A stretch of 64,000 nucleotides of DNA, taken from contig NZ_CP094828.1 of the NCBI RefSeq assembly GCF_022865125.1, positions 1,054,001 to 1,118,000 on the forward strand, given 5' to 3'. Below the pieces are notes generated by a model. That model had not been told where the DNA came from. It made no database searches and worked only from the letters and a program-made list of their open reading frames with translations. This document shows positions 1-64,000 of this stretch, piece after piece. How positions within the stretch are numbered: the stretch's first letter is position 1; the number at the start of each line of letters is the position of its first letter. The stretch comes from Acuticoccus sp. I52.16.1. Lineage in GTDB: Bacteria > Pseudomonadota > Alphaproteobacteria > Rhizobiales > Amorphaceae. The translations under genes were made by a program, and so were the position numbers.

Positions 1-615
1 CCGGGCGGCATCGAGGCCGTTTTCGGCAAGGTGATCGGCAGCGCGTTCGACGCGCGGGCCGCCGCCGCCGGCCTCGGCGAACGCTGGCTGATCGCCAACA
101 ACTTCATGAAGGTCGACGCCTCGTGCCGGGAGACGCAGGGCGCGCTCGCGGCCTTCCGCGCCGCCTGGCCGGCCGGGCGCCCCGCCGGCGACATCGCGCG
201 GGTCGAGATCGAAACGTTCGTGCCGGCCGCCGACCTCGCCGAGCGCGAGCCGGTCAACATCATGGGCGCGCGCTTCTCGATCCCGGCGACGCTCGCCCTC
301 GCCGCGCACGGCTGGCAGATCACCGCCGACGGCTACGCGAGGGCCTTGAAGGACCCCGCCGCGCTCGACCTCATGCGCCGCGTCACCGTCGTCGCCGACC
401 CGGCGATGACCGCCGCCCTCCCCGTGCGCCGGACCCGCGCCACGGTCCACCTCGTCGACGGCGGCCACCTCGCCGCGACGGTGGACGGTGCGCCGGGCGA
501 CGCGGACCAGCCGCTCGAGGCGGACGCGCTGCGGGCGAAGTTCGGCGCGCTCTTCGCCGAAGCCGGCCGCACCGACGCGGCCGAGATGTACGCCCGCCTC
601 ACCGCCGCGGCCTGA
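1..615 (+). CDS. MmgE/PrpD family protein, C-terminal part (5' truncated by window)
   Basis: The frame is open from base 1, so the start lies outside the window; 204 residues are visible. The segment matches the C-terminal lobe of the MmgE/PrpD (2-methylcitrate dehydratase-like) fold: a stretch around NNFMKVDASCRETQGAL corresponds to the usual 'K.y.aCR..hga.da' region, followed by ARFSIPATLALA, which matches the conserved 'aqfSipyalA' core. Members dehydrate or isomerise small carboxylic acids; the substrate cannot be told from this fragment. It is followed after 39 bp by the convergent aminotransferase, so it is the last gene of its unit. The family call is firm and the specific reaction is unknown. 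Confidence 0.8.
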   Translation, partial: PGGIEAVFGKVIGSAFDARAAAAGLGERWLIANNFMKVDASCRETQGALAAFRAAWPAGRPAGDIARVEIETFVPAADLAEREPVNIMGARFSIPATLALAAHGWQITADGYARALKDPAALDLMRRVTVVADPAMTAALPVRRTRATVHLVDGGHLAATVDGAPGDADQPLEADALRAKFGALFAEAGRTDAAEMYARLTAAA

Positions 616-654
616 CCCGCCGCGGCACGGGTCCGTCGGTCGTCCCGCCCCGCC

Positions 655-1842
655 TCAGGCGATCTGCCGCTCGGTGCGCGGCGCGCGGGCCATCTCGGCG
701 AGGCGGCCGCACGCCTCGGCGAGGTCCTCGTCCGGAACGGTGAGGCTGATGCGGATGAAGTCCTTCGCCTGTTCGCCGAACGAGGCGCCCGGCATCACCG
801 CGACCCCCTTGTCGAGCGCGGCCCAGGCGAAGGCCTCGCCGCCCATCCCGACGCCGGACACGTCGACCAGAATGAACATGCCCGCGTCCGGCATCAGCGG
901 CGCCAGGCCCGAGCCCTCCAGCCGGTCGGCCACCAGCTCGGCCCGGCGCTTGTAGGTCTCGCGCAAGGTCGCCGCGGTCGGCGACGGCTCGGTGAGCGCG
1001 TAGGTGGTCATGTCGGCGATGAAGGGCTGATTGCCGAACAGCATCGTCTCCGACACCGGCAGCAGCCGGGCGCAGAACTCCGCCGGCCCGACCGCCCAGC
1101 CCGACCGGAAGCCGGGCGCCGCATGCGACTTGGAGATCGACGACAACGCCACCGAGCGCTCCGCCAGCTCCGGCAGGTCGAACGGCGAGACGAACCGGCC
1201 CTCGAAGATCAGCTCCTCGTACACCTCGTCGCACACGATCCACAGGTCGTGTCGCCGGCACACCTCGCCGATCGCCTCGATCTCCGGCCGTGTCAGGATC
1301 GCCCCGGTCGGGTTGTGCGGCGAGTTGAGGAGCACGACCCGCGAACGCGGCGTGATCGCCCGCTCCAGGTCCTCGGCACGCATGTGGAAGCCGTTCGCCG
1401 CGTGCAGGGCGACAGTGCGCATCTCCGCCCCCGCCGCGCCGATCACGCCGGCATAGGTGGCGTAGAGCGGGTCGCCCACGAGCACCTCGTCGCCGCGCTC
1501 GGCAAGGCCCATCATCGAGGCGTAGAGCGCGGTCTGCGTGCCGGGGAAGGCGAGCACGTTGGCGGGCAGGATCGTGCGGCCGGTGCGGCGCGAATATTTC
1601 GCGGCGATCGCCTCGGCGAGCTCCGGATCGGCCCCGCCGCCGATGCCGTAGCCGGTGCGCCCGGCGTGCATCGAGGCGCTGCACACGTCGAGCAGGTCGT
1701 CCTCCGGAGGAATGTCGGGCTCGCCGATGGTCAATTCTATGATCGCGTCGCCGGCCTCAGCGCGTCGTCGTGCTTCGAAATGCACGGCCCACTTGCCGGA
1801 TCCGAGACCGCGAAGCCTGTCCGTGATCGATGCATATCGCAT
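655..1842 (-). CDS. Class I/II PLP-dependent aminotransferase
   Basis: The protein is 395 residues, typical for fold-type I aminotransferases of the AspC/MalY-like group. It shows the N-terminal ELTIGEPDIPPEDDL region, the asparagine of LNSPHNPTGA, the aspartate of WIVCDEVYEELIF, and the Schiff-base lysine in SSISKSHAAPGFRSGWA, with the substrate-carboxylate arginine just after it. I chose ATG 1842 because a good ribosome site (GGAGG, 6 nt upstream) precedes it; the open frame runs on further upstream without homology. It is transcribed away from a pair of amino-acid ABC permeases across a 236-bp gap, so it probably transaminates an imported amino acid. The exact substrate is not readable from sequence. 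Confidence 0.88.
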   Translation of the reverse strand: MRYASITDRLRGLGSGKWAVHFEARRRAEAGDAIIELTIGEPDIPPEDDLLDVCSASMHAGRTGYGIGGGADPELAEAIAAKYSRRTGRTILPANVLAFPGTQTALYASMMGLAERGDEVLVGDPLYATYAGVIGAAGAEMRTVALHAANGFHMRAEDLERAITPRSRVVLLNSPHNPTGAILTRPEIEAIGEVCRRHDLWIVCDEVYEELIFEGRFVSPFDLPELAERSVALSSISKSHAAPGFRSGWAVGPAEFCARLLPVSETMLFGNQPFIADMTTYALTEPSPTAATLRETYKRRAELVADRLEGSGLAPLMPDAGMFILVDVSGVGMGGEAFAWAALDKGVAVMPGASFGEQAKDFIRISLTVPDEDLAEACGRLAEMARAPRTERQIA

Positions 1843-2078
1843 GGGCTGCCTCCGGTTCGTCTTCGAGAAGTTGGGGCGATCTGCCCGCAACCTCAACCTG
1901 CTAAGGGGCTCCTTCCCCGCCTCACCGGTTCGTTCAGCCATGTACCAGGCTGAAAAGCCCACCGTTTCAGGCACAAACCCGGTGAACCGAGGCGCGAGAA
2001 GAATTTGACCCCCGTGACCAGACAGATAACGTGTCCTGGCAGCGACCCCTGCACACCGCACACCAGCCGCCGGATTTC

Positions 2079-2783
2079 ATGGACATCTTCTCATTGCTCG
2101 CCTTCGGGCCGGACGGATGGGGCGACGAACTTCTCGCCGGCGTCAAAATCACGTTGGCGCTGGCATTCGTGACGGCCCCGCTGGCGCTCGTCGCCGGCTT
2201 CCTGCTCGCCCTCGCCCGTCGATCCGGCAATCCGCTGCTGCGCATCCCGGCCACCGTCTTCGCCACCGTCTTCAAGGGTCTGCCGGAGCTGATCACGCTC
2301 TTCATCGTCTACTACGGCGTGGCGATGCTGCTACGCTGGTTCGTCGCTCTCTTCACCGACGCGTACGTCACGATGCCGGCCTTCCTCTCCGGCGTCGTCG
2401 CGCTGGGCGCGGTCTCCGCCTCGTTCGCCTCCGAGGTGTTCATGGGCGCGTTGGGCGGGGTGCCGCGGGGTCAGCTGGAGGCGGCCGACGCGCTCGGCCT
2501 CGGCCGCTGGGCGACGATGCGCAAGGTGATGCTGCCGCAGGTGATGCGCCTCGCGCTGCCGGGCCTGTCCAATCTGTGGCTGGTGCTGCTCAAGGATACC
2601 GCGCTGGTCTCGGTCCTCGCGCTGCCGGACCTGTTGCGCCGCACCTTCATCGCCGTGGGCGCCACCAAGGAGCCGTTCTTCTTCTTCGCCGTCGCGATGG
2701 CGATCTACTTCGTCATCTCGATGATCTCCTCGGGCGTCCTCGCCCTCCTCGAGGCGCGCTACAGCCGCGCCTACGCCCGATGA
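2079..2783 (+). CDS. Amino acid ABC transporter permease (HisQ/HisM type)
   Basis: This is a 234-residue inner-membrane protein of the polar amino-acid permease family. The start is ATG 2079 (MDIFSLL); the frame is open further upstream but without family features. Several hydrophobic segments are visible (KITLALAFVTAPLALVAGFL, the region around ITLFIVYYGVAMLL, and the C-terminal FFFFAVAMAIYFVISMI). The EAA loop reads LEAADALGLGRWATMRKVMLPQ, the contact site for the ATPase. It overlaps the next permease by 4 bp (ATGA), indicating translational coupling and a heteromeric HisQM-like pore. Unusually, no substrate-binding protein or ATPase gene is adjacent. Confidence 0.9.
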   Translation: MDIFSLLAFGPDGWGDELLAGVKITLALAFVTAPLALVAGFLLALARRSGNPLLRIPATVFATVFKGLPELITLFIVYYGVAMLLRWFVALFTDAYVTMPAFLSGVVALGAVSASFASEVFMGALGGVPRGQLEAADALGLGRWATMRKVMLPQVMRLALPGLSNLWLVLLKDTALVSVLALPDLLRRTFIAVGATKEPFFFFAVAMAIYFVISMISSGVLALLEARYSRAYAR

Positions 2784-3526
2784 ACGAGATCCTGCCGAAA
2801 ATGCTCGCCGAGTACGGCGACGACCTCCTCGACGGGTTCGTCGTCACCTTGCAGCTCGTCGGCCTGTCGGTCGGCATCGGCGCGGTGCTGGGGTGCTTCG
2901 TCGCGGCGTGGCGGATGTCCAAGAACCGCCTCGTGCGGTGGGTGACGTGGTTCTACACCAACCTCTTCCGCGGCACGCCGCTGCTGGCGCAGCTCTTCCT
3001 GATCTACTACGGCGCCGGGCAGTTCTCCGGCTTCTGGCGGGACGTCGGGCTGTGGTGGTTCCTGCGCGACCCGTTCAACTGTGCGGTGCTCGCCTTCATC
3101 CTCAACACCGCCGCCTACCAGGGCGAGATCTTCCGCGGCGCGGTGAAGGCGGTCCCGGCGGGGCAATGGGAGGCGGGCGCGGCGCTGGGGCTCTCCAAGC
3201 GGATCACCTTCCGCAAGATCATCCTGCCGCAGACCGCGATGATCGCGTTGCGCCCCTTCGGCAACGAGATCATCCTCATGATCAAGGGCTCGGCCGTCGC
3301 CTCCGTGGTGACCGTGTACGACCTGCTGGGCGAAACGCGCCTGATCTACTCCGACACCTTCCGCTTCGACGTGTACTTCTACGCCGCCGCGCTCTACCTC
3401 GTGTTGGTGGAGACGCTGCGCCAAGTCTGGAACCTCCTGGAGAAGCGCCTCACCCGCCACCTCGCGCCGACGCGCACCTCGTCCGCCAAACGACCATTGG
3501 AGCCGAGCGCCATGGGCGCCGCATGA
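2780..3526 (+). CDS. Amino acid ABC transporter permease (HisM/HisQ type), second subunit
   Basis: A 248-residue permease with start ATG 2780 overlapping the TGA of the preceding permease. It has the family layout: an early GFVVTLQLVGLSVGIGAVLG helix, the RGTPLLAQLFLIYYG segment that is diagnostic of polar amino-acid permeases, and an EAA loop (EAGAALGLSKRITFRKIILPQ). Its own stop overlaps the start of the PLP lyase-type enzyme by 4 bp, so import and metabolism of the substrate appear to be co-translated. The binding protein and ATPase must be encoded elsewhere or outside the window. The fold call is certain; the substrate is inferred only as an amino acid. Confidence 0.9.
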   Translation: MNEILPKMLAEYGDDLLDGFVVTLQLVGLSVGIGAVLGCFVAAWRMSKNRLVRWVTWFYTNLFRGTPLLAQLFLIYYGAGQFSGFWRDVGLWWFLRDPFNCAVLAFILNTAAYQGEIFRGAVKAVPAGQWEAGAALGLSKRITFRKIILPQTAMIALRPFGNEIILMIKGSAVASVVTVYDLLGETRLIYSDTFRFDVYFYAAALYLVLVETLRQVWNLLEKRLTRHLAPTRTSSAKRPLEPSAMGAA

Positions 3527-4686
3527 CCGACCGACCCGATACCGCCCGACCCGACGCACTGCGCCGTGAGACCATCGCCGCCCACGCCAACGGCCAGCAC
3601 GACGCGGCGACCGGCGGCGTGGTCGGCGCCTGGCAACCCTCGACCACCTTCGTGCGCGACGCCGCCTACCGAACCCCCGCCTCCGGCGACGTCTATCGCC
3701 GCCCGCACAGTCCCACGACGCGCGAGGCCGAGGCGGTCATCGCCGCCCTGGAGGGGGCGGAGGACGCCGCGCTCTTCGCCTCCGGCCTCGCCGCGATGGC
3801 AGCGTTGATGCGGGCCGCGGGCGGGCCCCGCGTCGCCGTGCAGCGCGGCTCGTACTACGGCACCCAGGTCCTGGGCGAGCGCCTGGCGGACGGCGCCCCG
3901 ATCACCTTCGACGGTGCCTCGCTGGAGAGCCTCGCCGAGACGGTCGCCACCCGCCGCCCGGCCCTCGTCATCATCGAGACGCCCTCCAACCCCTTCCTCG
4001 ACGTGATCGACATCGCCGAGGCCGCGCGCATCGCGCACGCCGCGGGCGCGCTGCTGGCGGTCGACTCCACCACCGCGACGCCGATCCACACCCGCCCGCT
4101 GGAGCACGGGGCCGACATCGTCGTCCACTCCGCCACCAAGGCGCTCAACGGTCACTCGGACGTGCTGGCCGGCGCGCTGGTCCCCGGCCATGGCGGGCGC
4201 GTCCTGTTCGACGCGGCGCTCGACACACGCGCCAAGGAGGGCTGCGTCCTGAGCCCGTTCGACGCCTGGCTGCTGACGCGCGGCATGCGGACCGTGGCGC
4301 TGCGCGTGCGCGAGGCGTCGCGCAACGCGCTCCACCTCGCCCAATGGCTCGCGGCGCATCCGAAGGTGACGACGGTGCGCTATCCCGGCCTTCCGACGCA
4401 CCCCGGCCACGCCGTCGCGGCGGCGCAGATGGACGGCGGGTTCGGCGGCCTCCTGTCGTTCGACGTCGCCGGCGGCGCGGACGCCGCACTCGGCCTCGCC
4501 GGGCGGCTGAGGCTCATCGCGCGGGCGACGTCGCTCGGCGGCGTCGAGACCCTGATCGAGCATCGCCACTCGATCGAGCCCGCCGCCACCGACATGCCGC
4601 CGGGGCTGTTGCGCCTCGCCGTCGGCATCGAGGCGGTCGAAGACCTCGTCGCCGATCTCGATCAGGCCTTGGCCGAGGTGCCCTGA
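3523..4686 (+). CDS. Cys/Met-metabolism PLP-dependent enzyme (cystathionine gamma-synthase / beta-lyase family)
   Basis: The 387-residue product has the fold-type I trans-sulfuration enzyme layout. It shows the N-terminal QPSTTFVRD segment, ALFASGLAAMAALM, the YYGT tyrosine region, ETPSNPFLDVIDI, the aspartate of LLAVDSTTATP, and the PLP lysine in VHSATKALNGHSDVLAG. Family members catalyse gamma-replacement, beta-elimination or gamma-elimination on sulfur amino acids or homoserine esters. Coupling by a 4-bp overlap to two amino-acid permeases favours a catabolic lyase over a biosynthetic synthase, but that is inference. The start is ATG 3523 inside the end of the permease gene. Confidence 0.87.
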   Translation: MTDRPDTARPDALRRETIAAHANGQHDAATGGVVGAWQPSTTFVRDAAYRTPASGDVYRRPHSPTTREAEAVIAALEGAEDAALFASGLAAMAALMRAAGGPRVAVQRGSYYGTQVLGERLADGAPITFDGASLESLAETVATRRPALVIIETPSNPFLDVIDIAEAARIAHAAGALLAVDSTTATPIHTRPLEHGADIVVHSATKALNGHSDVLAGALVPGHGGRVLFDAALDTRAKEGCVLSPFDAWLLTRGMRTVALRVREASRNALHLAQWLAAHPKVTTVRYPGLPTHPGHAVAAAQMDGGFGGLLSFDVAGGADAALGLAGRLRLIARATSLGGVETLIEHRHSIEPAATDMPPGLLRLAVGIEAVEDLVADLDQALAEVP

Positions 4687-4734
4687 TGGCACTAAAACGC
4701 ACGCTAATACATTAGAACCGATAAGGAGCGCTCG

Positions 4735-5604
4735 ATGGCGAACGTCGCATTTCTGGGCCTAGGCGTGATGGGTTACCCGATGGCCGGGCACCTGGCGAAG
4801 GGCGGCCACACGGTCACGGTCTACAATCGCACCACCGAGAAGGCCAAGGCGTGGGCCGAGGCGTTCGGCGGCGCCTACAAGGAGACGCCCGCCGAGGCCG
4901 CCGCGGGCCAGGACTTCGTGTTCTGCTGCGTCGGCAACGACGACGACCTGCGCTCGGTCACGATCGCCGAAGGCGGGGCCTTCGCCGCCGTCGAGAAAGG
5001 CGCCGTCTTCATCGACAACACCACCGCCTCGGCCGAGGTCGCGCGCGAGCTGGGCGACGCCGCCAAGGCCGCCGGGTTCGACTTCCTCGACGCGCCGGTG
5101 TCCGGCGGCCAGGCCGGCGCCGAGAACGGCGCGCTCACCGTCATGGTCGGCGGCGATCAGACCGTCTTCGACAAGGCCAAGCCGGTGATCGACTGCTACG
5201 CCAAGATGGTCGGCCTGATGGGGCCGACCGGCGCCGGGCAGCTGACCAAGATGGTCAACCAGACCTGCATCGCCGGCCTCGTCCAGGGCCTCGCCGAGGG
5301 CATCCACTTCGCCAAGTCCGCCGGGCTCGACATCGAGAAGGTGATCTCCGTGATCTCCAAGGGCGCCGCCGGCTCCTGGCAGATGGAGAACCGCTGGAAG
5401 ACGATGGACGCCGACGAGTACAACCACGGCTTCGCGGTCGACTGGATGCGCAAGGACCTGCACATCGTCCTGGAAGAGGCGCGCCGCAACGGCTCGCGCA
5501 TGCCGGTGACCGCGCTGGTCGACCAGTTCTACGGCGATGTGCAAAAGATGGGCGGCGGGCGCTACGACACCTCCGCACTGCTGGCGCGCCTGGAGCGCTC
5601 TTGA
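4735..5604 (+). CDS. NAD(P)-dependent beta-hydroxyacid dehydrogenase (3-hydroxyisobutyrate dehydrogenase family)
   Basis: A 289-residue enzyme of the 3-hydroxyisobutyrate / tartronate-semialdehyde reductase family. The N-terminal Rossmann signature GLGVMGYPMAGHL starts at about residue 7. The substrate-binding motif DAPVSGGQAGAENG lies near residue 120, and the catalytic lysine is in GAGQLTKMVNQ near residue 170. An AAGGAG ribosome site lies 6 nt before ATG 4735. The 48-bp gap after the PLP enzyme holds a small CTAAT-N2-ATTAG inverted repeat (4704-4715), so it may be part of the same operon or have weak control of its own. The natural substrate is a short beta-hydroxy acid; which one is not determined. 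Confidence 0.9.
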   Translation: MANVAFLGLGVMGYPMAGHLAKGGHTVTVYNRTTEKAKAWAEAFGGAYKETPAEAAAGQDFVFCCVGNDDDLRSVTIAEGGAFAAVEKGAVFIDNTTASAEVARELGDAAKAAGFDFLDAPVSGGQAGAENGALTVMVGGDQTVFDKAKPVIDCYAKMVGLMGPTGAGQLTKMVNQTCIAGLVQGLAEGIHFAKSAGLDIEKVISVISKGAAGSWQMENRWKTMDADEYNHGFAVDWMRKDLHIVLEEARRNGSRMPVTALVDQFYGDVQKMGGGRYDTSALLARLERS

Positions 5605-5766
5605 TCTCGCGGGCCGCGGCCCAGACCTGCGCGAGGCGCCGGTCCTTAAGGGGCGATTAGGCCTATATCGACGCGGGCCGGTGGAAAACTCCGCCGGCCT
5701 GCAACTCTCGCTGGGCTCGAACATTGGTCCAGTGCCGGTTTCTGTCCGGGGAGAGCGGAGTACGAC

Positions 5767-6552
5767 GTGTTTAGACAGTTCGGCAGCGTCCTGTCCGATT
5801 ACCGGCGAGACCTCACTCTGATCGACGCCGCGCCGTCCGGCGAGCGGGTCGAGCGGCCCGACTGTGCGGGAACGTCCCTCCTGTCGGGTGCGCCCATCGC
5901 GCGCATCCCGCCCCGCGCCGACGCGCCTTCCTCGCCGCTTGTGAACGATTCCGACGCGCCGCTGGTGGGCGCCCCGCTACACCTGCGCATCCAGATCGTC
6001 GACGCCGCGCTCTCGCCATTGTCGGGGGTACCGGTGACCGTGGGGCTGCGCGCGCCGACGCCGGTGGACGGGATCGGCCGCGCGGTGCGCACGGTGGCGG
6101 TCACCTCCGACAAGGGCATCGCCGAGATCGAGACCGTATTCCCGATCCCCACCGCCGGACGCCCGCAGATCGCCTTCCAGGCGGCGCTGGAGCATGCCAG
6201 CGTCCGCGGCGTCATCGCCCTGCCGGACGAGGTGGGCGAGTTCCTGGCCGAGCACGTGCCGCCCTATTGCGGCGACGCGACCGACACCTTCGCGCTGTGG
6301 CGGCCGGCCTACCTGGCGCAGGCGGTGATCAGCGCCGACCGCTCCGCCGCACCCGGCCCTCCCGGCCGGCCGGCCGTGCCGCCACGGCGATATCGGGCAG
6401 GTCGTTACCTCGCCTCGCGCGCCTTCGCCACGCTGCTGGCCGTCACCAGCGCGGCCGCGCATCTCTTCTCCGGCAGCGGGACGCCGACCGCGAAGGAAAC
6501 GGTCACCGCCCTTTCCCCCGAGCAAGAGCCGGACGGCCGCCGCGACGCCTGA
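5767..6552 (+). CDS. Degenerate intradiol ring-cleavage dioxygenase-like protein
   Basis: A 261-residue protein starting at GTG 5767, with GGAG 6 nt upstream. Residues 67-95 (GAPLHLRIQIVDAALSPLSG and onward) and 114-141 follow the beta-sandwich core of intradiol dioxygenases. The ligands are gone, however: where the family has YPGWY..GR..HIHFKV, this protein reads FPIPTAGRPQIAFQA (residues 125-139), so the second tyrosine and both histidines are replaced. The first-tyrosine region (WHCDA..YSG in the family) is also absent. It should not bind catalytic Fe(III). The C-terminal part (about 190-261) is low-complexity with a short hydrophobic stretch (FATLLAVTSAAAHLF). I see no signal peptide. The function is unknown; the relationship is my own alignment by eye. 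Confidence 0.6.
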   Translation: MFRQFGSVLSDYRRDLTLIDAAPSGERVERPDCAGTSLLSGAPIARIPPRADAPSSPLVNDSDAPLVGAPLHLRIQIVDAALSPLSGVPVTVGLRAPTPVDGIGRAVRTVAVTSDKGIAEIETVFPIPTAGRPQIAFQAALEHASVRGVIALPDEVGEFLAEHVPPYCGDATDTFALWRPAYLAQAVISADRSAAPGPPGRPAVPPRRYRAGRYLASRAFATLLAVTSAAAHLFSGSGTPTAKETVTALSPEQEPDGRRDA

Positions 6553-6689
6553 CGCGCCGCAACCCGGCACGCGGCCGGACATGCCCTCGAGCGAAGCCCG
6601 TCACGTGCCGCGTTCCAGCGTTCCAGGCAGAATGGTTTGCAGATTTTTCTTCGGCGCGCAGCGTGTGCGCTGCTCGGCGCAATGTCGGC

Positions 6690-7094
6690 TCAGCGCCGGG
6701 CCAGGTAATCCGCCTCGTCGACCGGCTCGAGCCAGGTGATGTGGCCGGCCTCCGGGTCGCGCTCGTGGATGGCGATGTGCGTCATCATCATGGAGTCGGT
6801 CGCGCCGTGCCAGTGCTTCTCGCCGGGCGGAATCCAGATGCTGTCGCCTGCGTGAATGTCGATCCGGGGCTCACCCTCGGTCTGGAACCAGCCGCTGCCG
6901 GAGACGACGTGCAGCGTCTGCCCCAGCGGGTGGGTGTGCCAGTTGGTCCGCGCGCCGGGTGTGAAGGTGACCGAGGCGGCGTTGACGCGGGCGGGGTCCG
7001 GCGCGGTGACGATCGGGTTCTGAAATACCGTCCCGGTAAAGTAGGACGCCGGTGCGAGGATCGTGTCGACTTCGCCGTTGCGCAGGATCTTCAT
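6690..7094 (-). CDS. Cupin domain protein, coupled to the NDUFA12-type gene
   Basis: A small 134-residue single-domain cupin. Motif 1 reads WHTHPLGQTLHVVSGSGW, with the usual metal-binding HxH and Gln where many cupins have Glu. Motif 2 reads IPPGEKHWHGA. This matches the group of small cupins related to YhhW/carboxymuconolactone-associated proteins, whose reactions are mostly unknown. ATG 7094 overlaps the TGA of the upstream NDUFA12-like gene (ATGA), so translation is coupled to it. Expression therefore probably follows the respiratory gene, which is an odd pairing. The family call is firm; the role is unknown. Confidence 0.85.
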   Translation of the reverse strand: MKILRNGEVDTILAPASYFTGTVFQNPIVTAPDPARVNAASVTFTPGARTNWHTHPLGQTLHVVSGSGWFQTEGEPRIDIHAGDSIWIPPGEKHWHGATDSMMMTHIAIHERDPEAGHITWLEPVDEADYLARR

Positions 7095-7525
7095 TTCGAG
7101 ACGGCTTCGCCGGGGGTCCAGGCGTCGTAGCCGGCGGAGATGCCGGCTTCCGGGTCGGGCCGGAAGATGGAGCCGGTCGGCCGGTAGGCGTCCGGCGTGC
7201 CGGTCGGGTTCGGGCGGTGGGGCTTTTCCCACTCGCGCGCGACGTAGCCCTGCTGCTCGGGCAGCAGGTCGGTCAGGTGGTGCATCCAGCTGTACCAGCC
7301 GGGCGGGATCATCGTCGCCTCGGCGACGCCGGTATAGATGACCCAGCGGCGGACGTGGCCGAGCGTCGGGTCGACCTTGGCGCCCCGCGTCTGGAAATAG
7401 CGGTTGCCGAACTGATCGGTCCCGACCTCCTCACCGCGGAGATACGTCGTCCACGACGTGCCCCAGGTGGTGCCGTTCCACCAGGTGAAGAGCTGCAGCA
7501 AACGGCGAAGAGGAGTCTGAGCCAT
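7091..7525 (-). CDS. NADH:ubiquinone oxidoreductase subunit NDUFA12 (B17.2) homologue
   Basis: This 144-residue protein belongs to the NDUFA12/B17.2 family, an accessory subunit of complex I found in alphaproteobacteria and mitochondria. Diagnostic features are the N-terminal TWWNGTTWGT, then GTDQFGNRYFQ, RRWVIYTG, and the conserved WYSWMHHLTDLLP followed by the W-x-K-PH-RPNPTGTP segment. The C-terminal tail (YRPTGSIFRP) is also as in the family. It acts peripherally on the matrix/cytoplasmic side of complex I. It lies 39 bp after the CDF transporter on the same strand and overlaps the cupin gene by 4 bp. Confidence 0.93.
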   Translation of the reverse strand: MAQTPLRRLLQLFTWWNGTTWGTSWTTYLRGEEVGTDQFGNRYFQTRGAKVDPTLGHVRRWVIYTGVAEATMIPPGWYSWMHHLTDLLPEQQGYVAREWEKPHRPNPTGTPDAYRPTGSIFRPDPEAGISAGYDAWTPGEAVSK

Positions 7526-7564
7526 GTGCCAAGTCCTAGTCAGCGGTGGCGGGGATGTAAAGCA

Positions 7565-8491
7565 TCATACGGAGGCGGTGCCGGGCTTGAGTTCGCGTGC
7601 CTCGATATAGAGCCGCGACACGTCCGGGAAGGACGCCTGCACGGTTTTGCGCAGCCGCGCGGTCGCGTCCTCCACCGAGCCGGCCGAGATCGAATTGTCG
7701 AAGTCGGCCGAGATCGTGGCGAGGATCTCGTTGGGGCCGAGGTGCATGGTCAGGACATCCCCCACCGCGACGACCGCCGGATCCGCCGTCACCGTCGCAC
7801 GAAGCTGGCGTACCACGTTCGGATCGGCCGCCTCTCCGACCAAGAGCCCCTTCGTCTCGATCGCCAGGAACACCGCCGTCACCGCGAGCACCACGGCGAT
7901 GAAGCACGTCGCCAGCGCATCGTAGACCGGATCGCCGGTGAGCTGCGTCGCCAGCACGCCGAAGAAGGCGATGATCAGGCCGAGCATCGCCGCGGTGTCC
8001 TCGAACAAGACGGTGAAGAGCGTCGGATCCTTGGAGCGGTGCACCGTCTCGATGATGCCACGGCCGCGGCGCGAGGCCTGGAAGCCCCGATAGGCCATCG
8101 TCCAGGCGACGGCCTCGAAGACGAAGGCGATGCCCAGCACCGCGTAGTTGATCCACGACGGCGAGACCTCGGTCGGCTCCAGGAGCTTGTGGATGCCCTC
8201 GTAGCCGGCGAACCCGGCGCCGGCGCCGAAGATCATGATCGCCACCATGAAGGCGTAGAAATATAGGTCCTTGCCGTGGCCGAACGGGTGCTCCGCCGAG
8301 GCGGGGCGCTTGGAGCGGCGAATGCCGAACAGCAGCAGGAACTGGTTGCCGGTGTCGACCACGGAGTGCACGCCCTCGGCGAACATGGCGGACGATCCGG
8401 TGACCGCCGACGCGATGAATTTCGTCACCGCGATCGCGCCGTTGGCGAACAGCGCCGCATAGATCACTTTGGTGTTGCCTTGAGCGGCCAT
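7565..8491 (-). CDS. Cation diffusion facilitator (CDF/ZnT, SLC30-like) transporter
   Basis: A 308-residue membrane transporter that exchanges divalent metal ions (Zn, Fe, Mn or similar) for protons. It has about six helices followed by a cytoplasmic domain. Metal-site residues are visible in the second helix (EGVHSVVDTGNQ) and fifth helix (LFEDTAAMLGLI); the latter pattern resembles the SLC30A9-like subgroup. The C-terminal domain ends in YIEARELKPG. I place the start at ATG 8491 (MAAQGNTKVIYAALFANGAIAV), which begins right before the first helix. It is divergent from the DUF502 gene with 118 bp between them. Confidence 0.9.
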   Translation of the reverse strand: MAAQGNTKVIYAALFANGAIAVTKFIASAVTGSSAMFAEGVHSVVDTGNQFLLLFGIRRSKRPASAEHPFGHGKDLYFYAFMVAIMIFGAGAGFAGYEGIHKLLEPTEVSPSWINYAVLGIAFVFEAVAWTMAYRGFQASRRGRGIIETVHRSKDPTLFTVLFEDTAAMLGLIIAFFGVLATQLTGDPVYDALATCFIAVVLAVTAVFLAIETKGLLVGEAADPNVVRQLRATVTADPAVVAVGDVLTMHLGPNEILATISADFDNSISAGSVEDATARLRKTVQASFPDVSRLYIEARELKPGTASV

Positions 8492-8557
8492 CGTGCAACC
8501 TTCTCCAAGTATTAAGCTCATTCGCGCACTGGTGGTGAACGCGCGACGATCGTATGC

Positions 8558-8585
8558 GTTCAAAGGATCGAATGTGTTCAAAGGA
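8558..8585. repeat. Direct repeat of GTTCAAAGGA, 18-bp period
   Basis: GTTCAAAGGA occurs at 8558-8567 and again at 8576-8585, upstream of the DUF502 start (8610) and in the divergent region with the CDF gene. The period is not a whole number of helical turns. It could be a regulator half-site pair or chance. Confidence 0.35.
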
Positions 8586-8609
8586 CCGACCCCGGTGACT
8601 GGAGATCTG

Positions 8610-9353
8610 ATGCGCCTCCTTCTCGTGCTCGTGCGCCCGATCATCACCGGGGCGCTGGCGGTGCTGCCCGTGCTGCTCACATTCCTGGTGATCGGCTGGG
8701 TCGCGGCGTACGTGGGTGAATTCTTCGGGCCGGAGTCGTGGTTCGGATACTCCGTGGCGCGGCTTGGCGCGTTCGTGGTGGACGATAACCTCGCCTACCT
8801 GATCGGCGTGGCGATCGTGCTGGCGAGCCTCTACTTCCTGGGCGTGCTGGTCCAGTCGCGCCTGCGCACGGTATGGTCGAACTTCTTCGACGTGACGATC
8901 GGACGGATCCCGCTGATCGGGACCATCTACAAGACGATAACCCGCTTCGTGCAGCTTCTGGATCGGCGGGACGACGTGGACGTCAAGTCCATGAGCCCGG
9001 TCTGGTGCTTCTTCTCCGACGAGCGGCGCACGGCCGTCCTGGGGCTGATGCCGTCCGACCAGTCGGTGCAGATCGAGGGGCGAGACTACCGCATCGTGAT
9101 GGTGCCGACCGCGCCGGTGCCCTTCGGCGGCGGCCTCTTCTTCCTGCCGGCGGAGTGGGTCCGGCCGGCCGACTTCGGCGTCGAGGGATTGACGAACATC
9201 TACGTCTCCATGGGTGTGACGGCGCCGGACTACATGAAGCGCATCCGCCAAGCCGCCGACAGCGAGCCCCAGGTGGTGAAGCCCCAAGCTCCGGCCGCGC
9301 CGCCCGCCGCGCCGCTCCCGCCCGCCGCGGGCCCGGAATCGAGCGGCGGCTGA
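8610..9353 (+). CDS. DUF502 family membrane protein
   Basis: A 247-residue protein of the DUF502 family. It has two N-terminal transmembrane helices (IITGALAVLPVLLTFLVIGW and, after a short loop, LAYLIGVAIVLASLYFLGVLV). The conserved GRIPLIGTIYKTITRFVQLL segment follows, and then a soluble domain containing PVPFGGGLFFLP. The C-terminus is a Pro/Ala-rich tail. ATG 8610 has GGAG 7 nt upstream; an in-frame GTG at 8595 is an alternative. The family has no assigned biochemical function. The gene converges on dnaE2. Confidence 0.88.
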   Translation: MRLLLVLVRPIITGALAVLPVLLTFLVIGWVAAYVGEFFGPESWFGYSVARLGAFVVDDNLAYLIGVAIVLASLYFLGVLVQSRLRTVWSNFFDVTIGRIPLIGTIYKTITRFVQLLDRRDDVDVKSMSPVWCFFSDERRTAVLGLMPSDQSVQIEGRDYRIVMVPTAPVPFGGGLFFLPAEWVRPADFGVEGLTNIYVSMGVTAPDYMKRIRQAADSEPQVVKPQAPAAPPAAPLPPAAGPESSGG

Positions 9354-9547
9354 ACCGCATCCGGCGCGGCGCGCGGCGCTCGGAACCCGCGCGCCGACCG
9401 GTGCGGGCGGCCCCTGCCGCGCCTTTCCGGCGGCGCGGCTCCGCCGTGCGCCGACCCCGCGGCACGGGACGGCGGCTGCCGGAGCGCGGGGATCCCGTTC
9501 TCGTCCCGGTCTGACGGCACCGGCCGTACCTGGCGCCCCCGGTCGCG

Positions 9548-12500
9548 TCACTGGAAATTCCTCCCTTTGGGGAGGGCCTTGCGATACTCGGGTGGCAGCT
9601 CCCGAGGCGGCGCCTTCCGGTCGCCCCGCCGGTCCCGGTCCGCCCCGCCCGTATCCGCGTCGTCGGGCGCGGCGCCGCCGCCACGGCCGCCCCGGGCGAT
9701 GGTGGCCGCGGCCTTGCGATGCGCCTCCAGCGCCTCGGCGACCGTGCGGTTGTCGCCCAGTCCCGCCGCCTCCTTGCTCATGGCCCCCACCTCGGTGACG
9801 AACCGGGTGAGCAAGGTGCGGGGGCGAGTGTCGGTGCGCGGGTCGGTGCCGGGGCGCTTGACCTCGTCGGCCCGGTCGAGCGCGTCCCACTCGCCGACGT
9901 CGTCCGTCAGCCGCGTCAGCAGCCCGGTGCGGTCCTCCAGCTTGGTGGCGACCACGTGAACCACCCCGTCCTGCGCCTGCACCCAACCCGTGATCTTGAT
10001 GAAGCGCGCGCCCAGCACCACCGTGCGGAAGGCCTCGAACACCTTCGGCCAGACGATCACGTTGGCGATCCCGGTCTCGTCCTCCACCGTCATGAAGATG
10101 ACGCCCTTCGCCGAGCCCGGCCGCTGCCGAACCAGGACGAGGCCGGCGACCGCGACCCGCCGCCCGGCGTGCCCCGGAACCGCGCGGGCCGGCATGATCC
10201 GCTCCCGCGCCAGCGCCCCGCGCACGAACTCGGCCGGGTGCGCCTTCAATGACAGGGAGAGGAAGCGGTAGTCGTTGATCACCTCCTCGCCGGGGGGCAT
10301 CGGCGGCAGATCGGCGGCGGCTTCCTCCTGCAACCGGGCAAGGTCGGACGCGGCGAACAGCGGCAAGTCCTCCAGCCGCGAATCCCGGTCGAGACCGCGT
10401 GCGCCCCACAGCGCATCGCGCCGGTTGAGGCCGAGCGAGCCGAACGCATCGGCATCGGCCAACCGCTCGATCGTGACGCGCGGCAGCCCCGTCCTCAGCC
10501 ACAGATCCCGTACGGTGTCGTATCCGTGACCGCGGCGGGCGACCAGCAGATGCATGTCGCCCTCGGCGAGGCCCTTCACCTGCCGTAACCCCAGCCGTAC
10601 GGCGCAGCGCGAACGGATCGCACCGCGCATCGAGGCATGATCGGGATGAAGCCGCTCGGCCGCCCGCGGCCCCTCCTCCAACGTGCAGTCCCAGTCGGAG
10701 AGGTTGATGTCGACCGGGCGGACCTCGACCCCATGTCGGCGGGCATCGCGTACGATCTGCGCCGGGGCGTAGAAGCCCATCGGCTGGCTGTTGAGCAGCG
10801 CGGCGCAGAAGACGTCGGGGTAGTGGCACTTCAGCCAGCATGACGAATAGACGAGCAGCGCAAAGCTCGCCGCATGGCTCTCCGGAAAGCCGTACTCGCC
10901 GAACCCCTCGATCTGATTGAAGCAACGGGCGGCGAAGGCCGGATCGTAGCCCTTGGCGGTCATCCCATCGACCATCTTCTGCTGAAAGGTGCCGATGGTG
11001 CCGACCTTCTTGAAGGTGGCCATGGCACGGCGAAGCTGGTCGGCCTCGGCGGGAGTGAAGCCGGCCGCGACGATGGCGATCTTCATCGCCTGCTCCTGAA
11101 AGAGCGGCACGCCGAGGGTCTTGGAGAGCACCTCCTCCAGCTCCTTGGAGGGGTAGGTGACCTGCTCCTTTCCCTGCCTGCGACGCAGGTAGGGATGCAC
11201 CATATCGCCCTGAATCGGCCCCGGCCGTACGATCGCCACCTCGATGACGAGGTCGTAGAAGGTGCGGGGGCGCAGGCGCGGCAGCATCGTCATCTGCGCC
11301 CGGCTCTCGATCTGGAAGACGCCGAGCGTGTCGGCCCGGCAGATCATGTCGTAAACGTCCCGATCCTCGGCCGGAATACTGGCGAGGTTGATCGCCCCCC
11401 CCTGATCCAGCGGCACACCGGCCAGCGGCTCGGCAGCCAGCGGTTCGGAGAGCCCTGGCGCGGGGGCGCCGGAGGGGACGCCCCGAGGCCGACCGCTCGG
11501 CGAGCCGATCGAAGACGTCCCGCCGCGCGGCATCCGCGCGGGCGCGGCGTCCGATGCATCCGCGACCAGCGTCAACAAAGGCGAGGCCGCCAGCTCCCCA
11601 TAACCCCCCCTCCTGAGCGCGCGCCCACCTCGCGCCCCCCCTCCCTGGGCGGACCCGCTCGCCGCCTCGCACGGCACCAGGGTCAACGTGGGGCGAACCG
11701 GCATCCCGCCTCCACCATCGGCCCCGGCGCCCACCGGGCGGTCCGTCTCGGACCCCGGATGCGTGCCTCCCGCCTCCCCATAGGGCCCGCCAAGCAGAAA
11801 CGGCCCGGCTCCAGTTTCGCAAAACCCCTCGGTGGGCACCTGGCGAGATGGCGGTGCTCCCATCGCCTCGACCGCCTGCGATCCCGCCGCGCCATCGACC
11901 TCGTCCGGCGCGTCGCCTGCCCCGGGACCAGAAGCTTCCCTCGGCGATCGCTTGGGGAGGAGAGCCGCAAAATCAGCGCCATAATGCCGTGCCAGCAGCG
12001 CCAGACCCTTACGCACACACGTCAGCATGCCGAGTGCCAGGACGTCGATCTTGAGGATTCCCAGGGCGTCCAGGTCGTCCTTGTCCCACTCGATGTTGGT
12101 GCGCCCGTCCATCGCGGCCTTCACCACGGGCACCATCTCGTCCAGCCGCCCGCGGGTGATCACAAAGCCCCCCACATGTTGCGACAGGTGGCGCGGAAAC
12201 CCGGCGATCTCGCGCGAGAGACGGATGAGGTGACCAATCCGGTGGTCGCGCGGATCCAGGCCCGCCTGCGTCGCGGCCGCCTCGTCGACCCCGTTCGTGC
12301 CCCAGCCCCAGATGGACCCCGCCACCGCGCCGACGCTGTCCTCGCTGAAGCCGAGCGCCTTGCCCACCTCCCTCGCCGCCGAGCGGGCGCGGTAGGTGAT
12401 CACCGTCGCCGCGATGCCGGCCCGGTCCCGCCCATATTTCTCGTAGATGTACTGGATTACCTCCTCGCGCCGCTCGTGCTCGAAGTCGACATCGATGTCC

Positions 12501-13621
12501 GGCGGTTCGCGTCGTTCGGGCGAGATAAATCGTTCGAACAAAAGGTCGGAGCGGTCGGGGTCCACTTCCGTGATCCCCAGACAGAAACAGACTGCCGAAT
12601 TCGCCGCCGAGCCCCGCCCCTGCGCCAGGATGGCGTTGTCCCGCGCGAACCGCACGATGTCGAAGACGGTCAGGAAATAAGGGGCATAATCGAGGCTTTC
12701 GACGAGCCGAAGCTCGTGGGTCAGGAGCGCGGCGACCTTCTGCGGCACGCCGTCGGGATAGCGCTTGGCCGCACCGTCGTACGTGAGACGTTCCAGCGTC
12801 TGCTGCGGCGTGCAGCCGGGATCTGTGGGCTCCTCGGGATATTCGTAGCGCAGCTCGTCGAGTGAAAAATCGATCTCGTCCATAACGGCGAGAGTCTCGC
12901 GCACCGCCTGGGGCACCGCGGCGAAGAGGCGGGTGATCTCGGCCGGCGCCTTCACGTGCCGCTCCGCGTTCGCGGCGAGCCTGCGGCCTGCCGCGTCCAC
13001 GTTCGTGTGCAACCGGATCGCCGTCAGCACGTCCTGCAGCGGCCTGCGGGCGGGATCGTGATACAGCGGCAGCGTCGTGGCGAGGGGCCGCAGCCCCAAC
13101 CGGCGGGCGAGAGCGGCATGGGCGGCAAGTCGGCGTTGGTCCTGCGCCCCATAGGACAGCGACAGGGTGAGACGCAGCGGATGGCTGACGCGGGCGGCAA
13201 GCGTGCCCGCAGCGTGCGCGATCGCATCGGGGGCGGCGGTATGGGCCACGATGGCGAGGACGAGGCCCTCGCACCACTCGACCAGATCGCTCAACATCAG
13301 GCGGCAATTGTCTTTTTTCCCCCGCATGTTGCCTACCGTCAGGAGACGGCAGAGACGCCCGTAGGCGGCGCGGTCGGACGGCCAGGCCAGGATATCGGGG
13401 GTGCCGTCCTCGAACACGAGGTGGCAGCCGACCGCCGTGCGGATCCCGACTTCCTTGCCTGCGAGATGAACGCGGACGACGCCGGCCAGCGTGTTGCGAT
13501 CGCACACGGCAATGCCGGGTGACCCGAGCGCAGCCGCCGCCACCACCAATTCTTCCGGATGCGAGGCGCCCTCCAGGAAGGAAAAGTTGCTCTTGGCGGC
13601 AAGTTCGATGAAATCGCTCAC
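9548..13621 (-). CDS. dnaE2: Error-prone DNA polymerase DnaE2 (ImuC) with a large internal insertion
   Basis: A C-family polymerase of 1357 residues; DnaE2 is usually about 1050-1150. The N-terminal PHP domain starts at once (LAAKSNFSFLEGASHPEEL). Catalytic aspartates are visible in PPDIDVDFEHE (near residue 374) and ILKIDVLALGML (D526), followed by GVFQIESRAQM and VRPGPIQGDMVHPYLRRR. The C-terminus has the family ending LPKGRNFQ. Residues about 555-741 are a Gly/Pro/Ser/Ala-rich stretch absent from the family layout. The start codon is GTG at 13621, 15 bp after imuB. Together with ImuA and ImuB it forms the SOS mutasome; DnaE2 is the catalytic subunit in translesion synthesis. No frameshift or lost motif is apparent. 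Confidence 0.95.
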   Translation of the reverse strand: MSDFIELAAKSNFSFLEGASHPEELVVAAAALGSPGIAVCDRNTLAGVVRVHLAGKEVGIRTAVGCHLVFEDGTPDILAWPSDRAAYGRLCRLLTVGNMRGKKDNCRLMLSDLVEWCEGLVLAIVAHTAAPDAIAHAAGTLAARVSHPLRLTLSLSYGAQDQRRLAAHAALARRLGLRPLATTLPLYHDPARRPLQDVLTAIRLHTNVDAAGRRLAANAERHVKAPAEITRLFAAVPQAVRETLAVMDEIDFSLDELRYEYPEEPTDPGCTPQQTLERLTYDGAAKRYPDGVPQKVAALLTHELRLVESLDYAPYFLTVFDIVRFARDNAILAQGRGSAANSAVCFCLGITEVDPDRSDLLFERFISPERREPPDIDVDFEHERREEVIQYIYEKYGRDRAGIAATVITYRARSAAREVGKALGFSEDSVGAVAGSIWGWGTNGVDEAAATQAGLDPRDHRIGHLIRLSREIAGFPRHLSQHVGGFVITRGRLDEMVPVVKAAMDGRTNIEWDKDDLDALGILKIDVLALGMLTCVRKGLALLARHYGADFAALLPKRSPREASGPGAGDAPDEVDGAAGSQAVEAMGAPPSRQVPTEGFCETGAGPFLLGGPYGEAGGTHPGSETDRPVGAGADGGGGMPVRPTLTLVPCEAASGSAQGGGARGGRALRRGGYGELAASPLLTLVADASDAAPARMPRGGTSSIGSPSGRPRGVPSGAPAPGLSEPLAAEPLAGVPLDQGGAINLASIPAEDRDVYDMICRADTLGVFQIESRAQMTMLPRLRPRTFYDLVIEVAIVRPGPIQGDMVHPYLRRRQGKEQVTYPSKELEEVLSKTLGVPLFQEQAMKIAIVAAGFTPAEADQLRRAMATFKKVGTIGTFQQKMVDGMTAKGYDPAFAARCFNQIEGFGEYGFPESHAASFALLVYSSCWLKCHYPDVFCAALLNSQPMGFYAPAQIVRDARRHGVEVRPVDINLSDWDCTLEEGPRAAERLHPDHASMRGAIRSRCAVRLGLRQVKGLAEGDMHLLVARRGHGYDTVRDLWLRTGLPRVTIERLADADAFGSLGLNRRDALWGARGLDRDSRLEDLPLFAASDLARLQEEAAADLPPMPPGEEVINDYRFLSLSLKAHPAEFVRGALARERIMPARAVPGHAGRRVAVAGLVLVRQRPGSAKGVIFMTVEDETGIANVIVWPKVFEAFRTVVLGARFIKITGWVQAQDGVVHVVATKLEDRTGLLTRLTDDVGEWDALDRADEVKRPGTDPRTDTRPRTLLTRFVTEVGAMSKEAAGLGDNRTVAEALEAHRKAAATIARGGRGGGAAPDDADTGGADRDRRGDRKAPPRELPPEYRKALPKGRNFQ
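11398..11957 (-). other. In-frame low-complexity insertion inside dnaE2
   Basis: This stretch encodes about 185 residues (about 555-741 of DnaE2) placed between LLARHYGADFA and NLASIPAEDRDVYDM, two segments that are nearly contiguous in other DnaE2 proteins. It is rich in Gly, Pro, Ser and Ala with no predicted fold. At DNA level it repeats the string CTCCCCATA (plus strand, near 11774 and 11594) next to C-runs, as if intergenic-type sequence had been absorbed in frame. Confidence 0.7.
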
Positions 13622-13636
13622 CCTTTCTCTCCGCCA

Positions 13637-15178
13637 TCAGCCGAAGAACCCGTGCAGAAACCATTTCGGCGGCTGGCTCTCACCGGCGAAAAGCCCTTTG
13701 CGAAACAGCCAGAAACGACGCCCCTCGCGATCCTCCACGCGGAAATAGTCGCATGTGTGCCCCGCCTCCTCGCGCCACCATTCCGGCGCGATGCGCTCTG
13801 GCCCCTCGGCGATGGCGACGTGGTAGAACACCCGGCGCCAGAGGAAGCGTACCGGCGCGCCATCCGGGACACCGGCGACGGCCAGGATCGGCTCGGGCGG
13901 CTCCAGAAGCCGCAGCGGGCGCAGCGGCCCATGGCGCCAGCGCGGCCTGTGTGCTTCCCCCCAGGACGGGGCGCGCAACGCCTGGCGAGCCGGCACGCGC
14001 TGCGTCTGTGACGAAGGATCGTGCGTGTTGACCGGCGCCAGGTGATAAACTGCCGAGGCCCCGAACCTCTCTGAGAGCGTATCGACGAGCGCCTCGAAGT
14101 CACGCGAGACGTCCTCGGTCTCGTCGAGTCGGGGCTGGCTGGTCCCGATACGCTCCAATTCACCCGCATAGATCCGCATCAGGTCGACGCCGCTGTCGCT
14201 CTCGATCCGCGCCGACATTTCCTGGAGGCGCGGTGCGACGAGGCGTGTGATCCGCGCCGCATCGTTGAGCGGCGCGCTGGCGCCGACGGCAATATCCCGC
14301 ACCATTCCGTCGGCCTGGAACAAACGTAGCTGGAGCAGGCGCGTGCCCAGCCCCCTTGGCGCGAGCGCGCCCGTCAAGCTCGCCGCCAGCTGCCGCAATC
14401 CGGCCTCCAGCGCCTCGATGTGGGAGACCGGCTCGGCGAAGGCGCGATCGAAAATATGCGGCGAGGCGGGCGTGAGGGGGGTAATCGGCTCGTCTTCCAA
14501 CCCGCTCATCTGGTCGATGCGCCGGCCAATGAGAGGACCGAACCTCTGGGTCAGGGATTTGCGGGACTGTGCCAGAACCTGCGCCACGGTCTTCAAGCCA
14601 AGACGTTGCAGGACCGCTGCGGTCTCATCGGGAAGGCGCATCGAGGCGGTGGGCAGGTCGCAGACGGCGGAAAGCGTCTCACCTTCTGGAACGATATGGC
14701 CATGTCCGTGGCGGGCAAGTGCCCAGGCGACGGCAGGTGTGTCGGCAACGGCCACCTGCACCTGGACCCCGCACGCGACACACCTTGCCCGGAGCGCTTC
14801 CACCAGCGCCTCTTCACCGCCGAAAAGATGCGCGCATCCGGCAATATCGAGCATGAGTCCGTCGGGCTGATCGAGCCCCACGAGAGGCGTGAAGCGTTCG
14901 AGATCTCGTGCGATCCTTTCGAGGAGGCGCATATCCGCGTGCGGATCCGAGAGATGGACCTCGACATGGGGCGCCAGCGCCCTTGCCTCGGCGAGGGCCA
15001 TCCCGGCCCGGAGCTTGGCCGCCTGCGCCGAGCGGTCCACCGCCTCCAGAAGCATGGCCCCCTTCTGCTTCGCATAGGTGACGACGGGGGCGTCAGGAGA
15101 GAACCGCTGCTCGATCATGAGGCGGTCGGTCGGCAGGTACGCGAGCCAGACGTAGAGGATTCTGCGGGTTGGCTGCAT
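13637..15178 (-). CDS. imuB: ImuB, Y-family-like mutasome protein (non-catalytic)
   Basis: A 513-residue DNA polymerase Y-family relative. At its N-terminus the family's catalytic metal-binding DxD is replaced (RRILYVWLAYLPTDRL), and the SIDEAY motif is replaced by MLDIAGCAHLFGGE. This is the known ImuB signature: it binds DNA and the beta clamp but does not polymerise. A fingers/HhH region follows (LQRLGLKTVAQVLAQ, about 195-210). QLRLF near residue 285 resembles a clamp-binding motif but may be a little-finger strand. It starts 3 bp after imuA and ends 15 bp before dnaE2, so the three form one operon. Confidence 0.93.
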   Translation of the reverse strand: MQPTRRILYVWLAYLPTDRLMIEQRFSPDAPVVTYAKQKGAMLLEAVDRSAQAAKLRAGMALAEARALAPHVEVHLSDPHADMRLLERIARDLERFTPLVGLDQPDGLMLDIAGCAHLFGGEEALVEALRARCVACGVQVQVAVADTPAVAWALARHGHGHIVPEGETLSAVCDLPTASMRLPDETAAVLQRLGLKTVAQVLAQSRKSLTQRFGPLIGRRIDQMSGLEDEPITPLTPASPHIFDRAFAEPVSHIEALEAGLRQLAASLTGALAPRGLGTRLLQLRLFQADGMVRDIAVGASAPLNDAARITRLVAPRLQEMSARIESDSGVDLMRIYAGELERIGTSQPRLDETEDVSRDFEALVDTLSERFGASAVYHLAPVNTHDPSSQTQRVPARQALRAPSWGEAHRPRWRHGPLRPLRLLEPPEPILAVAGVPDGAPVRFLWRRVFYHVAIAEGPERIAPEWWREEAGHTCDYFRVEDREGRRFWLFRKGLFAGESQPPKWFLHGFFG

Positions 15179-15181
15179 GGT

Positions 15182-15985
15182 TCAGCGCGCATCCGCCCTT
15201 CGCCGCACGGCTTCCAGAGCGACGACGCCGGTCTCTGAAAGCTCGTGTCGGGGGGACGGCACTTCGTGAGAACGCAATCTTAAGGAGAAAAATTCCCGTT
15301 TTACAGGGTCAAACGTAACGATTTGATGCCCGCATTGTCCCTTTTTGTTCTTATTAAGATCCATCCTCCAGCTCGGCCAGCCGATGGAGCGGTGCGGTAC
15401 AGTCGGATGAAGGACAGGGTGGATCGCCCATCGGGTCAAGGCCGCCGTGGCACCGATCTGCCCTGAGGCGACAAGATGGACGGGCATACCTGCCGCATAA
15501 GAGCGAAGGTTCAGCCGGCGGGTGGATTTTATGTCGAGAATTCCCCGGTCGTCATGCAGTTCGCCGATGACCATCCCCAAGGCGCCCGAGACCAACGCCT
15601 GCTCCAAAACCCAGAGAACCTCAGACGCGTTTCCGACTTGGACGAAGAGAATCCGCTCCGGATCCAAACCCATATCGCAAAGTCCGGAGCCCGCCAGCGC
15701 GCCGTTCTCATGCCTCGTGAGGTTTTGCGAGACCCATAAGCACTTCTTCAAAAAAGTCGCACACAACAGAAGAGATACAAGAAAAGAGCAAGAGGCGATA
15801 AAATTGGCGACGCGAGAACAGGCAAAGAGATGCACTCCATCCTGAAATGAGGTTGATACATCACGCAGCAAACCTTTCGGGAACCGCTCGGCGCTCCAGG
15901 CCGGTGCCCCAACCTTGCGCGCACCCTGCTCCAGATCAGATCCAGAATAAACCATGGAACACGGGGGGATGAGCGCGGTCGCCAT
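15182..15985 (-). CDS. imuA: ImuA, RecA-like mutasome protein
   Basis: A 267-residue protein whose middle follows the ImuA RecA-like core: DMGLDPERILFVQVGNASEV, LWVLEQALVSGALGMVIGEL, DIKSTRRLNLRSYAAG, then PVHLVAS. No Walker A motif is present, as is usual for ImuA. The product helps assemble the ImuA-ImuB-DnaE2 translesion complex. ATG 15985 has GAGG 5 nt upstream and lies 21 nt downstream of a perfect LexA box and a strong promoter. The coding sequence is clearly AT-richer than its surroundings: lines 15721-15840 are under 50% GC against about 70% elsewhere. That points to a separate history or low expression pressure. Confidence 0.88.
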   Translation of the reverse strand: MATALIPPCSMVYSGSDLEQGARKVGAPAWSAERFPKGLLRDVSTSFQDGVHLFACSRVANFIASCSFLVSLLLCATFLKKCLWVSQNLTRHENGALAGSGLCDMGLDPERILFVQVGNASEVLWVLEQALVSGALGMVIGELHDDRGILDIKSTRRLNLRSYAAGMPVHLVASGQIGATAALTRWAIHPVLHPTVPHRSIGWPSWRMDLNKNKKGQCGHQIVTFDPVKREFFSLRLRSHEVPSPRHELSETGVVALEAVRRRADAR

Positions 15986-16005
15986 GGACGCCTCAAATGG
16001 TTAAT

Positions 16006-16020
16006 GTTCTACTCTCGTTC
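16006..16020 (-). promoter_or_regulatory. LexA (SOS) box of the imuA-imuB-dnaE2 operon
   Basis: The sequence is GTTC-N7-GTTC (GAAC-N7-GAAC on the coding strand), a perfect match to the direct-repeat LexA site known in alphaproteobacteria. It sits 2 nt downstream of the -10 hexamer, over the expected transcription start, so bound LexA would block initiation. Confidence 0.9.
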
Positions 16021-16022
16021 TG

Positions 16023-16049
16023 ATTATATTGGAACAAAGGGGTTGTCAA
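16023..16049 (-). promoter_or_regulatory. Consensus-like sigma-70 promoter of imuA
   Basis: On the minus strand a perfect TTGACA (16044-16049) is followed 15 nt later by a perfect TATAAT (16023-16028). The 15-nt spacer is shorter than the ideal 17. Such strong hexamers are rare in this GC-rich genome and fit a promoter that is fully repressed until LexA is cleaved. Confidence 0.75.
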
Positions 16050-16215
16050 TCCATGATTCGCAACCTAAAGTCACAGACGCGATGGAACCAAAGACCCGAT
16101 CATGCCGGCAGTCGACGCCACCGACCGAACGGTCATCTGCAACAGCAAGCAGCGAACAACGACAGTGATCGCGGGGAAAGGCGCGCGCCCTGCTCCGCGG
16201 GCCAAAAGCCGCGAT

Positions 16216-16977
16216 TCAGGAGGCTGCGAGGCGCTGAAGCTCGGCGATTTCGCCGCGCCCCTCGAGGTCGGCCAGCGCCTGGTCGAGTTGCGGACCGAGG
16301 TGCGGGTCGAGCGCGTCGCGCGCCTCTATCGGGTCGAGCCCTTTTACAGCAAGGAAGATGGCGGTGGCGAAGACGAGGTCGCGCTCCGGCAGATAGCCGC
16401 GACGCAACCAGCCATAAGTCCCAGCGCCCACCTGATGCTCGAACCGAGCATTGGCAAGGAAAACGCCGAAACCGAGGAAGCAGGCTGCGAGGTCGGTCAA
16501 AAACTCCTCCTCATCCTCGGTGCACAACGGCGGTGTGTCGGCGGACGCGACGAGGTAGTGCGCCAGCTCGTGCGCGAAGGTCGCGATCAGCGCCATCGGT
16601 CGGCCAAGATCCTCGGGAGAATAGGTGATGAGAACGCCATGCTCGTCGACCGCGAACGAGGCGGCGGCCGTGATCCGCGCGTCGACGGCGAACGTCTCGC
16701 CGATCGCCGCCGCATCAGCGGGCCGGTCGAGCGCGATGAGGTCGACGTGCCAGTCCTCGATGAGGCAGTAGCGGCGCACTTGGGCGAAGAGCCGTTCGGC
16801 GAGGGCGTGGCCCGTCTCGCCGTCGGTGGAGAAGTAGCCCGGCCGGGGGAGAACGAGACGGCTACGGGCAAAGTCACCCCCGCCGCCGAACTCGCGCATC
16901 AACCACGCGAAATTGTCGAGGTGCCAAGCGGCGGTGTCGTCGTCCAGAAGGGGCCGCCGCTTGCCGGATTGCCACAT
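16216..16977 (-). CDS. Uncharacterised protein with zinc-metallopeptidase HExxH motif
   Basis: A 253-residue protein with TFAHELAHYLV at residues 134-143 (HExxH, H136-H140) and an acidic helix EDEEEFLTDLAACFLGFGVF at 154-173, which could supply a third zinc ligand in the style of gluzincins. I see no signal peptide or membrane helix. ATG 16977 is chosen because GGAGG lies 6 nt upstream; ATG 16998 lacks such a site. It lies 141 bp after purH on the same strand and before the mutasome promoter. I do not recognise a named family. It might be a protease, or an inactive zincin fold used in peptide or protein handling. Confidence 0.7.
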   Translation of the reverse strand: MWQSGKRRPLLDDDTAAWHLDNFAWLMREFGGGGDFARSRLVLPRPGYFSTDGETGHALAERLFAQVRRYCLIEDWHVDLIALDRPADAAAIGETFAVDARITAAASFAVDEHGVLITYSPEDLGRPMALIATFAHELAHYLVASADTPPLCTEDEEEFLTDLAACFLGFGVFLANARFEHQVGAGTYGWLRRGYLPERDLVFATAIFLAVKGLDPIEARDALDPHLGPQLDQALADLEGRGEIAELQRLAAS

Positions 16978-17118
16978 GGTCGCCTCCCCCGCCGGCATCG
17001 TCGATGGGCCAACGTAGAGGCAAGCATGTTATGGACCGACCGCCGAGGAAACCCCGGCGACCGGCTCGACGCACACATCAGCGTCTCCAGTCCCCTACTG
17101 ATGCCGACGCGCGGGCGA

Positions 17119-18699
17119 TCAGTGGCGAAAGTGGCGCATCCCGGTCATCACCATGGCGATGCCGGCCGCGTCGGCGGCGGCGATGACCTCGTCGTCCCGT
17201 CGCGAGCCGCCCGGCTGGATCACGGCCGTCGCGCCGGCCGCGGCGATGGTCTCCAAGCCGTCGGCGAAGGGAAAGAAGGCGTCGGATGCGGCGGCCGAGC
17301 CGAGGGTCCGGCTCCCTTCTTCGCCGGCTTCCCTAGCAGTGTCCGCGGCCTTCCAGGCGGCAATGCGGGCCGAATCGACGCGGCTCATCTGCCCAGCGCC
17401 GACGCCGACCGTCGCCTGCCCCTTGGCATAGACGATGGCGTTGGACTTCACGTGCTTCACCGCCCGCCAGGCGAACGCGAGGTCGGCCCACTCCGCCTCG
17501 GTCGGCGCGCGCCGGGTCGCCACTTTCATGGCGTCGCGCGCCACATGCCCATCGTCGGCCGACTGCACCAGCAGCCCTCCCCCCACGCTGCGCACCATCG
17601 AGCCGGAAAGCGCCGGCAACTCGTCGACCAAAAGCAGGCGGACGTTGGGCTTGGTGGCCAGCACCGCCATTGCCTCGTCGCTGGCACCCGGCGCAATCAC
17701 CACCTCGGTGAAGACGGCTGCGATCATCTCCGCAGTCGCCTTGTCCAGCGGCCGCGACAGCGCCACCACGCCCCCGAACGCCGAGACCGGATCACACAGC
17801 CGCGCCCGCTCGTACGCCTCCGCGAGGTCCGCGCCGACGGCGATGCCGCAAGGGTTGGCGTGCTTGACCACAACGGCAGCGACGTCGGCGCCGAAGTCGG
17901 CCACCGCGCTGAGCGCCGCGTCACCGTCGGCGACGTTGTTGTAGGAGAGCGCCTTGCCCTGCACGATCCTTGCGGAGGCGATGCCTCCGCCGCCCGCCGC
18001 GCGGTAGAAACCGGCGGACTGATGCGGGTTCTCACCATAACGCATCTCGGCGACGCGCTTACCGCCGAACGCTGCCCACACGCGGTGATCGACCGGAACG
18101 TCGTCGGCCGCGCTTGCCTGCGCCATCCACGCGGCGATCGTCGCATCGTAGGCGGCGAGCCGCGCGAAGGCCTTGGCCGCCAAGCGCCGCCGCAACGCCA
18201 GCGTCGTGCCGCCAGCCTCCAGCGCGTCGGCCACCGTGTCGTAGTCGTCCGGATCCACGATCAGGGCGACGTGGGCGAAATTCTTCGCCGCCCCCCGGGT
18301 CATCGACGGGCCGCCGACGTCGATCTGCTCGACGAGTTCGGCCGGCGGCTTGCCGCTCTCGATCGCCATTTCGAACGGGTAGAGGTTGGAGACCAGCAGC
18401 CCGATGGGGCCGATGCCATGTTCTTCGAGCGCGGCGGCGTGCTCGGGCTTGGAGAGGTCCGCCAGAAGCCCGCCGTGGACACCGGGGTGCAGCGTCTTTA
18501 CCCGCCCGTCCAGCATCTCGGGAAAGTTGGTGATGTCGGATACGTCGGTAACCGGGAGACCCGCCTCCTTGAGGGCGCGACTGGTGCCCCCGGTGGAGAC
18601 GAGTTCCACGCCGAGCGCCACGAGACGCTGCGCAAAGGGGACGAGGCCGGTCTTGTCCCAAACGGAAAGGAGCGCCCGGCGCACCGGTGTGGCAGTCAT
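17119..18699 (-). CDS. purH: Bifunctional AICAR formyltransferase / IMP cyclohydrolase PurH
   Basis: A 526-residue protein of normal length for PurH, catalysing the last two steps of de novo IMP synthesis. The N-terminal IMP cyclohydrolase (MGS-fold) domain shows [31 protein letters not shown] and [16 protein letters not shown]. The AICAR transformylase domain shows [29 protein letters not shown], the DPVSAFGG loop and, near the end, DAFFPFADG and [13 protein letters not shown]. It lies 48 bp downstream of the heparinase-like gene in the same direction, a linkage common in Hyphomicrobiales. Confidence 0.98.
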
Positions 18700-18747
18700 G
18701 CGTTTTGTCCTAACAGAGCCGTGATCCGCGCGTGGGCCGGCGCCGGA

Positions 18748-20436
18748 CTACGAAGCGTCGTCGTCACCGACAGGATGCGCATGCCGGGCGATGTGCCAGC
18801 GGACGGTGTCATCGGTCAACGTATTACCGGCAATCACCAGCTGCGATGTGCGCCTCGCGCGGTGCTGGTCTGCAAGGACGATGCTCTCCTCGACCTCGAT
18901 TTCCGGCCCGTCGTCCACCGCGAAGAGCCAGATCGAGCGGTCGGGGCACACCAGGAGAACCTTGCGCCTCCCCCGCTCGATCCGGAGCTTGATGTCGAGC
19001 CCGACGTGAAAGCGGATGGCGAAGGGGCGGCCGTCGAGCCTGTCCTGCCCGATCAGCTGATCCTCGCCGATCAGGGCCAGCCCGTCCTCGCCCAGTGTCA
19101 GCCGCCGCTCGTGGATGAGCCCGTAGGCGGCGAGATAACCGTCGTGCGAGGCCTTGACGGTCAATTCGGAGCGGCGGACTTCGACGGCGCTGGGGCCGCC
19201 ATAGAGTGTCGGCCCAAACCAGCGCCGCAACGGCCAGCGGGCGACCATCTTGGCCGAAGACGTGTCGTCCACCACGAGCGTCGACTGTGCGGCGGTCGCG
19301 CGGCCAACGGGCGACCACTCCTCGCGCGCCGCGCCCAACGCGCCGCAGCTGACCAACAACCGATGCGGCCCATGCGAGACCTCCAGCGCCAGCGCCGAGG
19401 CGTGCGCCTTGTCCGCGAACGGCGGCGGCGGGGCGACACCGGTATCGATGAGCACCACCGTCTCACCGGCGCCGAGGCGCTGAAAACCGCAATAGCGCGC
19501 GTTGTCGCTCGGCTGACCGCCGACGTCGTCATAGGCGAAGGCGCCCTCCAGGCTCGACGCCGGCAACGGTGTCGCCCCGTGGAAGGTCGCAAGCCCGCCG
19601 TCGCTGTGCACGAAGAAGCGAAGCATCGCCAGCATGCGGTCGAGCGCGTCCCGCAGAGCGTCCGGCACCTGCTGCTGGCGCCGCGCCAGCGCTTCGCGGA
19701 CGGGGATGAGGAAGGAAAGCGCCTCGAGAAGCGTCTCGGGCGAGCGCGACACGTGGCCGCCGTCGGGCAGGACGTCGCCCCCCACCACGTCGGTCAACAC
19801 GCCGAGCGCCCACCGCGCCAAACGTTGCTCGTTGGCAATGGCGGAGCCGGCGATGACCAGCGCCGCGGCGACCTTCAGCTTGGCCATCCCGCGCGGCTCC
19901 ACCGGCAGCACACGCTCCAGTCTGCGCATGTGACGACCGAGTGCGCGCATATATCGCTGTCGAAACGCGGGATCCGCGCCATTGAGCAGAAGCGGCGACT
20001 GGACCAGCCAGTTGATCAACCGCTCGGCGGTGATGTCTGGCCGGTGCGCCGTCTCGCTGACGGTGGCGTGAGCGAACCACTCGTCGACCAGCGCGCGGGC
20101 ATTGGTCGACGAAAGTTCCGTCGCGTTGGCCTCCAGGTGGTGCAACCAGCCGAACCCGTGCAGTGCCTCGGCCCAGGCTTCGGACGGCGGGGCGACAGTG
20201 AACGGCGATCGGCCGGCGGTATCCACCGCCTGCCCCGCGAGAGCGAAGACGCCGGCATAGATGTCGCCGGCGACGTTGGCGTCGGCCTCGGCGAGAGTCT
20301 CGGGCGCGAACAGGACGCGATGAGGAATGCTGGCGACATGGCGCCGCCAGAGCGAGACGCGCAGCGTGGCGATGCATCGGTCGACGAAGCGCCGGACCGT
20401 ATGGCCCATGAGCGTGGCGAGCGTGGTCTGAGACAT
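18748..20436 (-). CDS. Heparinase II/III family protein
   Basis: A 562-residue protein of the heparinase II/III-like family, with an N-terminal alpha-helical toroid region (about 1-290) and a C-terminal beta-sheet domain containing the family segment DGGLATFHGA and the QRLGAGETVVLIDTG strand pair. No signal peptide is seen, so this housekeeping-linked version is probably cytoplasmic or exported by another route. The family cleaves or modifies uronic-acid polysaccharides, but the substrate of the rsmB/purH-linked version is unknown. ATG 20436 gives a start (MSQTTLATLMGHTVRRF) like others of this group, though the ribosome site is weak. Confidence 0.85.
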   Translation of the reverse strand: MSQTTLATLMGHTVRRFVDRCIATLRVSLWRRHVASIPHRVLFAPETLAEADANVAGDIYAGVFALAGQAVDTAGRSPFTVAPPSEAWAEALHGFGWLHHLEANATELSSTNARALVDEWFAHATVSETAHRPDITAERLINWLVQSPLLLNGADPAFRQRYMRALGRHMRRLERVLPVEPRGMAKLKVAAALVIAGSAIANEQRLARWALGVLTDVVGGDVLPDGGHVSRSPETLLEALSFLIPVREALARRQQQVPDALRDALDRMLAMLRFFVHSDGGLATFHGATPLPASSLEGAFAYDDVGGQPSDNARYCGFQRLGAGETVVLIDTGVAPPPPFADKAHASALALEVSHGPHRLLVSCGALGAAREEWSPVGRATAAQSTLVVDDTSSAKMVARWPLRRWFGPTLYGGPSAVEVRRSELTVKASHDGYLAAYGLIHERRLTLGEDGLALIGEDQLIGQDRLDGRPFAIRFHVGLDIKLRIERGRRKVLLVCPDRSIWLFAVDDGPEIEVEESIVLADQHRARRTSQLVIAGNTLTDDTVRWHIARHAHPVGDDDAS

Positions 20437-20918
20437 TCTGAGGATCTCAATAACGCTCGCTCGAGTGGGGACCAGGGGGTGACGGGTTCGGATGCCCGCG
20501 CGGAGCCGAGCGGCTCCGGCGCGGGGTGAGGAGTACAGTGATGCGCCGCTCACCTGCAAGACGCGTGCAGCATCGCTCCAAGACGCGATTTCCCGCGGTC
20601 CCGGTCGGCGCGCCGTCACGAGTGGCCGATGCGCGGCGAGACGGCGCCCGGGTCGAAGCGCCCGTCTCGGTCGGTCGGGTCGCCGATGGACCGTCGCCAC
20701 CGGCCGTGCGCGGCGGCGATCGGCCGCGTCCGGATAACGCGCCCCCTCGGGTTTATACCGCGAGGTGGCCGGTCCCCGGCCGGGCCGAGCCCGTCACGGC
20801 TTCCCCGGCGTCGCGACCGCGTTTTCCGACGCTATGGCGGGGGCCACGCACCCCGCCGGTGTTCGTCCTGGAGCGGCGGAGCACCGGTGATCCGTTGTCT
20901 GGTCATCGTCAGGAAGAG
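20437..20918. other. 482-bp gap between rsmB and the heparinase-like gene
   Basis: I find no credible gene, RNA or T-tract terminator in this gap. Open frames across it have non-protein-like composition and run into the neighbouring genes in the wrong frame. It probably holds the promoter of the heparinase-like gene and the 3' end of the rsmB transcript. Confidence 0.4.
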
Positions 20919-22244
20919 CTATCCGGCACGTTCGAACCGGGCTGCGAAGAAACCGTCCATGCCGCGCTCCTCGCCGATCGACATGGAGGGCAACGTTCGC
21001 ATGATCCCCTGGGGGGTGACGAACGCGGCGGCCGGGCCCTCGGTCAGCGGTCTCAAGGCGAGTTCCGGGATCGCCTTCACGGCCCAGGCCGCCTGCCGTT
21101 CGCCCTCCTCCGGCTCGATCGAGCAGGTGGCATAGACGAGCGTGCCGCCGGGGACGACGCAGGTCGCGGCGCGGCGCAGGAGGTCCCCCTGCAGCGCGGC
21201 GAGCGACGCGATGTCCTTCTCGGTCTTGGCGAAGGCGACGTCGGGCTGGCGCCGCATCGTCCCGGTCGCCGAGCACGGCGCGTCGAGAAGCACGGCGTCG
21301 AACTCGCCTTCGGCATCCATCGCGTCGGCGACGACGACCTCCACACGCTCGCCGAGACGCGTGCGCGCGAGGTTTTCACGCAGCCGCTCGGCGCGTGCCA
21401 TGTCGATCTCCAACGCGGTGACCATAGCGCCGGCGGCGGCCAGCTGCATGGTCTTGCCACCAGGGGCGGCGCACATGTCGAGCACGCGCTTGCCCGCGAC
21501 ATTGCCCAGCGCCAACGCCGGGAGTTGCGCGGCGGCGTCCTGCACCCACCAGCCGCCTTCGCCGTAGCCGTCGATCGCGGTCACGTCCGACACCGGGAGG
21601 CGGGCGCCACCCGTCGGGAGCGCCACTGCGCCGGCCGGGCGCGGCACGTCCGGACCGGCGAAGGCGAGGTCGAGCGTCGGTTCCTCGCGGTGGATCGCGG
21701 CGATGGCGCCGGCGGTGTCCTCCCCCCAGGCACGCGTCCATCGCTGCCACAGCCAGGCGGGGGTGTTGGCCTCCAGCGGCAGGCGCTCCAGCAAGGTGTC
21801 GCGCTCGCGGATGAGACGCCGCAGAACAGCGTTGGTCAGGCCGGCGAAGCCCGCCCCGCCGGACGTCGCCTTGAGCAGTGCGACGGCGGTGTTGACCGCG
21901 GCATGGTCCGCCTGACGCATGAAGAGGAGTTGCGCGGCCGACATGCGCAGCACCGAGCGCACCTCGGTCGCCTTGCGCGGCAGCTTCTTGTTCATGAGTT
22001 GGCCGAGACACCAGTCGATGTCGCCGCGCCGGCGCACGGTGACGCGGGCGATGGCGCGCGCGAGTGCGGCGTCGCGCGGCTCCAGGCGGCCGGCCGCCGG
22101 CGCCGCGGCCTCGAGCGCGACGGCGAGCGGGGCGTGGGCTTCGCACACGGCGTCGACTATGGTGGTGGCGATGGCGCGGGGATCCGTGCCGGCCGTCTTC
22201 GGCGGGCGGGCGCGCCCCCGGCGATGGGTGTTCTGCTGGGCCAT
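20919..22244 (-). CDS. rsmB: 16S rRNA (cytosine-C5) methyltransferase RsmB (Fmu)
   Basis: A 441-residue protein of the RsmB/NOL1/NOP2/Sun family. Residues 1-170 form the NusB-like RNA-binding domain (KLPRKATEVRSVLRMSAAQLL, AGFAGLTNAVLRRL). The SAM domain shows motif I DMCAAPGGKTMQLAA, motif IV DAPCSATGTMRRQPD, and motif VI YATCSIEPEEGE with the catalytic cysteine. It methylates cytosine in 16S rRNA. ATG 22244 (MAQQNTHRRG) is chosen; the frame stays open upstream but without homology. Confidence 0.95.
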   Translation of the reverse strand: MAQQNTHRRGRARPPKTAGTDPRAIATTIVDAVCEAHAPLAVALEAAAPAAGRLEPRDAALARAIARVTVRRRGDIDWCLGQLMNKKLPRKATEVRSVLRMSAAQLLFMRQADHAAVNTAVALLKATSGGAGFAGLTNAVLRRLIRERDTLLERLPLEANTPAWLWQRWTRAWGEDTAGAIAAIHREEPTLDLAFAGPDVPRPAGAVALPTGGARLPVSDVTAIDGYGEGGWWVQDAAAQLPALALGNVAGKRVLDMCAAPGGKTMQLAAAGAMVTALEIDMARAERLRENLARTRLGERVEVVVADAMDAEGEFDAVLLDAPCSATGTMRRQPDVAFAKTEKDIASLAALQGDLLRRAATCVVPGGTLVYATCSIEPEEGERQAAWAVKAIPELALRPLTEGPAAAFVTPQGIMRTLPSMSIGEERGMDGFFAARFERAG

Positions 22245-22796
22245 GCGGCTATAGCCGTGAGGGAGACACCCCGCGTCAACCCCACCATGGTATCGCCGCC
22301 GGAAGATCCGCCCTTCCACATGGATCCGGTGCGTTTCTCGGGCGCGCTCGGGCGACCGCGCCCAGCGGTGGTGCGCGGCGTGCCGGGCCGCCGGGCGCCG
22401 GGTGAGAGCATCGCAGAGCCCGCAAACCGGAGCGTTTCCAGCCGCATCGTTCGCCGCCCTCGCGCCCGCTATCGCCGACACCCGAGTGCGAAGCCGATCC
22501 CACGCCCCCCCCTCCGTCCGCAACGTCGGTCTCGGGACGGTGTCGCTTGGGGCACGGAACGGATCGATCGGGCAGACGCCGCTCTCGGCGACGAGTTCTC
22601 ATCGTGCGACGCGCTTGAGGGTATTGATGTGTCCGTGCCTCCCAATGCGGGGCGGCGACGATATCGTGGAGCGACCGGCTGGCCGACCGGCGATGCAGTG
22701 CGGCCACCGCAAGCCTTGGGCGAGCGCCACAGGCGCCGGGGGGCGATGCGGTGCGCCGGCCTACTCAGCGGATGGTGCGCGGGGCCGTTGGGCGGC
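22245..22796. other. 552-bp gap between htpX and rsmB
   Basis: This stretch has GC-rich open frames on both strands, but none resembles a known protein or has a convincing start. I specifically looked for the small DUF1674 protein often linked to rsmB in this group and did not find its C-terminal YGDWE motif. No terminator or repeat stands out. Confidence 0.4.
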
Positions 22797-23804
22797 TCAG
22801 CCCCAGGGGCCGGAGCGGTCCCTCTCGCGGCGCTCGCCGCCGGTATTCCATTTGCCGCCGCGGCGCGAACGTGGGGATGGGCCGCCACGGCCGCCGCCCC
22901 ACGGGCCGCGCGGGGCGCCACCGGGGGGCATCGCCGGACGGGCGGCGGCGCCCATCCGCGCCGGGCCGGCGCCCATCTCGGCGGCCAGCTCCTGGAGCGC
23001 GGCGACGCGGTTGGCGGTGTTCGGATGCGTGGAGAAGAGATTGTCCATCCGCGCGCCCGACAGCGGATTGATGATGAACATGTGCGCCGTCGCCGGCACC
23101 GCCTCGGCCTCCTCGTTGGGGATGCGCCGCCCCTGCTCCAGCCGCTGCAGCGCCGAGGCGAGCCAGACCGGGTTGCCGCAGATCTCCGCCCCACGTCGGT
23201 CGGCCGAGTATTCGCGCGTGCGGCTGATCGCCATCTGCACCATCATCGCCGCCATCGGCGCCACGATCATCGTCACGAGCACGCCCACGAACCCGAGCGG
23301 ACTGTCACGCCGGCCGAACAGGAAGGCGAAGTTGGCGAGCATCGAGATCGCGCCGGCGAGCGTCGCGGTGATCGTCATCGTCAGCGTGTCACGGTGCTGG
23401 ATATGGGCCAGCTCGTGCGCCATCACCCCGGCGACTTCCTCGCGGCTCATCATCGACAACAGCCCCCGCGTGGCGGCGACGGCGGCATTGTCCGGGTTGC
23501 GGCCGGTGGCGAACGCGTTCGGCTGGTCCTCCTCGAGGATGTAGACCTTCGGCATCGGCAGGTTCGCCTTGGCCGCCAGCTCCTGCACCAGGCCGTAGTA
23601 GTCCGGCGCCGAGCGTGCGTCGACCTCCCGCGCATGGTGCATGCGCAGGACCATCTTGTCCGAATTCCAATAGGCGAAGAGGTTGGTGGCGACGGCGACG
23701 CCGAACGCGATCATCATGCCCTGCGGACCGCCGATCAGGTAGCCGACGCCCATGAAGATCGCCGTCATCGCGGCGAGAAGCATCGCCGTGCGGATCATGT
23801 TCAT
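22797..23804 (-). CDS. htpX: Membrane zinc protease HtpX (M48 family)
   Basis: A 335-residue M48B peptidase that helps clear misfolded membrane proteins in the inner membrane. Two N-terminal helices ([37 protein letters not shown]) precede the zinc site: HELAHIQH at about residues 130-137 and the third ligand in [15 protein letters not shown] second helix pair lies between them. The protein ends in a Gly/Arg/Pro-rich tail of about 45 residues after the catalytic domain ([16 protein letters not shown]...), longer than in enteric HtpX. It is transcribed alone, 99 bp after the GNAT gene. Confidence 0.95.
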
Positions 23805-23903
23805 CGTGTTGGACCGCCCTCAATCTGTCGCGAACCAACAGGATATCAGTGCTCGGGGTTCCCGGTTCAACGCCGGGCGTGGCGCGGGACGAAAGGCGGC
23901 CGG

Positions 23904-24563
23904 TCAGCCGTTGCGCCTGGACGCCTCGTCCACCGGCGGTTCCCAGACGAGCACGGTGAACTTTGGCCGGTCGGCGATCCGGCCGATGGGGCCGAGGTTG
24001 ACCGTCTTCGTCGGCTTGGCGCCGACGCCCTGGTAGACGCGCATCGCCGGCGCCGCCGTCACCGACGCTTCGGTGCGCCAGCGCGACTTGCCGCGGCGCA
24101 CGACCTCCGCTCCCAGCCAGTGCAGGAGGTTGGTGCCGATCCCGCGGCCACGTGCGGCGGGGTCCACTTTGAAGCCCTCGAGGTACAGCTCCTCCGGCTG
24201 GCCGCGGCGCAGCGTCGCCTCGGCGAGGAGGTAGCGCACCGTGCCGGAAACGGGGCCGAAGTGGGCGCGGAAGCGCTTGGCATCGGGCCAGACGCTGCCC
24301 TCGCCGTCCATTCGGTAGGAGATGCAGCCGGCGATCTCGCCGTTGACGATCGCCGCGCACAGCCGGTCCTGGCGCATGCGGTTGCCGACGACCTCGCGGC
24401 GCACCGCCTCCGGGCCGACGATGTGCTTCATCGTCGCGCGCTGCGCGGCGGAGTAGGCGGCCACTTCGGCGGCGATGAAATCGGGGATCGGCGCCACCAG
24501 CATCCAGTCTTCCCCCTGCTTGAAGATGCATTCGGCGGGGATGGCGGACATGTCGATGGTCAT
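23904..24563 (-). CDS. GNAT family N-acetyltransferase
   Basis: A 219-residue protein. The acetyl-CoA pyrophosphate loop is FKVDPAARGRGIGTNLLHWL (near residues 130-149), the typical GNAT motif A. It is followed by a motif B helix and the aromatic segment MRVYQGVGAKP. The N-terminal 110 residues vary, and the substrate cannot be predicted. ATG 24563 is the first in-frame start. It lies between cca and htpX on the same strand, 139 bp after cca. Confidence 0.85.
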   Translation of the reverse strand: MTIDMSAIPAECIFKQGEDWMLVAPIPDFIAAEVAAYSAAQRATMKHIVGPEAVRREVVGNRMRQDRLCAAIVNGEIAGCISYRMDGEGSVWPDAKRFRAHFGPVSGTVRYLLAEATLRRGQPEELYLEGFKVDPAARGRGIGTNLLHWLGAEVVRRGKSRWRTEASVTAAPAMRVYQGVGAKPTKTVNLGPIGRIADRPKFTVLVWEPPVDEASRRNG

Positions 24564-24702
24564 GGGCGTTCCGTGGCCTTCAGGTCTGTGCGGCGGTATC
24601 GCGCGTCGGCGCGATCGCCACGCTGGCTAGCACAGCCGCGCGCCCATGGCACCCATGCCGAGGGCCCGTGGCGCCACACCGCCCCGGCGCGCCGCGGGTC
24701 CG

Positions 24703-25947
24703 TCATTCCTTGCCGCTGCGCGAGCGGCGGTCGATCGCGAGGAGGTGCATCTTGTCGAGGGAAAAGTCGGACTGTCGCCACACGCCCTCGAGGTGCTTCA
24801 GCCGCTCGCCCAGTTCGGGGCCCGCCTCGCCGCCCTGCTCCAGGAGGTCGTTGCCGCTGACCGGCAGGCGCGGGCGCCGCCATTGCCGCGCCACCTCGAC
24901 GAGGCGCGGCAGGTCGACGAGATCGGCCCCGCAGGCCGCGCCCACCAGCAGCCCGTCGACGAAGGCCTCCGCGCCGTGCTCGTAGAGCGAGGCGTGGATC
25001 TGGGGCAGCGAGTGGGGCGGCATGAAGCGGGCGGCGGCGATGGCGTCCAGCGCGCGCGCACGGTCGCGGCGCGAGAAGCGCAGCGCCGTCGCCGCGACCT
25101 CGAACGCCTCGCGGTCGAACCCCAGCAGCGCGGCGATCGCCAACGGCGGTGTCGGCTGCCGGCCGATGCGCCGCTCCAGGGCGACGAGCGCGGTGAAGGT
25201 GTCGATCTCGTACGGGCCGGGGAGGAGACCGGGGAGGAAGTCCTCCTCGCCGACCAGGCGCAGCACCGCGGCCGCGTTGGGAGCGACCACGGTCCGCATC
25301 AGCTCGTGGCAGATCCGCTCCACCGCCAGCGCGCCGATGCGGGCCTTGTGCCGGCGCGAAGCGTCGAGGCCGACCTTGTCCATCGCTCCGTTGCCGTAGG
25401 CGGCGTTGAAGCGAAAGAACCGCAGGATCCGCAGGTGATCCTCGAGGATGCGCTGATCGGCGTCGCCGATGAAGCGCACGCGCCGGGCGAGGCAGTCCGC
25501 GTAGCCGCCGGTGAAGTCGATCCCGTCGCCGAAGCGGTCGACGTAGAGGGCGTTCATGGTGAAGTCGCGCCGCGCGGCGTCCCGCGCCCAGTCGCGCGTG
25601 AAGCTCACCGTGGCGCGGCGCCCGTCGGTGGTGACGTCCTCGCGCAGCGTGGTCACCTCGTAGGCGACCTTCTGGCTGACGAGGGTCAGGGTTCCGTGCT
25701 CGATGCCGGTCTCGTGCACGCGAAGCCCGGCCGCATGCGCCGCCTTGGCGACGGCCTCGGGCACGGCCTCGGTGGCGAGGTCCACGTCGCTGATCGGCTC
25801 GCCCATCAGCGCGTTGCGCACCGCTCCGCCGACCACGCGGACGGGGGCGACCGGCTCGAGCGCGTCGAACACGGCGGCGAGGCTGGGGGCGGACAGCCAA
25901 TAGGCCCGCAGCTGGAAGGTGCCGGCCGGTGCGCTGCTGCCTGTCAT
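24703..25947 (-). CDS. cca: CCA tRNA nucleotidyltransferase
   Basis: A 414-residue class II CCA-adding enzyme or poly(A)-polymerase-like protein. The nucleotidyltransferase core shows RVVGGAVRNALMGEPISDVDLATEA with both catalytic aspartates, then RDFTMNALYVDRFG, and the RNA-binding RILEDHLRILRFFRF motif. The length is usual for the alphaproteobacterial form. It rebuilds the 3' CCA end of tRNAs. It is downstream of a small membrane protein and the Nudix gene on the same strand, a conserved order in related genomes; 57 bp separate it from the upstream gene. Confidence 0.95.
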   Translation of the reverse strand: MTGSSAPAGTFQLRAYWLSAPSLAAVFDALEPVAPVRVVGGAVRNALMGEPISDVDLATEAVPEAVAKAAHAAGLRVHETGIEHGTLTLVSQKVAYEVTTLREDVTTDGRRATVSFTRDWARDAARRDFTMNALYVDRFGDGIDFTGGYADCLARRVRFIGDADQRILEDHLRILRFFRFNAAYGNGAMDKVGLDASRRHKARIGALAVERICHELMRTVVAPNAAAVLRLVGEEDFLPGLLPGPYEIDTFTALVALERRIGRQPTPPLAIAALLGFDREAFEVAATALRFSRRDRARALDAIAAARFMPPHSLPQIHASLYEHGAEAFVDGLLVGAACGADLVDLPRLVEVARQWRRPRLPVSGNDLLEQGGEAGPELGERLKHLEGVWRQSDFSLDKMHLLAIDRRSRSGKE

Positions 25948-26004
25948 GCCGATCCCACGCGCCCCGCATCGCCTCGCACCTCGGGCCCTCCTCCAGCGGT
26001 GGCT

Positions 26005-26274
26005 CTACGGATCAGCCTCATAGTGACCAGGGATCAGCTTACCGTCGATATATTGAGCGGGAATGTATCGCCCTTCAGTATGTCTACCAACGAGCGCGAA
26101 ATAAACAAAGCCTGCAATTACCAGACAGCCGCCCACGATGATTAACGAAAACAAAGCCTTGTTGAGATCGCGGATCGCGGCGCCGGTGGCTCCCGTGGTG
26201 GCGAGGCGGTAGGCGAAGTAGAAGATGAAGGGGGCGGCGAAGAGGATCAGCTGGGTGATGACGACGCGAATCAT
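26005..26274 (-). CDS. Small two-helix membrane protein (DUF6111-like)
   Basis: An 89-residue protein with two predicted transmembrane helices (VVITQLILFAAPFIFYFAYRL and, after a short loop, LFSLIIVGGCLVIAGFVYFAL) and a short C-terminal soluble tail containing EGRYIPAQYIDGKLIPGHY. ATG 26274 overlaps the TGA of the Nudix gene by 4 bp (ATGA). It matches the small uncharacterised membrane protein that sits between the Nudix and cca genes in many Hyphomicrobiales, named DUF6111 to my knowledge. The function is unknown. Confidence 0.75.
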   Translation of the reverse strand: MIRVVITQLILFAAPFIFYFAYRLATTGATGAAIRDLNKALFSLIIVGGCLVIAGFVYFALVGRHTEGRYIPAQYIDGKLIPGHYEADP

Positions 26275-27008
26275 GGTCGGTACAAACGCTCGCTCACCAC
26301 TTTGAAGATCCCTGCCGTGACGCCCCAGACGCAGCGCTCGCCGACCATGGTCTGATAGAACCGCCGCGACCGGCCCTCCAGAGTGTAGACTTCCTCGCTG
26401 CGGAAGGCGGCGTCCATCACCCGCACCCACGGCGCGAGGAAGATGTCCGATACTTCGCCCGGATGCGGGCGCAGGACGACACGCTCGGTCAGGAGCGCCA
26501 GCACCGGGACCACCATGAAGCCGGTGCGGGTCAGATAGGGCTCGACGAGGCCGAGCGGGCGCACCGCGGCAGGCGGCAGCGCGACCTCCTCCTCCGCCTC
26601 GCGCAGGGCGGCCATGGCCGGGGTCTCGCCCGGCTCCAGCTTGCCCCCCGGCAACGCCACCTGGCCGGCGTGGGCCGCGAGGTGGCCGGCCCGCTCGGTG
26701 AGCACGACGCCCAGCTCGCCCGACGGGCTGGTGCCGAGGGCGATGAGGACAGCGGCTTCGCGCGGCGGCGGCGGGGCGACGTCACCGTGCCAGTCCGGGT
26801 TGAGGATATGGTCGCCCGAAATGGGCAGGCCCGGCGCCAGATGCTCGTCGACCGGGTAGAGGGTGCGCGCCTCGGCGAGCAACGCCGCGACGGCGGGATG
26901 GTCGGGGTCGGTCGGCTCGACGACGAGGCCGGGGTGGCTCGCGCGCTGCGGCGCGTCCGATGTGCCGATCTCGTCGACGGGCCGCCCGCCTGTGGCTCGC
27001 TCAGTCAT
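26271..27008 (-). CDS. Nudix hydrolase, CoA pyrophosphatase-like
   Basis: A 245-residue Nudix protein. The Nudix box is GGKLEPGETPAMAALREAEEEVAL (near residues 124-147), with Ala in place of the usual final Gly. The surrounding HAGQVALPGG motif is the CoA-pyrophosphatase (NUDT7/YeaB) variant, which hydrolyses CoA or acyl-CoA to 4'-phosphopantetheine forms. ATG 27008 begins MTERATGG; the upstream frame lacks homology. The N-terminal 40 residues are low-complexity. It is translationally coupled to the downstream small membrane gene and lies 136 bp after the DUF1285 gene. Confidence 0.9.
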   Translation of the reverse strand: MTERATGGRPVDEIGTSDAPQRASHPGLVVEPTDPDHPAVAALLAEARTLYPVDEHLAPGLPISGDHILNPDWHGDVAPPPPREAAVLIALGTSPSGELGVVLTERAGHLAAHAGQVALPGGKLEPGETPAMAALREAEEEVALPPAAVRPLGLVEPYLTRTGFMVVPVLALLTERVVLRPHPGEVSDIFLAPWVRVMDAAFRSEEVYTLEGRSRRFYQTMVGERCVWGVTAGIFKVVSERLYRP

Positions 27009-27144
27009 CTCGCTGTCATTCTCGCTCGGTCCTCTGGCGCCCCGTCTGCGCCGGGGCCGCCGTGTGCACGCCGCGGGTGCGGGCGGTGCGGGGTGATGCC
27101 GCGCGGGGCGGCGTGCGATGACGGGGACGCGGCGGCCGTCGTCC

Positions 27145-27840
27145 TCAGTGCCGATCACCCAGGGGAAAGGTGATCCCTCCGCTCCATACCACAAGCGACC
27201 CGTCGTCGCGCGCGGTCGCCAGCTCGGCCAGCTCCATCGCGGCGGGGCGGGTGAAGCGCGCATCCAGCGCGCCGCGCACCCGCACGTAGGGGATGAAGCC
27301 GTCGTTGCGGGGGTCGAGGCGCACGCGCAAGGGGTGCTCGCGCCCGACCGTCACCACGTCGCCCATGTTGGTGCGCACGGTGAGGCCGGCGTCCTCGCCC
27401 TCCCCCTCGACCACCAGCTCCACCGCCTGGAAGGGCGCGTCCTCGACCTCGATGCCCACCTTCTCGATCGGCGTGACGAGGACGAACTCGCCGTCCGCCT
27501 CGCGCCGCAGGATCGAGGCGAAGAGCCGCACGAGGCGGTCGCGCAGGATCGGGGTACCGTTGTAGAACCACGTGCCGTCGGCGGCGATGCGCATGGGGAT
27601 CGGCCCGCAGTGTTCGGGGTTCCACTTGTGCACCGGGGCCGCCCCGCCGCCCAGTTCCGAGGCGCGGGCGATCAGCGCCGCCAGCGGGCCGCCGGTGCCG
27701 GCCGCCGGGTCGGCGGGAGCGCGGGCGGGGTCGCCGCGCGGCGCGGGCTCGCCGGGCGGGGTACCCTCGGCGGGACCTTCGCGATATGCGGAGCCGTCAT
27801 GTCGTGCGGTGGGATCCACGAGCCGAACCTCCCGTTGCAA
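27145..27840 (-). CDS. DUF1285 family protein
   Basis: A 231-residue protein. From about residue 70 onward it follows DUF1285: CGPIPMRIAADGTWFYNGTPI, LVRLFASILRRE, GEFVLVTPIEKVGIEVEDAPF, RTNMGDVVTVG and PYVRVRGALDARFTRPA. The N-terminal 60 residues are Pro/Gly/Ala-rich and may include an overextended start. The function is unknown, but the gene is regularly found divergent from the MoxR gene as here (149-bp shared upstream region), which suggests common regulation. Confidence 0.85.
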   Translation of the reverse strand: MQREVRLVDPTARHDGSAYREGPAEGTPPGEPAPRGDPARAPADPAAGTGGPLAALIARASELGGGAAPVHKWNPEHCGPIPMRIAADGTWFYNGTPILRDRLVRLFASILRREADGEFVLVTPIEKVGIEVEDAPFQAVELVVEGEGEDAGLTVRTNMGDVVTVGREHPLRVRLDPRNDGFIPYVRVRGALDARFTRPAAMELAELATARDDGSLVVWSGGITFPLGDRH

Positions 27841-27898
27841 GCGCGCCGCGGATGGGCGAGCCTCGCAAGGGATCTAAGGCACACTGCCTCGGCTGCCA

Positions 27899-27916
27899 AA
27901 CCATGGACAAATGGTT
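27899..27916. promoter_or_regulatory. Inverted repeat AACCAT-N6-ATGGTT between DUF1285 and MoxR
   Basis: Perfect 6-bp arms separated by GGACAA lie in the shared upstream region of the divergent DUF1285 and MoxR genes. This AT-leaning island stands out locally and is a candidate operator for both units. Confidence 0.4.
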
Positions 27917-27989
27917 AGGCGACGGCGGCCCGCGAGTTGCATTTACTGGCGCCGTCGGGTCGCCGACCATACGCGGCGCACGAAGGGTG

Positions 27990-28999
<1,010 letters not shown>

Positions 29000-29000
<1 letters not shown>

Positions 29001-29914
29001 TGTTCGAGCGCTTCCGCGCCGATCACGACGAGGACACCGCCGCCGCCGAGACGATGATCGCCGCCAAGGCGGCCGCGGCCAACCTCCCCGACCTTCTGGT
29101 CGAGGCCAAGCGCGTGGCCGGCGCCGTCGCGGCCGGGTGGCACGGCCGCCGCCGCGCCGGCACCGGCGAGACCTTCTGGCAGTTCCGCCCGTTCGACTTC
29201 GGCGAGCCGGCCCGCCGGATCGACTGGCGCCGCTCCGCCCGCGACGACGTCCTTCTGGTACGCGAGCGCGAATGGGAGGCGGCGCACACCGTCCTCCTGT
29301 GGGTCGACCGCACGGCCTCGATGCGAGCCCGCTCGCGCCTCGCCGCCGCCTCCAAGGAGGAGCGCGGCGTGGTGCTCCTGCTGGCGCTGGCGGACCTGCT
29401 GGGCCGCGGCGGCGAGCGGATCGGCCTGCTCGACGGCCCGCCGCCGACGGCGCGGCGCAACGCCGCCGACCGCATCGCCGAGGCCCTCGCCGAGACGGCC
29501 GACGACCCGCGCACACTCCCCCGCACGCCCAACCTGCGGCGCCATTGCGATGTCGTTCTGATCGGCGATTTCCTCGATCCGATCGAGAGCTACGCCGAGA
29601 CCTTCCACGCACTCGCCGCCAGCGGGGCGCGCACCCACCTCGTCCAGGTTCTGGACCCGGTCGAGGAGCGCTTCCCCTTCGGCGGGCGCAACCGCTTCGT
29701 CGACCCGGAGTCGGGCGTCGCCTTCCTCGTCGGCAAGGCGGAGGCTTGGCGCACCGGCTACGTCGACGCTCTGGCGGCGCAGAAGGAGGCGCTGGCGCTC
29801 GCGGCACGGCGCCTGGGGACGGCGCTCATCGTCCACCATACCGACCGCCCCGCCGCGCCGGCGCTGCTGGCGCTGAGCGGCGGTCTCTCCGGCCACCTCG
29901 ACAAGGTGGCCTGA
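29000..29914 (+). CDS. DUF58 family protein (first MoxR system)
   Basis: A 304-residue DUF58 protein. It has the family core [22 protein letters not shown] and a metal-binding MIDAS-like motif DRTASM (DxTxS) in a vWA-like fold. DUF58 proteins are standard partners of MoxR ATPases and link them to membrane vWA proteins. It overlaps the MoxR gene by one base. The next gene begins 251 bp later, a notable gap inside what is otherwise a tight operon. No membrane helix is obvious, so it is probably cytoplasmic. Confidence 0.9.
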
Positions 29915-30165
29915 TGGCCGGTCCCGGGCCATCGCGCGCCGCGACCCCGTATGCCCCGCCCGTGGCGGCGGGGCCTTGCAGTTTCCCCGGCGTGCCGTGC
30001 CGCGCCGCGCCCGCCGCGCAGCCTTCGGCGTGCGGCGCGACCGGGGCACACGATGCGACGCACGGGCGCCGACGCCGCTGCGGATGATCGCCGCAGCCCC
30101 GGCGAGGCTTGTGCGAGTATGATCCGTCCGACCGCGACGTCGGGGCGGACGACAGGAGACGAACG

Positions 30166-32949
30166 ATGACCGCATTGGGATTCGGCGCGCCGCTGGTGCT
30201 GTGGGCGCTGCTCCTCCTGCCGGTCCTGTGGTGGCTGATGCGATCGACGCCCCCCAGGCCGCGCGACATCACGTTTGCGCCGACGCGCCTTCTGATGAGC
30301 CTCGCCAAGCGCGAGGAGACGCCCTCGCGCACGCCCTGGTGGCTGATGGCGCTGCGGCTGGCGCTGGCGGCCTGTGTCATCATCGCCCTCGCGCAGCCGA
30401 TCCTGCGGCCGGACGCCGCGCCCGCCGCCGGCGACGGCCCGGCCCTCATCCTCGTCGACAACACCTTCGGCGCCGCCGCCGACTGGAGCCACCGGACCGA
30501 TACCGCCGCCCGCCTGATCGACGAGGCGGAGGCGGCCGACCGCGCCGTTATCCTCGCCGGCACCGCCGATGCCGCCGCCCCCCTCACCGGCCGTAGCCCC
30601 GGCGAAGCGCGCGACCTGTTGCGTTCGCTGGAGCCCCAGCCCTGGCACGCCGCCCGCGCCGCCCTCGCGACACGCCTCGCCGAGGTGCGGGCCGGCAGCG
30701 CCGCCTGGCTCGCCGACGGCCTCGGCTCGGAGGACGACGGCGCCTTCTGGGACGCGCTGGACGGCGCGACCGACGGCCCGGTCCGTCTCTTCCTGCCCGA
30801 GGCCGGCGAGATCATCGGCATCGCCGACGTCAGCCCCAGCGCCGAGGGCATGAGCGTCACCCTGACCGCGGACGCCGACCCCGGCCAGCTCCCCCGCACA
30901 GTGCGTGCGGTCGACCCCAAGGGCTTCGTCCTCGCCGAGGGCAGCGCCACCTTCCGCACCGGGAGCACCGCCGCCGTCGCCGAGCTGGAGCTTCCCACCG
31001 AGCTTCGCAACGACGCGCTGCGCGTCACCGTGGCGGGCGAGCGGACCGCCGCGGCCGTCCGGCTCCTGGACGAGCGCTTTCGCCGGCGCACGGTCGGCCT
31101 CATCTCCGGCGGATCGCTCGAGCAGGAGCAGCCGCTGCTCTCCCCGCTGCACTACCTGCGGGCCGCGCTCGGCCCCTCGGCCGACCTGCGCGAGCCCTCG
31201 GCCCAGGACCTCCCCACCGCGATCACCGAGCTGATCGACGCGGGCACCTCCGTCATCGTCCTCGCCGACGTCGGCACCTTGCTGCCGGCGACGCAGGACG
31301 CCCTCGCCCGCTGGATCAATTCCGGCGGCGTGCTCCTGCGCTTCGCCGGCCCGCGCACCTCGGACGGCACGGACGACCTCTTCCCCGTGCCGCTGCGCTC
31401 CGGCGCGCGCACCTTGGGCGGCACCCTCTCGTGGAGCGACCCGCAGCCGCTCAGCGACTTTTCGCAGAACGGCCCGTTCGCCAGCCTCGCCGTGCCGGGC
31501 GACGTGACGGTGACGCGCCAGCTCCTCGCCGAACCGTCGATCGCCCTGACCGAGCGCACCTGGGCGACCCTCGCGGACGGGACGCCCTTCGTCACCGGCC
31601 GCAATGTCGGCGCCGGCTGGGTCGTCTTCTTCCACGTCACGGCCGACACCGGATGGTCGACACTGCCGCTCTCGGGCAGCTTCGTGGAGATGCTGCGCGC
31701 GGTCGTGGAACTCTCCACCGCGGGCAGCGAATCGGCGGGCGAAGACGGCCCGTCGCTGCCGCCCTACCGCGTGCTGGACGGCACCGGCCGCCTCATCGCG
31801 CCGGGACCCAACGTGCAGCCGGTGTCGGGCGAGGTGACGCTCGGGCCACGCACGCCGCCGGGCCTTTATGGCGCGGATGGTGCATTCCGAGCGGTGAACC
31901 TTCTGGAAGACGGTGAGATACTCGCCTCGCTTAACCGGGATGCGTTCGTCGGCGCGACGATTTCGAGCTATACAACCGAGGGTCCGACCGAGTTGAAAGG
32001 TCCGCTCATGACGTTGGCCGCCGCTCTCTTCGTTCTCGATGCGCTGGCGATCCTGTTGCTCATGGGCAGCTTGCGGCGCCGCACGGTGGCCTCGGTCGCA
32101 GCGCTCGCGCTCGGCCTCGCCGTCGCCGCCGCCCCGCAGGCCGAGGCGCAGACCGGCCCGGCGGCGGACGCCGCGACCACCCGCCCGGCCGGCAACCCCG
32201 TCGACCTCGACTTCGCCATGCGCGCCTCGCTGCAGACGCGCCTCGCCTACGTGTCCACCGGCAATGCCGACGTCGACCGCGTCTCCGAGGCCGGCCTCAC
32301 CGGCCTCAGCCAGGCGCTCACGTCGCGCACCGCGGTGGAGCCGGCCGAGCCGATGGCCGTCAACATCGAGAGCGACGAGCTGGCCTTCTTCCCGCTGATC
32401 TACTGGCCGATAACGCCCGAGGCCGACCGCCCGTCCGACGCCGCGATCGCCCGGGTCGACGCCTACATGAAGAACGGCGGCACCATCCTGTTCGACACGC
32501 GGGACCAGTCCGGCGCGGTCACGCTGTCGGGCGCCTCTCCGGCGACGATGGCGCTGCGCCGCATCCTCGACGGGCTGGACATCCCGCCGCTGGAGCCGGT
32601 CCCCGAGGACCACGTCCTGACCAAGACCTTCTACCTGCTGGATGGGTTCCCCGGCCGCTGGACCGGGTCGCCGCTGTGGGTCGAGACCAGCCTGACCAGC
32701 CCCAGCCAGGACCGTCCGGCGCGGGCGGGCGACGGCGTCTCGCCGATCCTCATCACCGCCAACGACCTCGCCGGCGCGTGGGCCGTCAACGATCAAGGCA
32801 GCTTCCTGCTGCCGACCTCGCCGGCCGACCCCTACCAGCGCGAGCTGGCCTACCGCGCCGGCATCAACATCGCGATCTACACGATGACGGGGAACTACAA
32901 GGCCGACCAAGTCCACATCCCGGCGCTGCTCGAGCGGCTGGGCCAGTAG
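30166..32949 (+). CDS. Large membrane protein with BatA N-terminal and DUF4159 C-terminal domains
   Basis: A 927-residue protein. Two N-terminal helices (GFGAPLVLWALLLLPVLWWL and LMALRLALAACVIIALAQP) form the BatA-type anchor. A degenerate vWA-like region follows, in which the MIDAS aspartate motif reads DNTFG rather than DxSxS. A further helix pair near residue 620 (LAAALFVLDALAILLLMG) precedes the DUF4159 domain (about 690-925), which is related to glutamine amidotransferase-like folds. The start ATG 30166 is well supported by AGGAG 7 nt upstream. It ends 12 bp before the next vWA protein gene. It is typical of Hyphomicrobiales MoxR loci; the biochemical role is unknown. Confidence 0.88.
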   Translation: MTALGFGAPLVLWALLLLPVLWWLMRSTPPRPRDITFAPTRLLMSLAKREETPSRTPWWLMALRLALAACVIIALAQPILRPDAAPAAGDGPALILVDNTFGAAADWSHRTDTAARLIDEAEAADRAVILAGTADAAAPLTGRSPGEARDLLRSLEPQPWHAARAALATRLAEVRAGSAAWLADGLGSEDDGAFWDALDGATDGPVRLFLPEAGEIIGIADVSPSAEGMSVTLTADADPGQLPRTVRAVDPKGFVLAEGSATFRTGSTAAVAELELPTELRNDALRVTVAGERTAAAVRLLDERFRRRTVGLISGGSLEQEQPLLSPLHYLRAALGPSADLREPSAQDLPTAITELIDAGTSVIVLADVGTLLPATQDALARWINSGGVLLRFAGPRTSDGTDDLFPVPLRSGARTLGGTLSWSDPQPLSDFSQNGPFASLAVPGDVTVTRQLLAEPSIALTERTWATLADGTPFVTGRNVGAGWVVFFHVTADTGWSTLPLSGSFVEMLRAVVELSTAGSESAGEDGPSLPPYRVLDGTGRLIAPGPNVQPVSGEVTLGPRTPPGLYGADGAFRAVNLLEDGEILASLNRDAFVGATISSYTTEGPTELKGPLMTLAAALFVLDALAILLLMGSLRRRTVASVAALALGLAVAAAPQAEAQTGPAADAATTRPAGNPVDLDFAMRASLQTRLAYVSTGNADVDRVSEAGLTGLSQALTSRTAVEPAEPMAVNIESDELAFFPLIYWPITPEADRPSDAAIARVDAYMKNGGTILFDTRDQSGAVTLSGASPATMALRRILDGLDIPPLEPVPEDHVLTKTFYLLDGFPGRWTGSPLWVETSLTSPSQDRPARAGDGVSPILITANDLAGAWAVNDQGSFLLPTSPADPYQRELAYRAGINIAIYTMTGNYKADQVHIPALLERLGQ

Positions 32950-32961
32950 ACGACGGGTGTC

Positions 32962-35016
32962 ATGACAGATTTCGAGTTCGCGTTCAGTCCCTACGTCCCG
33001 ATCTGGGTCGTCGCCGTCTTCGCGGTGGTGGCGCTCACGCTGGCGGGGCTCGGCCTCGCGCGGCGGGTGCGGGGGTCGTCGCTGCGCATCGCCGCGGCGG
33101 TCCTCTTCGCGCTCGCCCTCCTCAACCCGGCCCTCCAGCGCGAGGTGCGCGAGCCGCTCTCGGGCATCGTCGCGGTGGTGGTCGACCACTCGCAGAGCCA
33201 GCGCACCGCCGGCCGCGTCGCGGCGACCGACGCCCTCGCCGACGACCTCGTCGCCCGCCTGGAGGCGACGCCGCAGCTCGAGGTGCGCACCCTCACGGTC
33301 GACCGCCCGCAGGCCGACCGCGACGGCACCATCCTGTTCGAGCCGCTGGCCGACCTCCTGGGCGATGTTCCGCCCGACCGGATCGCCGGCGCCATCCTGG
33401 TCACCGACGGCCAGGTGCACGACATCCCCACCACCGCCCCGTTCGAGGCGCCGGTCCACGCCCTCATCGTCGGCGACGAGGACGAGCGGGACCGCCGGGT
33501 CGAGATCGTCGCCGCGCCGCGCTTCGGCCTCGTCGGCTCGGAGCAGACGATCGTCGTCACCGTGGAGGACGCCGCGTCGCAGGGGGCGGCGGTGGAGCTC
33601 TCGGTCCGGGCCGACGACCAGCTGACCGAGACGCGCATCGCCACCGTGGGCGAGCCCATCGCGATCACGGTCGACATCGGCCATGGCGGCGACAATTTCT
33701 ACGAGTTCGAGGTAAACCCGGTCGAGGGCGAGCTGACGACGGTGAACAACGCCGCCGTCGCCATCGTCGAGGGGGTGCGCGAGAACCTGCGCGTGCTCCT
33801 GGTCTCGGGCGAGCCGCACGCGGGCGAGCGCACCTGGCGCAACCTCCTGAAGTCGGACGCTTCGGTCGACCTCGTGCACTTCACCATCCTGCGCCCGCCG
33901 GAGAAGCAGGACGGCACGCCCATCAACGAGCTGTCGCTGATCGCCTTTCCGACACGCGAGCTGTTCAGCCAGAAGATCGACGAGTTCGACCTCATCGTCT
34001 TCGACCGCTACCACCGCCGCAACGTCCTGCCGGCCCTATATTTCGACAATATCGCCCAGTACGTCCTCAACGGCGGCGCGGTGCTGATCGCGGCGGGGCC
34101 GGATTATGCGGGGCCCCGCTCGGTCTACCACACCCCGCTCGCCGCGACGCTGCCCGTGGCGCCCACCGGCGGCGTCGTCGAGGCACCGTTCCGGCCGACG
34201 GTGTCGGCCCTCGGCCAGCGCCATCCGGTGACGCGCGACCTCCCCGGCGGCAACGAGACGCCGCCCGCCTGGAGCGAGTGGTTCCGCCAGGTCGAGGCGG
34301 TGCCGACGGCGGGCGAGACCGTCATGACCGGCGCCGACGACAACCCACTCCTGGTCCTCTCGCGCGAGGGTGACGGACGCGTCGCCACCATGCTGTCGGA
34401 CCACATCTGGCTGTGGGCGCGCGGGTTCGACGGGGGCGGCCCGCACGTGCCGCTGATGCGCCGCCTGTCGCACTGGCTCATGAAGGAACCGGAGTTGGAG
34501 GAAGAGGCGCTGCGCCTCATCACCGGCAACGGCGCGTTGGTGGTCGAGCGGCAGACGCTCGCCGACGCCGCCGGCCCTGTCACGCTCACCACCCCATCGG
34601 GCGCGACCGAGGAGCTGACGCTCGCCGAGGCGGAGCCTGGCCTGTGGCGCGCCTCGGTGGAGACGCCGGACCTCGGCCTCTACCGCGCGACGGACGGGCG
34701 GCTGACCGCGCTCGGCCACGTCGGCCCGGCCAACCCGGTGGAGGCCCGCGACCTCACCTCGACGACCCAGACGCTGGCCCCCCTCGTCGACCTCACTCGC
34801 GGGTCGGTCCGCCGGGTCGACGACGGTGCCTCGGCGCCGCGCATCCTGATGCGCCCCGAGGGCCGCTCGACCAGCGGCTCGGACTGGATCGGCCTCAAGC
34901 GCTCCGAGGCGAGCGAGCTGACGGGCGTGGAGCGTGTGCCGCTGTTCGCCGGCCTCCTCGGCCTCGCCATCCTGCTGGCCGCCCTCTCCTCGACCTGGTG
35001 GCGCGAGGGCCGCTGA
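32962..35016 (+). CDS. Membrane vWA / GATase1-like protein of the first MoxR system
   Basis: A 684-residue protein with two N-terminal helices (IWVVAVFAVVALTLAGLGLA, SLRIAAAVLFALALLNPAL), an intact MIDAS motif (VVVDHSQSQ, DxSxS), an Ig-like middle and a GATase1-like domain (LRVLLVSGEPHAGE; YVLNGGAVLIAAGPDYAG). It ends in a helix near the C-terminus (LFAGLLGLAILLAALSSTWW), so the bulk probably faces the periplasm. It is the last gene of the MoxR unit. Partners of MoxR with vWA domains in other bacteria take part in envelope stress or metal insertion; the target here is unknown. Confidence 0.87.
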   Translation: MTDFEFAFSPYVPIWVVAVFAVVALTLAGLGLARRVRGSSLRIAAAVLFALALLNPALQREVREPLSGIVAVVVDHSQSQRTAGRVAATDALADDLVARLEATPQLEVRTLTVDRPQADRDGTILFEPLADLLGDVPPDRIAGAILVTDGQVHDIPTTAPFEAPVHALIVGDEDERDRRVEIVAAPRFGLVGSEQTIVVTVEDAASQGAAVELSVRADDQLTETRIATVGEPIAITVDIGHGGDNFYEFEVNPVEGELTTVNNAAVAIVEGVRENLRVLLVSGEPHAGERTWRNLLKSDASVDLVHFTILRPPEKQDGTPINELSLIAFPTRELFSQKIDEFDLIVFDRYHRRNVLPALYFDNIAQYVLNGGAVLIAAGPDYAGPRSVYHTPLAATLPVAPTGGVVEAPFRPTVSALGQRHPVTRDLPGGNETPPAWSEWFRQVEAVPTAGETVMTGADDNPLLVLSREGDGRVATMLSDHIWLWARGFDGGGPHVPLMRRLSHWLMKEPELEEEALRLITGNGALVVERQTLADAAGPVTLTTPSGATEELTLAEAEPGLWRASVETPDLGLYRATDGRLTALGHVGPANPVEARDLTSTTQTLAPLVDLTRGSVRRVDDGASAPRILMRPEGRSTSGSDWIGLKRSEASELTGVERVPLFAGLLGLAILLAALSSTWWREGR

Positions 35017-35146
35017 GCTCCCGCACGCCGCGGACAGACGAGGATGGCATCGGCCGCGACGACCCTCGACCCGATGCATGCCGGCGCCACATGAACAACG
35101 GGCGCCGGAAAACACCACCGGCGCCCGGCAGCGCGGGAGTCGGGCC

Positions 35147-35653
35147 ATGCCATCAAAGACGGAACCATCGATGACGGAGCCGCCGGGGACGGGGCTATCG
35201 AGGACGGGGCTATCGGGGACGGGGTCGCCAGGGACGGAGCCAAACGTCGGACGTGCGGCCGGGCCCGGCACGGCGGCGTTCAAGCCGGACGGATACACGA
35301 GCGTCGCGCCCTACCTGATCGTCGCCGACGCGGAGGCGACGCTCTCCTTCCTGGAGCGCGCCCTCGGCGCGAGGCGGCGACGCATCTTCGAGCGCGAAGA
35401 CGGCAGCGTCATGCACGCCGAAGTGCTCGTCGACGATACGGTGGTCATGTTGGGCGAGATGCCCGAGAGCCAGCCCGCCCACGTCCACGTCTACGTGGCG
35501 GACGTCGATGCGGCGTTCGCACGGGCGTTGGCCGCCGGCGGCACGAGCGCGCAGCCGCCCGCCGAGAAAGGCGACGGCGACCGTCGCGGCGGCGTCGTCG
35601 ACCCCAACGGGATCACCTGGTGGCTGAGCACGCAGCTGGCGCCGGACGCCTGA
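35147..35653 (+). CDS. VOC superfamily (glyoxalase/bleomycin-resistance-like) protein with repetitive N-terminus
   Basis: A 168-residue protein. The VOC domain spans about 45-165 (VAPYLIVADAEATLSFLERALGA, AEVLVDDTVVMLGEMPE, AHVHVYVADVDAAFARAL, GVVDPNGITWWLST), resembling the PhnB/YdfO-like subgroup. The first 38 residues are five-residue repeats (TEPSM TEPPG TGLSR TGLSG TGSPG TEPNV) encoded by a 15-bp tandem repeat. ATG 35147 is the start if the repeat is translated. I see no in-frame ATG between the repeat and the domain, so any shorter protein would need a non-ATG start. The substrate is unknown. Confidence 0.78.
   Translation: MPSKTEPSMTEPPGTGLSRTGLSGTGSPGTEPNVGRAAGPGTAAFKPDGYTSVAPYLIVADAEATLSFLERALGARRRRIFEREDGSVMHAEVLVDDTVVMLGEMPESQPAHVHVYVADVDAAFARALAAGGTSAQPPAEKGDGDRRGGVVDPNGITWWLSTQLAPDA
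35158..35247 (+). repeat. 15-bp tandem repeat, six degenerate copies, at the start of the VOC gene
   Basis: Units begin GACGG at 35158, 35173, 35188, 35203, 35218 and 35233; the third and fourth copies (GACGGGGCTATCG and two further bases) are almost identical. The period is a multiple of three, so copy-number change would add or remove five residues without shifting frame. Confidence 0.85.
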
Positions 35654-35817
35654 ACGCACCGGCCGAGGGCCCAGCGCCCGCAGCCGGCGGGGCCGGTACA
35701 TCAGCGCGGCGAATGGCGACGCCAGGGTTCGTGCGGTGTTTCGAACGCCGGCGGTCTGCGTGACCGGGACCCTCGGCGGCGGCGCAATGGCCGCGGCGAG
35801 GCACCGGACCGGCGGCC

Positions 35818-37188
35818 TCAGCCGCCGATCAGCACGGAGCAGCCGGCCGGGAGCGGCACGCGTGCGCCGGCCAGGGCGAGCCTCTCGCTGTGGTTCTCGG
35901 TGCCGGCGAGGAGACCGAGCGGTGTCGACAGCAGCGCGACGATGCCGACGCACGCCGGATTGCCGAGCCCGTCCTCCATCAGCAGCGTGAACGTCTCCCC
36001 GTCGCCGCTGCGCCAGATCTGCGCGCCGCCGACCGCATCCGCCCCGTTGGCGATCGCCTGGTAGGCCTCCCATTGGCGTGTGCCGAGGTAGAGCGCCCCC
36101 TCGTGCACGCACATCGCCGGGACCGCCGCGTTGAAGACGTCGTCGAGACCCGGCCCCGCCAGCGACTGCGGCACCTTGAGCCCCTGCGGCGAGAATCGCG
36201 GCTGACCGGCGACGAGGTCCCAGGTCCCGTCAGGCCACACGCGGATCACCTCCGCCGCCGCCGGGCCGATATTGTAGACCGGGTCCGTCCCCGGCCCGTT
36301 GACCCCGCCGCCGACGTAGAGCGCACCGCCGAACTCCGCCATCGCCGTGACGACGAGGCTGTGATTGAAACGGCCCGCTCCGTCGCGCAGCACGCACGTC
36401 CACACGAAAGGCGCCTCTCGGGCCGCCTCGGTCGCCCAGACCTGGAAGCCGCGCTTGGGGTTGTGCGTGCCCGCATAGAGCCGCCGGTCGGCGACGCACA
36501 GGGTGTGGATCGAGGCGTTGTCCGGGTCGCCGAAGCCGACCTCCGCGGCCGGCCGCCACACGCCGGAGGCCGGGTCGGCCGAGACATAGACCTCCGCGCG
36601 CGGGGCGACGTCCGGATCGAGGTCGGTGTCGCTGACGGTCCCGCAGGCGGCGGCGAAGAGCTGCCCGTCGAACGCGGTCAGGCAGCGGAACGAGAAGATG
36701 TCCGGGTCGCCGAGGCCCGGCGCTGCGACCGGCTCGAACGTCACCCCGTCGGCCGAACGCAGGATGAGTGCCCCACCGCGCGACATCGTGGCGACGTAGA
36801 GCGCCGGCTGCGGATCGGACGCGCCCTGGAAGACGGCCATCGCGCTATAGCCGACGTCACGCGGGACCTCGGCCCCGGCTTCGCCCGCACCACCGATGCC
36901 GAGCGTGGCGAGCACGCTGGTCCCGGCGGCGACCGCCTGCCGCTCCGGCACGGTGCTGCGCGGCCCGGCCGCCACCATCGGCGGCTCGTAGGCAACGACC
37001 CACGTCGCGCTCTCCTCGTCGAGGCGCATGATGGCGGGCGCATCGCCGCTCGCCCAGGAGAGGTCCGTCGCGGTGCCGATGAAGAGCTGGTCCCTGAAGA
37101 CCACCGCGCACGGGGCGCTCACCGTTCCCGGACGGGAGAAGCCGTCGCTGGCGATCGCGGCGAAGGGGGCGGCGTCGATCCCGTCCAT
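35818..37188 (-). CDS. Predicted cytosolic beta-propeller-like protein, coupled to a sulfotransferase
   Basis: A 456-residue protein with repeating strands of the type 'LY-x-G-T' (LFIGTATDLS, LYVATMSRGG, LYAGTHNPKRGFQVW, LYVGGGVNGPG, LYLGTRQWEAYQ), spaced as the blades of a beta-propeller. Patterns such as IWRSGDGETFTLL resemble BNR/Asp-box-like turns. I see no signal peptide or membrane helix. Its ATG at 37188 shares a base with the TGA of the upstream sulfotransferase gene, so the two are translated together and probably work together. I do not recognise a named family. It could be a binding scaffold or a sugar-binding or lyase-type propeller. Confidence 0.7.
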   Translation of the reverse strand: MDGIDAAPFAAIASDGFSRPGTVSAPCAVVFRDQLFIGTATDLSWASGDAPAIMRLDEESATWVVAYEPPMVAAGPRSTVPERQAVAAGTSVLATLGIGGAGEAGAEVPRDVGYSAMAVFQGASDPQPALYVATMSRGGALILRSADGVTFEPVAAPGLGDPDIFSFRCLTAFDGQLFAAACGTVSDTDLDPDVAPRAEVYVSADPASGVWRPAAEVGFGDPDNASIHTLCVADRRLYAGTHNPKRGFQVWATEAAREAPFVWTCVLRDGAGRFNHSLVVTAMAEFGGALYVGGGVNGPGTDPVYNIGPAAAEVIRVWPDGTWDLVAGQPRFSPQGLKVPQSLAGPGLDDVFNAAVPAMCVHEGALYLGTRQWEAYQAIANGADAVGGAQIWRSGDGETFTLLMEDGLGNPACVGIVALLSTPLGLLAGTENHSERLALAGARVPLPAGCSVLIGG

Positions 37189-38075
37189 CAGCTGTACCCA
37201 AAGCGCATCGCGAGCGAGCGCGTGCGTTCGTTGAAATGCTCGCCGCTCGCCCAGGGCAGCGCGTCGTCCAGCGACGGCACGCGGATGCGCGCCAGCCGTT
37301 GCGGGTCGATCGCCGGATTTTGCAGGAAGTTCGGGTCGTTGCCGCGCGGGGCGCCGCGGGGGCCGGGCGTGGCGTAGGGCGAGGCCTCGGGGTGCATCAT
37401 CGCCTCGAAGGCCGCGGGCGAGGTGTCGATGTCGAGCCACTCGCAGATCTGCGGCAGATAGCAGGCGAGGTCCGACAGCAGCGCCTCGCCCTGCATGCGC
37501 ATCGCCTGGCCGAGTTCGCAGTCGGCCGTGCCGTGGAGGATCAGCTCGTGGGCGCGGGTCCACATGCGCTCCGGGTCCGAGGACGGGCCGCGCGCCACCG
37601 CCTGAAGCGCCTCGAACCGGTCGCGCAGGGCGACGATCGACTCGCCGTTGGAAAGCGGGTGGCGGGTCAGATGCAGGATGTTGGCGTTGGGATAGAGCGT
37701 GCGCAGGCGCGCCATATAGTCCGGTCGCGACACCGTGCTGGGGCTCTTCTCGACGAGGATCTTCGGCCCGACCAGCTCCTGGATGTGCGCCAGCAGGCGC
37801 GGCACGTCCCACTCGAAGTGGGCCGAGATCCAGGCGCGGGCGCGCATGATGGTGTCCTCGGTCTGCTCGCCGTCGTGCAGCTCGGCGAGGGCGCGCAGCA
37901 AGCCGTCGCGAAAGATCGGCATCGACATCGGCCCATGCCACAGCGACCGCAGATCCTCGGCGAGGAAGAGGTTCAGCTCGGGTAGCCCGTAGCATTGAGG
38001 ATGTTGTCCGAGAATTCCGCATACGATAGAGGAAAACGACCTCGGCGGGCACAGGATGAAGAGCGGTTCAGGCAT
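37188..38075 (-). CDS. PAPS-dependent sulfotransferase family protein
   Basis: A 295-residue sulfotransferase-fold protein. The 5'-phosphosulfate loop reads CPPRSFSSIVCGILGQHP (residues 9-26). ILVEKSP (106-112) and the 3'-phosphate-binding arginine in LHLTRHPLSNGES (R138) are all present. Such enzymes transfer sulfate from PAPS to carbohydrate or lipid hydroxyls in the cytoplasm. The subgroup starting PLFIL-PPRSF is known to me from cyanobacteria and marine bacteria without a defined acceptor. It is first in a two-gene unit with the propeller-like protein and divergent from an esterase gene (226-bp gap). Confidence 0.85.
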   Translation of the reverse strand: MPEPLFILCPPRSFSSIVCGILGQHPQCYGLPELNLFLAEDLRSLWHGPMSMPIFRDGLLRALAELHDGEQTEDTIMRARAWISAHFEWDVPRLLAHIQELVGPKILVEKSPSTVSRPDYMARLRTLYPNANILHLTRHPLSNGESIVALRDRFEALQAVARGPSSDPERMWTRAHELILHGTADCELGQAMRMQGEALLSDLACYLPQICEWLDIDTSPAAFEAMMHPEASPYATPGPRGAPRGNDPNFLQNPAIDPQRLARIRVPSLDDALPWASGEHFNERTRSLAMRFGYS

Positions 38076-38301
38076 CGCCTAGGGTCATGATTCGCGGAAT
38101 GAACAGTGGAACGCAGCCGGGTGTGGCATCTCCGACCTTGCCTTGCAAGCCGCAGCGGAGGCCTGTATTTGCCCAATAACGCTAAGGCACTAGAACGACC
38201 TTGAAACCACACAGAGTCGTGATTTCACGTTTCTCGACCCGGACGCGCGCGACCGTTACCTAGTCGTCCTTCTCCACCCCGTCAAAGGATCTGATCGAGA
38301 C

Positions 38302-39246
38302 ATGAGCGTCACGCAAATTTTCTGTGTCCTGCTGCTCATCGTGGTGGGCGGGATGATTGCCGTTGCACAGCCGACCGCCGCCGCCGTCTCGCAGACCGAG
38401 AACATCCGTTCCGGCGGGGATCGACGTGCGTACTACATGGTCCGTCCGACCCGCCAGGTCGACGCGTCGAAGCGGTATCCCATCGTGGTGCTTCTGCACG
38501 GCGGCTACGGCAACGGGCGCAGCCTCGCCAAGCAGACGACGATCGAGGGGGATGTGACCCGCGACGAATTCATCGCGGTGCTTCCCAACGCGGTGCGCAA
38601 CCGCTGGAACGACGGGCGCAGCGTCACCTCCGGCGGCGCCGACGACGTCAAATTCGTGTTGGATGTCGTGGCCGACGTGGTGGCCCGCTTCAACGGCGAT
38701 CCGGATCTGGTGTTCCTGGCCGGCCTGTCGAGCGGGGGGATGCTGACGCAGCGCATCGCCTGCGAGCGGCCGCGGGCGTTCAAGGCCTATGCCGCCGTCG
38801 CCGCCAACCTGCCGGAAGACCTTTACGCCTCCTGCGCGCCCAACCGGGGCGTGCCGTTCCTCTTCTTCAACGGCACGCAGGACAACATCATGCCGTACAA
38901 CGGCGGCCCGATCCCGCGCTCGCGCCTGCTGCGCGGCGGCGGCGGCAACGTGCTGTCGACCAACGACACGTTCAGCCTGTGGGCCGGCCTCGCCGGTTGC
39001 AGCGGCCAGCGCACCGTCGCGCTCGAGGACAACGCGGACGACGGCACCTCCGTCACGCGGGTCATCGCCAAGGCCTGCCAGAACGAGATGCGCGTCGAGC
39101 TTTACCGGGTGGACGGGGGCGGTCATACGTGGCCTGGCAGCTCGTACAAGACGGGGCGGCTCTCGCGTCGCCTCTTCGGCATCACCTCGGAGGATATCGA
39201 TGCGACGCGCCTCATCGTCGGCTTCTTCCGCTCCTACGGCCTATGA
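38302..39246 (+). CDS. Secreted PHB-depolymerase / feruloyl-esterase-type alpha/beta hydrolase (LpqC-like)
   Basis: A 314-residue protein with an N-terminal signal segment (IFCVLLLIVVGGMIAVAQPTAAA). The catalytic triad is visible: nucleophile in AGLSSGGML, aspartate in GTQDNIMPY and histidine in DGGGHTWPG; the oxyanion strand is VVLLHGGYGNG. This is the LpqC / polyhydroxybutyrate depolymerase family, which cleaves ester bonds in polymers or aromatic esters. Several cysteines are present, as expected for an exported protein. The stop overlaps the start of the next gene by 4 bp (ATGA). It is divergent from the sulfotransferase/propeller pair. Confidence 0.9.
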   Translation: MSVTQIFCVLLLIVVGGMIAVAQPTAAAVSQTENIRSGGDRRAYYMVRPTRQVDASKRYPIVVLLHGGYGNGRSLAKQTTIEGDVTRDEFIAVLPNAVRNRWNDGRSVTSGGADDVKFVLDVVADVVARFNGDPDLVFLAGLSSGGMLTQRIACERPRAFKAYAAVAANLPEDLYASCAPNRGVPFLFFNGTQDNIMPYNGGPIPRSRLLRGGGGNVLSTNDTFSLWAGLAGCSGQRTVALEDNADDGTSVTRVIAKACQNEMRVELYRVDGGGHTWPGSSYKTGRLSRRLFGITSEDIDATRLIVGFFRSYGL

Positions 39247-40124
39247 CGGCTGATCCCGGCATGCGGCCAATCTTCGTCCTCGGCGTGCCGACCCCGCAGA
39301 TGGCGCGGGTCGGGGCGATGATCGGCTGTAACCCAGACACGTTCGGGACATCGGACCTCAACCTCTTCGTCGAGGATCGGCTGGAGCTGGTGTGGAGCGA
39401 GTTGAACCGGCTGGGGCAGGCCCACTCGGACGGCCTGTTGCGCGCCGTCGCCTGCCTCTACGCCGGCGACCAGACGATGGATGCGGTGCAGATGGCCCGG
39501 CGCTGGGCGATGCGCCGCTACTTCTGGCCCGTCGACCTCGTTTTCGCGGAGTTGTGCGGCAAGGTTGCACCGCGCCGGCTGGTCGACAAGAGCCGCGTCT
39601 ACGGCGTGCGCCGGGGCGCCATCCAGCGCATTCGCGAGTGTATCGCGCAGGCGAGCTTCGTCCACCTGGTGGGCCATCCGGGGTTCGCCGAGGCCACCCC
39701 GTTCGCACGGCAGGCCGAATCCCCCTTCCAGGAGGAGGAATTCGCGGCCGGGGACTGGGTCCGGATCAACCGCAATATTTGTGACCAGCTCGAGGGGCTG
39801 GATCCGGCGCACGTCCACATCGTGCGTCTGGAGGACGTCGCCGCGGATCCCGAGGCGACGCTCACCCGGCTCGCCGGCGCTCTCGGGCTGCGGGACGATG
39901 CCGCCGCGATCGAGGCGATGCTGCACCCCGAGCGCTCGCCCTTCGCCGCGGTGGGGCCGATCGGCGCGCCCTATGGCGACGATCGCACCTTTTTGCGCGA
40001 ACCCGCCTTCCGCCGCGACATGCCAGCCGTGGGCGGCGGCGTGCGGTTGGCCGAGGGTGCCGCCGCGCTGGCGGAGCGCTTCGGCTATACGCTGGAGCTG
40101 GAGCCGGAGCCGTCCGAGGGATGA
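39243..40124 (+). CDS. Sulfotransferase-fold protein lacking PAPS-binding residues (probable pseudoenzyme)
   Basis: A 293-residue homologue of the sulfotransferase at 37188-38075: RRLVDKSRVYGVRRG aligns with its KILVEKSPSTVSR, and MLHPERSPFAAVGPIGAPYG aligns with its MMHPEASPYATPGPRGAPRG. The PAPS-binding elements are changed, however. The loop reads FVLGVPTPQMARVG (11-24) with no PRSxSS, and the 3'-phosphate arginine is Gly144 (VHLVGHPGF). It therefore probably cannot use PAPS in the usual way. It is coupled by a 4-bp overlap to the secreted esterase. It might bind and regulate the active sulfotransferase, bind a sulfated ligand, or use another donor; none of this is proven. Confidence 0.75.
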   Translation: MTADPGMRPIFVLGVPTPQMARVGAMIGCNPDTFGTSDLNLFVEDRLELVWSELNRLGQAHSDGLLRAVACLYAGDQTMDAVQMARRWAMRRYFWPVDLVFAELCGKVAPRRLVDKSRVYGVRRGAIQRIRECIAQASFVHLVGHPGFAEATPFARQAESPFQEEEFAAGDWVRINRNICDQLEGLDPAHVHIVRLEDVAADPEATLTRLAGALGLRDDAAAIEAMLHPERSPFAAVGPIGAPYGDDRTFLREPAFRRDMPAVGGGVRLAEGAAALAERFGYTLELEPEPSEG

Positions 40125-40145
40125 TCCCTCCCCCGCTTCGGCGGC

Positions 40146-41576
40146 TCAGGCCTCGACGGGGCGGCCGGGCCGGCGGCTCGACCGCATGCGGACCTCCCGG
40201 GTGGCGTAGGCGTAGCCGAGGCCGAGCACGAAGGCGAACAGCGCCGCGACGGCTGGAATTTGCAGGCTGAAGTCGAACAGGGAGTGGACGCCGGCGGCGA
40301 GGGCGCACCCGGATGCCGCGAGCCCGATCGACGTGTCGTTGCTCGGCGAGACCGCCCCGCGGACGACCCGCGCGACGACGATGAAGATCGCCAGCAGGAA
40401 CGCCATGGCCGCAGGCACGCCCAGTTCGAACACCAGCTCCAGATAGGTGTTGTGCGCCTTGTCCCATTCGCCCATCCCGGCGCCCTCGGGCACGTAGGCG
40501 CGGAAGATGTCGGTGAAGGAGCCGGCACCGTGGCCCAGCAGCGGCCGGTCGGCGATCGCGTCCACGGTGGCGAGATAGACCGCGCCGCGCGCTTCCTCCG
40601 ACGTGTCGGTGGCGAGGAAGCGGCCGAACACCCCGGACGCGCCGACGCTGGCGACGAAGATCGCCAGCGCCACGACGAGTGCGGCGACCAGTCCGCTGCG
40701 CCTGCCGCCGGCGCGGGCCGAGAGCGCCAGCACGAAGGCCGCCCCCGCGATCGCCGCCAGTGCGCCGCCACGCGATTGCGAGCCGAGCAGCGCCACCGCG
40801 CACACCGCGAAGCCGACGACGTGGATCCAGCCACGGCTGAGCAGGCGCTCCAGGAAATCCCGCAGCACATGGGAGCCGCGCTTGGCGCCGCCGGTGACCC
40901 GCAACCGCGTCAACAGCAGCGCCAGGTTGATGACGACGCCGAACGCGGCATAGGTGCCGAAGGAGTTGCGGTTGACGAAGGTGGCGCTCAGCGCGCCGGC
41001 GTCCTCGCCGAGGATGGGATTGTTGCCCGTCGCCGCCGCGAAGAGGCCGAAGGTGGCCACCAGCGTCACGGCCAGCGCGGCGACGCCCAGCATGGTGCGT
41101 CCGCGCTCGTTGTCGCGTCCCGCCTGGACCGCGAGCCAGAACAGCGCCACGTAGCAGGCGAGCCGCAGCACCACGTGGCGCCCGTCGATCGGGTCGGCGG
41201 AGATCGTCGGCGCGACCTCGACGGTGTCCCACACCGGGTGCATCAGCACCGGCGGCTCGCGGCCCATGGCCGAGGCGACATGGTCGACGATGGCCTGTGC
41301 GAGGGCGGAGAGCGACGGCGAGGTCTGCACGAACCCCCAGCCGATGGCGAGCCCGGCCAGCAGCGCCGAGGGCCACAGCCTGGCGGCGCGGACCGACGGG
41401 TTGCGCAGCTCCAACAGCAGCCCGATCGCGAAGAGGGCGAAGATCGCGAGCGCCAGGCCGATCCAACTCACCGGGCGGTTGGCTCCCAACGGAATGGCCG
41501 ATGCCAAGGCCACCATCAACGCGATCCAGCCGATGAACCCGGCCCCGCTCGTCCCCGTCTCGCCCGACGTCCGCAT
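40146..41576 (-). CDS. O-antigen ligase/polymerase-like (Wzy/WaaL) membrane protein
   Basis: A 476-residue polytopic membrane protein with many hydrophobic helices. The Wzy_C-type core contains SATFVNRNSFGTYAAFG, LLGSQSRGGALAA and the large periplasmic-loop motif GMGEWDKAHNTYLELVFELG, where the conserved H-N-x-Y/L is the signature of O-antigen ligases and polymerases. It would act at the periplasmic face of the inner membrane on undecaprenyl-linked glycans. No other glycan-assembly genes are next to it; sulfotransferase-like genes are. It converges on the gene at 39243, with 21 bp between their ends. Confidence 0.85.
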   Translation of the reverse strand: MRTSGETGTSGAGFIGWIALMVALASAIPLGANRPVSWIGLALAIFALFAIGLLLELRNPSVRAARLWPSALLAGLAIGWGFVQTSPSLSALAQAIVDHVASAMGREPPVLMHPVWDTVEVAPTISADPIDGRHVVLRLACYVALFWLAVQAGRDNERGRTMLGVAALAVTLVATFGLFAAATGNNPILGEDAGALSATFVNRNSFGTYAAFGVVINLALLLTRLRVTGGAKRGSHVLRDFLERLLSRGWIHVVGFAVCAVALLGSQSRGGALAAIAGAAFVLALSARAGGRRSGLVAALVVALAIFVASVGASGVFGRFLATDTSEEARGAVYLATVDAIADRPLLGHGAGSFTDIFRAYVPEGAGMGEWDKAHNTYLELVFELGVPAAMAFLLAIFIVVARVVRGAVSPSNDTSIGLAASGCALAAGVHSLFDFSLQIPAVAALFAFVLGLGYAYATREVRMRSSRRPGRPVEA

Positions 41577-41928
41577 AGTTCCTCGTCACACAATCGTTCG
41601 TCCCGCCATCCGGACCGGCGATCGGATCTCGAGCCCGAACCGGACAGCCACAGATTGGATTACGAAGGATGAGTTAGAACGGATGAGCTGAACAGTGTGA
41701 TCACGATGCGTGACGGGGGACGTGACGCCGATCGGCGGACGGCCGCGGCCATGACGAGATTTCACAAATTCGTGACTGGCCGATCTGCCTCGCCCTGCCG
41801 TGCTCCTGGTCATTGCGAACCTAGGGGGCCGGCCGGCCGCGGACTACGACGGTCTCGCGTGTACCGGCTATCACGTTTTCGCGAGCGCCCGGGCGACGGG
41901 CCACCGTCGGCCTCCTGCGCCGGACTTC
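41577..41928. other. 352-bp gap with an imperfect AT-rich palindrome
   Basis: I see no gene here. The stretch contains TCACAAATTCGTGA (41762-41775), a palindrome with 12 of 14 positions matching, in an otherwise GC-rich region about 185 bp upstream of the O-antigen-ligase-like gene. It is a candidate operator; no promoter hexamers are convincing. Confidence 0.35.
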
Positions 41929-43734
41929 TCAGAACGGGAAGAACACCGGGATGATCAGGATGGCGGCGAGCCCGACGATGACGTTCATCGGCACGCCGAT
42001 GCGCAGGAAGTCGGCGAAGCGGTAGTTGCCGGCACCGTAGACGAGCGTGTTCGTCTGGTAGCCGATCGGCGTGGCGAAGCTCGCCGAGGCGCCGAACATC
42101 ACCGCCACGACCAGAGGTCGCGGGTCGATGCCGATCTGCTCGGCGAGGCCCACAGCCAGCGGCGTCACCACCACGGCGACGGCGTTGTTTGTCACCGTCT
42201 CGGTCAGGACGGAGGTGATGATGTAGATCGCTGCCAGCATCGCCACCGGCGGCAGGCCCTTCAGGAGCGGCGCCACCGCCTCGACCACCAACGCCACCGC
42301 GCCGGTGTGTTGCAGCCCGGCGCCGACGATGAGCATCGAGAAGATCAGGACCAGGATGCCGGCGTCGATCGAACCCCAGGCCTCGTCATTGTCGATACAG
42401 CGCAGCACCAGGATCGCGGCGACGGCGATGAGCGACAAGATGCTGATGGGCGCGATGCCGAACGCCGCGAGGCCGACCGTCGCCACCAGCGCCAGCAGCG
42501 CCAGCGGCGCCTTGCCCCGCTTGAAGGCACGGCCGACGGTCTGGCTGATGGCGGCCAGCTCGGGGGTCTCGCGGATCTGCGCCAGGCCCTCCTCGGTCCC
42601 CTCCAGCAACAGCTTGTCGGCCGGACGCAGCGTGGCGGCGCTGAGACTGGGGCCGAGGCTGTGGCCATGGCGGTGGGCCCCCAGCACCCGCATATCCGCA
42701 CGTTGCCCGACCGCGAGGCGCGCCAGGCGAATCCCCTGACTGCGACGTGACAGCGTCACCAGCGCCTCGGCGACGACGAGGTCCTCGTTCTCCGGCTTCA
42801 GCGGACCGTGGCGCAGGCCGACGCCGAGCCCGTCGATGTCGCGCAGGGTCAGCAGCTCGGAGGTCGTCGCCCGCGCCACCAGCCGGTCTCCGGCCGCGAC
42901 CACGTGAGCGGCGATGTCGTCCCGTTTGACGGTGGTGCCGTCGAGCAAGCCGACGATCTTCACGCCGGGGCGACCGAAGGCGGCGATCTCCTCCACGGTC
43001 TTGCCGATGCCGTCGAACGTGGCGGAGGGGCGCAGCTCGGTCAGGTAGCTGGGCTCGGTGGTCTCGTCGGACTGGCCGCGCTCGCGTCGGTCGGGCAACA
43101 GGCGCGGGCCGAGCACCACGAGCGCCGCTCCGCCGACGACGGCGACGATCAGGCCCACCGGCGCGATCTCGAAGATGCCGAACGGGGCGAGCCCCTCGCG
43201 CTGCGCCACGCCGTCGACCAGGAGGTTGGTGGAGGTGCCGATCAGCGTCCAGGTGCCGCCCAGCACCGCGACGTAGGAGAGCGGAATCAACAGCCGCGTC
43301 GCCGCGATGTCGAGGCTGTGCGCCAGACGGATGACGATGGGGATGAGGATGAGGACCACCGGAGTGTTGTTCATCAGCCCGGAGGCGAGGACCGTCGCCA
43401 GCAGGAACAACGCCAAGGCCAAGACGGGCCGGTTCTCGGCACCGGCGATCAGCCGGTTGGCGAGCGCGTCGAGCAGGCCGGTGCGCACCAGCGCGCCACT
43501 GATGACGAACATCGCCGCGATGGTGATCGGCGCCGGGTTGGCGAAGGCGCCCATCACGTCCTCCACCGGCACCAGGCCGAGGACGATGAAGACGGCAGCC
43601 CCGCCCGCCGCGGTGACGTCCGGAGGCAACCGCTCGAGGATGAACGCGGCGAACAGGGCGACGAGCAGGATCAGCGCGACCCAGGCGTCGTAGGTGTGGA
43701 GGAGGTCGATCGCGCGGTCCATAGGCGGGGGCAT
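41929..43734 (-). CDS. SLC13 family transporter with internal TrkA-C domains
   Basis: A 601-residue divalent-anion:Na+ symporter-family protein. It has an N-terminal transmembrane half with the signature NNTPVVLILIPIV and GGTWTLIGTSTNLL, a soluble middle with two TrkA-C (RCK_C) domains (about 215-395), and a C-terminal transmembrane half with the second repeat TNNAVAVVVTPLA and FATPIGYQTNTLVYG. Family members carry dicarboxylates, sulfate or phosphate. Proximity to sulfotransferase genes makes sulfate attractive, but that is only inference. The start is ATG 43734 or ATG 43722; neither has a strong ribosome site. Confidence 0.88.
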   Translation of the reverse strand: MPPPMDRAIDLLHTYDAWVALILLVALFAAFILERLPPDVTAAGGAAVFIVLGLVPVEDVMGAFANPAPITIAAMFVISGALVRTGLLDALANRLIAGAENRPVLALALFLLATVLASGLMNNTPVVLILIPIVIRLAHSLDIAATRLLIPLSYVAVLGGTWTLIGTSTNLLVDGVAQREGLAPFGIFEIAPVGLIVAVVGGAALVVLGPRLLPDRRERGQSDETTEPSYLTELRPSATFDGIGKTVEEIAAFGRPGVKIVGLLDGTTVKRDDIAAHVVAAGDRLVARATTSELLTLRDIDGLGVGLRHGPLKPENEDLVVAEALVTLSRRSQGIRLARLAVGQRADMRVLGAHRHGHSLGPSLSAATLRPADKLLLEGTEEGLAQIRETPELAAISQTVGRAFKRGKAPLALLALVATVGLAAFGIAPISILSLIAVAAILVLRCIDNDEAWGSIDAGILVLIFSMLIVGAGLQHTGAVALVVEAVAPLLKGLPPVAMLAAIYIITSVLTETVTNNAVAVVVTPLAVGLAEQIGIDPRPLVVAVMFGASASFATPIGYQTNTLVYGAGNYRFADFLRIGVPMNVIVGLAAILIIPVFFPF

Positions 43735-43911
43735 CTCGGCAGTGGCGGCTCGGGTCCGCGCTGCGCAGATAGGGCACCGCCGGGCCGGTGTCTCGCGCTT
43801 TGTCGCAGCCGGCGCGGCAAGCGGCCCCTGCTTCGATTTAGACCAGTTCGATGATGAATGGACGGGCAGGCACGCTTTGGGTACCCTTCCCGGTCAGGGG
43901 GAGAAACGTCG

Positions 43912-44211
43912 ATGTGCAACGTCTTCGCTGGCATTCCGCGGGAGAGCTACGAGAGCCAGACCCGTTCCGTTCGCCTGGGCGGCCATTCCACCTCGATCCG
44001 TCTCGAAGCGGTCTATTGGGACATCCTCGAGCGGTTGGCCGAGAGCGAGGGCCTGTCGCTCGCCCGTCTCCTGACGGAACTGCACGACGAAGTGCTCGAC
44101 CTTCACGGCGAGGCCCGCAACTTCTCCTCGCTGCTGCGCTGCGTCAGCCTCGTACACCTGGGGCGCACCGCCGGCATCCCGGTTCGCGCGCTGGAGGCCG
44201 AGCGGACCTGA
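43912..44211 (+). CDS. Ribbon-helix-helix (RHH_4) domain protein
   Basis: A 99-residue protein with the RHH_4 pattern: a short lead MCNVFAGIPRESYESQ, the strand RSVRLGGHSTSIRLE, and two helices (VYWDILERLAESEGLSLARLLTEL). This fold binds DNA as a dimer; the alphaproteobacterial RHH_4 proteins are small and mostly uncharacterised. ATG 43912 has GGGGGAG about 9 nt upstream. It is divergent from the SLC13 gene (177-bp gap) and might regulate it. No toxin-like gene is adjacent, so an antitoxin role is unlikely. Confidence 0.8.
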   Translation: MCNVFAGIPRESYESQTRSVRLGGHSTSIRLEAVYWDILERLAESEGLSLARLLTELHDEVLDLHGEARNFSSLLRCVSLVHLGRTAGIPVRALEAERT

Positions 44212-44399
44212 TCCCGCGGCCCCGCCGGTCGAGTCGGGCGGCGTCGGCACCCGCCATCAAAGTCGAAGGCGTGCGTTAGCCCGGTACTACCCGCTCCGCC
44301 ACGGCGCCCATACCCTCGATCGCAATACCGCGTCGGTCGTGTGCCGGGTGGCCTACCCGGTCCCGCCGTCGCCGCTGCGTCGTGCCGAGAAGGGGGGCT

Positions 44400-44798
44400 G
44401 TGTTGGCCAAAGCGATTCACTCCATGATCCGCGTGCTGGACGAGAAGAAGTCTCTCGACTTCTACGAGCGCGCCTTCGGGCTCACCGTGGCCGATCGGCT
44501 CGACTTCGAATCCTTCACGCTGATCTACCTGCGCAACGCCGAGAACGACTTCGAGCTGGAGCTGACGGTCAACAAGGGCCAGAGCGAGCCTTACGACCTC
44601 GGCAACGGCTACGGCCATCTCGCCTTCGCGGTGGACGACCTCGAGGCCGAGCACGCCCGCTTCACCGAGGCCGGCTTCGCCCCCCGCAAGTTGGTCGACT
44701 TCGCGCCGGGCGGCACGGTCATCGCCCGGTTCTTCTTCGTCGCCGACCCCGATGGCTACCAGATCGAGGTGCTCCAGAGAGGCGGCCGCTACCAGTAA
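44400..44798 (+). CDS. gloA: Lactoylglutathione lyase (glyoxalase I)
   Basis: A 132-residue glyoxalase I that isomerises the methylglyoxal-glutathione hemithioacetal to lactoylglutathione. The protein follows E. coli GloA closely: HSMIRVLDEKKSLDFYERAFGL, ELELTVNKG, NGYGHLAFAVDD, PDGYQIEVLQ. The four metal ligands His, Glu, His, Glu are all visible. I choose GTG 44400 because AAGGGGGG lies about 5 nt upstream; TTG 44403 is also possible and no ATG exists nearby. It is followed by the Tat/GMC dehydrogenase pair 61 bp later. Confidence 0.88.
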   Translation: MLAKAIHSMIRVLDEKKSLDFYERAFGLTVADRLDFESFTLIYLRNAENDFELELTVNKGQSEPYDLGNGYGHLAFAVDDLEAEHARFTEAGFAPRKLVDFAPGGTVIARFFFVADPDGYQIEVLQRGGRYQ

Positions 44799-44859
44799 TC
44801 GCCGACCGTCCGCGCACAACAAAAACCCGAGCGGACGTGTGACCCAGGAGGAAATGTCG

Positions 44860-45492
44860 ATGAGGCTGATCGAGCGCTCCGCCCACGCGGAGTCCACGGG
44901 GAAGGTCCCACCGGGGCCCCCCCATCTGCCGGGCTTCGTGATGGACCGCCGGCGGTTCATCCGAGGCAGCCTGACCGCCGTCGGCGCCTATGCCGTCGCC
45001 GTTTCGGGCGTGACGTGGCTGGTCGCTCCGGACAAGGCGTGGGCGGTCCCCTACGACGCGTTCGACCCCGACCTCGCCCAGACGCTGCTGGTGATGACCC
45101 GCGCGGTCTACCCGCACGCGGCGGTCGGCGACGCCCACTACGCGGTGGTGGTGAAGGCCCTCGACGCCGAGGCGGCCGGTTTCGAGGACAAGTCGCGCCT
45201 GGACCTCCTGCGCGACGGCGCCGCCGCGCTCGACGAGGCGGCCGGCGGCTCGTTCATCGACGCGTCGGAGGATGCCCGATACGCCGCGCTGGAGGGGATG
45301 GCGACGACGCCGTTCTTCCAGGCGATCCGCGGCAAGGCGGTGGTCGCCCTCTACAACCAGCCCGAGGTGTGGGCCGTGTTCGGCTACGAGGGCCCCTCCT
45401 ACCCCAAGGGCGGCTACCTCCATAACGGCTTCGACGATCTCTCCTGGCTGCCGGACCCGCCGCCCGAGGCGAGCCCGCCGGTGGAAGACTGA
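44860..45492 (+). CDS. Tat-exported small subunit of a GMC dehydrogenase (gluconate 2-dehydrogenase subunit 3-like)
   Basis: A 210-residue protein with a twin-arginine signal (RRRFIRG, residues 30-36) and hydrophobic core (AVGAYAVAVSGVTWLVA). The mature part (DPDLAQTLLVMTRAVYPHAAVGD and an Ala-rich helical region) resembles gluconate 2-dehydrogenase subunit 3 proteins. These small subunits carry the folded FAD subunit through the Tat system to the periplasm. ATG 44860 has AGGAGG 7 nt upstream; an internal ATG at 44941 would start right at the Tat motif. It lies 14 bp before the GMC gene. Confidence 0.8.
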   Translation: MRLIERSAHAESTGKVPPGPPHLPGFVMDRRRFIRGSLTAVGAYAVAVSGVTWLVAPDKAWAVPYDAFDPDLAQTLLVMTRAVYPHAAVGDAHYAVVVKALDAEAAGFEDKSRLDLLRDGAAALDEAAGGSFIDASEDARYAALEGMATTPFFQAIRGKAVVALYNQPEVWAVFGYEGPSYPKGGYLHNGFDDLSWLPDPPPEASPPVED

Positions 45493-45506
45493 GGGAGGCA
45501 ACGGAC

Positions 45507-47075
45507 ATGACAACATTCGACCTTTCGGACGACACCGTCGTCGTCATCGTCGGCTCCGGCGCGGGCGGCGGCACGCTCGCCCATGAGCTGACCACCCGCG
45601 GGATCGACGTGGTGCTGCTGGAGGCCGGCGGCGAGCAGTCCATCGAGACCTACGTCAACGACGAGTGGGAATCTTTCGGCCAGCTCGCCTGGCTCGACAA
45701 GCGTTACGCCGAGGGCGGCTGGCGCGTCGCCACCGACTTTCCCAACCTGCCGGCATGGATCTGCAAGACCGTCGGCGGCTCGACCACGCATTGGGCCGGC
45801 GCCTCGCTCCGCTTCCAGGAGCACGAGTTCAAGACGCTGGAGCGCTACGGCGCGGTCGACGGGGCCAACCTCCTCGACTGGCCGATCGACCTCGCCGAGC
45901 TGGAGCCCTTCTACGCCAAGGCGGAGGACAAGCTCGGCGTCACCCGCACCAACGGGATCCCGGGCCTTCCGGGGAACAACAATTTCAAGGTCATGTACGA
46001 TGGCGCCACCAAGGCCGGGTACAAGACGGTGCACACCGGCCGCATGGCGATCAACTCGCGCCCGCGTGACGACCGCAACTCGTGCCATCAGCTCGGCTTC
46101 TGCTTCCAGGGCTGCAAGATGGGGGCGAAGTGGTCGACCCTCTATTCCGAGATCCCGAAGGCGCTGGCGACCGGCCACCTGGAGCTGCGCACGCGGGCCC
46201 AGGCGCTACAGGTCCTGCACGACGCGTCCGGTAAGGTGACGGGCGTGCTCTATGCCGACAAGGACGGCGCACAGCAGGAGCAGAAGGCGCGCGTGGTGGC
46301 GATCGCCGGCAACTCCATCGAAAGCCCGCGGCTGCTCCTCAACTCCGCCTCGTCGCTGTTCCCCGACGGGCTCGCCAATTCCTCCGGCGCCGTGGGGCGG
46401 AACTACATGCGCCACACCACCGGCTCGGTCTACGCCGCGATGCCGGAGCCGGTGCGCATGTGGCGCGGGACGACGATGGCCGGCATCATCCAGGACGAGG
46501 CGCACCACGACGAGTCCCGCGGGTTCGCCGGCGGCTACGAACTGGAGACGCTGTCGCTCGGGCTCCCGTTCATGGCCGCCTTCCTCGACCCCGGCGCCTG
46601 GGGCCGCGACTTCGCGCGCAAGATGGAGACCTACGAGACGATGGCCGGCATGTGGATCGTCGGCGAGGACATGCCCCAGGCCGACAACCGCGTCACCGTC
46701 CACGCCACCGAGCGGGACGCGCACGGCATGCCCGTCGCCGTGGTCACGTTCACCGACCATCCGAACGACGTCGCCATGCGCGAGCACGCCTACACGCAAG
46801 GGGCGGCCGTGTACGACGCGGCCGGCGCCGAGGAGACCTTCCGCGTGCCGCCCTACCCGTCGACCCACAACCTCGGCACCAACCGCATGAGCGCGCGGCC
46901 CGAGGACGGTGTCGTCGACCGCTTCGGCCAGACGCACGACGTCGCCAACCTGTTCGTGTCGGACGGCTCGCAGTTCACCACCGGTGCGGCGGAGAACCCG
47001 ACGCTGACCATCGTCGCGCTCGCCATCCGCCAGGCCGGGCACATCGCCGACCGGATGAGCCGCGGCGAACTCTGA
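45507..47075 (+). CDS. GMC family FAD-dependent oxidoreductase (alcohol/sugar dehydrogenase subunit)
   Basis: A 522-residue flavoprotein. The FAD Rossmann motif is IVGSGAGGGTLAHELTTRG (about 14-32), VGGSTTHWAGASLRF follows, and the C-terminal catalytic region has STHNLGTNRMS, FVSDGSQFTTG and ENPTLTIVALAIRQ. There is no signal peptide of its own, so export would depend on the Tat-carrying partner encoded immediately upstream. The usual third subunit, a multihaem cytochrome c, is not next to it. Substrates of this group are sugars, alcohols or keto-acids. GGGAGG lies 8 nt before ATG 45507. The gene ends just before a strong terminator. Confidence 0.9.
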   Translation: MTTFDLSDDTVVVIVGSGAGGGTLAHELTTRGIDVVLLEAGGEQSIETYVNDEWESFGQLAWLDKRYAEGGWRVATDFPNLPAWICKTVGGSTTHWAGASLRFQEHEFKTLERYGAVDGANLLDWPIDLAELEPFYAKAEDKLGVTRTNGIPGLPGNNNFKVMYDGATKAGYKTVHTGRMAINSRPRDDRNSCHQLGFCFQGCKMGAKWSTLYSEIPKALATGHLELRTRAQALQVLHDASGKVTGVLYADKDGAQQEQKARVVAIAGNSIESPRLLLNSASSLFPDGLANSSGAVGRNYMRHTTGSVYAAMPEPVRMWRGTTMAGIIQDEAHHDESRGFAGGYELETLSLGLPFMAAFLDPGAWGRDFARKMETYETMAGMWIVGEDMPQADNRVTVHATERDAHGMPVAVVTFTDHPNDVAMREHAYTQGAAVYDAAGAEETFRVPPYPSTHNLGTNRMSARPEDGVVDRFGQTHDVANLFVSDGSQFTTGAAENPTLTIVALAIRQAGHIADRMSRGEL

Positions 47076-47101
47076 ACCCGGGCACCTCCCTGCCCGACTG
47101 T

Positions 47102-47133
47102 CGCCCGCTTCCCCCCGGAGGCGGGCGTCTTTT
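47102..47133 (+). terminator. Intrinsic terminator after the GMC operon
   Basis: An 11-bp stem (CGCCCGCTTCC / GGAGGCGGGCG with one G-U pair), a CCCC loop and a TCTTTT tract begin 27 bp after the GMC stop. It is the clearest rho-independent terminator in the window. Confidence 0.85.
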
Positions 47134-47487
47134 CGTCTGCGCGTGCCGCCGGGCGGCGGGGCGACCCGACCGCGCGGTAACACCAGATATGACGCGGCCG
47201 AACTATCCCCGCAGGCCGATCGGCGCCACCCTGACCCGGCAACGCGTCTCGAAAGGGGGCCGCACACGTCAGCTGCCCACAGCGCTCGCTCCGACCGGCA
47301 CGGCGACCGGAGGACTTGCGCGACCCGAGGTCATTTTGCATGCCACCCGGTACGCGCACGGCCCGGCACGGCACGCCGGCGCGCGTTGGCGCGGGCGCTC
47401 CCGGTGGCCTGCGTCCCGGCGGCGGACCGCCCGCCCGGCAACGACGATAACCCGCCCCTCGTGGGAGCGATGGAGAGGACCACTGCC
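47134..47487. other. 354-bp gap upstream of the SDR gene
   Basis: Nothing protein-like is visible in this gap after the terminator. It presumably carries the promoter and leader of the SDR-hydrolase pair; I cannot pick out hexamers or repeats with confidence. Confidence 0.4.
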
Positions 47488-48264
47488 ATGGATCTTGGAT
47501 TGAGCGGGCGCACCGCCCTCGTCACCGGCGGCTCCAAGGGGATCGGCCTCGCCACCGGGCGCTGCCTCGCCGCCGAGGGTGTCGACGTCACGCTCGTCGC
47601 CCGCAGCGCCGACGTCCTGGCCGCGGCGGCCGCCGGCATCGCCGGCCCCGGCAAGGTCGCCACCCTCGCCGCCGACCTCGCCGACGAGGCCGAGCGCCGG
47701 CGCGTGGTCGAGGCGGTCGGCCCGGTGGACATCCTGGTGAACAATGCCGGCGGCATCCCCGGCGGCAATCTCCTCGAGTTCGACGACGCGCGCCTGAAGG
47801 ACGTCTGGGAGCTGAAGGTGTTCGGCTACATCTCCCTGTGCCGCCACTACTACGGGCTGATGAAGGCGCAAGGGCACGGCGTCATCGTCAACGTCATCGG
47901 CAACGCCGCCGAGGCGCTCGATTTCGACTATATCGCCGGCTCCACCGCCAATGCCGGGCTGTGCGCCTTCACCCGCACGCTCGGCAGCGTCTCCTCCCGC
48001 GACGGCATCCGCGCGGTGGCGATCAACCCCGGCCCGGTGGATACCGACCGGCTGAAGACGCTGATGCGGAAGAAGGCCGCCGACCGCACCGGCTCGGCCG
48101 AGAACTGGGAGGCGCTGAAGGAGCCCCTCCCCTTCGGCCGCGCCGCCAGCGCCGAGGAGATCGCCGCCATGGTGGCGATGCTGGCGTCCGACAGATCCGC
48201 CTACACCAGCGGCACCGTCGTCACCATCGACGGCGGCATCGCCAACCAGAGCCGCACCTTTTAG
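47488..48264 (+). CDS. SDR family oxidoreductase lacking the catalytic Ser and Lys
   Basis: A 258-residue short-chain dehydrogenase/reductase fold. The cofactor motif is TGGSKGIG (13-20) and the NNAGG motif is at 85-89. In the active-site helix Tyr148 is present, but the lysine expected four residues later is Ser152 (YIAGS), and the usual catalytic serine region reads NVIGNA. The rest (PGPVDTDRL, TSGTVVTIDGG) is normal. Similar SDRs with a Y-x-x-G-S/A helix exist, to my knowledge, in alphaproteobacterial catabolic loci, so this is a lineage variant and not random decay. The start ATG 47488 is favoured by GGAGAGGACC upstream. Confidence 0.88.
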   Translation: MDLGLSGRTALVTGGSKGIGLATGRCLAAEGVDVTLVARSADVLAAAAAGIAGPGKVATLAADLADEAERRRVVEAVGPVDILVNNAGGIPGGNLLEFDDARLKDVWELKVFGYISLCRHYYGLMKAQGHGVIVNVIGNAAEALDFDYIAGSTANAGLCAFTRTLGSVSSRDGIRAVAINPGPVDTDRLKTLMRKKAADRTGSAENWEALKEPLPFGRAASAEEIAAMVAMLASDRSAYTSGTVVTIDGGIANQSRTF

Positions 48265-48316
48265 CGCGCCGGCCCCGCCGCGCCCCGCCCGACACCCAAC
48301 GGAGACCCCGACCCCA

Positions 48317-49201
48317 ATGCCTTATGTGACGACCGACGATGGTGTGAAGCTCTACTACGAAGAGGCCGGCAGCGGCGTCCCGGTGGTGTTCGTGCACGAG
48401 TTCGCCGGCGACTGGCGTAGCTGGGAGCCCCAGATGCGCCACTTCGCCCGCTATTATCGCTGCATCACCTACTCCGCGCGCGGCTTCCTGCCGTCCGACG
48501 TTCCGGCCGATCCGGCGATGTACTCGCAAAGCCGCGCCCGCGACGACATTCGCTCGATCCTCGACGGGCTCGGCATCGACAAGGCGCACATCGTCGGCCT
48601 GTCGATGGGCGGGTTCGCCACGGTCCACTTCGGCTTCACCTACCCGGAACGCGCCCTGTCGCTGACCATCGGCGGCTGCGGCTACGGCGCCGAGCCCGAC
48701 AAGCGCGAGCAGTTCGCCGCCGAGGTCGAGGCCACCGCCAAGCGGTTCGACGACCTGCCGATGGAGGAGGTCGGCGGCGGCTACGCGCTCGGCCCCACGC
48801 GCGTGCAGTTCCAGAACAACGACCCGCGCGGCTGGCAGGAGTTCCGTGACCAGCTGGTCGCGCACTCGGCGCTGGGCTCGGCCAACACCATGCGCGGCGT
48901 GCAGAAGATGCGGCCGTCGCTCTACGATCTCGTCGACGACATGGCCGGGATCACCGCGCCGACGCTCATCATCACCGGCGACGAGGACTGGCCCTGCCTG
49001 GAGCCGTCCATCCTGATGAAGAAGGTGATCACCACCGCCGCGCTGTCGATCATCCCCAACGCCGGGCACACGATCAACATCGAGACCCCGCACGAGTTCA
49101 ACCGCGAGCTGCAGGAGTTCCTGCACAAGGTGGATTGCGGCGCCTGGAAGGCACGCGACCCGCGCGCGATGATCGACGGTATCCTCGGCACGAAGAAGTA
49201 G
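48317..49201 (+). CDS. Alpha/beta hydrolase
   Basis: A 294-residue alpha/beta-hydrolase fold enzyme. The oxyanion segment is VVFVHEFAGDWRSW (position-equivalent to HGxxG but with HEFAG), the nucleophile elbow is GLSMGGF, the aspartate is in TGDEDWPC and the histidine in NAGHTINIE. No signal peptide is seen. The C-terminal 35 residues extend beyond the fold. It follows the SDR gene by 52 bp in the same direction, so the two probably act in one pathway. It might hydrolyse a C-C bond, an ester or an enol-lactone; the substrate is unknown. Confidence 0.87.
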   Translation: MPYVTTDDGVKLYYEEAGSGVPVVFVHEFAGDWRSWEPQMRHFARYYRCITYSARGFLPSDVPADPAMYSQSRARDDIRSILDGLGIDKAHIVGLSMGGFATVHFGFTYPERALSLTIGGCGYGAEPDKREQFAAEVEATAKRFDDLPMEEVGGGYALGPTRVQFQNNDPRGWQEFRDQLVAHSALGSANTMRGVQKMRPSLYDLVDDMAGITAPTLIITGDEDWPCLEPSILMKKVITTAALSIIPNAGHTINIETPHEFNRELQEFLHKVDCGAWKARDPRAMIDGILGTKK

Positions 49202-49233
49202 CCGGTGCCCGGCATCGCCGACCGCAGCGCCAT

Positions 49234-49257
49234 GGCGCCCCCTCTCGCGGGGGCGCC
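49234..49257. terminator. GC-rich hairpin between convergent hydrolase and enoyl-CoA hydratase genes
   Basis: A perfect 9-bp stem (GGCGCCCCC / GGGGGCGCC) with a 6-nt TCTCGC loop lies between two convergent genes. It has no T tract, so it is a possible bidirectional or rho-assisted terminator. Confidence 0.45.
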
Positions 49258-49276
49258 TCGTGCGCGTGCGGGGGGC

Positions 49277-50149
49277 TCAGCGGCCCTTGAAGCGGGGGGC
49301 GCGCTTCTCGACGAAGGCGGTGCGCCCTTCGCGATAGTCCTCGCTGCCGGTGGCGCGGGCGGTGGCGACGGCGATCCGCTCGGCACGCTCGGCGGTCTCG
49401 CCCTTCGTGAGTGCCTCAAGCACCAGCTTGCTGCCGGCGATCGACAGCGGCGCCACCGTCTCCAGCGCCTCGGCCCGGCGGCGTGCGGCAGAGAGCGCGT
49501 CCTCCGTGCTCACTTCGCTGACGAGGCCCATGGCGAGCGCCTCGGACGCATCGCGCGCGCGGCCGGAAAACAGCATGTCCTTCGCCGCGGTCAGCCCGAC
49601 CACCTCGTAGAGTGCGCGCGTCTCCTCGATGCCGTAGACGATCGACAGCCGCGCCGCGGGGATCGCGAATACGGCGGTCTCGTCGCAGATGCGGAAGTCG
49701 CACGCCACCGCCAGGCCGCAGCCGCCGCCGTAGGCCGGGCCGGAGACGGCCGCGAACGTCGCCTTCGTGCACTCGGCGATCGCCTCGGTGCAGCGGTCGA
49801 CCCGGCGGGCATATTCCTCGGCCCCTTCCTGGGTGGCGCGGACCGTGGCGAACTCCTTGATGTCGGCCCCGGCGCAGAAGTAACCGCCGGCACCGGTGAG
49901 GATGATGCTGCGCAGCGACTCGTCCTCGGCCAGCTGGTCGAAGATGTCGGCCAGCTCGTGCCACATGGCGAAGGTGATCGCGTTGCGCTGGTCGGGCCGG
50001 TTCAGCGTCACCACGGCCGTCCCCTGCGTCGGGCGCGTGACCATGATCTGCGCGGCCGTCTCCTGCTGCTCCAGGAGCGCGGCGACGTCCTCGTCCTCGC
50101 CCAGCTCCACGATGGCGCCCGCGCCTGCCTCGTTTCCGTTCGCCACCAC
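49277..50149 (-). CDS. Enoyl-CoA hydratase/isomerase family protein
   Basis: A 290-residue crotonase-fold protein. It shows VVTLNRPDQRNAITFAMWHEL, the oxyanion segment GAGGYFCAGADIKEF, and the second oxyanion loop AVSGPAYGGGCGLAVACDFRIC. The catalytic-acid positions are not obvious, so hydratase, isomerase or another crotonase reaction is possible. I take GTG 50149 because GAGGGAGGG lies about 5 nt upstream; a further in-frame GTG at 50170 and ATG at 50044 are alternatives. The first 40 residues are an acidic leader. It is divergent from the CoA-transferase gene across a region holding a palindrome. Confidence 0.87.
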   Translation of the reverse strand: MVANGNEAGAGAIVELGEDEDVAALLEQQETAAQIMVTRPTQGTAVVTLNRPDQRNAITFAMWHELADIFDQLAEDESLRSIILTGAGGYFCAGADIKEFATVRATQEGAEEYARRVDRCTEAIAECTKATFAAVSGPAYGGGCGLAVACDFRICDETAVFAIPAARLSIVYGIEETRALYEVVGLTAAKDMLFSGRARDASEALAMGLVSEVSTEDALSAARRRAEALETVAPLSIAGSKLVLEALTKGETAERAERIAVATARATGSEDYREGRTAFVEKRAPRFKGR

Positions 50150-50218
50150 CGGCGCCCTCCCTCTCGTCACGTCGGCCGGACCCTAGACCATCCGACGCAT
50201 TTGACCACGCATAGAATC

Positions 50219-50239
50219 GGGATGCGATATGCGCATCCC
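50219..50239. promoter_or_regulatory. Palindromic operator candidate GGGATGCG-N5-CGCATCCC
   Basis: Perfect 8-bp arms separated by ATATG lie in the divergent region between the enoyl-CoA hydratase and CoA-transferase genes. TTGACC at 50201-50206 may be a -35 element for the plus strand, with the palindrome over the -10 region. It fits a dimeric repressor controlling both directions. Confidence 0.55.
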
Positions 50240-50273
50240 GTCCCGACGACCCGAGCCAGATGAGCCCCCGAGC

Positions 50274-51470
50274 ATGAGCGACCACCCCACCCCCCAGCGC
50301 GCCCTGTCCCACATCCGCGTCATCGACCTGACGCGTGTGCGCGCGGGCCCCGCCTGCTGCCGCATCCTCGCCGACAACGGCGCCGACGTCATCAAGGTGG
50401 AGGCGCCCGAGGGGCTCGACCCCAACGCCGGCATCAACGGCAACCGCGACAGCCACGACATGCAGAACCTGCATCGCTCGAAACGGTCGATGACGCTGAA
50501 CCTCAAGGCGCCGGAGGGAAAGGCGGTCCTGCGCAAGCTCATCGAGAGCGCCGACGTCGTGGTCGAAAATTTCCGACCGGACGTGAAATACCGCCTCGGC
50601 GTCGACTACGACACGCTGGCGGCGATCAACCCGCGCATCATCCTGGCGTCGATTTCGGGCTTCGGCCAGGACGGGCCGTACGCCAAGCGGCCCGGCTTCG
50701 ACCAGATCGCCCAGGGGCTGGGCGGGCTGATGGCGGTGACCGGGATTCCGGGCCAGGGGCCGATGCGGGCCGGGACCGCGATCGCCGACCTCTCGGCCGG
50801 CAACTTCGCCGCGATGGGCGTGCTGATGGCGATCATCGAGCGCGAGCAGTCCGGCAAGGGGCAGTGGATCCACACCTCCCTGCTGGAGGCGCAGATCGCC
50901 ATGATGGACTTCCAGGCCGCGCGCTATCTCGTCGACGGGGAGGTGCCGCCGCAGGCCGGCAACGATCATCCGGTGACGACGCCCACCGGCGTGATGCCGA
51001 CGGCCGACGGTTACCTCAATCTGGGTGTCGCCGGCGACGGGCAATGGCGCTCGCTGTGCGAGGAGATGGGCCATCCCGAGCACGCGACCGACCCGAGATT
51101 CGCCACCGTCGAGGCACGCACGGCCAACCGGCCGCTGGTGCGCGAGATCCTGGAGCCGCTCTTCATGCAGGATACCACCGAGTCCTGGCTGGAGCGGCTG
51201 GAGGCGTGCAGCGTGCCCGCCGGGCCGATCTACACCATGGACAAGGTCTTCGCCGACCCGCAGGTGGAGCACCTGAAGATGGCCGAGCCGGTCTCCCATC
51301 CGCGGCGCGGCGAGATCCGCCTCGTCGCCACGCCGGTCCACCTGACGCGGACCCCCGGCGGCATCACCCACGCCGCCCCCGACGCCGGCGAGCAGACCGA
51401 CGCGATCCTCGGCGAGCTGGGCTTCTCGGCGGACGAGGTCACCGCGCTGCGAGCGGCCAAGGCGGTGTGA
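50274..51470 (+). CDS. CoA transferase, CaiB/BaiF (class III) family
   Basis: A 398-residue class III CoA-transferase. It shows IRVIDLTRVRAGPACCRILADNGADVIKVE at the start, the NLHRSKRSMTLNLK segment, VVENFRPDVKYRLG, SGFGQDGPYAKRPGFD, and the C-terminal CSVPAGPIYTMDKVFADPQV. The catalytic carboxylate of the family lies in the Asp/Glu-rich middle (GTAIADLSAG). These enzymes move CoA between carboxylic acids, a usual activation step before beta-oxidation-like steps. Paired divergently with an enoyl-CoA hydratase it suggests breakdown of a carboxylic acid. ATG 50274 is the first start after the palindrome. Confidence 0.92.
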   Translation: MSDHPTPQRALSHIRVIDLTRVRAGPACCRILADNGADVIKVEAPEGLDPNAGINGNRDSHDMQNLHRSKRSMTLNLKAPEGKAVLRKLIESADVVVENFRPDVKYRLGVDYDTLAAINPRIILASISGFGQDGPYAKRPGFDQIAQGLGGLMAVTGIPGQGPMRAGTAIADLSAGNFAAMGVLMAIIEREQSGKGQWIHTSLLEAQIAMMDFQAARYLVDGEVPPQAGNDHPVTTPTGVMPTADGYLNLGVAGDGQWRSLCEEMGHPEHATDPRFATVEARTANRPLVREILEPLFMQDTTESWLERLEACSVPAGPIYTMDKVFADPQVEHLKMAEPVSHPRRGEIRLVATPVHLTRTPGGITHAAPDAGEQTDAILGELGFSADEVTALRAAKAV

Positions 51471-51548
51471 CCCTCGCCCGGCAACCGGCCGGGCGACGAC
51501 GGTCGGGGGCGAGCGGGCTCGCCCCTCGCGCTCCCGCCGGCGCGGGTG

Positions 51549-52883
51549 TCAGCGCGACGGCAGCGCCGCGCCCAGCCGGGTGGCCAGCGGGACCAGCCAC
51601 GCCTCGCTCCACGCCGGGCCGACGAGCTGGATCCCGGCCGGCAGTTCCCCCTCGATCGGAACCGGGATCTGCACCGCGGGGAGGCCCGCCGCGTTGGCGA
51701 TCGCGGTCAGCTCCCCCTGGTTGGCCGGGGGTTTGGTGGTATGCGGGAAGGCCCGCTGCGGCGTCGTCGGCAAGAGGAGGACGTCGACCTCCCGCAGCAG
51801 GCGCCGAGCGGCGACGCCGACCCGGTGGAGCGTCGCCGCGGCGCCGACGACGCGCGGCCCGCCGAGCCCCGCCCCGAATGCGAGCATCGCCCGGAAGTCG
51901 GTGCCGAACCGGTCCGGCTCGGCGGCGATCTCCGGCCCCAGCAGCAGCGCCGCCTCCGCCTCGATCACCAGGAAGGCATCCTTGCGGGTCCGCGCGGGGT
52001 CCCAGCCGGCGAGTTCCACCTCGCGCGCCTCCGCCCCCAGCACCGCCAGCGCCTCCGCCGCGCGCCGCAACGCCTCGCCGACCGCCCCGTCGAGGTCGAC
52101 GCCGGGGAGATCGAGGATACCCACCACCGGCGGCTCGCACCGTGGCCCGGCCGCCGCGACCCGCTCGGCGAGCGGGACGCTGTCGACGTCGGCGTGGTCG
52201 TAGAAGCAGAGGGCGTCGTAGCCGGCCATCAGGTCGGCCGCGGTGGCGGCGAGGACGCCGATGGTGTCGAGGCTGGGCGCCAGCTCGGCGATGCCGGTGC
52301 GCCCGATCGCCCCGCGCGTCGGCTTCAGCCCCCATACGCCGCAGTAGGACGCGGGGATGCGCACCGAGCCCAGCGTGTCCGATCCCAGGGCCAGCGGCAC
52401 GTACCCGGCCGCGACCGCCGCCGCCGACCCGCCGCTGGAGCCCCCCGCGGTGTGTCCTTCGGCATGGGGGTTGATGGTGGCGCCGTGATGCGGGTTCGCG
52501 GTCGTGGCGCCCAGCGCGCCCTCGTCCATATTCGCCTTGCCGACGATCACCGCCCCCGCCCGCTTCAACCGCGCGACGGCGAAGGCGTCGGCAATGTCGG
52601 CATCCGGCGGGGCCCGGTGGCCACCGGTCGTCAGCGTGCCGGCCATCGCCAGGTTGTCCTTGACGGCCACCGGAATGCCGTCGAGCGGGCCGCGCGGCGC
52701 CCCCGCCGCCCAGCGCGCGGCAGACTCTCGCGCCGCCGCCATCGCCTCCGCCTCGGTGAGCGAGACGAAGGCGTTGATGGCCCCCTCACCGGCGGCGATC
52801 CGGGCGAAGGCCTCCTCGGCCAGCGTCAGCGCGGTCGCCGTGCCCGCCTCCAGCGAACGGCGCAGAGTGGCGATGTCGATCAT
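51549..52883 (-). CDS. Amidase signature family protein, last gene of the ABC importer operon
   Basis: A 444-residue amidase-signature enzyme. The Ser-cisSer-Lys triad is visible: lysine in IPVAVKDNLAMAG (about residue 75), cis-serine in HTAGGSSGGSAAAVAAG, and nucleophile serine in LGSDTLGSVRIPAS. It hydrolyses an amide (or ureide) to acid and amine. The start is only 6 bp downstream of the ATPase gene, so it belongs to the importer operon and its substrate is probably the imported compound or a derivative. The length is normal and no signal peptide is seen, so it is cytoplasmic. Confidence 0.92.
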   Translation of the reverse strand: MIDIATLRRSLEAGTATALTLAEEAFARIAAGEGAINAFVSLTEAEAMAAARESAARWAAGAPRGPLDGIPVAVKDNLAMAGTLTTGGHRAPPDADIADAFAVARLKRAGAVIVGKANMDEGALGATTANPHHGATINPHAEGHTAGGSSGGSAAAVAAGYVPLALGSDTLGSVRIPASYCGVWGLKPTRGAIGRTGIAELAPSLDTIGVLAATAADLMAGYDALCFYDHADVDSVPLAERVAAAGPRCEPPVVGILDLPGVDLDGAVGEALRRAAEALAVLGAEAREVELAGWDPARTRKDAFLVIEAEAALLLGPEIAAEPDRFGTDFRAMLAFGAGLGGPRVVGAAATLHRVGVAARRLLREVDVLLLPTTPQRAFPHTTKPPANQGELTAIANAAGLPAVQIPVPIEGELPAGIQLVGPAWSEAWLVPLATRLGAALPSR

Positions 52884-52889
52884 GGTGGC

Positions 52890-53963
52890 TCAGCTCGTGT
52901 GCAGGCGGCCGTCGGCAACGTCCCAGGTCACGAACGCCGCCGTGCCGGGCGCGAAGGTCGCCCCGTCCTGGTCGGAGACGTGGCGCACGTTGATCTCGCG
53001 CCCGTCGGCGAGGCGCACCTGATGGCGCGTCACGAACCCGAGGTAGAAGGTCTCGACACAGGTGACCGGCAGGCTCGGGCCCGGACCGGGCGCCGCGGCC
53101 ACCCGCATCGTCTCCGAGCGGACCGAGAGCGAAGCCTCGGCGCCGGCCGCCACGGGCTCACGCGTCGGCACCGCCACCGTCGCGACACCGACGTCGAGTT
53201 GCGCGACGCCGTCGGCGACGGCGGTCACCCGGCCGTCGAGGATGTTGTTCTCGCCGATGAAGTCGGCCGTGAAGCGCCGGCGCGGGGCCTCGTAGAGCTC
53301 GCGCACCGTGCCCGCCTCGACGAGCTCGCCGCCGGAGACGATGGCGAGCCGGTCGCCCACGCTCATCGCCTCCTCCTGGTTGTGGGTGACGTGGATGAAG
53401 GTGATGCCGAGCCGTTCCTGCAACTGCTTGAGCCAGAAGCACATGTCCTTGCGCAGCTTGGCGTCGAGCGCGGCGAGCGGCTCGTCGAGCAGGATGATGT
53501 CACTCTCCAGCACCAGCGCGCGGGCGAGCTGGACACGCTGTTGCTGCCCGCCGGACAGCTCGAACGTGCGCCGGTCGCCGTAGCCGGCGAGGCCGACGAC
53601 CTCCAGCATCTCGTCGACCTTGGTGGCGATGACGTCCTTGGCGACGCCCTTGATCTTCAGCCCGTAGCCGATGTTCTGCGCCACCGTCATGTGCGGGAAC
53701 AGCGCGTAGGACTGGAACACCATCGACGTCGGCCGCTTGTTGGGCGGCAGATGGACGACCGACCGGCCGTTGATCTTCAGATCCCCCGACGTCGGCTTCA
53801 GGAACCCGCCGATGAGGCGCAGCAGCGTCGTCTTGCCGCCGCCCGAAGGCCCCAGCAGGACGAAATACTCGCCTTTCGCGATCCGCACGTCGACGGTCTT
53901 CAGCGCCCGCACGTTGCCGTAGCTCTTGGAAAGGCCCACGGCCTCGACCGCATACTCGTCCAT
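52890..53963 (-). CDS. ABC transporter ATPase, polyamine/iron-type (PotA-like)
   Basis: A 357-residue ATPase of the MOI family. Walker A is GPSGGGKTT, the Q-loop is VFQSYALFPHMTV, the signature is LSGGQQQRVQLARAL, Walker B is ILLDEPLAALD, and the H-loop is HVTHNQEEAM. The C-terminal 120 residues form the TOBE domain. The start is ATG 53963, with AAGGA 6 nt upstream, in preference to an ATG 15 nt earlier. It belongs to the SBP-permease-permease-ATPase-amidase operon, energising import. Confidence 0.94.
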   Translation of the reverse strand: MDEYAVEAVGLSKSYGNVRALKTVDVRIAKGEYFVLLGPSGGGKTTLLRLIGGFLKPTSGDLKINGRSVVHLPPNKRPTSMVFQSYALFPHMTVAQNIGYGLKIKGVAKDVIATKVDEMLEVVGLAGYGDRRTFELSGGQQQRVQLARALVLESDIILLDEPLAALDAKLRKDMCFWLKQLQERLGITFIHVTHNQEEAMSVGDRLAIVSGGELVEAGTVRELYEAPRRRFTADFIGENNILDGRVTAVADGVAQLDVGVATVAVPTREPVAAGAEASLSVRSETMRVAAAPGPGPSLPVTCVETFYLGFVTRHQVRLADGREINVRHVSDQDGATFAPGTAAFVTWDVADGRLHTS

Positions 53964-53994
53964 GTTGGTCCTTCTCATGGGGTGTCGCGGCCGC

Positions 53995-54885
53995 TCAAGC
54001 GGGCAGCGCGAGCGCCTCTTCGCCGCGCCGCCGCCGCTCCGTCTGCCCGGCGCGCAGCATGGTCACGACCAGCACCGTCCCGATGACGGCGATCGCGATC
54101 GACGAAACGATGCCGCCCATCGCATAGCTCTGCTCGGACATGCCGGTGTTGAGCATCTGCGACACCAGCACGGTGGTGAACGTGTCGAACCCGCCCTTCA
54201 GGATCGCGGTGCGCGTGTACTCGTTGAAGGTCAGGATCATCACGAAGGCGCAGGAGGCGAAGACGCCGGCCTTCACCTGCGGGAACTCCACGTCCCAGAA
54301 GGCGCGCCAGGCGGCGGCGCCGCACGCCCGCGCCGCCTCGGTCTGCTCCGGATGGAAGCGGCCGAGCGTGATGAGGATGACGATGAAGATGTACGGCACG
54401 GTGTAGACCACGAGGCCGATCACCGCGGTGGTGACACCGAGCTTGAACCAACCCTTCATGAAGGTCAGGCCCGTCAGCGCGGCCAGCTCCTGGAAGCCGC
54501 CGTTGAGGGTCTTGAAGAAGACCAGCAGCGCCGAGGCGAAGATGTCCCCCGGCACGAAGAGCGGCAGCAGCATCAGCGCCACGAGCCACGCCTGGCTGGG
54601 ACGGCGCTTGAACTGCTTGGCCGCCAGCAGGCCGAGCGGCACGGTGACGACGAGGTTGACGAGCCCCAGCATCAGCGTCCACCCGAAGGCGTTGACCAGC
54701 AGCGAATCGGAGAAGACGGCGGCGTACCAGCCGGTCGTGAACTCGTAGTTCGCCGCGCCGAAGCCGTATTCGTTCAGCGAGATGTAGTAGTTGTAGAAGG
54801 TCGGCGTCATCAGGATGAGCACGACACCGAAGAGGTAGGCCCACATCAGCCGGTAGGACCAGGGGTTGGCGTAGTCGTCGCTCAC
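53995..54885 (-). CDS. ABC transporter permease, PotC-like
   Basis: A 296-residue inner-membrane permease with about six helices. The EAA loop reads EAARACGAAAWRAFWDVEFPQVKAG, the ATPase docking site, and the spermidine/putrescine-type layout is clear (LMLLPLFVPGDIFASALLVFF upstream of it). It follows the other permease by 4 bp. The two permeases form the heteromeric channel of the importer. Confidence 0.92.
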   Translation of the reverse strand: MSDDYANPWSYRLMWAYLFGVVLILMTPTFYNYYISLNEYGFGAANYEFTTGWYAAVFSDSLLVNAFGWTLMLGLVNLVVTVPLGLLAAKQFKRRPSQAWLVALMLLPLFVPGDIFASALLVFFKTLNGGFQELAALTGLTFMKGWFKLGVTTAVIGLVVYTVPYIFIVILITLGRFHPEQTEAARACGAAAWRAFWDVEFPQVKAGVFASCAFVMILTFNEYTRTAILKGGFDTFTTVLVSQMLNTGMSEQSYAMGGIVSSIAIAVIGTVLVVTMLRAGQTERRRRGEEALALPA

Positions 54886-54889
54886 GGCA

Positions 54890-55834
54890 TCAGCTCAGCG
54901 GTGCGAGGAGACGGCTCAGGTTGAACACCCTGTGACCGAGGTAGAGGAGACCCATCAGCGTGACCACCATGATGGCGCTGATGGCCATCGCCAACGGGAA
55001 GTCGAGCGCGATGATCGCCTGCGTGGCGATCAGCCCCGCGTTCACCGCCCCTGGTCCGCCCAGGATGTTGGGCACGAACGCGTTGCCGATGCCGTTGATG
55101 AAGATGAACACCGCCCCGGCGAAGATGCCCGGCGCCGCCAGCGGCACGATCACGTCGCGGAATTGGCGCCAACGCGAGGCGCCCAGGTCCTGGCACACCT
55201 CGAAGACGTACTTCGGCACCGCCTCCATCGCCAGGAAGCCGGCGAAGATGATGAACGGCAGGAAGCTCAAGATGTCGCCGATGATGACGCCGACGGGGGT
55301 GAACAGGAACCAGGTGATCGGCTCGGTGACGAGGCCGGCGTCCATCAGCACCGTGTTGACGAGGCCGTTGCGACCCAGCACCGGGCGCAGCATGAAGATG
55401 CGGATCACCTCGGAGATCATGAACGGCAGGATGAACAGCAGGAGCACCCGGTGCCCGGCCGCCGGCGGGACGTGCTTGCGCACGAACACGGCGATGGGAA
55501 AGCCGATGCAGAAGCAGATCACCACCGAGATCGACGAGTGCACCATCGACATGAGGAAGTTCTCGAACCGGGCGGACGAGAAGAAGTTGATGTAGGAGAA
55601 GAGGGTGAACCCCGGCTTCATCCAGAACATCGTCCGCTCGTAGAAGCTCCAGATCACCGTCATCAGCGACGGGATCAGGAAGAACACCGTCATGAACGCG
55701 GCCGGGACATAGTAGATCAGCTTGCCGGCGCGGCTCTCGCCGGCCATGCCGAGGTCGGCCGCGATCGACCGTCCCCGGCGCCGCGTCGTCGCGGCGTCGG
55801 GAGGCGAGGGCGCCGGCTGCGGCGATGCGGTCAA
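54890..55834 (-). CDS. ABC transporter permease, PotB-like
   Basis: A 314-residue permease with a long N-terminal cytoplasmic lead (about 30 residues, Pro/Ala/Arg-rich) before the first helix (LIYYVPAAFMTVFFLIPSL). The EAA-type loop reads VCQDLGASRWRQFRDVIVPLAAPG. The LLLFILPFMISEVIRIFML segment is typical of PotB relatives. It lies 13 bp after the binding protein gene and 4 bp before the second permease. It forms the translocation pore together with the PotC-like subunit. Confidence 0.92.
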   Translation of the reverse strand: MTASPQPAPSPPDAATTRRRGRSIAADLGMAGESRAGKLIYYVPAAFMTVFFLIPSLMTVIWSFYERTMFWMKPGFTLFSYINFFSSARFENFLMSMVHSSISVVICFCIGFPIAVFVRKHVPPAAGHRVLLLFILPFMISEVIRIFMLRPVLGRNGLVNTVLMDAGLVTEPITWFLFTPVGVIIGDILSFLPFIIFAGFLAMEAVPKYVFEVCQDLGASRWRQFRDVIVPLAAPGIFAGAVFIFINGIGNAFVPNILGGPGAVNAGLIATQAIIALDFPLAMAISAIMVVTLMGLLYLGHRVFNLSRLLAPLS

Positions 55835-55847
55835 CGCGACGCCCCGT

Positions 55848-57038
55848 TCACGCCGACTGCACCTTGGACCACCAGTCCTGATAGGCGCGGATCTCGGTCG
55901 GGAACACGTTCTGCCACGAGTTGCCGGGGACGGCGTAACGCGCCTGCTGCCGCTCGCGGCGCTCGGCGATGACGGCTTTCATCTCCTCGGAGAAGTCGGG
56001 CGAGGAGTCGATATAGTCCATCACGCCGGTCATCTGCGGCTGGTAGCCGTAGGTGGCGATGATGCGCGCGCCGAACCACGGGTCGAGGTAGAGGTTCATC
56101 AGCTTGTAGAACGCCTCGGCCTGGCCGCGCTCGTCACCGCCGTTGGTGAGCATCCAGATGTTGTTCCAGGTCTGGTGCCCCTCCTTCATGGTGCCGTAGC
56201 GGATGTCCTTGCCGGCCTTCTTGGCGGCGACGATCTGCACCGGTTCCCAGCAGGACTGCAACAGCACCTCGCCCGACGACAGAAGGTCGACACCGTTCTG
56301 GAAGCCGTCCCAGAAGGTGCGGAACTGGCCCTCCTGCTTCTTGGTGATGAGGAACTCGGCGACGCCCGCGACCTCGTCGGCGGTCATGTCGGAGGGGTCG
56401 GCGATGTCGAGCTGGCCGGACTGCTTCAGGTAGATCGCGGTGTTGGTGAAGGTGGGGCCGAAGTCGTTCTGAAGCGCCACGCGGCCTTTGAACTCCGGCG
56501 CGAAGCACGCCTCCCAGCTCGTCAGCTCCTCACCCACCTCCTCGAAGTCGAAGGCGAGGGAATCGGCGTTGGAGATGTAGGGGATGGCGTAGATCGTGTC
56601 GTCGTAGCGGATGGTGGACGCGGCGTCGCCGCCGTCCTTGTAGGCGTCGATGATGTTGGCGAAGTTGGGGATTTGCGCGGTGTCGAGCGCGGTGATGGCA
56701 CTTTGCGAGGCGAGCGCATCCTCCATGCCGCCGCCGTTGTCGGTGATGGCGTCGTAGAGGTCGTTGCCGTCACCGACGACGAACTTCTGGATCGCCTGGT
56801 CGGCGCTGCCGGACTTGGCGTTGTAGACGATGTCGATCCCGGCCTGGGCGCCCATGTCGCCCCAGTCCTTGCCGCCGGTGCCGGGCTCGGCGCCGACCTT
56901 GGCCACGCCGATGGTCCAGATCCTGAGCGGGTCGGCGGCGAATGCGCGCGATAGCCCCAGAGAGCTCGTGGCACCGACGAGGCCGGCCGCGCCGACGGAT
57001 TTCAAGAGAAATCTGCGCGTGAAGTCCATCTGATCCAT
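55848..57038 (-). CDS. Periplasmic substrate-binding protein of a polyamine/opine-type ABC importer, Tat signal
   Basis: A 396-residue binding protein. The N-terminus carries a twin-arginine signal (TRRFLLKS, residues 7-14) with core VGAAGLVGATSSLGL and a probable cleavage after AFA. The mature part follows cluster D (PotD-like) proteins: ADPLRIWTIGVAKV at the start and NIWMLTNGG, FYKLMNLYLDP further on. Tat export of a soluble binding protein suggests folding or cofactor binding in the cytoplasm. AGGGA lies 7 nt before ATG 57038. It is the first gene of the importer operon, preceded by two perfect palindromes. Confidence 0.9.
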   Translation of the reverse strand: MDQMDFTRRFLLKSVGAAGLVGATSSLGLSRAFAADPLRIWTIGVAKVGAEPGTGGKDWGDMGAQAGIDIVYNAKSGSADQAIQKFVVGDGNDLYDAITDNGGGMEDALASQSAITALDTAQIPNFANIIDAYKDGGDAASTIRYDDTIYAIPYISNADSLAFDFEEVGEELTSWEACFAPEFKGRVALQNDFGPTFTNTAIYLKQSGQLDIADPSDMTADEVAGVAEFLITKKQEGQFRTFWDGFQNGVDLLSSGEVLLQSCWEPVQIVAAKKAGKDIRYGTMKEGHQTWNNIWMLTNGGDERGQAEAFYKLMNLYLDPWFGARIIATYGYQPQMTGVMDYIDSSPDFSEEMKAVIAERRERQQARYAVPGNSWQNVFPTEIRAYQDWWSKVQSA

Positions 57039-57125
57039 GTCTCTCTTTCCCTCACATCTGCGGCGCTATGAATTCATTCGGCCACCGTTTGCCGAGCCCG
57101 AGGCCGCAGGGCCCGGTTTCAGCAA

Positions 57126-57153
57126 TTGGCATGCCAAATGATGCCGCGGCATC
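57126..57153 (-). promoter_or_regulatory. Two adjacent perfect palindromes upstream of the importer operon
   Basis: TTGGCATGCCAA (57126-57137) and GATGCCGCGGCATC (57140-57153) are both perfect palindromes, separated by 2 bp, about 90 bp upstream of the binding protein start. The first has the form used by many GntR/FadR-type regulators; no regulator gene is adjacent. Confidence 0.65.
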
Positions 57154-57298
57154 TGCCCCCCGACAATACCGACGCCTCCCCTCCCCTGATCGGCGCGCGG
57201 CGGCATATCCGCCATGCCGCGCCGTGACGATCGGCAGTCGCGGCGCGGCCGGAGATGGCGGCGGTGCGGTGGGTCGGGCCGCCGTGTCGGATCGGCGC

Positions 57299-58519
57299 TC
57301 AGCCGGCGCGGCTCCGGCGCAGGGCGCGGGCAAGCGCGACGAGTTCGGCGCGGTCCGGCGCGGGCGCGGCGCGGGCGAAAAGCGCCCGATCGACCCGTTC
57401 CAGCGCGAAGGTCTCCGCCGGCGGGCGGGCACGCAGGAGCGTTGCGGCGTTGCTCCGGAAGGCGGCGAGGTCGCCGGCCCGCGCCGCGCGCATCAACGCC
57501 CGCTCCCGGCGCGTCGGCACCACGCGCGCCACGCGGCGGCGCAGTTCGTCCGTCGTCGCCAGCCGCACGCCGGAGAGTGCGGCGCCGAGGACCAGCGCCA
57601 CGCCTAGCACCCCCGCCACGACCACCGCCCAGCCGCGGCCGAAGCCGTCGCGCCACGCCTCCACGCGGTTCTCGCCGAAGCCCAGCACCGCGATCGGCGT
57701 GGCGGGGAGCGTCACGGCGTGCACCTCGCGGTCCAACGTGTCGAAGAACGGGATCTCCACCTGCGGCAGCACGCCCGGCTCGCCCGTCTTGGGCTGGAAG
57801 GTCCACTCCCAGGTCACGGTGCTGATCGGCCCGCCCCAGGTCAGCTCCGTCGTGCGTTCCTCGGCGCCGACGAAGGTGATGAGCCACGGCTCGCGCATCG
57901 GCGGCTGCGGCGGGAGCATCTCCGCCGTCGCCCCCAGCACCCACAGCGTCACCCGCCGCGTCACCGTCGCGCCCGGCTCGAGCTGGCCCGGCCCCTTGTC
58001 CCACCGGTCCGACAGCTCGATCATCTTCGCCGGCAGCCACCAGGCTCCGTCGGACGCGAGCGCCCCCTCGACCTCGACTGTCAGGGCCTCGGAGCGGATC
58101 TCTGTGACGCTGCGCCCGCCCTCCGGGTCGGCGATGGTGAGGACGTCGCGCACGGGCTGGATGGTGAGGCTGCCGGCCCGGCGCGGGAAGAAGGCGAGGC
58201 GCCGCTCCATGATGCGCACCTGCCGGCCGTCGACCCGTTCGGCGCGCCAGGCGTCGCGCGTGAGCTGCATCCAGTCGAACCCCGGCATGCGAGGGATCTC
58301 GATCTCGTAGCGGGCGATGGCGACGTCGTCCTCGAAGGTGCCGCGCAGGGTGGCGAGGATCATCTCCCGCTCGCGCGGTGGCGCGGTGAGCGGATCGAGC
58401 ACGATCTCGAGCGAGGCCTCGCGGGGGGTCAGCGGGCGCGCCACCGCCGGGCCGGCCAGCGCCGCCAGCGCCGCCAGCACGGCGACCAGGACCGCCGCGA
58501 GGAGCCGCCGCACTACCAT
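57299..58519 (-). CDS. BatD-like membrane protein (second MoxR system)
   Basis: A 406-residue protein with an N-terminal signal or anchor (VRRLLAAVLVAVLAALAALAG), a large beta-rich periplasmic region and one transmembrane helix near residue 305 (GWAVVVAGVLGVALVLGAAL), then about 80 cytoplasmic residues. This layout and position (last in a MoxR-DUF58-vWA operon) match BatD/oxygen-tolerance proteins. The start overlaps the end of the TPR protein gene by 7 bp. BatD interacts with BatA/BatB vWA proteins in other bacteria; the target process is unknown. It is the end of the operon. Confidence 0.85.
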   Translation of the reverse strand: MVVRRLLAAVLVAVLAALAALAGPAVARPLTPREASLEIVLDPLTAPPREREMILATLRGTFEDDVAIARYEIEIPRMPGFDWMQLTRDAWRAERVDGRQVRIMERRLAFFPRRAGSLTIQPVRDVLTIADPEGGRSVTEIRSEALTVEVEGALASDGAWWLPAKMIELSDRWDKGPGQLEPGATVTRRVTLWVLGATAEMLPPQPPMREPWLITFVGAEERTTELTWGGPISTVTWEWTFQPKTGEPGVLPQVEIPFFDTLDREVHAVTLPATPIAVLGFGENRVEAWRDGFGRGWAVVVAGVLGVALVLGAALSGVRLATTDELRRRVARVVPTRRERALMRAARAGDLAAFRSNAATLLRARPPAETFALERVDRALFARAAPAPDRAELVALARALRRSRAG

Positions 58520-59160
58520 GGCGTGGCCTCCGCCGGCGCCGGAAGACCCGCCGCGCGGCGCCGATCATATTCGGCGACGAGGCGCTTGCGCAGATACTCG
58601 CCGGGCGCGTCCTCCAGCGTGTCGAGCCAATCCTCGGTCGCCGTCAGCGTGCGGGCGTCGACCGCCTTGCGGATATCGGTGTTGGCGACGACCGGCACGT
58701 GCGGATTGTCCGGATCGAACGCCGCCGCGGCGACGCCCTGCTCTTCGAGATGCGTGCGGATGCGGCCGCGGCCGGTCGCCTCGCCCATCGTCGGCGGCAC
58801 CAGCGCCGCGACGATCTCGCGGTTGTGCCGCGCGTCGGCGTCGAACCGGTTGGCGAAGAGGACGGCGTCGAAATAGGCGGCGGAGAGGGCATAGTCGCCC
58901 GTGGCCGCGAGGCTGTTGCCGCGATTGTAGGTCACCCGCCGACCGATGCCGCGGAAGGTCTCGTCCGCCTCGGCGTAACGGCCGAGGTCGTAGAGGGCGG
59001 CGCCCCGCACGGCCGGATCGCCGAGCCAGGGCAAGGCGAGACCCGGATAGCCGGCGAGGTAGGCGAGCCGGGCGAAGGCCGCCGGCCCCGCCGCCAGCGC
59101 AGCCACCACGGCGAGCGCCGCCATCGCGGCGAGCGGACGGGCCCGCAGCCAGCCGATCAT
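58513..59160 (-). CDS. TPR-containing protein of the second MoxR system (BatE/BatC-like)
   Basis: A 215-residue protein with an N-terminal hydrophobic segment (LAAMAALAVVAALAAGPAAFA) and TPR-like helix pairs (AALYDLGRYAEADETFRGIG, NSLAATGDYALSAAYFDAVL). Proteins like this follow the vWA genes of Bat operons as BatC/BatE and are thought to bind BatB. ATG 59160 overlaps the vWA stop (ATGA), and the end overlaps the BatD gene by 7 bp. It probably stands in the periplasm, membrane-anchored. Confidence 0.82.
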   Translation of the reverse strand: MIGWLRARPLAAMAALAVVAALAAGPAAFARLAYLAGYPGLALPWLGDPAVRGAALYDLGRYAEADETFRGIGRRVTYNRGNSLAATGDYALSAAYFDAVLFANRFDADARHNREIVAALVPPTMGEATGRGRIRTHLEEQGVAAAAFDPDNPHVPVVANTDIRKAVDARTLTATEDWLDTLEDAPGEYLRKRLVAEYDRRRAAGLPAPAEATPW

Positions 59161-60077
59161 CGTGCCCTCCGGAAGACGAGCAGCGCCGGGAAGAGCGAAA
59201 GGAGCAGCAACGCGCGGCCGTGATCGTCGTACATCAGGGCGGCGATGTCGCGCGGGACGGTCGTCGTGACGGCGGCGGCGAGATCGTCGGCGAGGCGCTG
59301 GGCGCCGGCGAGGTCGGTCGCGGTCCCGCCTCCGGCGGCGGCGAGCCGGGCCAGCGCCTCCGGCTGCGGCCGGGGCATGGCGTAGGCGGTTTCCTCCGGC
59401 GCCACGAAGATCGCCGACACCACGACCCCGGACGCGGCGAGCGTCTCCACCGCGGCCAGAGCCTGCGGGCCGATGCCGCCGCCGTCGGAGATCAGCACCA
59501 CGTCGCGCCGCTGCGCGCCCTCGGTCGGCAGGATCTCGGCGGCGAGGGCGAGCGCGCGGTCGGGGCGGCTGCCGGCGTCGGGCATCGTGTCGGGTCCGAG
59601 CGCGGCGACGAGTGTCTCCAGCAGCTCCGGATCGTCGGCCGGGGCGCTGGCGAGATAGGCATCGCCCGCGAACAACACCAGCGCCGCCGGCCGGGCGGCC
59701 GAGGCGAGGAGCCGCGCCGTCACCGCCCGCGCCCGGTCGAGCGCCCCGCCCTCGGTCATCGAGCGGGACATGTCGACCGCGACGACCATCGTGTCGAGGC
59801 TGCGCAGCGCCGGCGCGGTCTCGCTCTTGGTGGCGGGCCCGCTGAGCGCCAGCGCGGCGATGGCGGCGGCGAGCGCCAGTGAAAGGATGCGCCGGTCGCG
59901 CCCGGCCGCCCGCACGAACCCCACCGCCGCCAGATGGGCGGCGAGGCGCGGGTCGATGAGGCTCGCCCACTCCGCGCGCCGCTCCCGCCGTGCCGCCAGC
60001 GCCGCCACGGCCGCGATCACCGGCAGCGCGGCGAGCCACCATGGCCGCATGAGGGTGAGGCCGGCGATCTCGATCAT
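59157..60077 (-). CDS. Membrane vWA-domain protein (BatB-like)
   Basis: A 306-residue protein. Two N-terminal helices (LMRPWWLAALPVIAAVAALAA, RILSLALAAAIAALALSGPA) precede the vWA domain with intact MIDAS VVAVDMSRSM (DxSxS). DVVLISDGGGIG supplies a further metal-site residue. A C-terminal helix (ALLLLSLFPALLVF) anchors it again. This is the BatB arrangement. ATG 60077 lies 49 bp after the first vWA gene; the stop overlaps the TPR start. Confidence 0.88.
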   Translation of the reverse strand: MIEIAGLTLMRPWWLAALPVIAAVAALAARRERRAEWASLIDPRLAAHLAAVGFVRAAGRDRRILSLALAAAIAALALSGPATKSETAPALRSLDTMVVAVDMSRSMTEGGALDRARAVTARLLASAARPAALVLFAGDAYLASAPADDPELLETLVAALGPDTMPDAGSRPDRALALAAEILPTEGAQRRDVVLISDGGGIGPQALAAVETLAASGVVVSAIFVAPEETAYAMPRPQPEALARLAAAGGGTATDLAGAQRLADDLAAAVTTTVPRDIAALMYDDHGRALLLLSLFPALLVFRRAR

Positions 60078-60126
60078 CGCCGCCCGTCCGGATCGGGGTT
60101 CGGGGTGGTGGTGGGGGTCGCCCGCC

Positions 60127-61074
60127 TCACAGCAGCCGCCGCCCGGTCGCCACGATGACAAGTGCCAGCACCAGCGCCGCCCCTGCCGGCCAGGGCCAGT
60201 AGGCCTCCATGGTGCGGATCGGCGGCACGTCGCTCTGCGACGGCTCCAGCGTGTCCACCGCGGCGGCGACGGCGGCGAGTTCGTCGGTCGTGCGCACGCG
60301 GAACATCCGCCCCCCGCTCGCCGCCGCGACCGCTTCGAGGGTCGCGACGTCGAGCGCGTCGGCGCGGCCGACCTTGCCGATGGCACTGTCCGGCCCCAGC
60401 GCCACCGTATGGACGCGGATGCCGAGCCGCGCGGCGAGACGCCCCGCTTCCGCGGGGTCCACGGTGCCCGTGGTGTCGACCCCGTCCGACAGGAGGATCA
60501 CGACGCGGCTCCCGGCGGGTTCGCCCTCGAGGCGCTTCATCGCCAGGCCGAGCCCGTCGCTGATCGCGGTGGAGCGGCCCGAGACGCCGACCGTCAGCGT
60601 CTCGATGACGTGGGCGACGCTGGTGACGTCGTGCGTGAGGGGCGCGGCGACGTAGGCCCGGTCGCCGAACACGACGAGGCCGACGCGGTCCCCGGCCCGT
60701 CCTTCGACGAAACGCGCCGCCACCGCCTTCACCGCTTCGAGGCGCGAAACGCGGGTGCCGTCGAGCAGGAAGTCCTCCTTCTCCATGGAGCCCGACAGGT
60801 CGATCGCGAGGACGACGTCGCGGCCGGAGGCGGTGATCAGGTCGACGTTGGCGGGGCGCTGCGGACCGGCGAGCGCCAGGACCAGCAGGGCCCACACCAG
60901 CGCCGGAGCCCACAGGCCCACGCGCGGCGGCCCGTGCACCTCGCCCCCCATACGCCCGGCGAGCGCCGGCGGCAGGTAGGCCGCGGCCGCGGTCTCCGCC
61001 CGCGGCGGACGCAGCAGGTAGGCGAGCACCGGCAGCAGGAGGAGCGCGAAGGCCTCCGGGGCGGCGAAGCTCAT
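60127..61074 (-). CDS. Membrane vWA-domain protein (BatA-like)
   Basis: A 315-residue protein with the BatA layout: N-terminal helices (FALLLLPVLAYLL and, after PPRVG, LWAPALVWALLVLALAGPQ), a vWA domain with intact MIDAS VVLAIDLSGSM and the second motif ILLSDGVDTTG, and a C-terminal helix (PAGAALVLALVIVATG). TxxD-type residues (GRSTAISDGLGLA) complete the metal site. ATG 61074 overlaps the end of the DUF4381 gene by 4 bp. It is the main partner expected for the MoxR ATPase of this operon. Confidence 0.9.
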   Translation of the reverse strand: MSFAAPEAFALLLLPVLAYLLRPPRAETAAAAYLPPALAGRMGGEVHGPPRVGLWAPALVWALLVLALAGPQRPANVDLITASGRDVVLAIDLSGSMEKEDFLLDGTRVSRLEAVKAVAARFVEGRAGDRVGLVVFGDRAYVAAPLTHDVTSVAHVIETLTVGVSGRSTAISDGLGLAMKRLEGEPAGSRVVILLSDGVDTTGTVDPAEAGRLAARLGIRVHTVALGPDSAIGKVGRADALDVATLEAVAAASGGRMFRVRTTDELAAVAAAVDTLEPSQSDVPPIRTMEAYWPWPAGAALVLALVIVATGRRLL

Positions 61075-61469
61075 GGCGCCGCCGTCCGCCGACGCGCCGC
61101 GCGCAGGATCGCGGCCTCGACCGCGGCGGCGAGCGCGGCCGGGTCGGCGGGCGCGCGCCGGGCGTAGAGCGCGGTGTCGAGATCGTCCGGCCGGGGCGCG
61201 CGGCGCTCGGGGTCGAGCCGGGCGAGCAGGTGGGCGAGGCCGAGGATGCGCGCTTCGGCCGGCGCCGCCCGCAGCGCCTCGATCTGCCGCTCTGCATCGG
61301 CGGCGGGATCCTCCCTGCGGGCGAGCAGGGGCCGGACGAGGGCGACGACGAGGATCGCGGCGGCGACGCCCAGCGCGAACGCGGCCAATGCATCGGCGAG
61401 GCCGAGGGTGGCATAGTCCGCCGGAAGGCGGATCGGCCGGAGCTGCGCGACCAGCGCATCGGCGTCCAT
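61071..61469 (-). CDS. DUF4381 family protein
   Basis: A 132-residue protein with the conserved N-terminal region RPIRLPADYATLGLADALAAF, one transmembrane helix (LADALAAFALGVAAAILVVALVRPLLA) and a short cytoplasmic helical domain. DUF4381 proteins sit between DUF58 and vWA genes in MoxR operons. Its ATG shares a base with the TGA of the DUF58 gene (TGATG) and its stop overlaps the next start by 4 bp. The function is unknown beyond this linkage. Confidence 0.82.
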   Translation of the reverse strand: MDADALVAQLRPIRLPADYATLGLADALAAFALGVAAAILVVALVRPLLARREDPAADAERQIEALRAAPAEARILGLAHLLARLDPERRAPRPDDLDTALYARRAPADPAALAAAVEAAILRAARRRTAAP

Positions 61470-62506
61470 CAGGCGATTTCCAGCGCGGCGAGGTCGTCGG
61501 CCCCGCCATCGGCGTGGGTGCCGATAGGGACGACCGTCGCCCCCAGGGCACGCAGCACGGCGACGCGGGCGTCGTCGGCGGCGGGGATGCGACCGTCGAG
61601 CACCAGCCCGTCGTCGCCATAGTAGGTGAGCCGGCGGGCGGGCGGGGCGGTCTCCAGCGCGTCACGCACCAGAAGCAGCACCAGGCGGCGGCGCCGGGCG
61701 ATCGAGCCGACCACCGCCTCGAACCCCTCCCCCGGCGTATCGAGCCCCGTGGCGCAGACGATCGCACCGCCCCGCGGCACCAGCCGGGCGGCCCGCTCGA
61801 GCACCGCGTGCAGCGGCTCCGGCGGCGCATGGCGCTGCGTGCGAGCCTCACCGAGCGGCGCGGCGGGCGCAGGGGACGAGTCGGACGGACGCGGGCGCGC
61901 GCCGAACGCGGCCAGCAAGGGGCCGAGCCCACCCCGAGCGGGGGCGGCGGTCGCGATCCGGGGCCCGCCCTCGGCGGCGGCCTGAGCCTCGGCGAGGGCG
62001 CGGGCGTGGCCGGCCTCCAGCGCGCCGGCGACCTGCATCATCGTACGTTCGCGCGGGCGCACGGCGATATGGTCGAGCCCCCCCTCACGCACCGCCAGCA
62101 GGCCGACCTTGCCGCCCGCGTCGATGATCCGCCACCCCAGCACCGCGAGGGCCGCCGCACCTGCCACCGAACGCAGCCGGCCCCGCGTCGCCCACAGCAT
62201 CGGCCGGCGGAAGTCGGCCACCAGGAGGGCGGCACGGTCGCGCTCTTCGTGGAAGGTGCGCACGTGCAGGCGGCCGGTGCGCGCGGTGGCGGCCGGGTCG
62301 GCATGGCGCAGATCATCGCCGTCGACGAAGTGGCGCACGTCGTGGATGTCGAGCCCGTGGCCGCGGCGGCGGCCGGCGAACCCGCCGGGCCGCAGCACGC
62401 TGGGGATCGCCATGCGCTGACGCGGAAGGGAGCCGTGGCGCAGCGCGACGAGATCGTCGAAGCGGACCTCGGTCGCGGGGGAGCCGGGCGACGCGGCGTG
62501 GCTCAT
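61469..62506 (-). CDS. DUF58 family protein (second MoxR system), MIDAS degenerate
   Basis: A 345-residue DUF58 protein. The family core LDIHDVRHFVDGDDLRHADPAATARTG is present; the vWA-like strand then reads LLVADFRRPMLW, so the MIDAS serines (DxSxS) are replaced by Arg and Pro. In the first MoxR system the DUF58 protein keeps DxTxS. I take ATG 62506; ATG 62545 is an alternative without a ribosome site. It lies 58 bp after the MoxR gene and overlaps the DUF4381 start by one base. Confidence 0.85.
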   Translation of the reverse strand: MSHAASPGSPATEVRFDDLVALRHGSLPRQRMAIPSVLRPGGFAGRRRGHGLDIHDVRHFVDGDDLRHADPAATARTGRLHVRTFHEERDRAALLVADFRRPMLWATRGRLRSVAGAAALAVLGWRIIDAGGKVGLLAVREGGLDHIAVRPRERTMMQVAGALEAGHARALAEAQAAAEGGPRIATAAPARGGLGPLLAAFGARPRPSDSSPAPAAPLGEARTQRHAPPEPLHAVLERAARLVPRGGAIVCATGLDTPGEGFEAVVGSIARRRRLVLLLVRDALETAPPARRLTYYGDDGLVLDGRIPAADDARVAVLRALGATVVPIGTHADGGADDLAALEIA

Positions 62507-62564
62507 GCCCCCGGCCCGCACCCCGACGGCGAACGGCGGGGCCATCGCGCAGCGCGGCTCGACC

Positions 62565-63554
62565 TCACAGCGGCCTCACCGCTTCGACCGCGGCGGCGAT
62601 CAGCCCGCGCGCCGTCTCGCCGTCCGCCGTCGCGCGCCAGGTCGGCACCAGACGGTGGGCGAGGATGTCCCCCGCCAGCGCGGCGACGTCCTCCGGCACC
62701 ACATAATCCCGCCCGCCCAGGAAGGCGCGCGCCCGCGCCGCGGCGGCCAGCGACAGCGACCCGCGCGGCGACACCGCATGGCCGACACGTTCGGCGATCG
62801 CCGCCACGCCGCCCGGCCGCGTCGCCACCACGAGGCGCACGATGTAATCCTTCACCGCCGGCGAAAGATGGACCTCGGCGACGGCCGCGCGCATCGCCTC
62901 CAGCGCGGCGTGCGTCACGTGCTCCTTCATCGGCGCCGGCCGGCCGAGCCCTTCCCCTTCGACGAGGTCGAGGATGGCGAGCTCGGTCGCCGCGTCCGGC
63001 AGGTCGACCATCACGTGGCACAGGAAGCGGTCGAGCTGCGCCTCGGGCAGCGGGAATGTGCCCTCGTGCTCGATCGAGTTCTGCGTGGCGACCACCATGA
63101 AGGGGTCGTCCAGCAGCCGCGTCGTGCCGCCGACGGTCACCTGCCCCTCGGCCATCGCCTCCAGGAGAGCCGACTGGACCTTGGGCGGCGCGCGGTTGAT
63201 CTCGTCCACCAGCACGAGATGATGGAAGACCGGGCCAGGCACGAATTCGGTCACGCCCCGCTCGGGCCGGAAGACCTGAATGCCGACCACGTCGCCCGGC
63301 ATCAGGTCCGGCGTCGCCTGGATGCGGGCGAACGTGCCCTCCACCCCGTCCGCGAGGCGCTTGACGGCGCGGGTCTTGGCGACCCCCGGCGGCCCCTCGA
63401 TCAGGATGTGGCCGCCGACCAGGAGCGCGATCACCAGCCGCTCGACCAACGCGCGGTGGCCGACGAGACCGGCCGTCATCGCCTCTACCAGAGCGGCGGC
63501 GGGCCGGTGCGCGGTGGCGATCCGGGAGGTGTCGTCGAGGGAGGTATCGGTCAT
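62565..63554 (-). CDS. MoxR-type AAA+ ATPase (second MoxR system)
   Basis: A 329-residue MoxR ATPase. Walker A is GPPGVAKT, Walker B is LVLVDEINRAPPKVQSALLEAM, sensor region is [24 protein letters not shown], and the lid domain ends PTWRATADGETARGLI. It differs clearly from the first MoxR (27990-29000), so this is a separate subfamily and not a recent duplication. I choose ATG 63554; the frame stays open upstream. It heads the operon to 57299. Confidence 0.92.
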   Translation of the reverse strand: MTDTSLDDTSRIATAHRPAAALVEAMTAGLVGHRALVERLVIALLVGGHILIEGPPGVAKTRAVKRLADGVEGTFARIQATPDLMPGDVVGIQVFRPERGVTEFVPGPVFHHLVLVDEINRAPPKVQSALLEAMAEGQVTVGGTTRLLDDPFMVVATQNSIEHEGTFPLPEAQLDRFLCHVMVDLPDAATELAILDLVEGEGLGRPAPMKEHVTHAALEAMRAAVAEVHLSPAVKDYIVRLVVATRPGGVAAIAERVGHAVSPRGSLSLAAAARARAFLGGRDYVVPEDVAALAGDILAHRLVPTWRATADGETARGLIAAAVEAVRPL

Positions 63555-63667
63555 GTCGCACTCGCTTGCCGGCGGCATCCGGCCGCACCCGAGTGTCCCG
63601 CCAGACGGCACGAAGGAAAAGGTGCCGAAGCACCGACCTTAGTGCCGGTGGTCGCCGTCGCGCCGGG

Positions 63668-64000
63668 TCAGAACTCGAGCGGCATCGCGTCCCGCACTTC
63701 CTTCATGACGAAGAATGTCCGCGTCTGGCGCACGCCGGGGAGCGCGATCAGCGTCTCGGCGTGCAACTTGTTGAAGTCGGTGATGTCGCGCACGCGGATC
63801 TTGAGAAAATAGTCGAAATCTCCGGCGACGAGGTGGCAGTCGATGACGAGGTCGAGGTCGCGGATGGCCGCCTCGAAGTCGGCGAAGCTCTGCGGCGTCG
63901 ACCTGTCGAGCACGACGCCGACCATGACGAGGGTCGCCCGGTTCACCTTCACCGGCGCGACGTGGGCGCGCACGGCCGCGATGAACCCGTCCGCGAACAG
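63668..64000 (-). CDS. Lrp/AsnC family regulator, C-terminal part (5' end outside the window)
   Basis: The frame is open to the window edge; 110 residues are visible. They form the Lrp/AsnC ligand-binding (RAM/ASNC_trans_reg) domain: FEAAIRDLDLVIDCHLVAGDFDYFLKIRVRD, then LPGVRQTRTFFVMKEV. The DNA-binding HTH domain lies beyond base 64000. The GDFDYFLKI strand is typical for amino-acid-responsive regulators. It lies 113 bp upstream of the second MoxR operon in the same direction; the target is unknown. Confidence 0.9.
   Translation of the reverse strand: MFADGFIAAVRAHVAPVKVNRATLVMVGVVLDRSTPQSFADFEAAIRDLDLVIDCHLVAGDFDYFLKIRVRDITDFNKLHAETLIALPGVRQTRTFFVMKEVRDAMPLEF

Follow-up and report, generated by a model that had tools for sequence, protein, structure and literature searches.

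A sulfotransferase and a sulfotransferase homologue lacking the PAPS site, in a four-gene locus of Acuticoccus sp. I52.16.1, appear to belong to an undescribed PfaA-like pathway

The sulfated adipostatins are lipid-like in nature. AdpST, which sulfates them, is reported to be a sulfotransferase of bacterial origin whose substrate is a natural product (PMC12135136). In the mycobacterial sulfolipid-1 and acyltrehalose pathways, as passages of another account describe them, a long-chain acyl lipid, the PAPS sulfotransferase Stf0 and coupled export come together, and two acyltransferases of the alpha/beta-hydrolase fold are located on either side of the membrane, Chp1 in the cytosol and Chp2 in the periplasm (PMC4183827). 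The closest solved relatives of the two proteins considered here are the sulfotransferase (ST) domains of CurM (4gbm) and the Synechococcus olefin synthase (4gox), with profile matches of 4.9e-48 and 2.3e-47, respectively, the next best being 1.5e-9. By title and start of abstract, the matches listed from the open-licence PMC literature on sulfotransferases with secondary lipid or PUFA synthases, or on CurM, include no description of the system presented below, no match is listed on sulfotransferases together with propellers and HlyD proteins, and no bacterial pathway with a PAPS-site-dead sulfotransferase is evident among the listed literature matches on pseudoenzymes and PAPS.

The window, the whole stretch of 64,000 nucleotides that was analysed, contains at 35818-40124 the four ORFs in two divergent coupled pairs that the initial annotation had described. 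On the minus strand, the gene of a cytosolic-looking propeller (propeller 1 or prop1; 35818..37188) is translationally coupled to that of a PAPS sulfotransferase (ST; 37188..38075) by a 1-base overlap (TGATG). On the plus strand, an exported-looking alpha/beta-hydrolase, a PHB-depolymerase-type esterase (38302..39246), is coupled by a 4-base overlap (ATGA) to a protein of the sulfotransferase fold without PAPS-site residues (pST; 39243..40124). The divergent intergenic region of 226 bp between the ST and esterase genes (38076..38301) shows little conservation between three Acuticoccus genomes, a shared promoter motif is not supported, and no sigma-70 consensus was found in it.

Both the ST and the pST match PF13469 above its curated cut-off (65.1 and 41.2 bits, respectively, against 27), and they are 31% identical over 257 columns. 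The P-loop of the ST (PRSFSS; PPRSFSS in the alignment) is aligned with VPTPQMA, and R138 of the ST with G144, such that the pST has T, P, G and T in place of R12, S13, R138 and S146, which we take to be the P-loop (R12/S13) and 3'-site (R138/S146) residues that bind PAPS. The ST, with its PF13469 match and intact site, is predicted to be an active PAPS sulfotransferase, and its homologue has lost both phosphate-binding sites, both of which had been proposed before. Across lineages, three PAPS residues are kept in all 16 intact STs, a count from which the G821 ST, cut by the end of its stretch, was dropped. The AlphaFold2 model of the pST is well folded (pLDDT 89.4) and superposes on the CurM ST (4gbm) with TM 0.79/0.81, so that the sulfotransferase fold is retained without the PAPS-site residues. 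The ST and pST, like the STs read in other genomes, are free-standing ORFs.

The esterase matches PF10503 above the cut-off (34.5 versus 23), scores under the cut-off of NF050058 (135.6 versus 150), and contains a hydrophobic N-terminal stretch and the motifs GLSSG and GGGHTWPG; its assignment as a PHB-depolymerase-type esterase stands, with export suggested by the N-terminal stretch. At E values up to 0.1, neither Pfam nor NCBIfam contains a match to the propeller, and no close solved homologue was found. Its AlphaFold2 model, however, is confident as a propeller fold (pLDDT 91.1), with seven blades as counted from the strand list of the model, and agrees with the cytosolic beta-propeller-like protein suggested earlier. 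Orthologues of prop1 are located at L025:10441-11826, L026:6961-8343, L088:10633-12000 and L032:5669-7030. Transfer of the genes as a plasmid-borne cassette was rejected, since the propeller has no plasmid match. Distant propellers in L034 and L035 were left out because no PKS or ST match was found in those stretches; no ST was found in those two genomes.

The same divergent layout recurs in two further Acuticoccus genomes (G002 and G005; with G000, three of eight) and in another alphaproteobacterium, G1001, and in one RA.bin98 cluster the genes of ST1, prop1, esterase and pST, four in all, follow one another directly. The lack of co-occurrence in other genomes that would have spoken against the initial proposal is thus not seen. 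The recurrence of both pairs in G002, G005 and G1001, together with purifying selection on the pST (see below), suggests more than chance. Within Acuticoccus, both propellers, the pST, PKS-B and a Wzy_C protein are each found in the same three of eight genomes. Nine lineages were read: Acuticoccus, Ancylobacter, G1001, RA.bin98 and G1076/G821, in each of which at least one genome has each of ten components (PKS-A, PKS-B, ST, propeller, esterase, PDE, hydrolase, HlyD protein, ACP and a sulfatase-like protein), and G1120, G1394, G1408 and G1180, which contain overlapping subsets of them. No esterase match is present in the 50 kb read of G1394 or on the G1408 contig, which is 10.4 kb long; the PDE, ACP and sulfatase-like protein have no match in G1120; and no PDE, hydrolase or ACP match was found in the stretch fetched of the second G002 locus. 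Fusions of the hydrolase to a propeller occur in G1076 and G821 only; one supposed in G1394 was wrong, the hydrolase match lying just upstream of the propeller frame. The pST was seen in five of the nine lineages and is no universal part, since the stretches covered of G1076 and G1394 contain an ST but lack a pST. Only a dead ST is present within the 50 kb read of G1120, which may therefore lack sulfation or have an active ST in another part of its genome.

In G1001, the four-gene block adjoins PKS-B and PKS-A, and the same stretch of about 34 kb also takes in the ACP, PDE, hydrolase, HlyD protein and second propeller. In Acuticoccus, the pathway genes are split over three unlinked loci, again in the same three of eight genomes; the other two are a two-protein PfaA-like iterative synthase (G000:C1:1867705-1880862) and a group comprising a stand-alone ACP, the second propeller, SDRs, an alpha/beta hydrolase, a phosphodiesterase-superfamily protein (PDE) and an HlyD-type exporter protein (G000:C1:2932-2944 kb). 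Because these loci are unlinked, the link between them rests on co-occurrence in three congeners, which are perhaps one clade and not independent, and on linkage elsewhere. PKS-A of RA.bin98 (NMO-KS-AT-ACP-KR) is narrowly over the cut-off of TIGR02813, omega_3_PfaA (1014.9 versus 1010.1); PKS-B contains KS-AT-DH in RA.bin98 and KS-AT-DH-PPTase in Acuticoccus, where PKS-A is a tblastn match. KS, ACP and KR are thus found in combinations with AT, DH, ER and PPTase, as in a Pfa-type synthase. The Ancylobacter cluster is adjoined by PAPS-making genes (CysN with APS kinase, CysD and CysQ), and the G1076 cluster by CysD and a CysN that is 65% identical to the Ancylobacter CysN. PqqD-like or M50-like domains, suspected by eye in the HlyD protein, have no Pfam support. 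That the four genes are a separate part of a large pathway, apparently not described before, is well supported, and the uncharacterised modification system postulated from the window alone can be placed within it. Since the four genes belong to a PfaA-like polyketide/lipid pathway, the acceptor is more likely to be an acyl chain than a glycan.

The sulfotransferases and propellers sort into three classes, and ST and propeller are paired class by class in 12 of 12 unambiguous neighbours, a count that leaves out the ST2 and pST of RA.bin98 (ambiguous neighbours or unclassed), two STs of G1180c (3199-4119, a second ST beside a propeller already counted, and 1-735, at a contig end), the STs of G1076 and G1394, which have no adjoining propeller, and the alpha pSTs, which adjoin esterase, HlyD or small-protein genes. 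Prop3 of RA.bin98 was excluded from the final tree of propellers on account of the length of its branch. The window ST falls into the ST-1 class (95/87) and the window pST into the ST-2 class (99/99), which elsewhere usually neighbours the second propeller. The pST is a degenerate member of another class than the adjacent ST, and this placement rejects a recent tandem duplication of the ST as its source. Of the paired paralogues proposed initially, the homology holds, as does the contrast of one intact protein with one lacking the PAPS site, but the pST is not the twin of its neighbour.

The PAPS site has been lost at least twice. A single origin of all pSTs was rejected by AU tests with 6 pSTs (p 0.006), without the PAPS-motif columns (p 0.025) and with 7 pSTs (p 3.6e-5); a single model was used throughout, and some branches are long. 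The pST of RA.bin98 represents the second origin. The alpha pST clade (Acuticoccus, Ancylobacter and G1001) is supported in smaller trees (98/98 and 97/93). In a 26-row tree, the very long G1120 row lies inside this clade (six rows, 87/98), and a clade of the five alpha pSTs without G1120 is not rejected (p 0.23), such that the G1120 pST may or may not have an origin of its own. The pST is under purifying selection near that of the neighbouring genes, with a pN/pS of 0.56-0.65, compared with 0.54-0.62 for prop1, 0.48-0.52 for the esterase and 0.29-0.44 for the ST.

Our analysis suggests a pathway that probably makes a fatty-acid-like molecule, sulfates it and exports it. The PfaA-like synthase, together with the ACP, SDRs, hydrolase, PDE, second propeller and HlyD protein, would be responsible for making the product and moving it. 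The window ST may use PAPS to sulfate a hydroxyl group of the chain, either ACP-bound or just released, with the cognate propeller as its fixed partner, and the exported esterase may act on the product outside the cytoplasm, by release or transacylation. The pST would derive from an ST of another class, no longer bind PAPS and accompany the ST/propeller/ACP assembly without catalysing a reaction; it may act as a scaffold or, as proposed initially, as a regulator or in binding the acceptor. We favour with moderate confidence this explanation as a whole, namely that the locus is the sulfation-and-release part of a secondary-lipid pathway in which the pST is kept as a non-catalytic partner.

The kinship with CurM and the olefin synthase, by far the closest among solved structures, could also point to a similar termination in trans, in which the finished chain, still on the ACP, receives a sulfate from the ST at its beta-hydroxyl and is then freed by the hydrolase as a terminal alkene, CO2 and sulfate being lost; sulfate would be a leaving group and the final product unsulfated. 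In RA.bin98, the genes of the ACP, PDE, hydrolase and ST1 lie next to one another, and a real CurM-like KS-AT-ACP-ST-TE protein is present in G057, both consistent with such a reaction. We nevertheless consider it unlikely, since the stand-alone STs, up to four per genome (G1180, on two contigs), exceed the need of one termination step, and ST, TE and ACP do not share a polypeptide in the clusters described here. The C-terminal His common to 4gbm and 4gox, which presumably has a role in CurM, is missing from the aligned position in all 16 STs, three of which have a His three places further on, such that a shifted alignment is possible. The hydrolase, moreover, resembles generic alpha/beta hydrolases, with no polyketide thioesterase among the best 60 of its 103 matches.

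A sulfated surface glycan or glycolipid, for which the PKS makes the lipid anchor only, would have as its true partners the esterase and the Wzy_C membrane protein (O-antigen ligase/polymerase family; 40146..41576, minus strand), which is located 3' of the pST at all three Acuticoccus loci (G000, G002 and G005). This is rather improbable, because Wzy_C has no match in the stretches of seven non-Acuticoccus genomes (five with the synthase cluster and two with a distant propeller only) or in four further genomes (G1120, G1394, G1408 and G1180), which makes its membership in the pathway uncertain. In addition, no glycosyltransferase was noticed while reading the synthase clusters, and PKS-embedded ST domains are nearest to both the ST and the pST. 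The well-folded model of the pST, the purifying selection and the RHP Arg retained in the G1120 pST would suit a protein that is still an enzyme, binding PAPS or another phosphonucleotide via altered residues or catalysing another transfer. Such activity seems quite doubtful, however, as the P-loop Arg kept in 16 of 16 STs is lost in all seven pSTs, as is the 3'-site Ser, and the 3'-site Arg in six of seven; the replacements differ between lineages, so that no alternative site is evident. That the pST is the product of a decaying pseudogene carried in the operon, as its faster evolution and longer branches compared with the ST might suggest, is very improbable given a frame open in seven of seven cases, a pN/pS below 1 and close to the neighbours, one clade kept over Acuticoccus, Ancylobacter and G1001, and a second origin in RA.bin98.

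Beyond the favoured sulfation-and-release explanation, we tentatively suggest a new kind of sulfation module, possible rather than probable, in which ST/propeller pairs, matched class by class over the three classes, act on the chains of a PfaA-like synthase and an ST-fold subunit is required whose catalysis is dispensable; dead STs, having arisen at least twice, would be kept as structural or gating subunits. If so, the pathway would yield a sulfated lipid or polyketide of a new bacterial class. The gene neighbourhoods link PfaA-like synthases without an assigned product to sulfation, the window propeller, which matches no Pfam or NCBIfam family, gains a putative context, and natural pseudo-sulfotransferases of at least two origins become available for tests of retention.

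The likeness to the mycobacterial sulfolipid-1 pathway is one of logic, an analogy of parts only: the core there is trehalose, and the pertinent passages mention neither a propeller nor a dead ST (PMC4183827). AdpST is similar, by description, in that its substrate is a natural product (PMC12135136). Judged from parts of the account of Pfa-type secondary lipid synthases, the KS, AT, ACP, KR, DH, NMO-type ER and PPTase domains are shared with the clusters here, which, unlike those synthases, add sulfotransferases, propellers, an esterase, a PDE and an HlyD protein; words starting with 'sulfo' or 'HlyD' are absent from the main text of that account (Shulse and Allen 2011, PMC3098273). The CurM (4gbm) and Synechococcus olefin-synthase (4gox) STs share a PRS..S/T loop and an RHP....ES-type site with the intact STs. 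In contrast to them, the STs here show no fusion to a TE, do not align at the C-terminal His, are accompanied by a pST without the PAPS site, and are free-standing proteins of three classes, often beside a propeller.

The four window genes are a fragment of an apparently undescribed secondary-lipid system, whose product is probably sulfated and in which pseudo-sulfotransferases recur, and the finding reaches well past their coordinates. Re-reading the window bore out the four ORFs, their overlaps and their divergent layout just as the initial annotation had placed them: a propeller (prop1; 35818-37188, minus strand) and a PAPS sulfotransferase (ST; 37188-38075, minus); and an esterase (38302-39246, plus) and a homologue of the ST without PAPS-site residues (pST; 39243-40124, plus). 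ST and pST both match PF13469 above its cut-off and are 31% identical over 257 aligned columns. The propeller has no match in a family-profile search; it is modelled with confidence as a beta-propeller (pLDDT 91.1, pTM 0.91) of seven blades, counted from the strand list, for which Foldseek finds a range of propellers (GH74, Bub3, lectins) but no close homologue. In the esterase the N-terminus is hydrophobic and GxSxG and His motifs are present, as seen in 7/7 esterases checked, five lineages being represented.

The propeller family is rare yet scattered, since the genomes compared number 12, from nine lineages. Among 150 relatives, propeller matches are confined to G000 (the window's genome), G002 and G005, three of the eight Acuticoccus genomes; the pST search returned the same three, plus a PKS-embedded ST in G057 and a fragment in G019. 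In overlapping samples, with few candidates scored in each genome, full-length propellers were found in G000 only (class-wide, n=385); in G000, G002 and G005 (order-wide, n=397); in G000, G1001, G821 and G1076 (phylum-wide, n=398); and in G1076, G1408, G1180, G1120 and G1394 (class of G1076, n=369). Weak partial matches in G112, G866, G1229, G1311 and at a third place in G002 were left aside. A pattern-limited search through named genomes contributed Ancylobacter mangrovi, the MAG RA.bin98 and two distant propellers. Acuticoccus, Ancylobacter and G1001 are Alphaproteobacteria, and RA.bin98 is labelled Proteobacteria only; the remaining five lineages (G1076/G821, G1120, G1394, G1408, G1180) share the phylum of Acuticoccus but not its class, and are taken for Gammaproteobacteria. 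A distant propeller in an Acidobacteria MAG (L034:7591-15001) lies amid three type I phosphodiesterase-superfamily genes; by eye, its N-terminus is signal-like and a glycosyltransferase-like gene is nearby. G057, of the same order as Acuticoccus, encodes a PKS ordered KS-AT-ACP-ST-TE like CurM (L027:3751-9087, minus), adjoining an NRPS-like protein (by eye); this locus is a candidate terminal-alkene pathway.

The larger cluster varies by lineage. In G1001, the window-type layout (a propeller/ST pair transcribed divergently from an esterase/pST pair) directly adjoins PKS-B and PKS-A, a two-protein PfaA-like synthase, and the same ~34 kb contains: an ACP; a methyltransferase-like gene (by eye); a second esterase and a second propeller; SDRs; an alpha/beta hydrolase; a phosphodiesterase-superfamily protein (PDE); and HlyD, sulfatase-superfamily and TPR proteins. 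The order in RA.bin98 is HlyD, prop2, small protein, ST2, prop3, pST, esterase, prop1, ST1, hydrolase, PDE, ACP, PKS-B, PKS-A, sulfatase-like, TPR. A comparable region in Ancylobacter is bordered by CysN/APS kinase, CysD and CysQ, and G1076 carries a reduced set: CysN, CysD, esterase, small protein, one ST, sulfatase-like, PKS-A, PKS-B, ACP, PDE, hydrolase-propeller fusion and HlyD protein. Matches in G1394 comprise ST, sulfatase-like, propeller, hydrolase, PDE, ACP, PKS-B, PKS-A and HlyD; those in the G1120 stretch comprise esterase, hydrolase, PKS-B, PKS-A, pST, propeller and HlyD, with none for PDE, ACP or sulfatase-like. G1408 and G1180 are short contigs carrying component subsets. The fusion, one 860-aa ORF in G1076 and G821 (L091:1993-4575, L093:16242-18824), hints that hydrolase and propeller cooperate; in G1394 the match to the hydrolase is immediately upstream of the propeller frame.

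In Acuticoccus the parts are spread over three loci: the window; G000:C1:2929000-2948000 (L022), with a second propeller, ACP, SDRs, hydrolase, PDE and HlyD; and G000:C1:1867705-1883457, with PKS-B, PKS-A, sulfatase-like and TPR. Both propellers, pST and PKS-B occur in the same three of eight genus genomes, which may be one clade, so that their co-occurrence does not amount to three independent events. At the second locus of G002, no PDE, hydrolase or ACP match lies within the stretch examined. A Wzy_C O-antigen ligase/polymerase-family protein (window 40146-41576, minus) adjoins pST; it is carried by these same three genomes and has no match in the other synthase clusters examined. The HlyD-type membrane protein at L022:2963-8053 (minus) has a long Gly/Met-rich low-complexity insert, two similar N-terminal segments and no Pfam match beyond its HlyD part. 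A separate PKS region (G000:C1:4724861-4745394) holds three more large ketosynthase-bearing ORFs, whose open frames span 2072 to 2931 aa. At yet another locus, without linkage to the synthase/ST cluster, a protein that combines repeats (TPR-like by eye) with a sulfotransferase domain at its C-terminus (L028:6230-8188, minus) is its genome's best PF13469 match.

We compared 23 ST-family members (16 STs and 7 pSTs), with three PKS-embedded STs as outgroup. The P-loop Arg, 3'-site Arg and 3'-site Ser are retained in 16/16 STs and in all three outgroup STs, whereas the pSTs, present in five of nine lineages, have lost the aligned P-loop Arg and 3'-site Ser in 7/7 and the 3'-site Arg in 6/7, the G1120 pST being the exception. 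A tree built with both PAPS-motif regions removed gives three classes: ST-1 (support 95/87), which holds the window ST; ST-2 (99/99), which holds the STs of G1076, G1394, G1408 and G1180a, ST2 of RA.bin98, the pSTs of Acuticoccus, Ancylobacter and G1001, and the G1120 pST; and ST-3 (100/99). Matching classes in the propeller tree are prop1 (100/99), prop2 (97/94) and an Ancylobacter/G1180 pair (100/100). Class agreement holds in 12/12 unambiguous ST-propeller neighbours (7 ST-1/prop1; 3 ST-2/prop2, the G1120 pST included; 2 ST-3/third class), which are not 12 independent events because related genomes were counted separately. The class tree and this pairing place the window pST, at the sequence level, as a degenerate ST-2, and prop2, the neighbour of ST-2 elsewhere, persists at the second locus of the window's genome. 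The initial annotation's pairing of an intact ST with a PAPS-site-less homologue stands, but the two are not twin paralogues, falling in ST-1 and ST-2. Since the RA.bin98 pST belongs in ST-1 and tree-based tests reject a single origin for all pSTs, the PAPS site was lost, with the gene kept, at least twice. In a 50-kb stretch of G1120 the sole ST-like gene is a dead pST beside prop2 (G1120:C2:228333-229220, minus), and no intact ST is present there. Constraint on pST is close to that on its neighbours and weaker than on ST. That dead STs have been kept speaks for the ST fold itself being a useful subunit, and the matching of classes favours a model in which each propeller would serve one ST, perhaps as a scaffold or acceptor-recognition part.

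The nearest solved relatives of the ST/pST family by sequence, and of pST by fold, are the STs of CurM and olefin synthases, whose substrates are ACP-bound beta-hydroxyacyl chains. The evidence nevertheless speaks against pure CurM-like chain termination as the ST's role: intact STs number up to four; an ST-TE fusion is absent; and the C-terminal His is missing from its aligned place, a weak point because in 3/16 STs a His stands three positions further along. Acyl-chain sulfation by the ST is the simplest reading, given that the clusters also encode an ACP and a PfaA-like synthase and that two of them are bordered by PAPS-making genes. The exported-looking esterase is present in all five lineages of the comparison set (Acuticoccus, Ancylobacter, G1001, RA.bin98, G1076/G821) and matched in G1120 and G1180, with no match in G1408 or the G1394 stretch; it suggests that one step takes place outside the cytoplasm. 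The earlier proposal of a modification system, in which pST may act as regulator or acceptor-binding partner, is partly supported, its underlying observation being confirmed.

PKS-A of RA.bin98 has the domain order NMO-KS-AT-ACP-KR, and PKS-B of the same MAG is KS-AT-DH; the Acuticoccus PKS-B has an additional PPTase. Having narrowly passed the PfaA subfamily cut-off (1014.9 vs 1010.1), the RA.bin98 PKS-A belongs with the secondary lipid synthases described by Shulse and Allen (PMC3098273). The main text of that account has no word starting 'sulfo' or 'HlyD', whereas the clusters described here carry both sulfotransferases and a HlyD protein. Between this system and the mycobacterial sulfolipid and acyltrehalose pathways (PMC4183827) the likeness is one of logic, not of descent.
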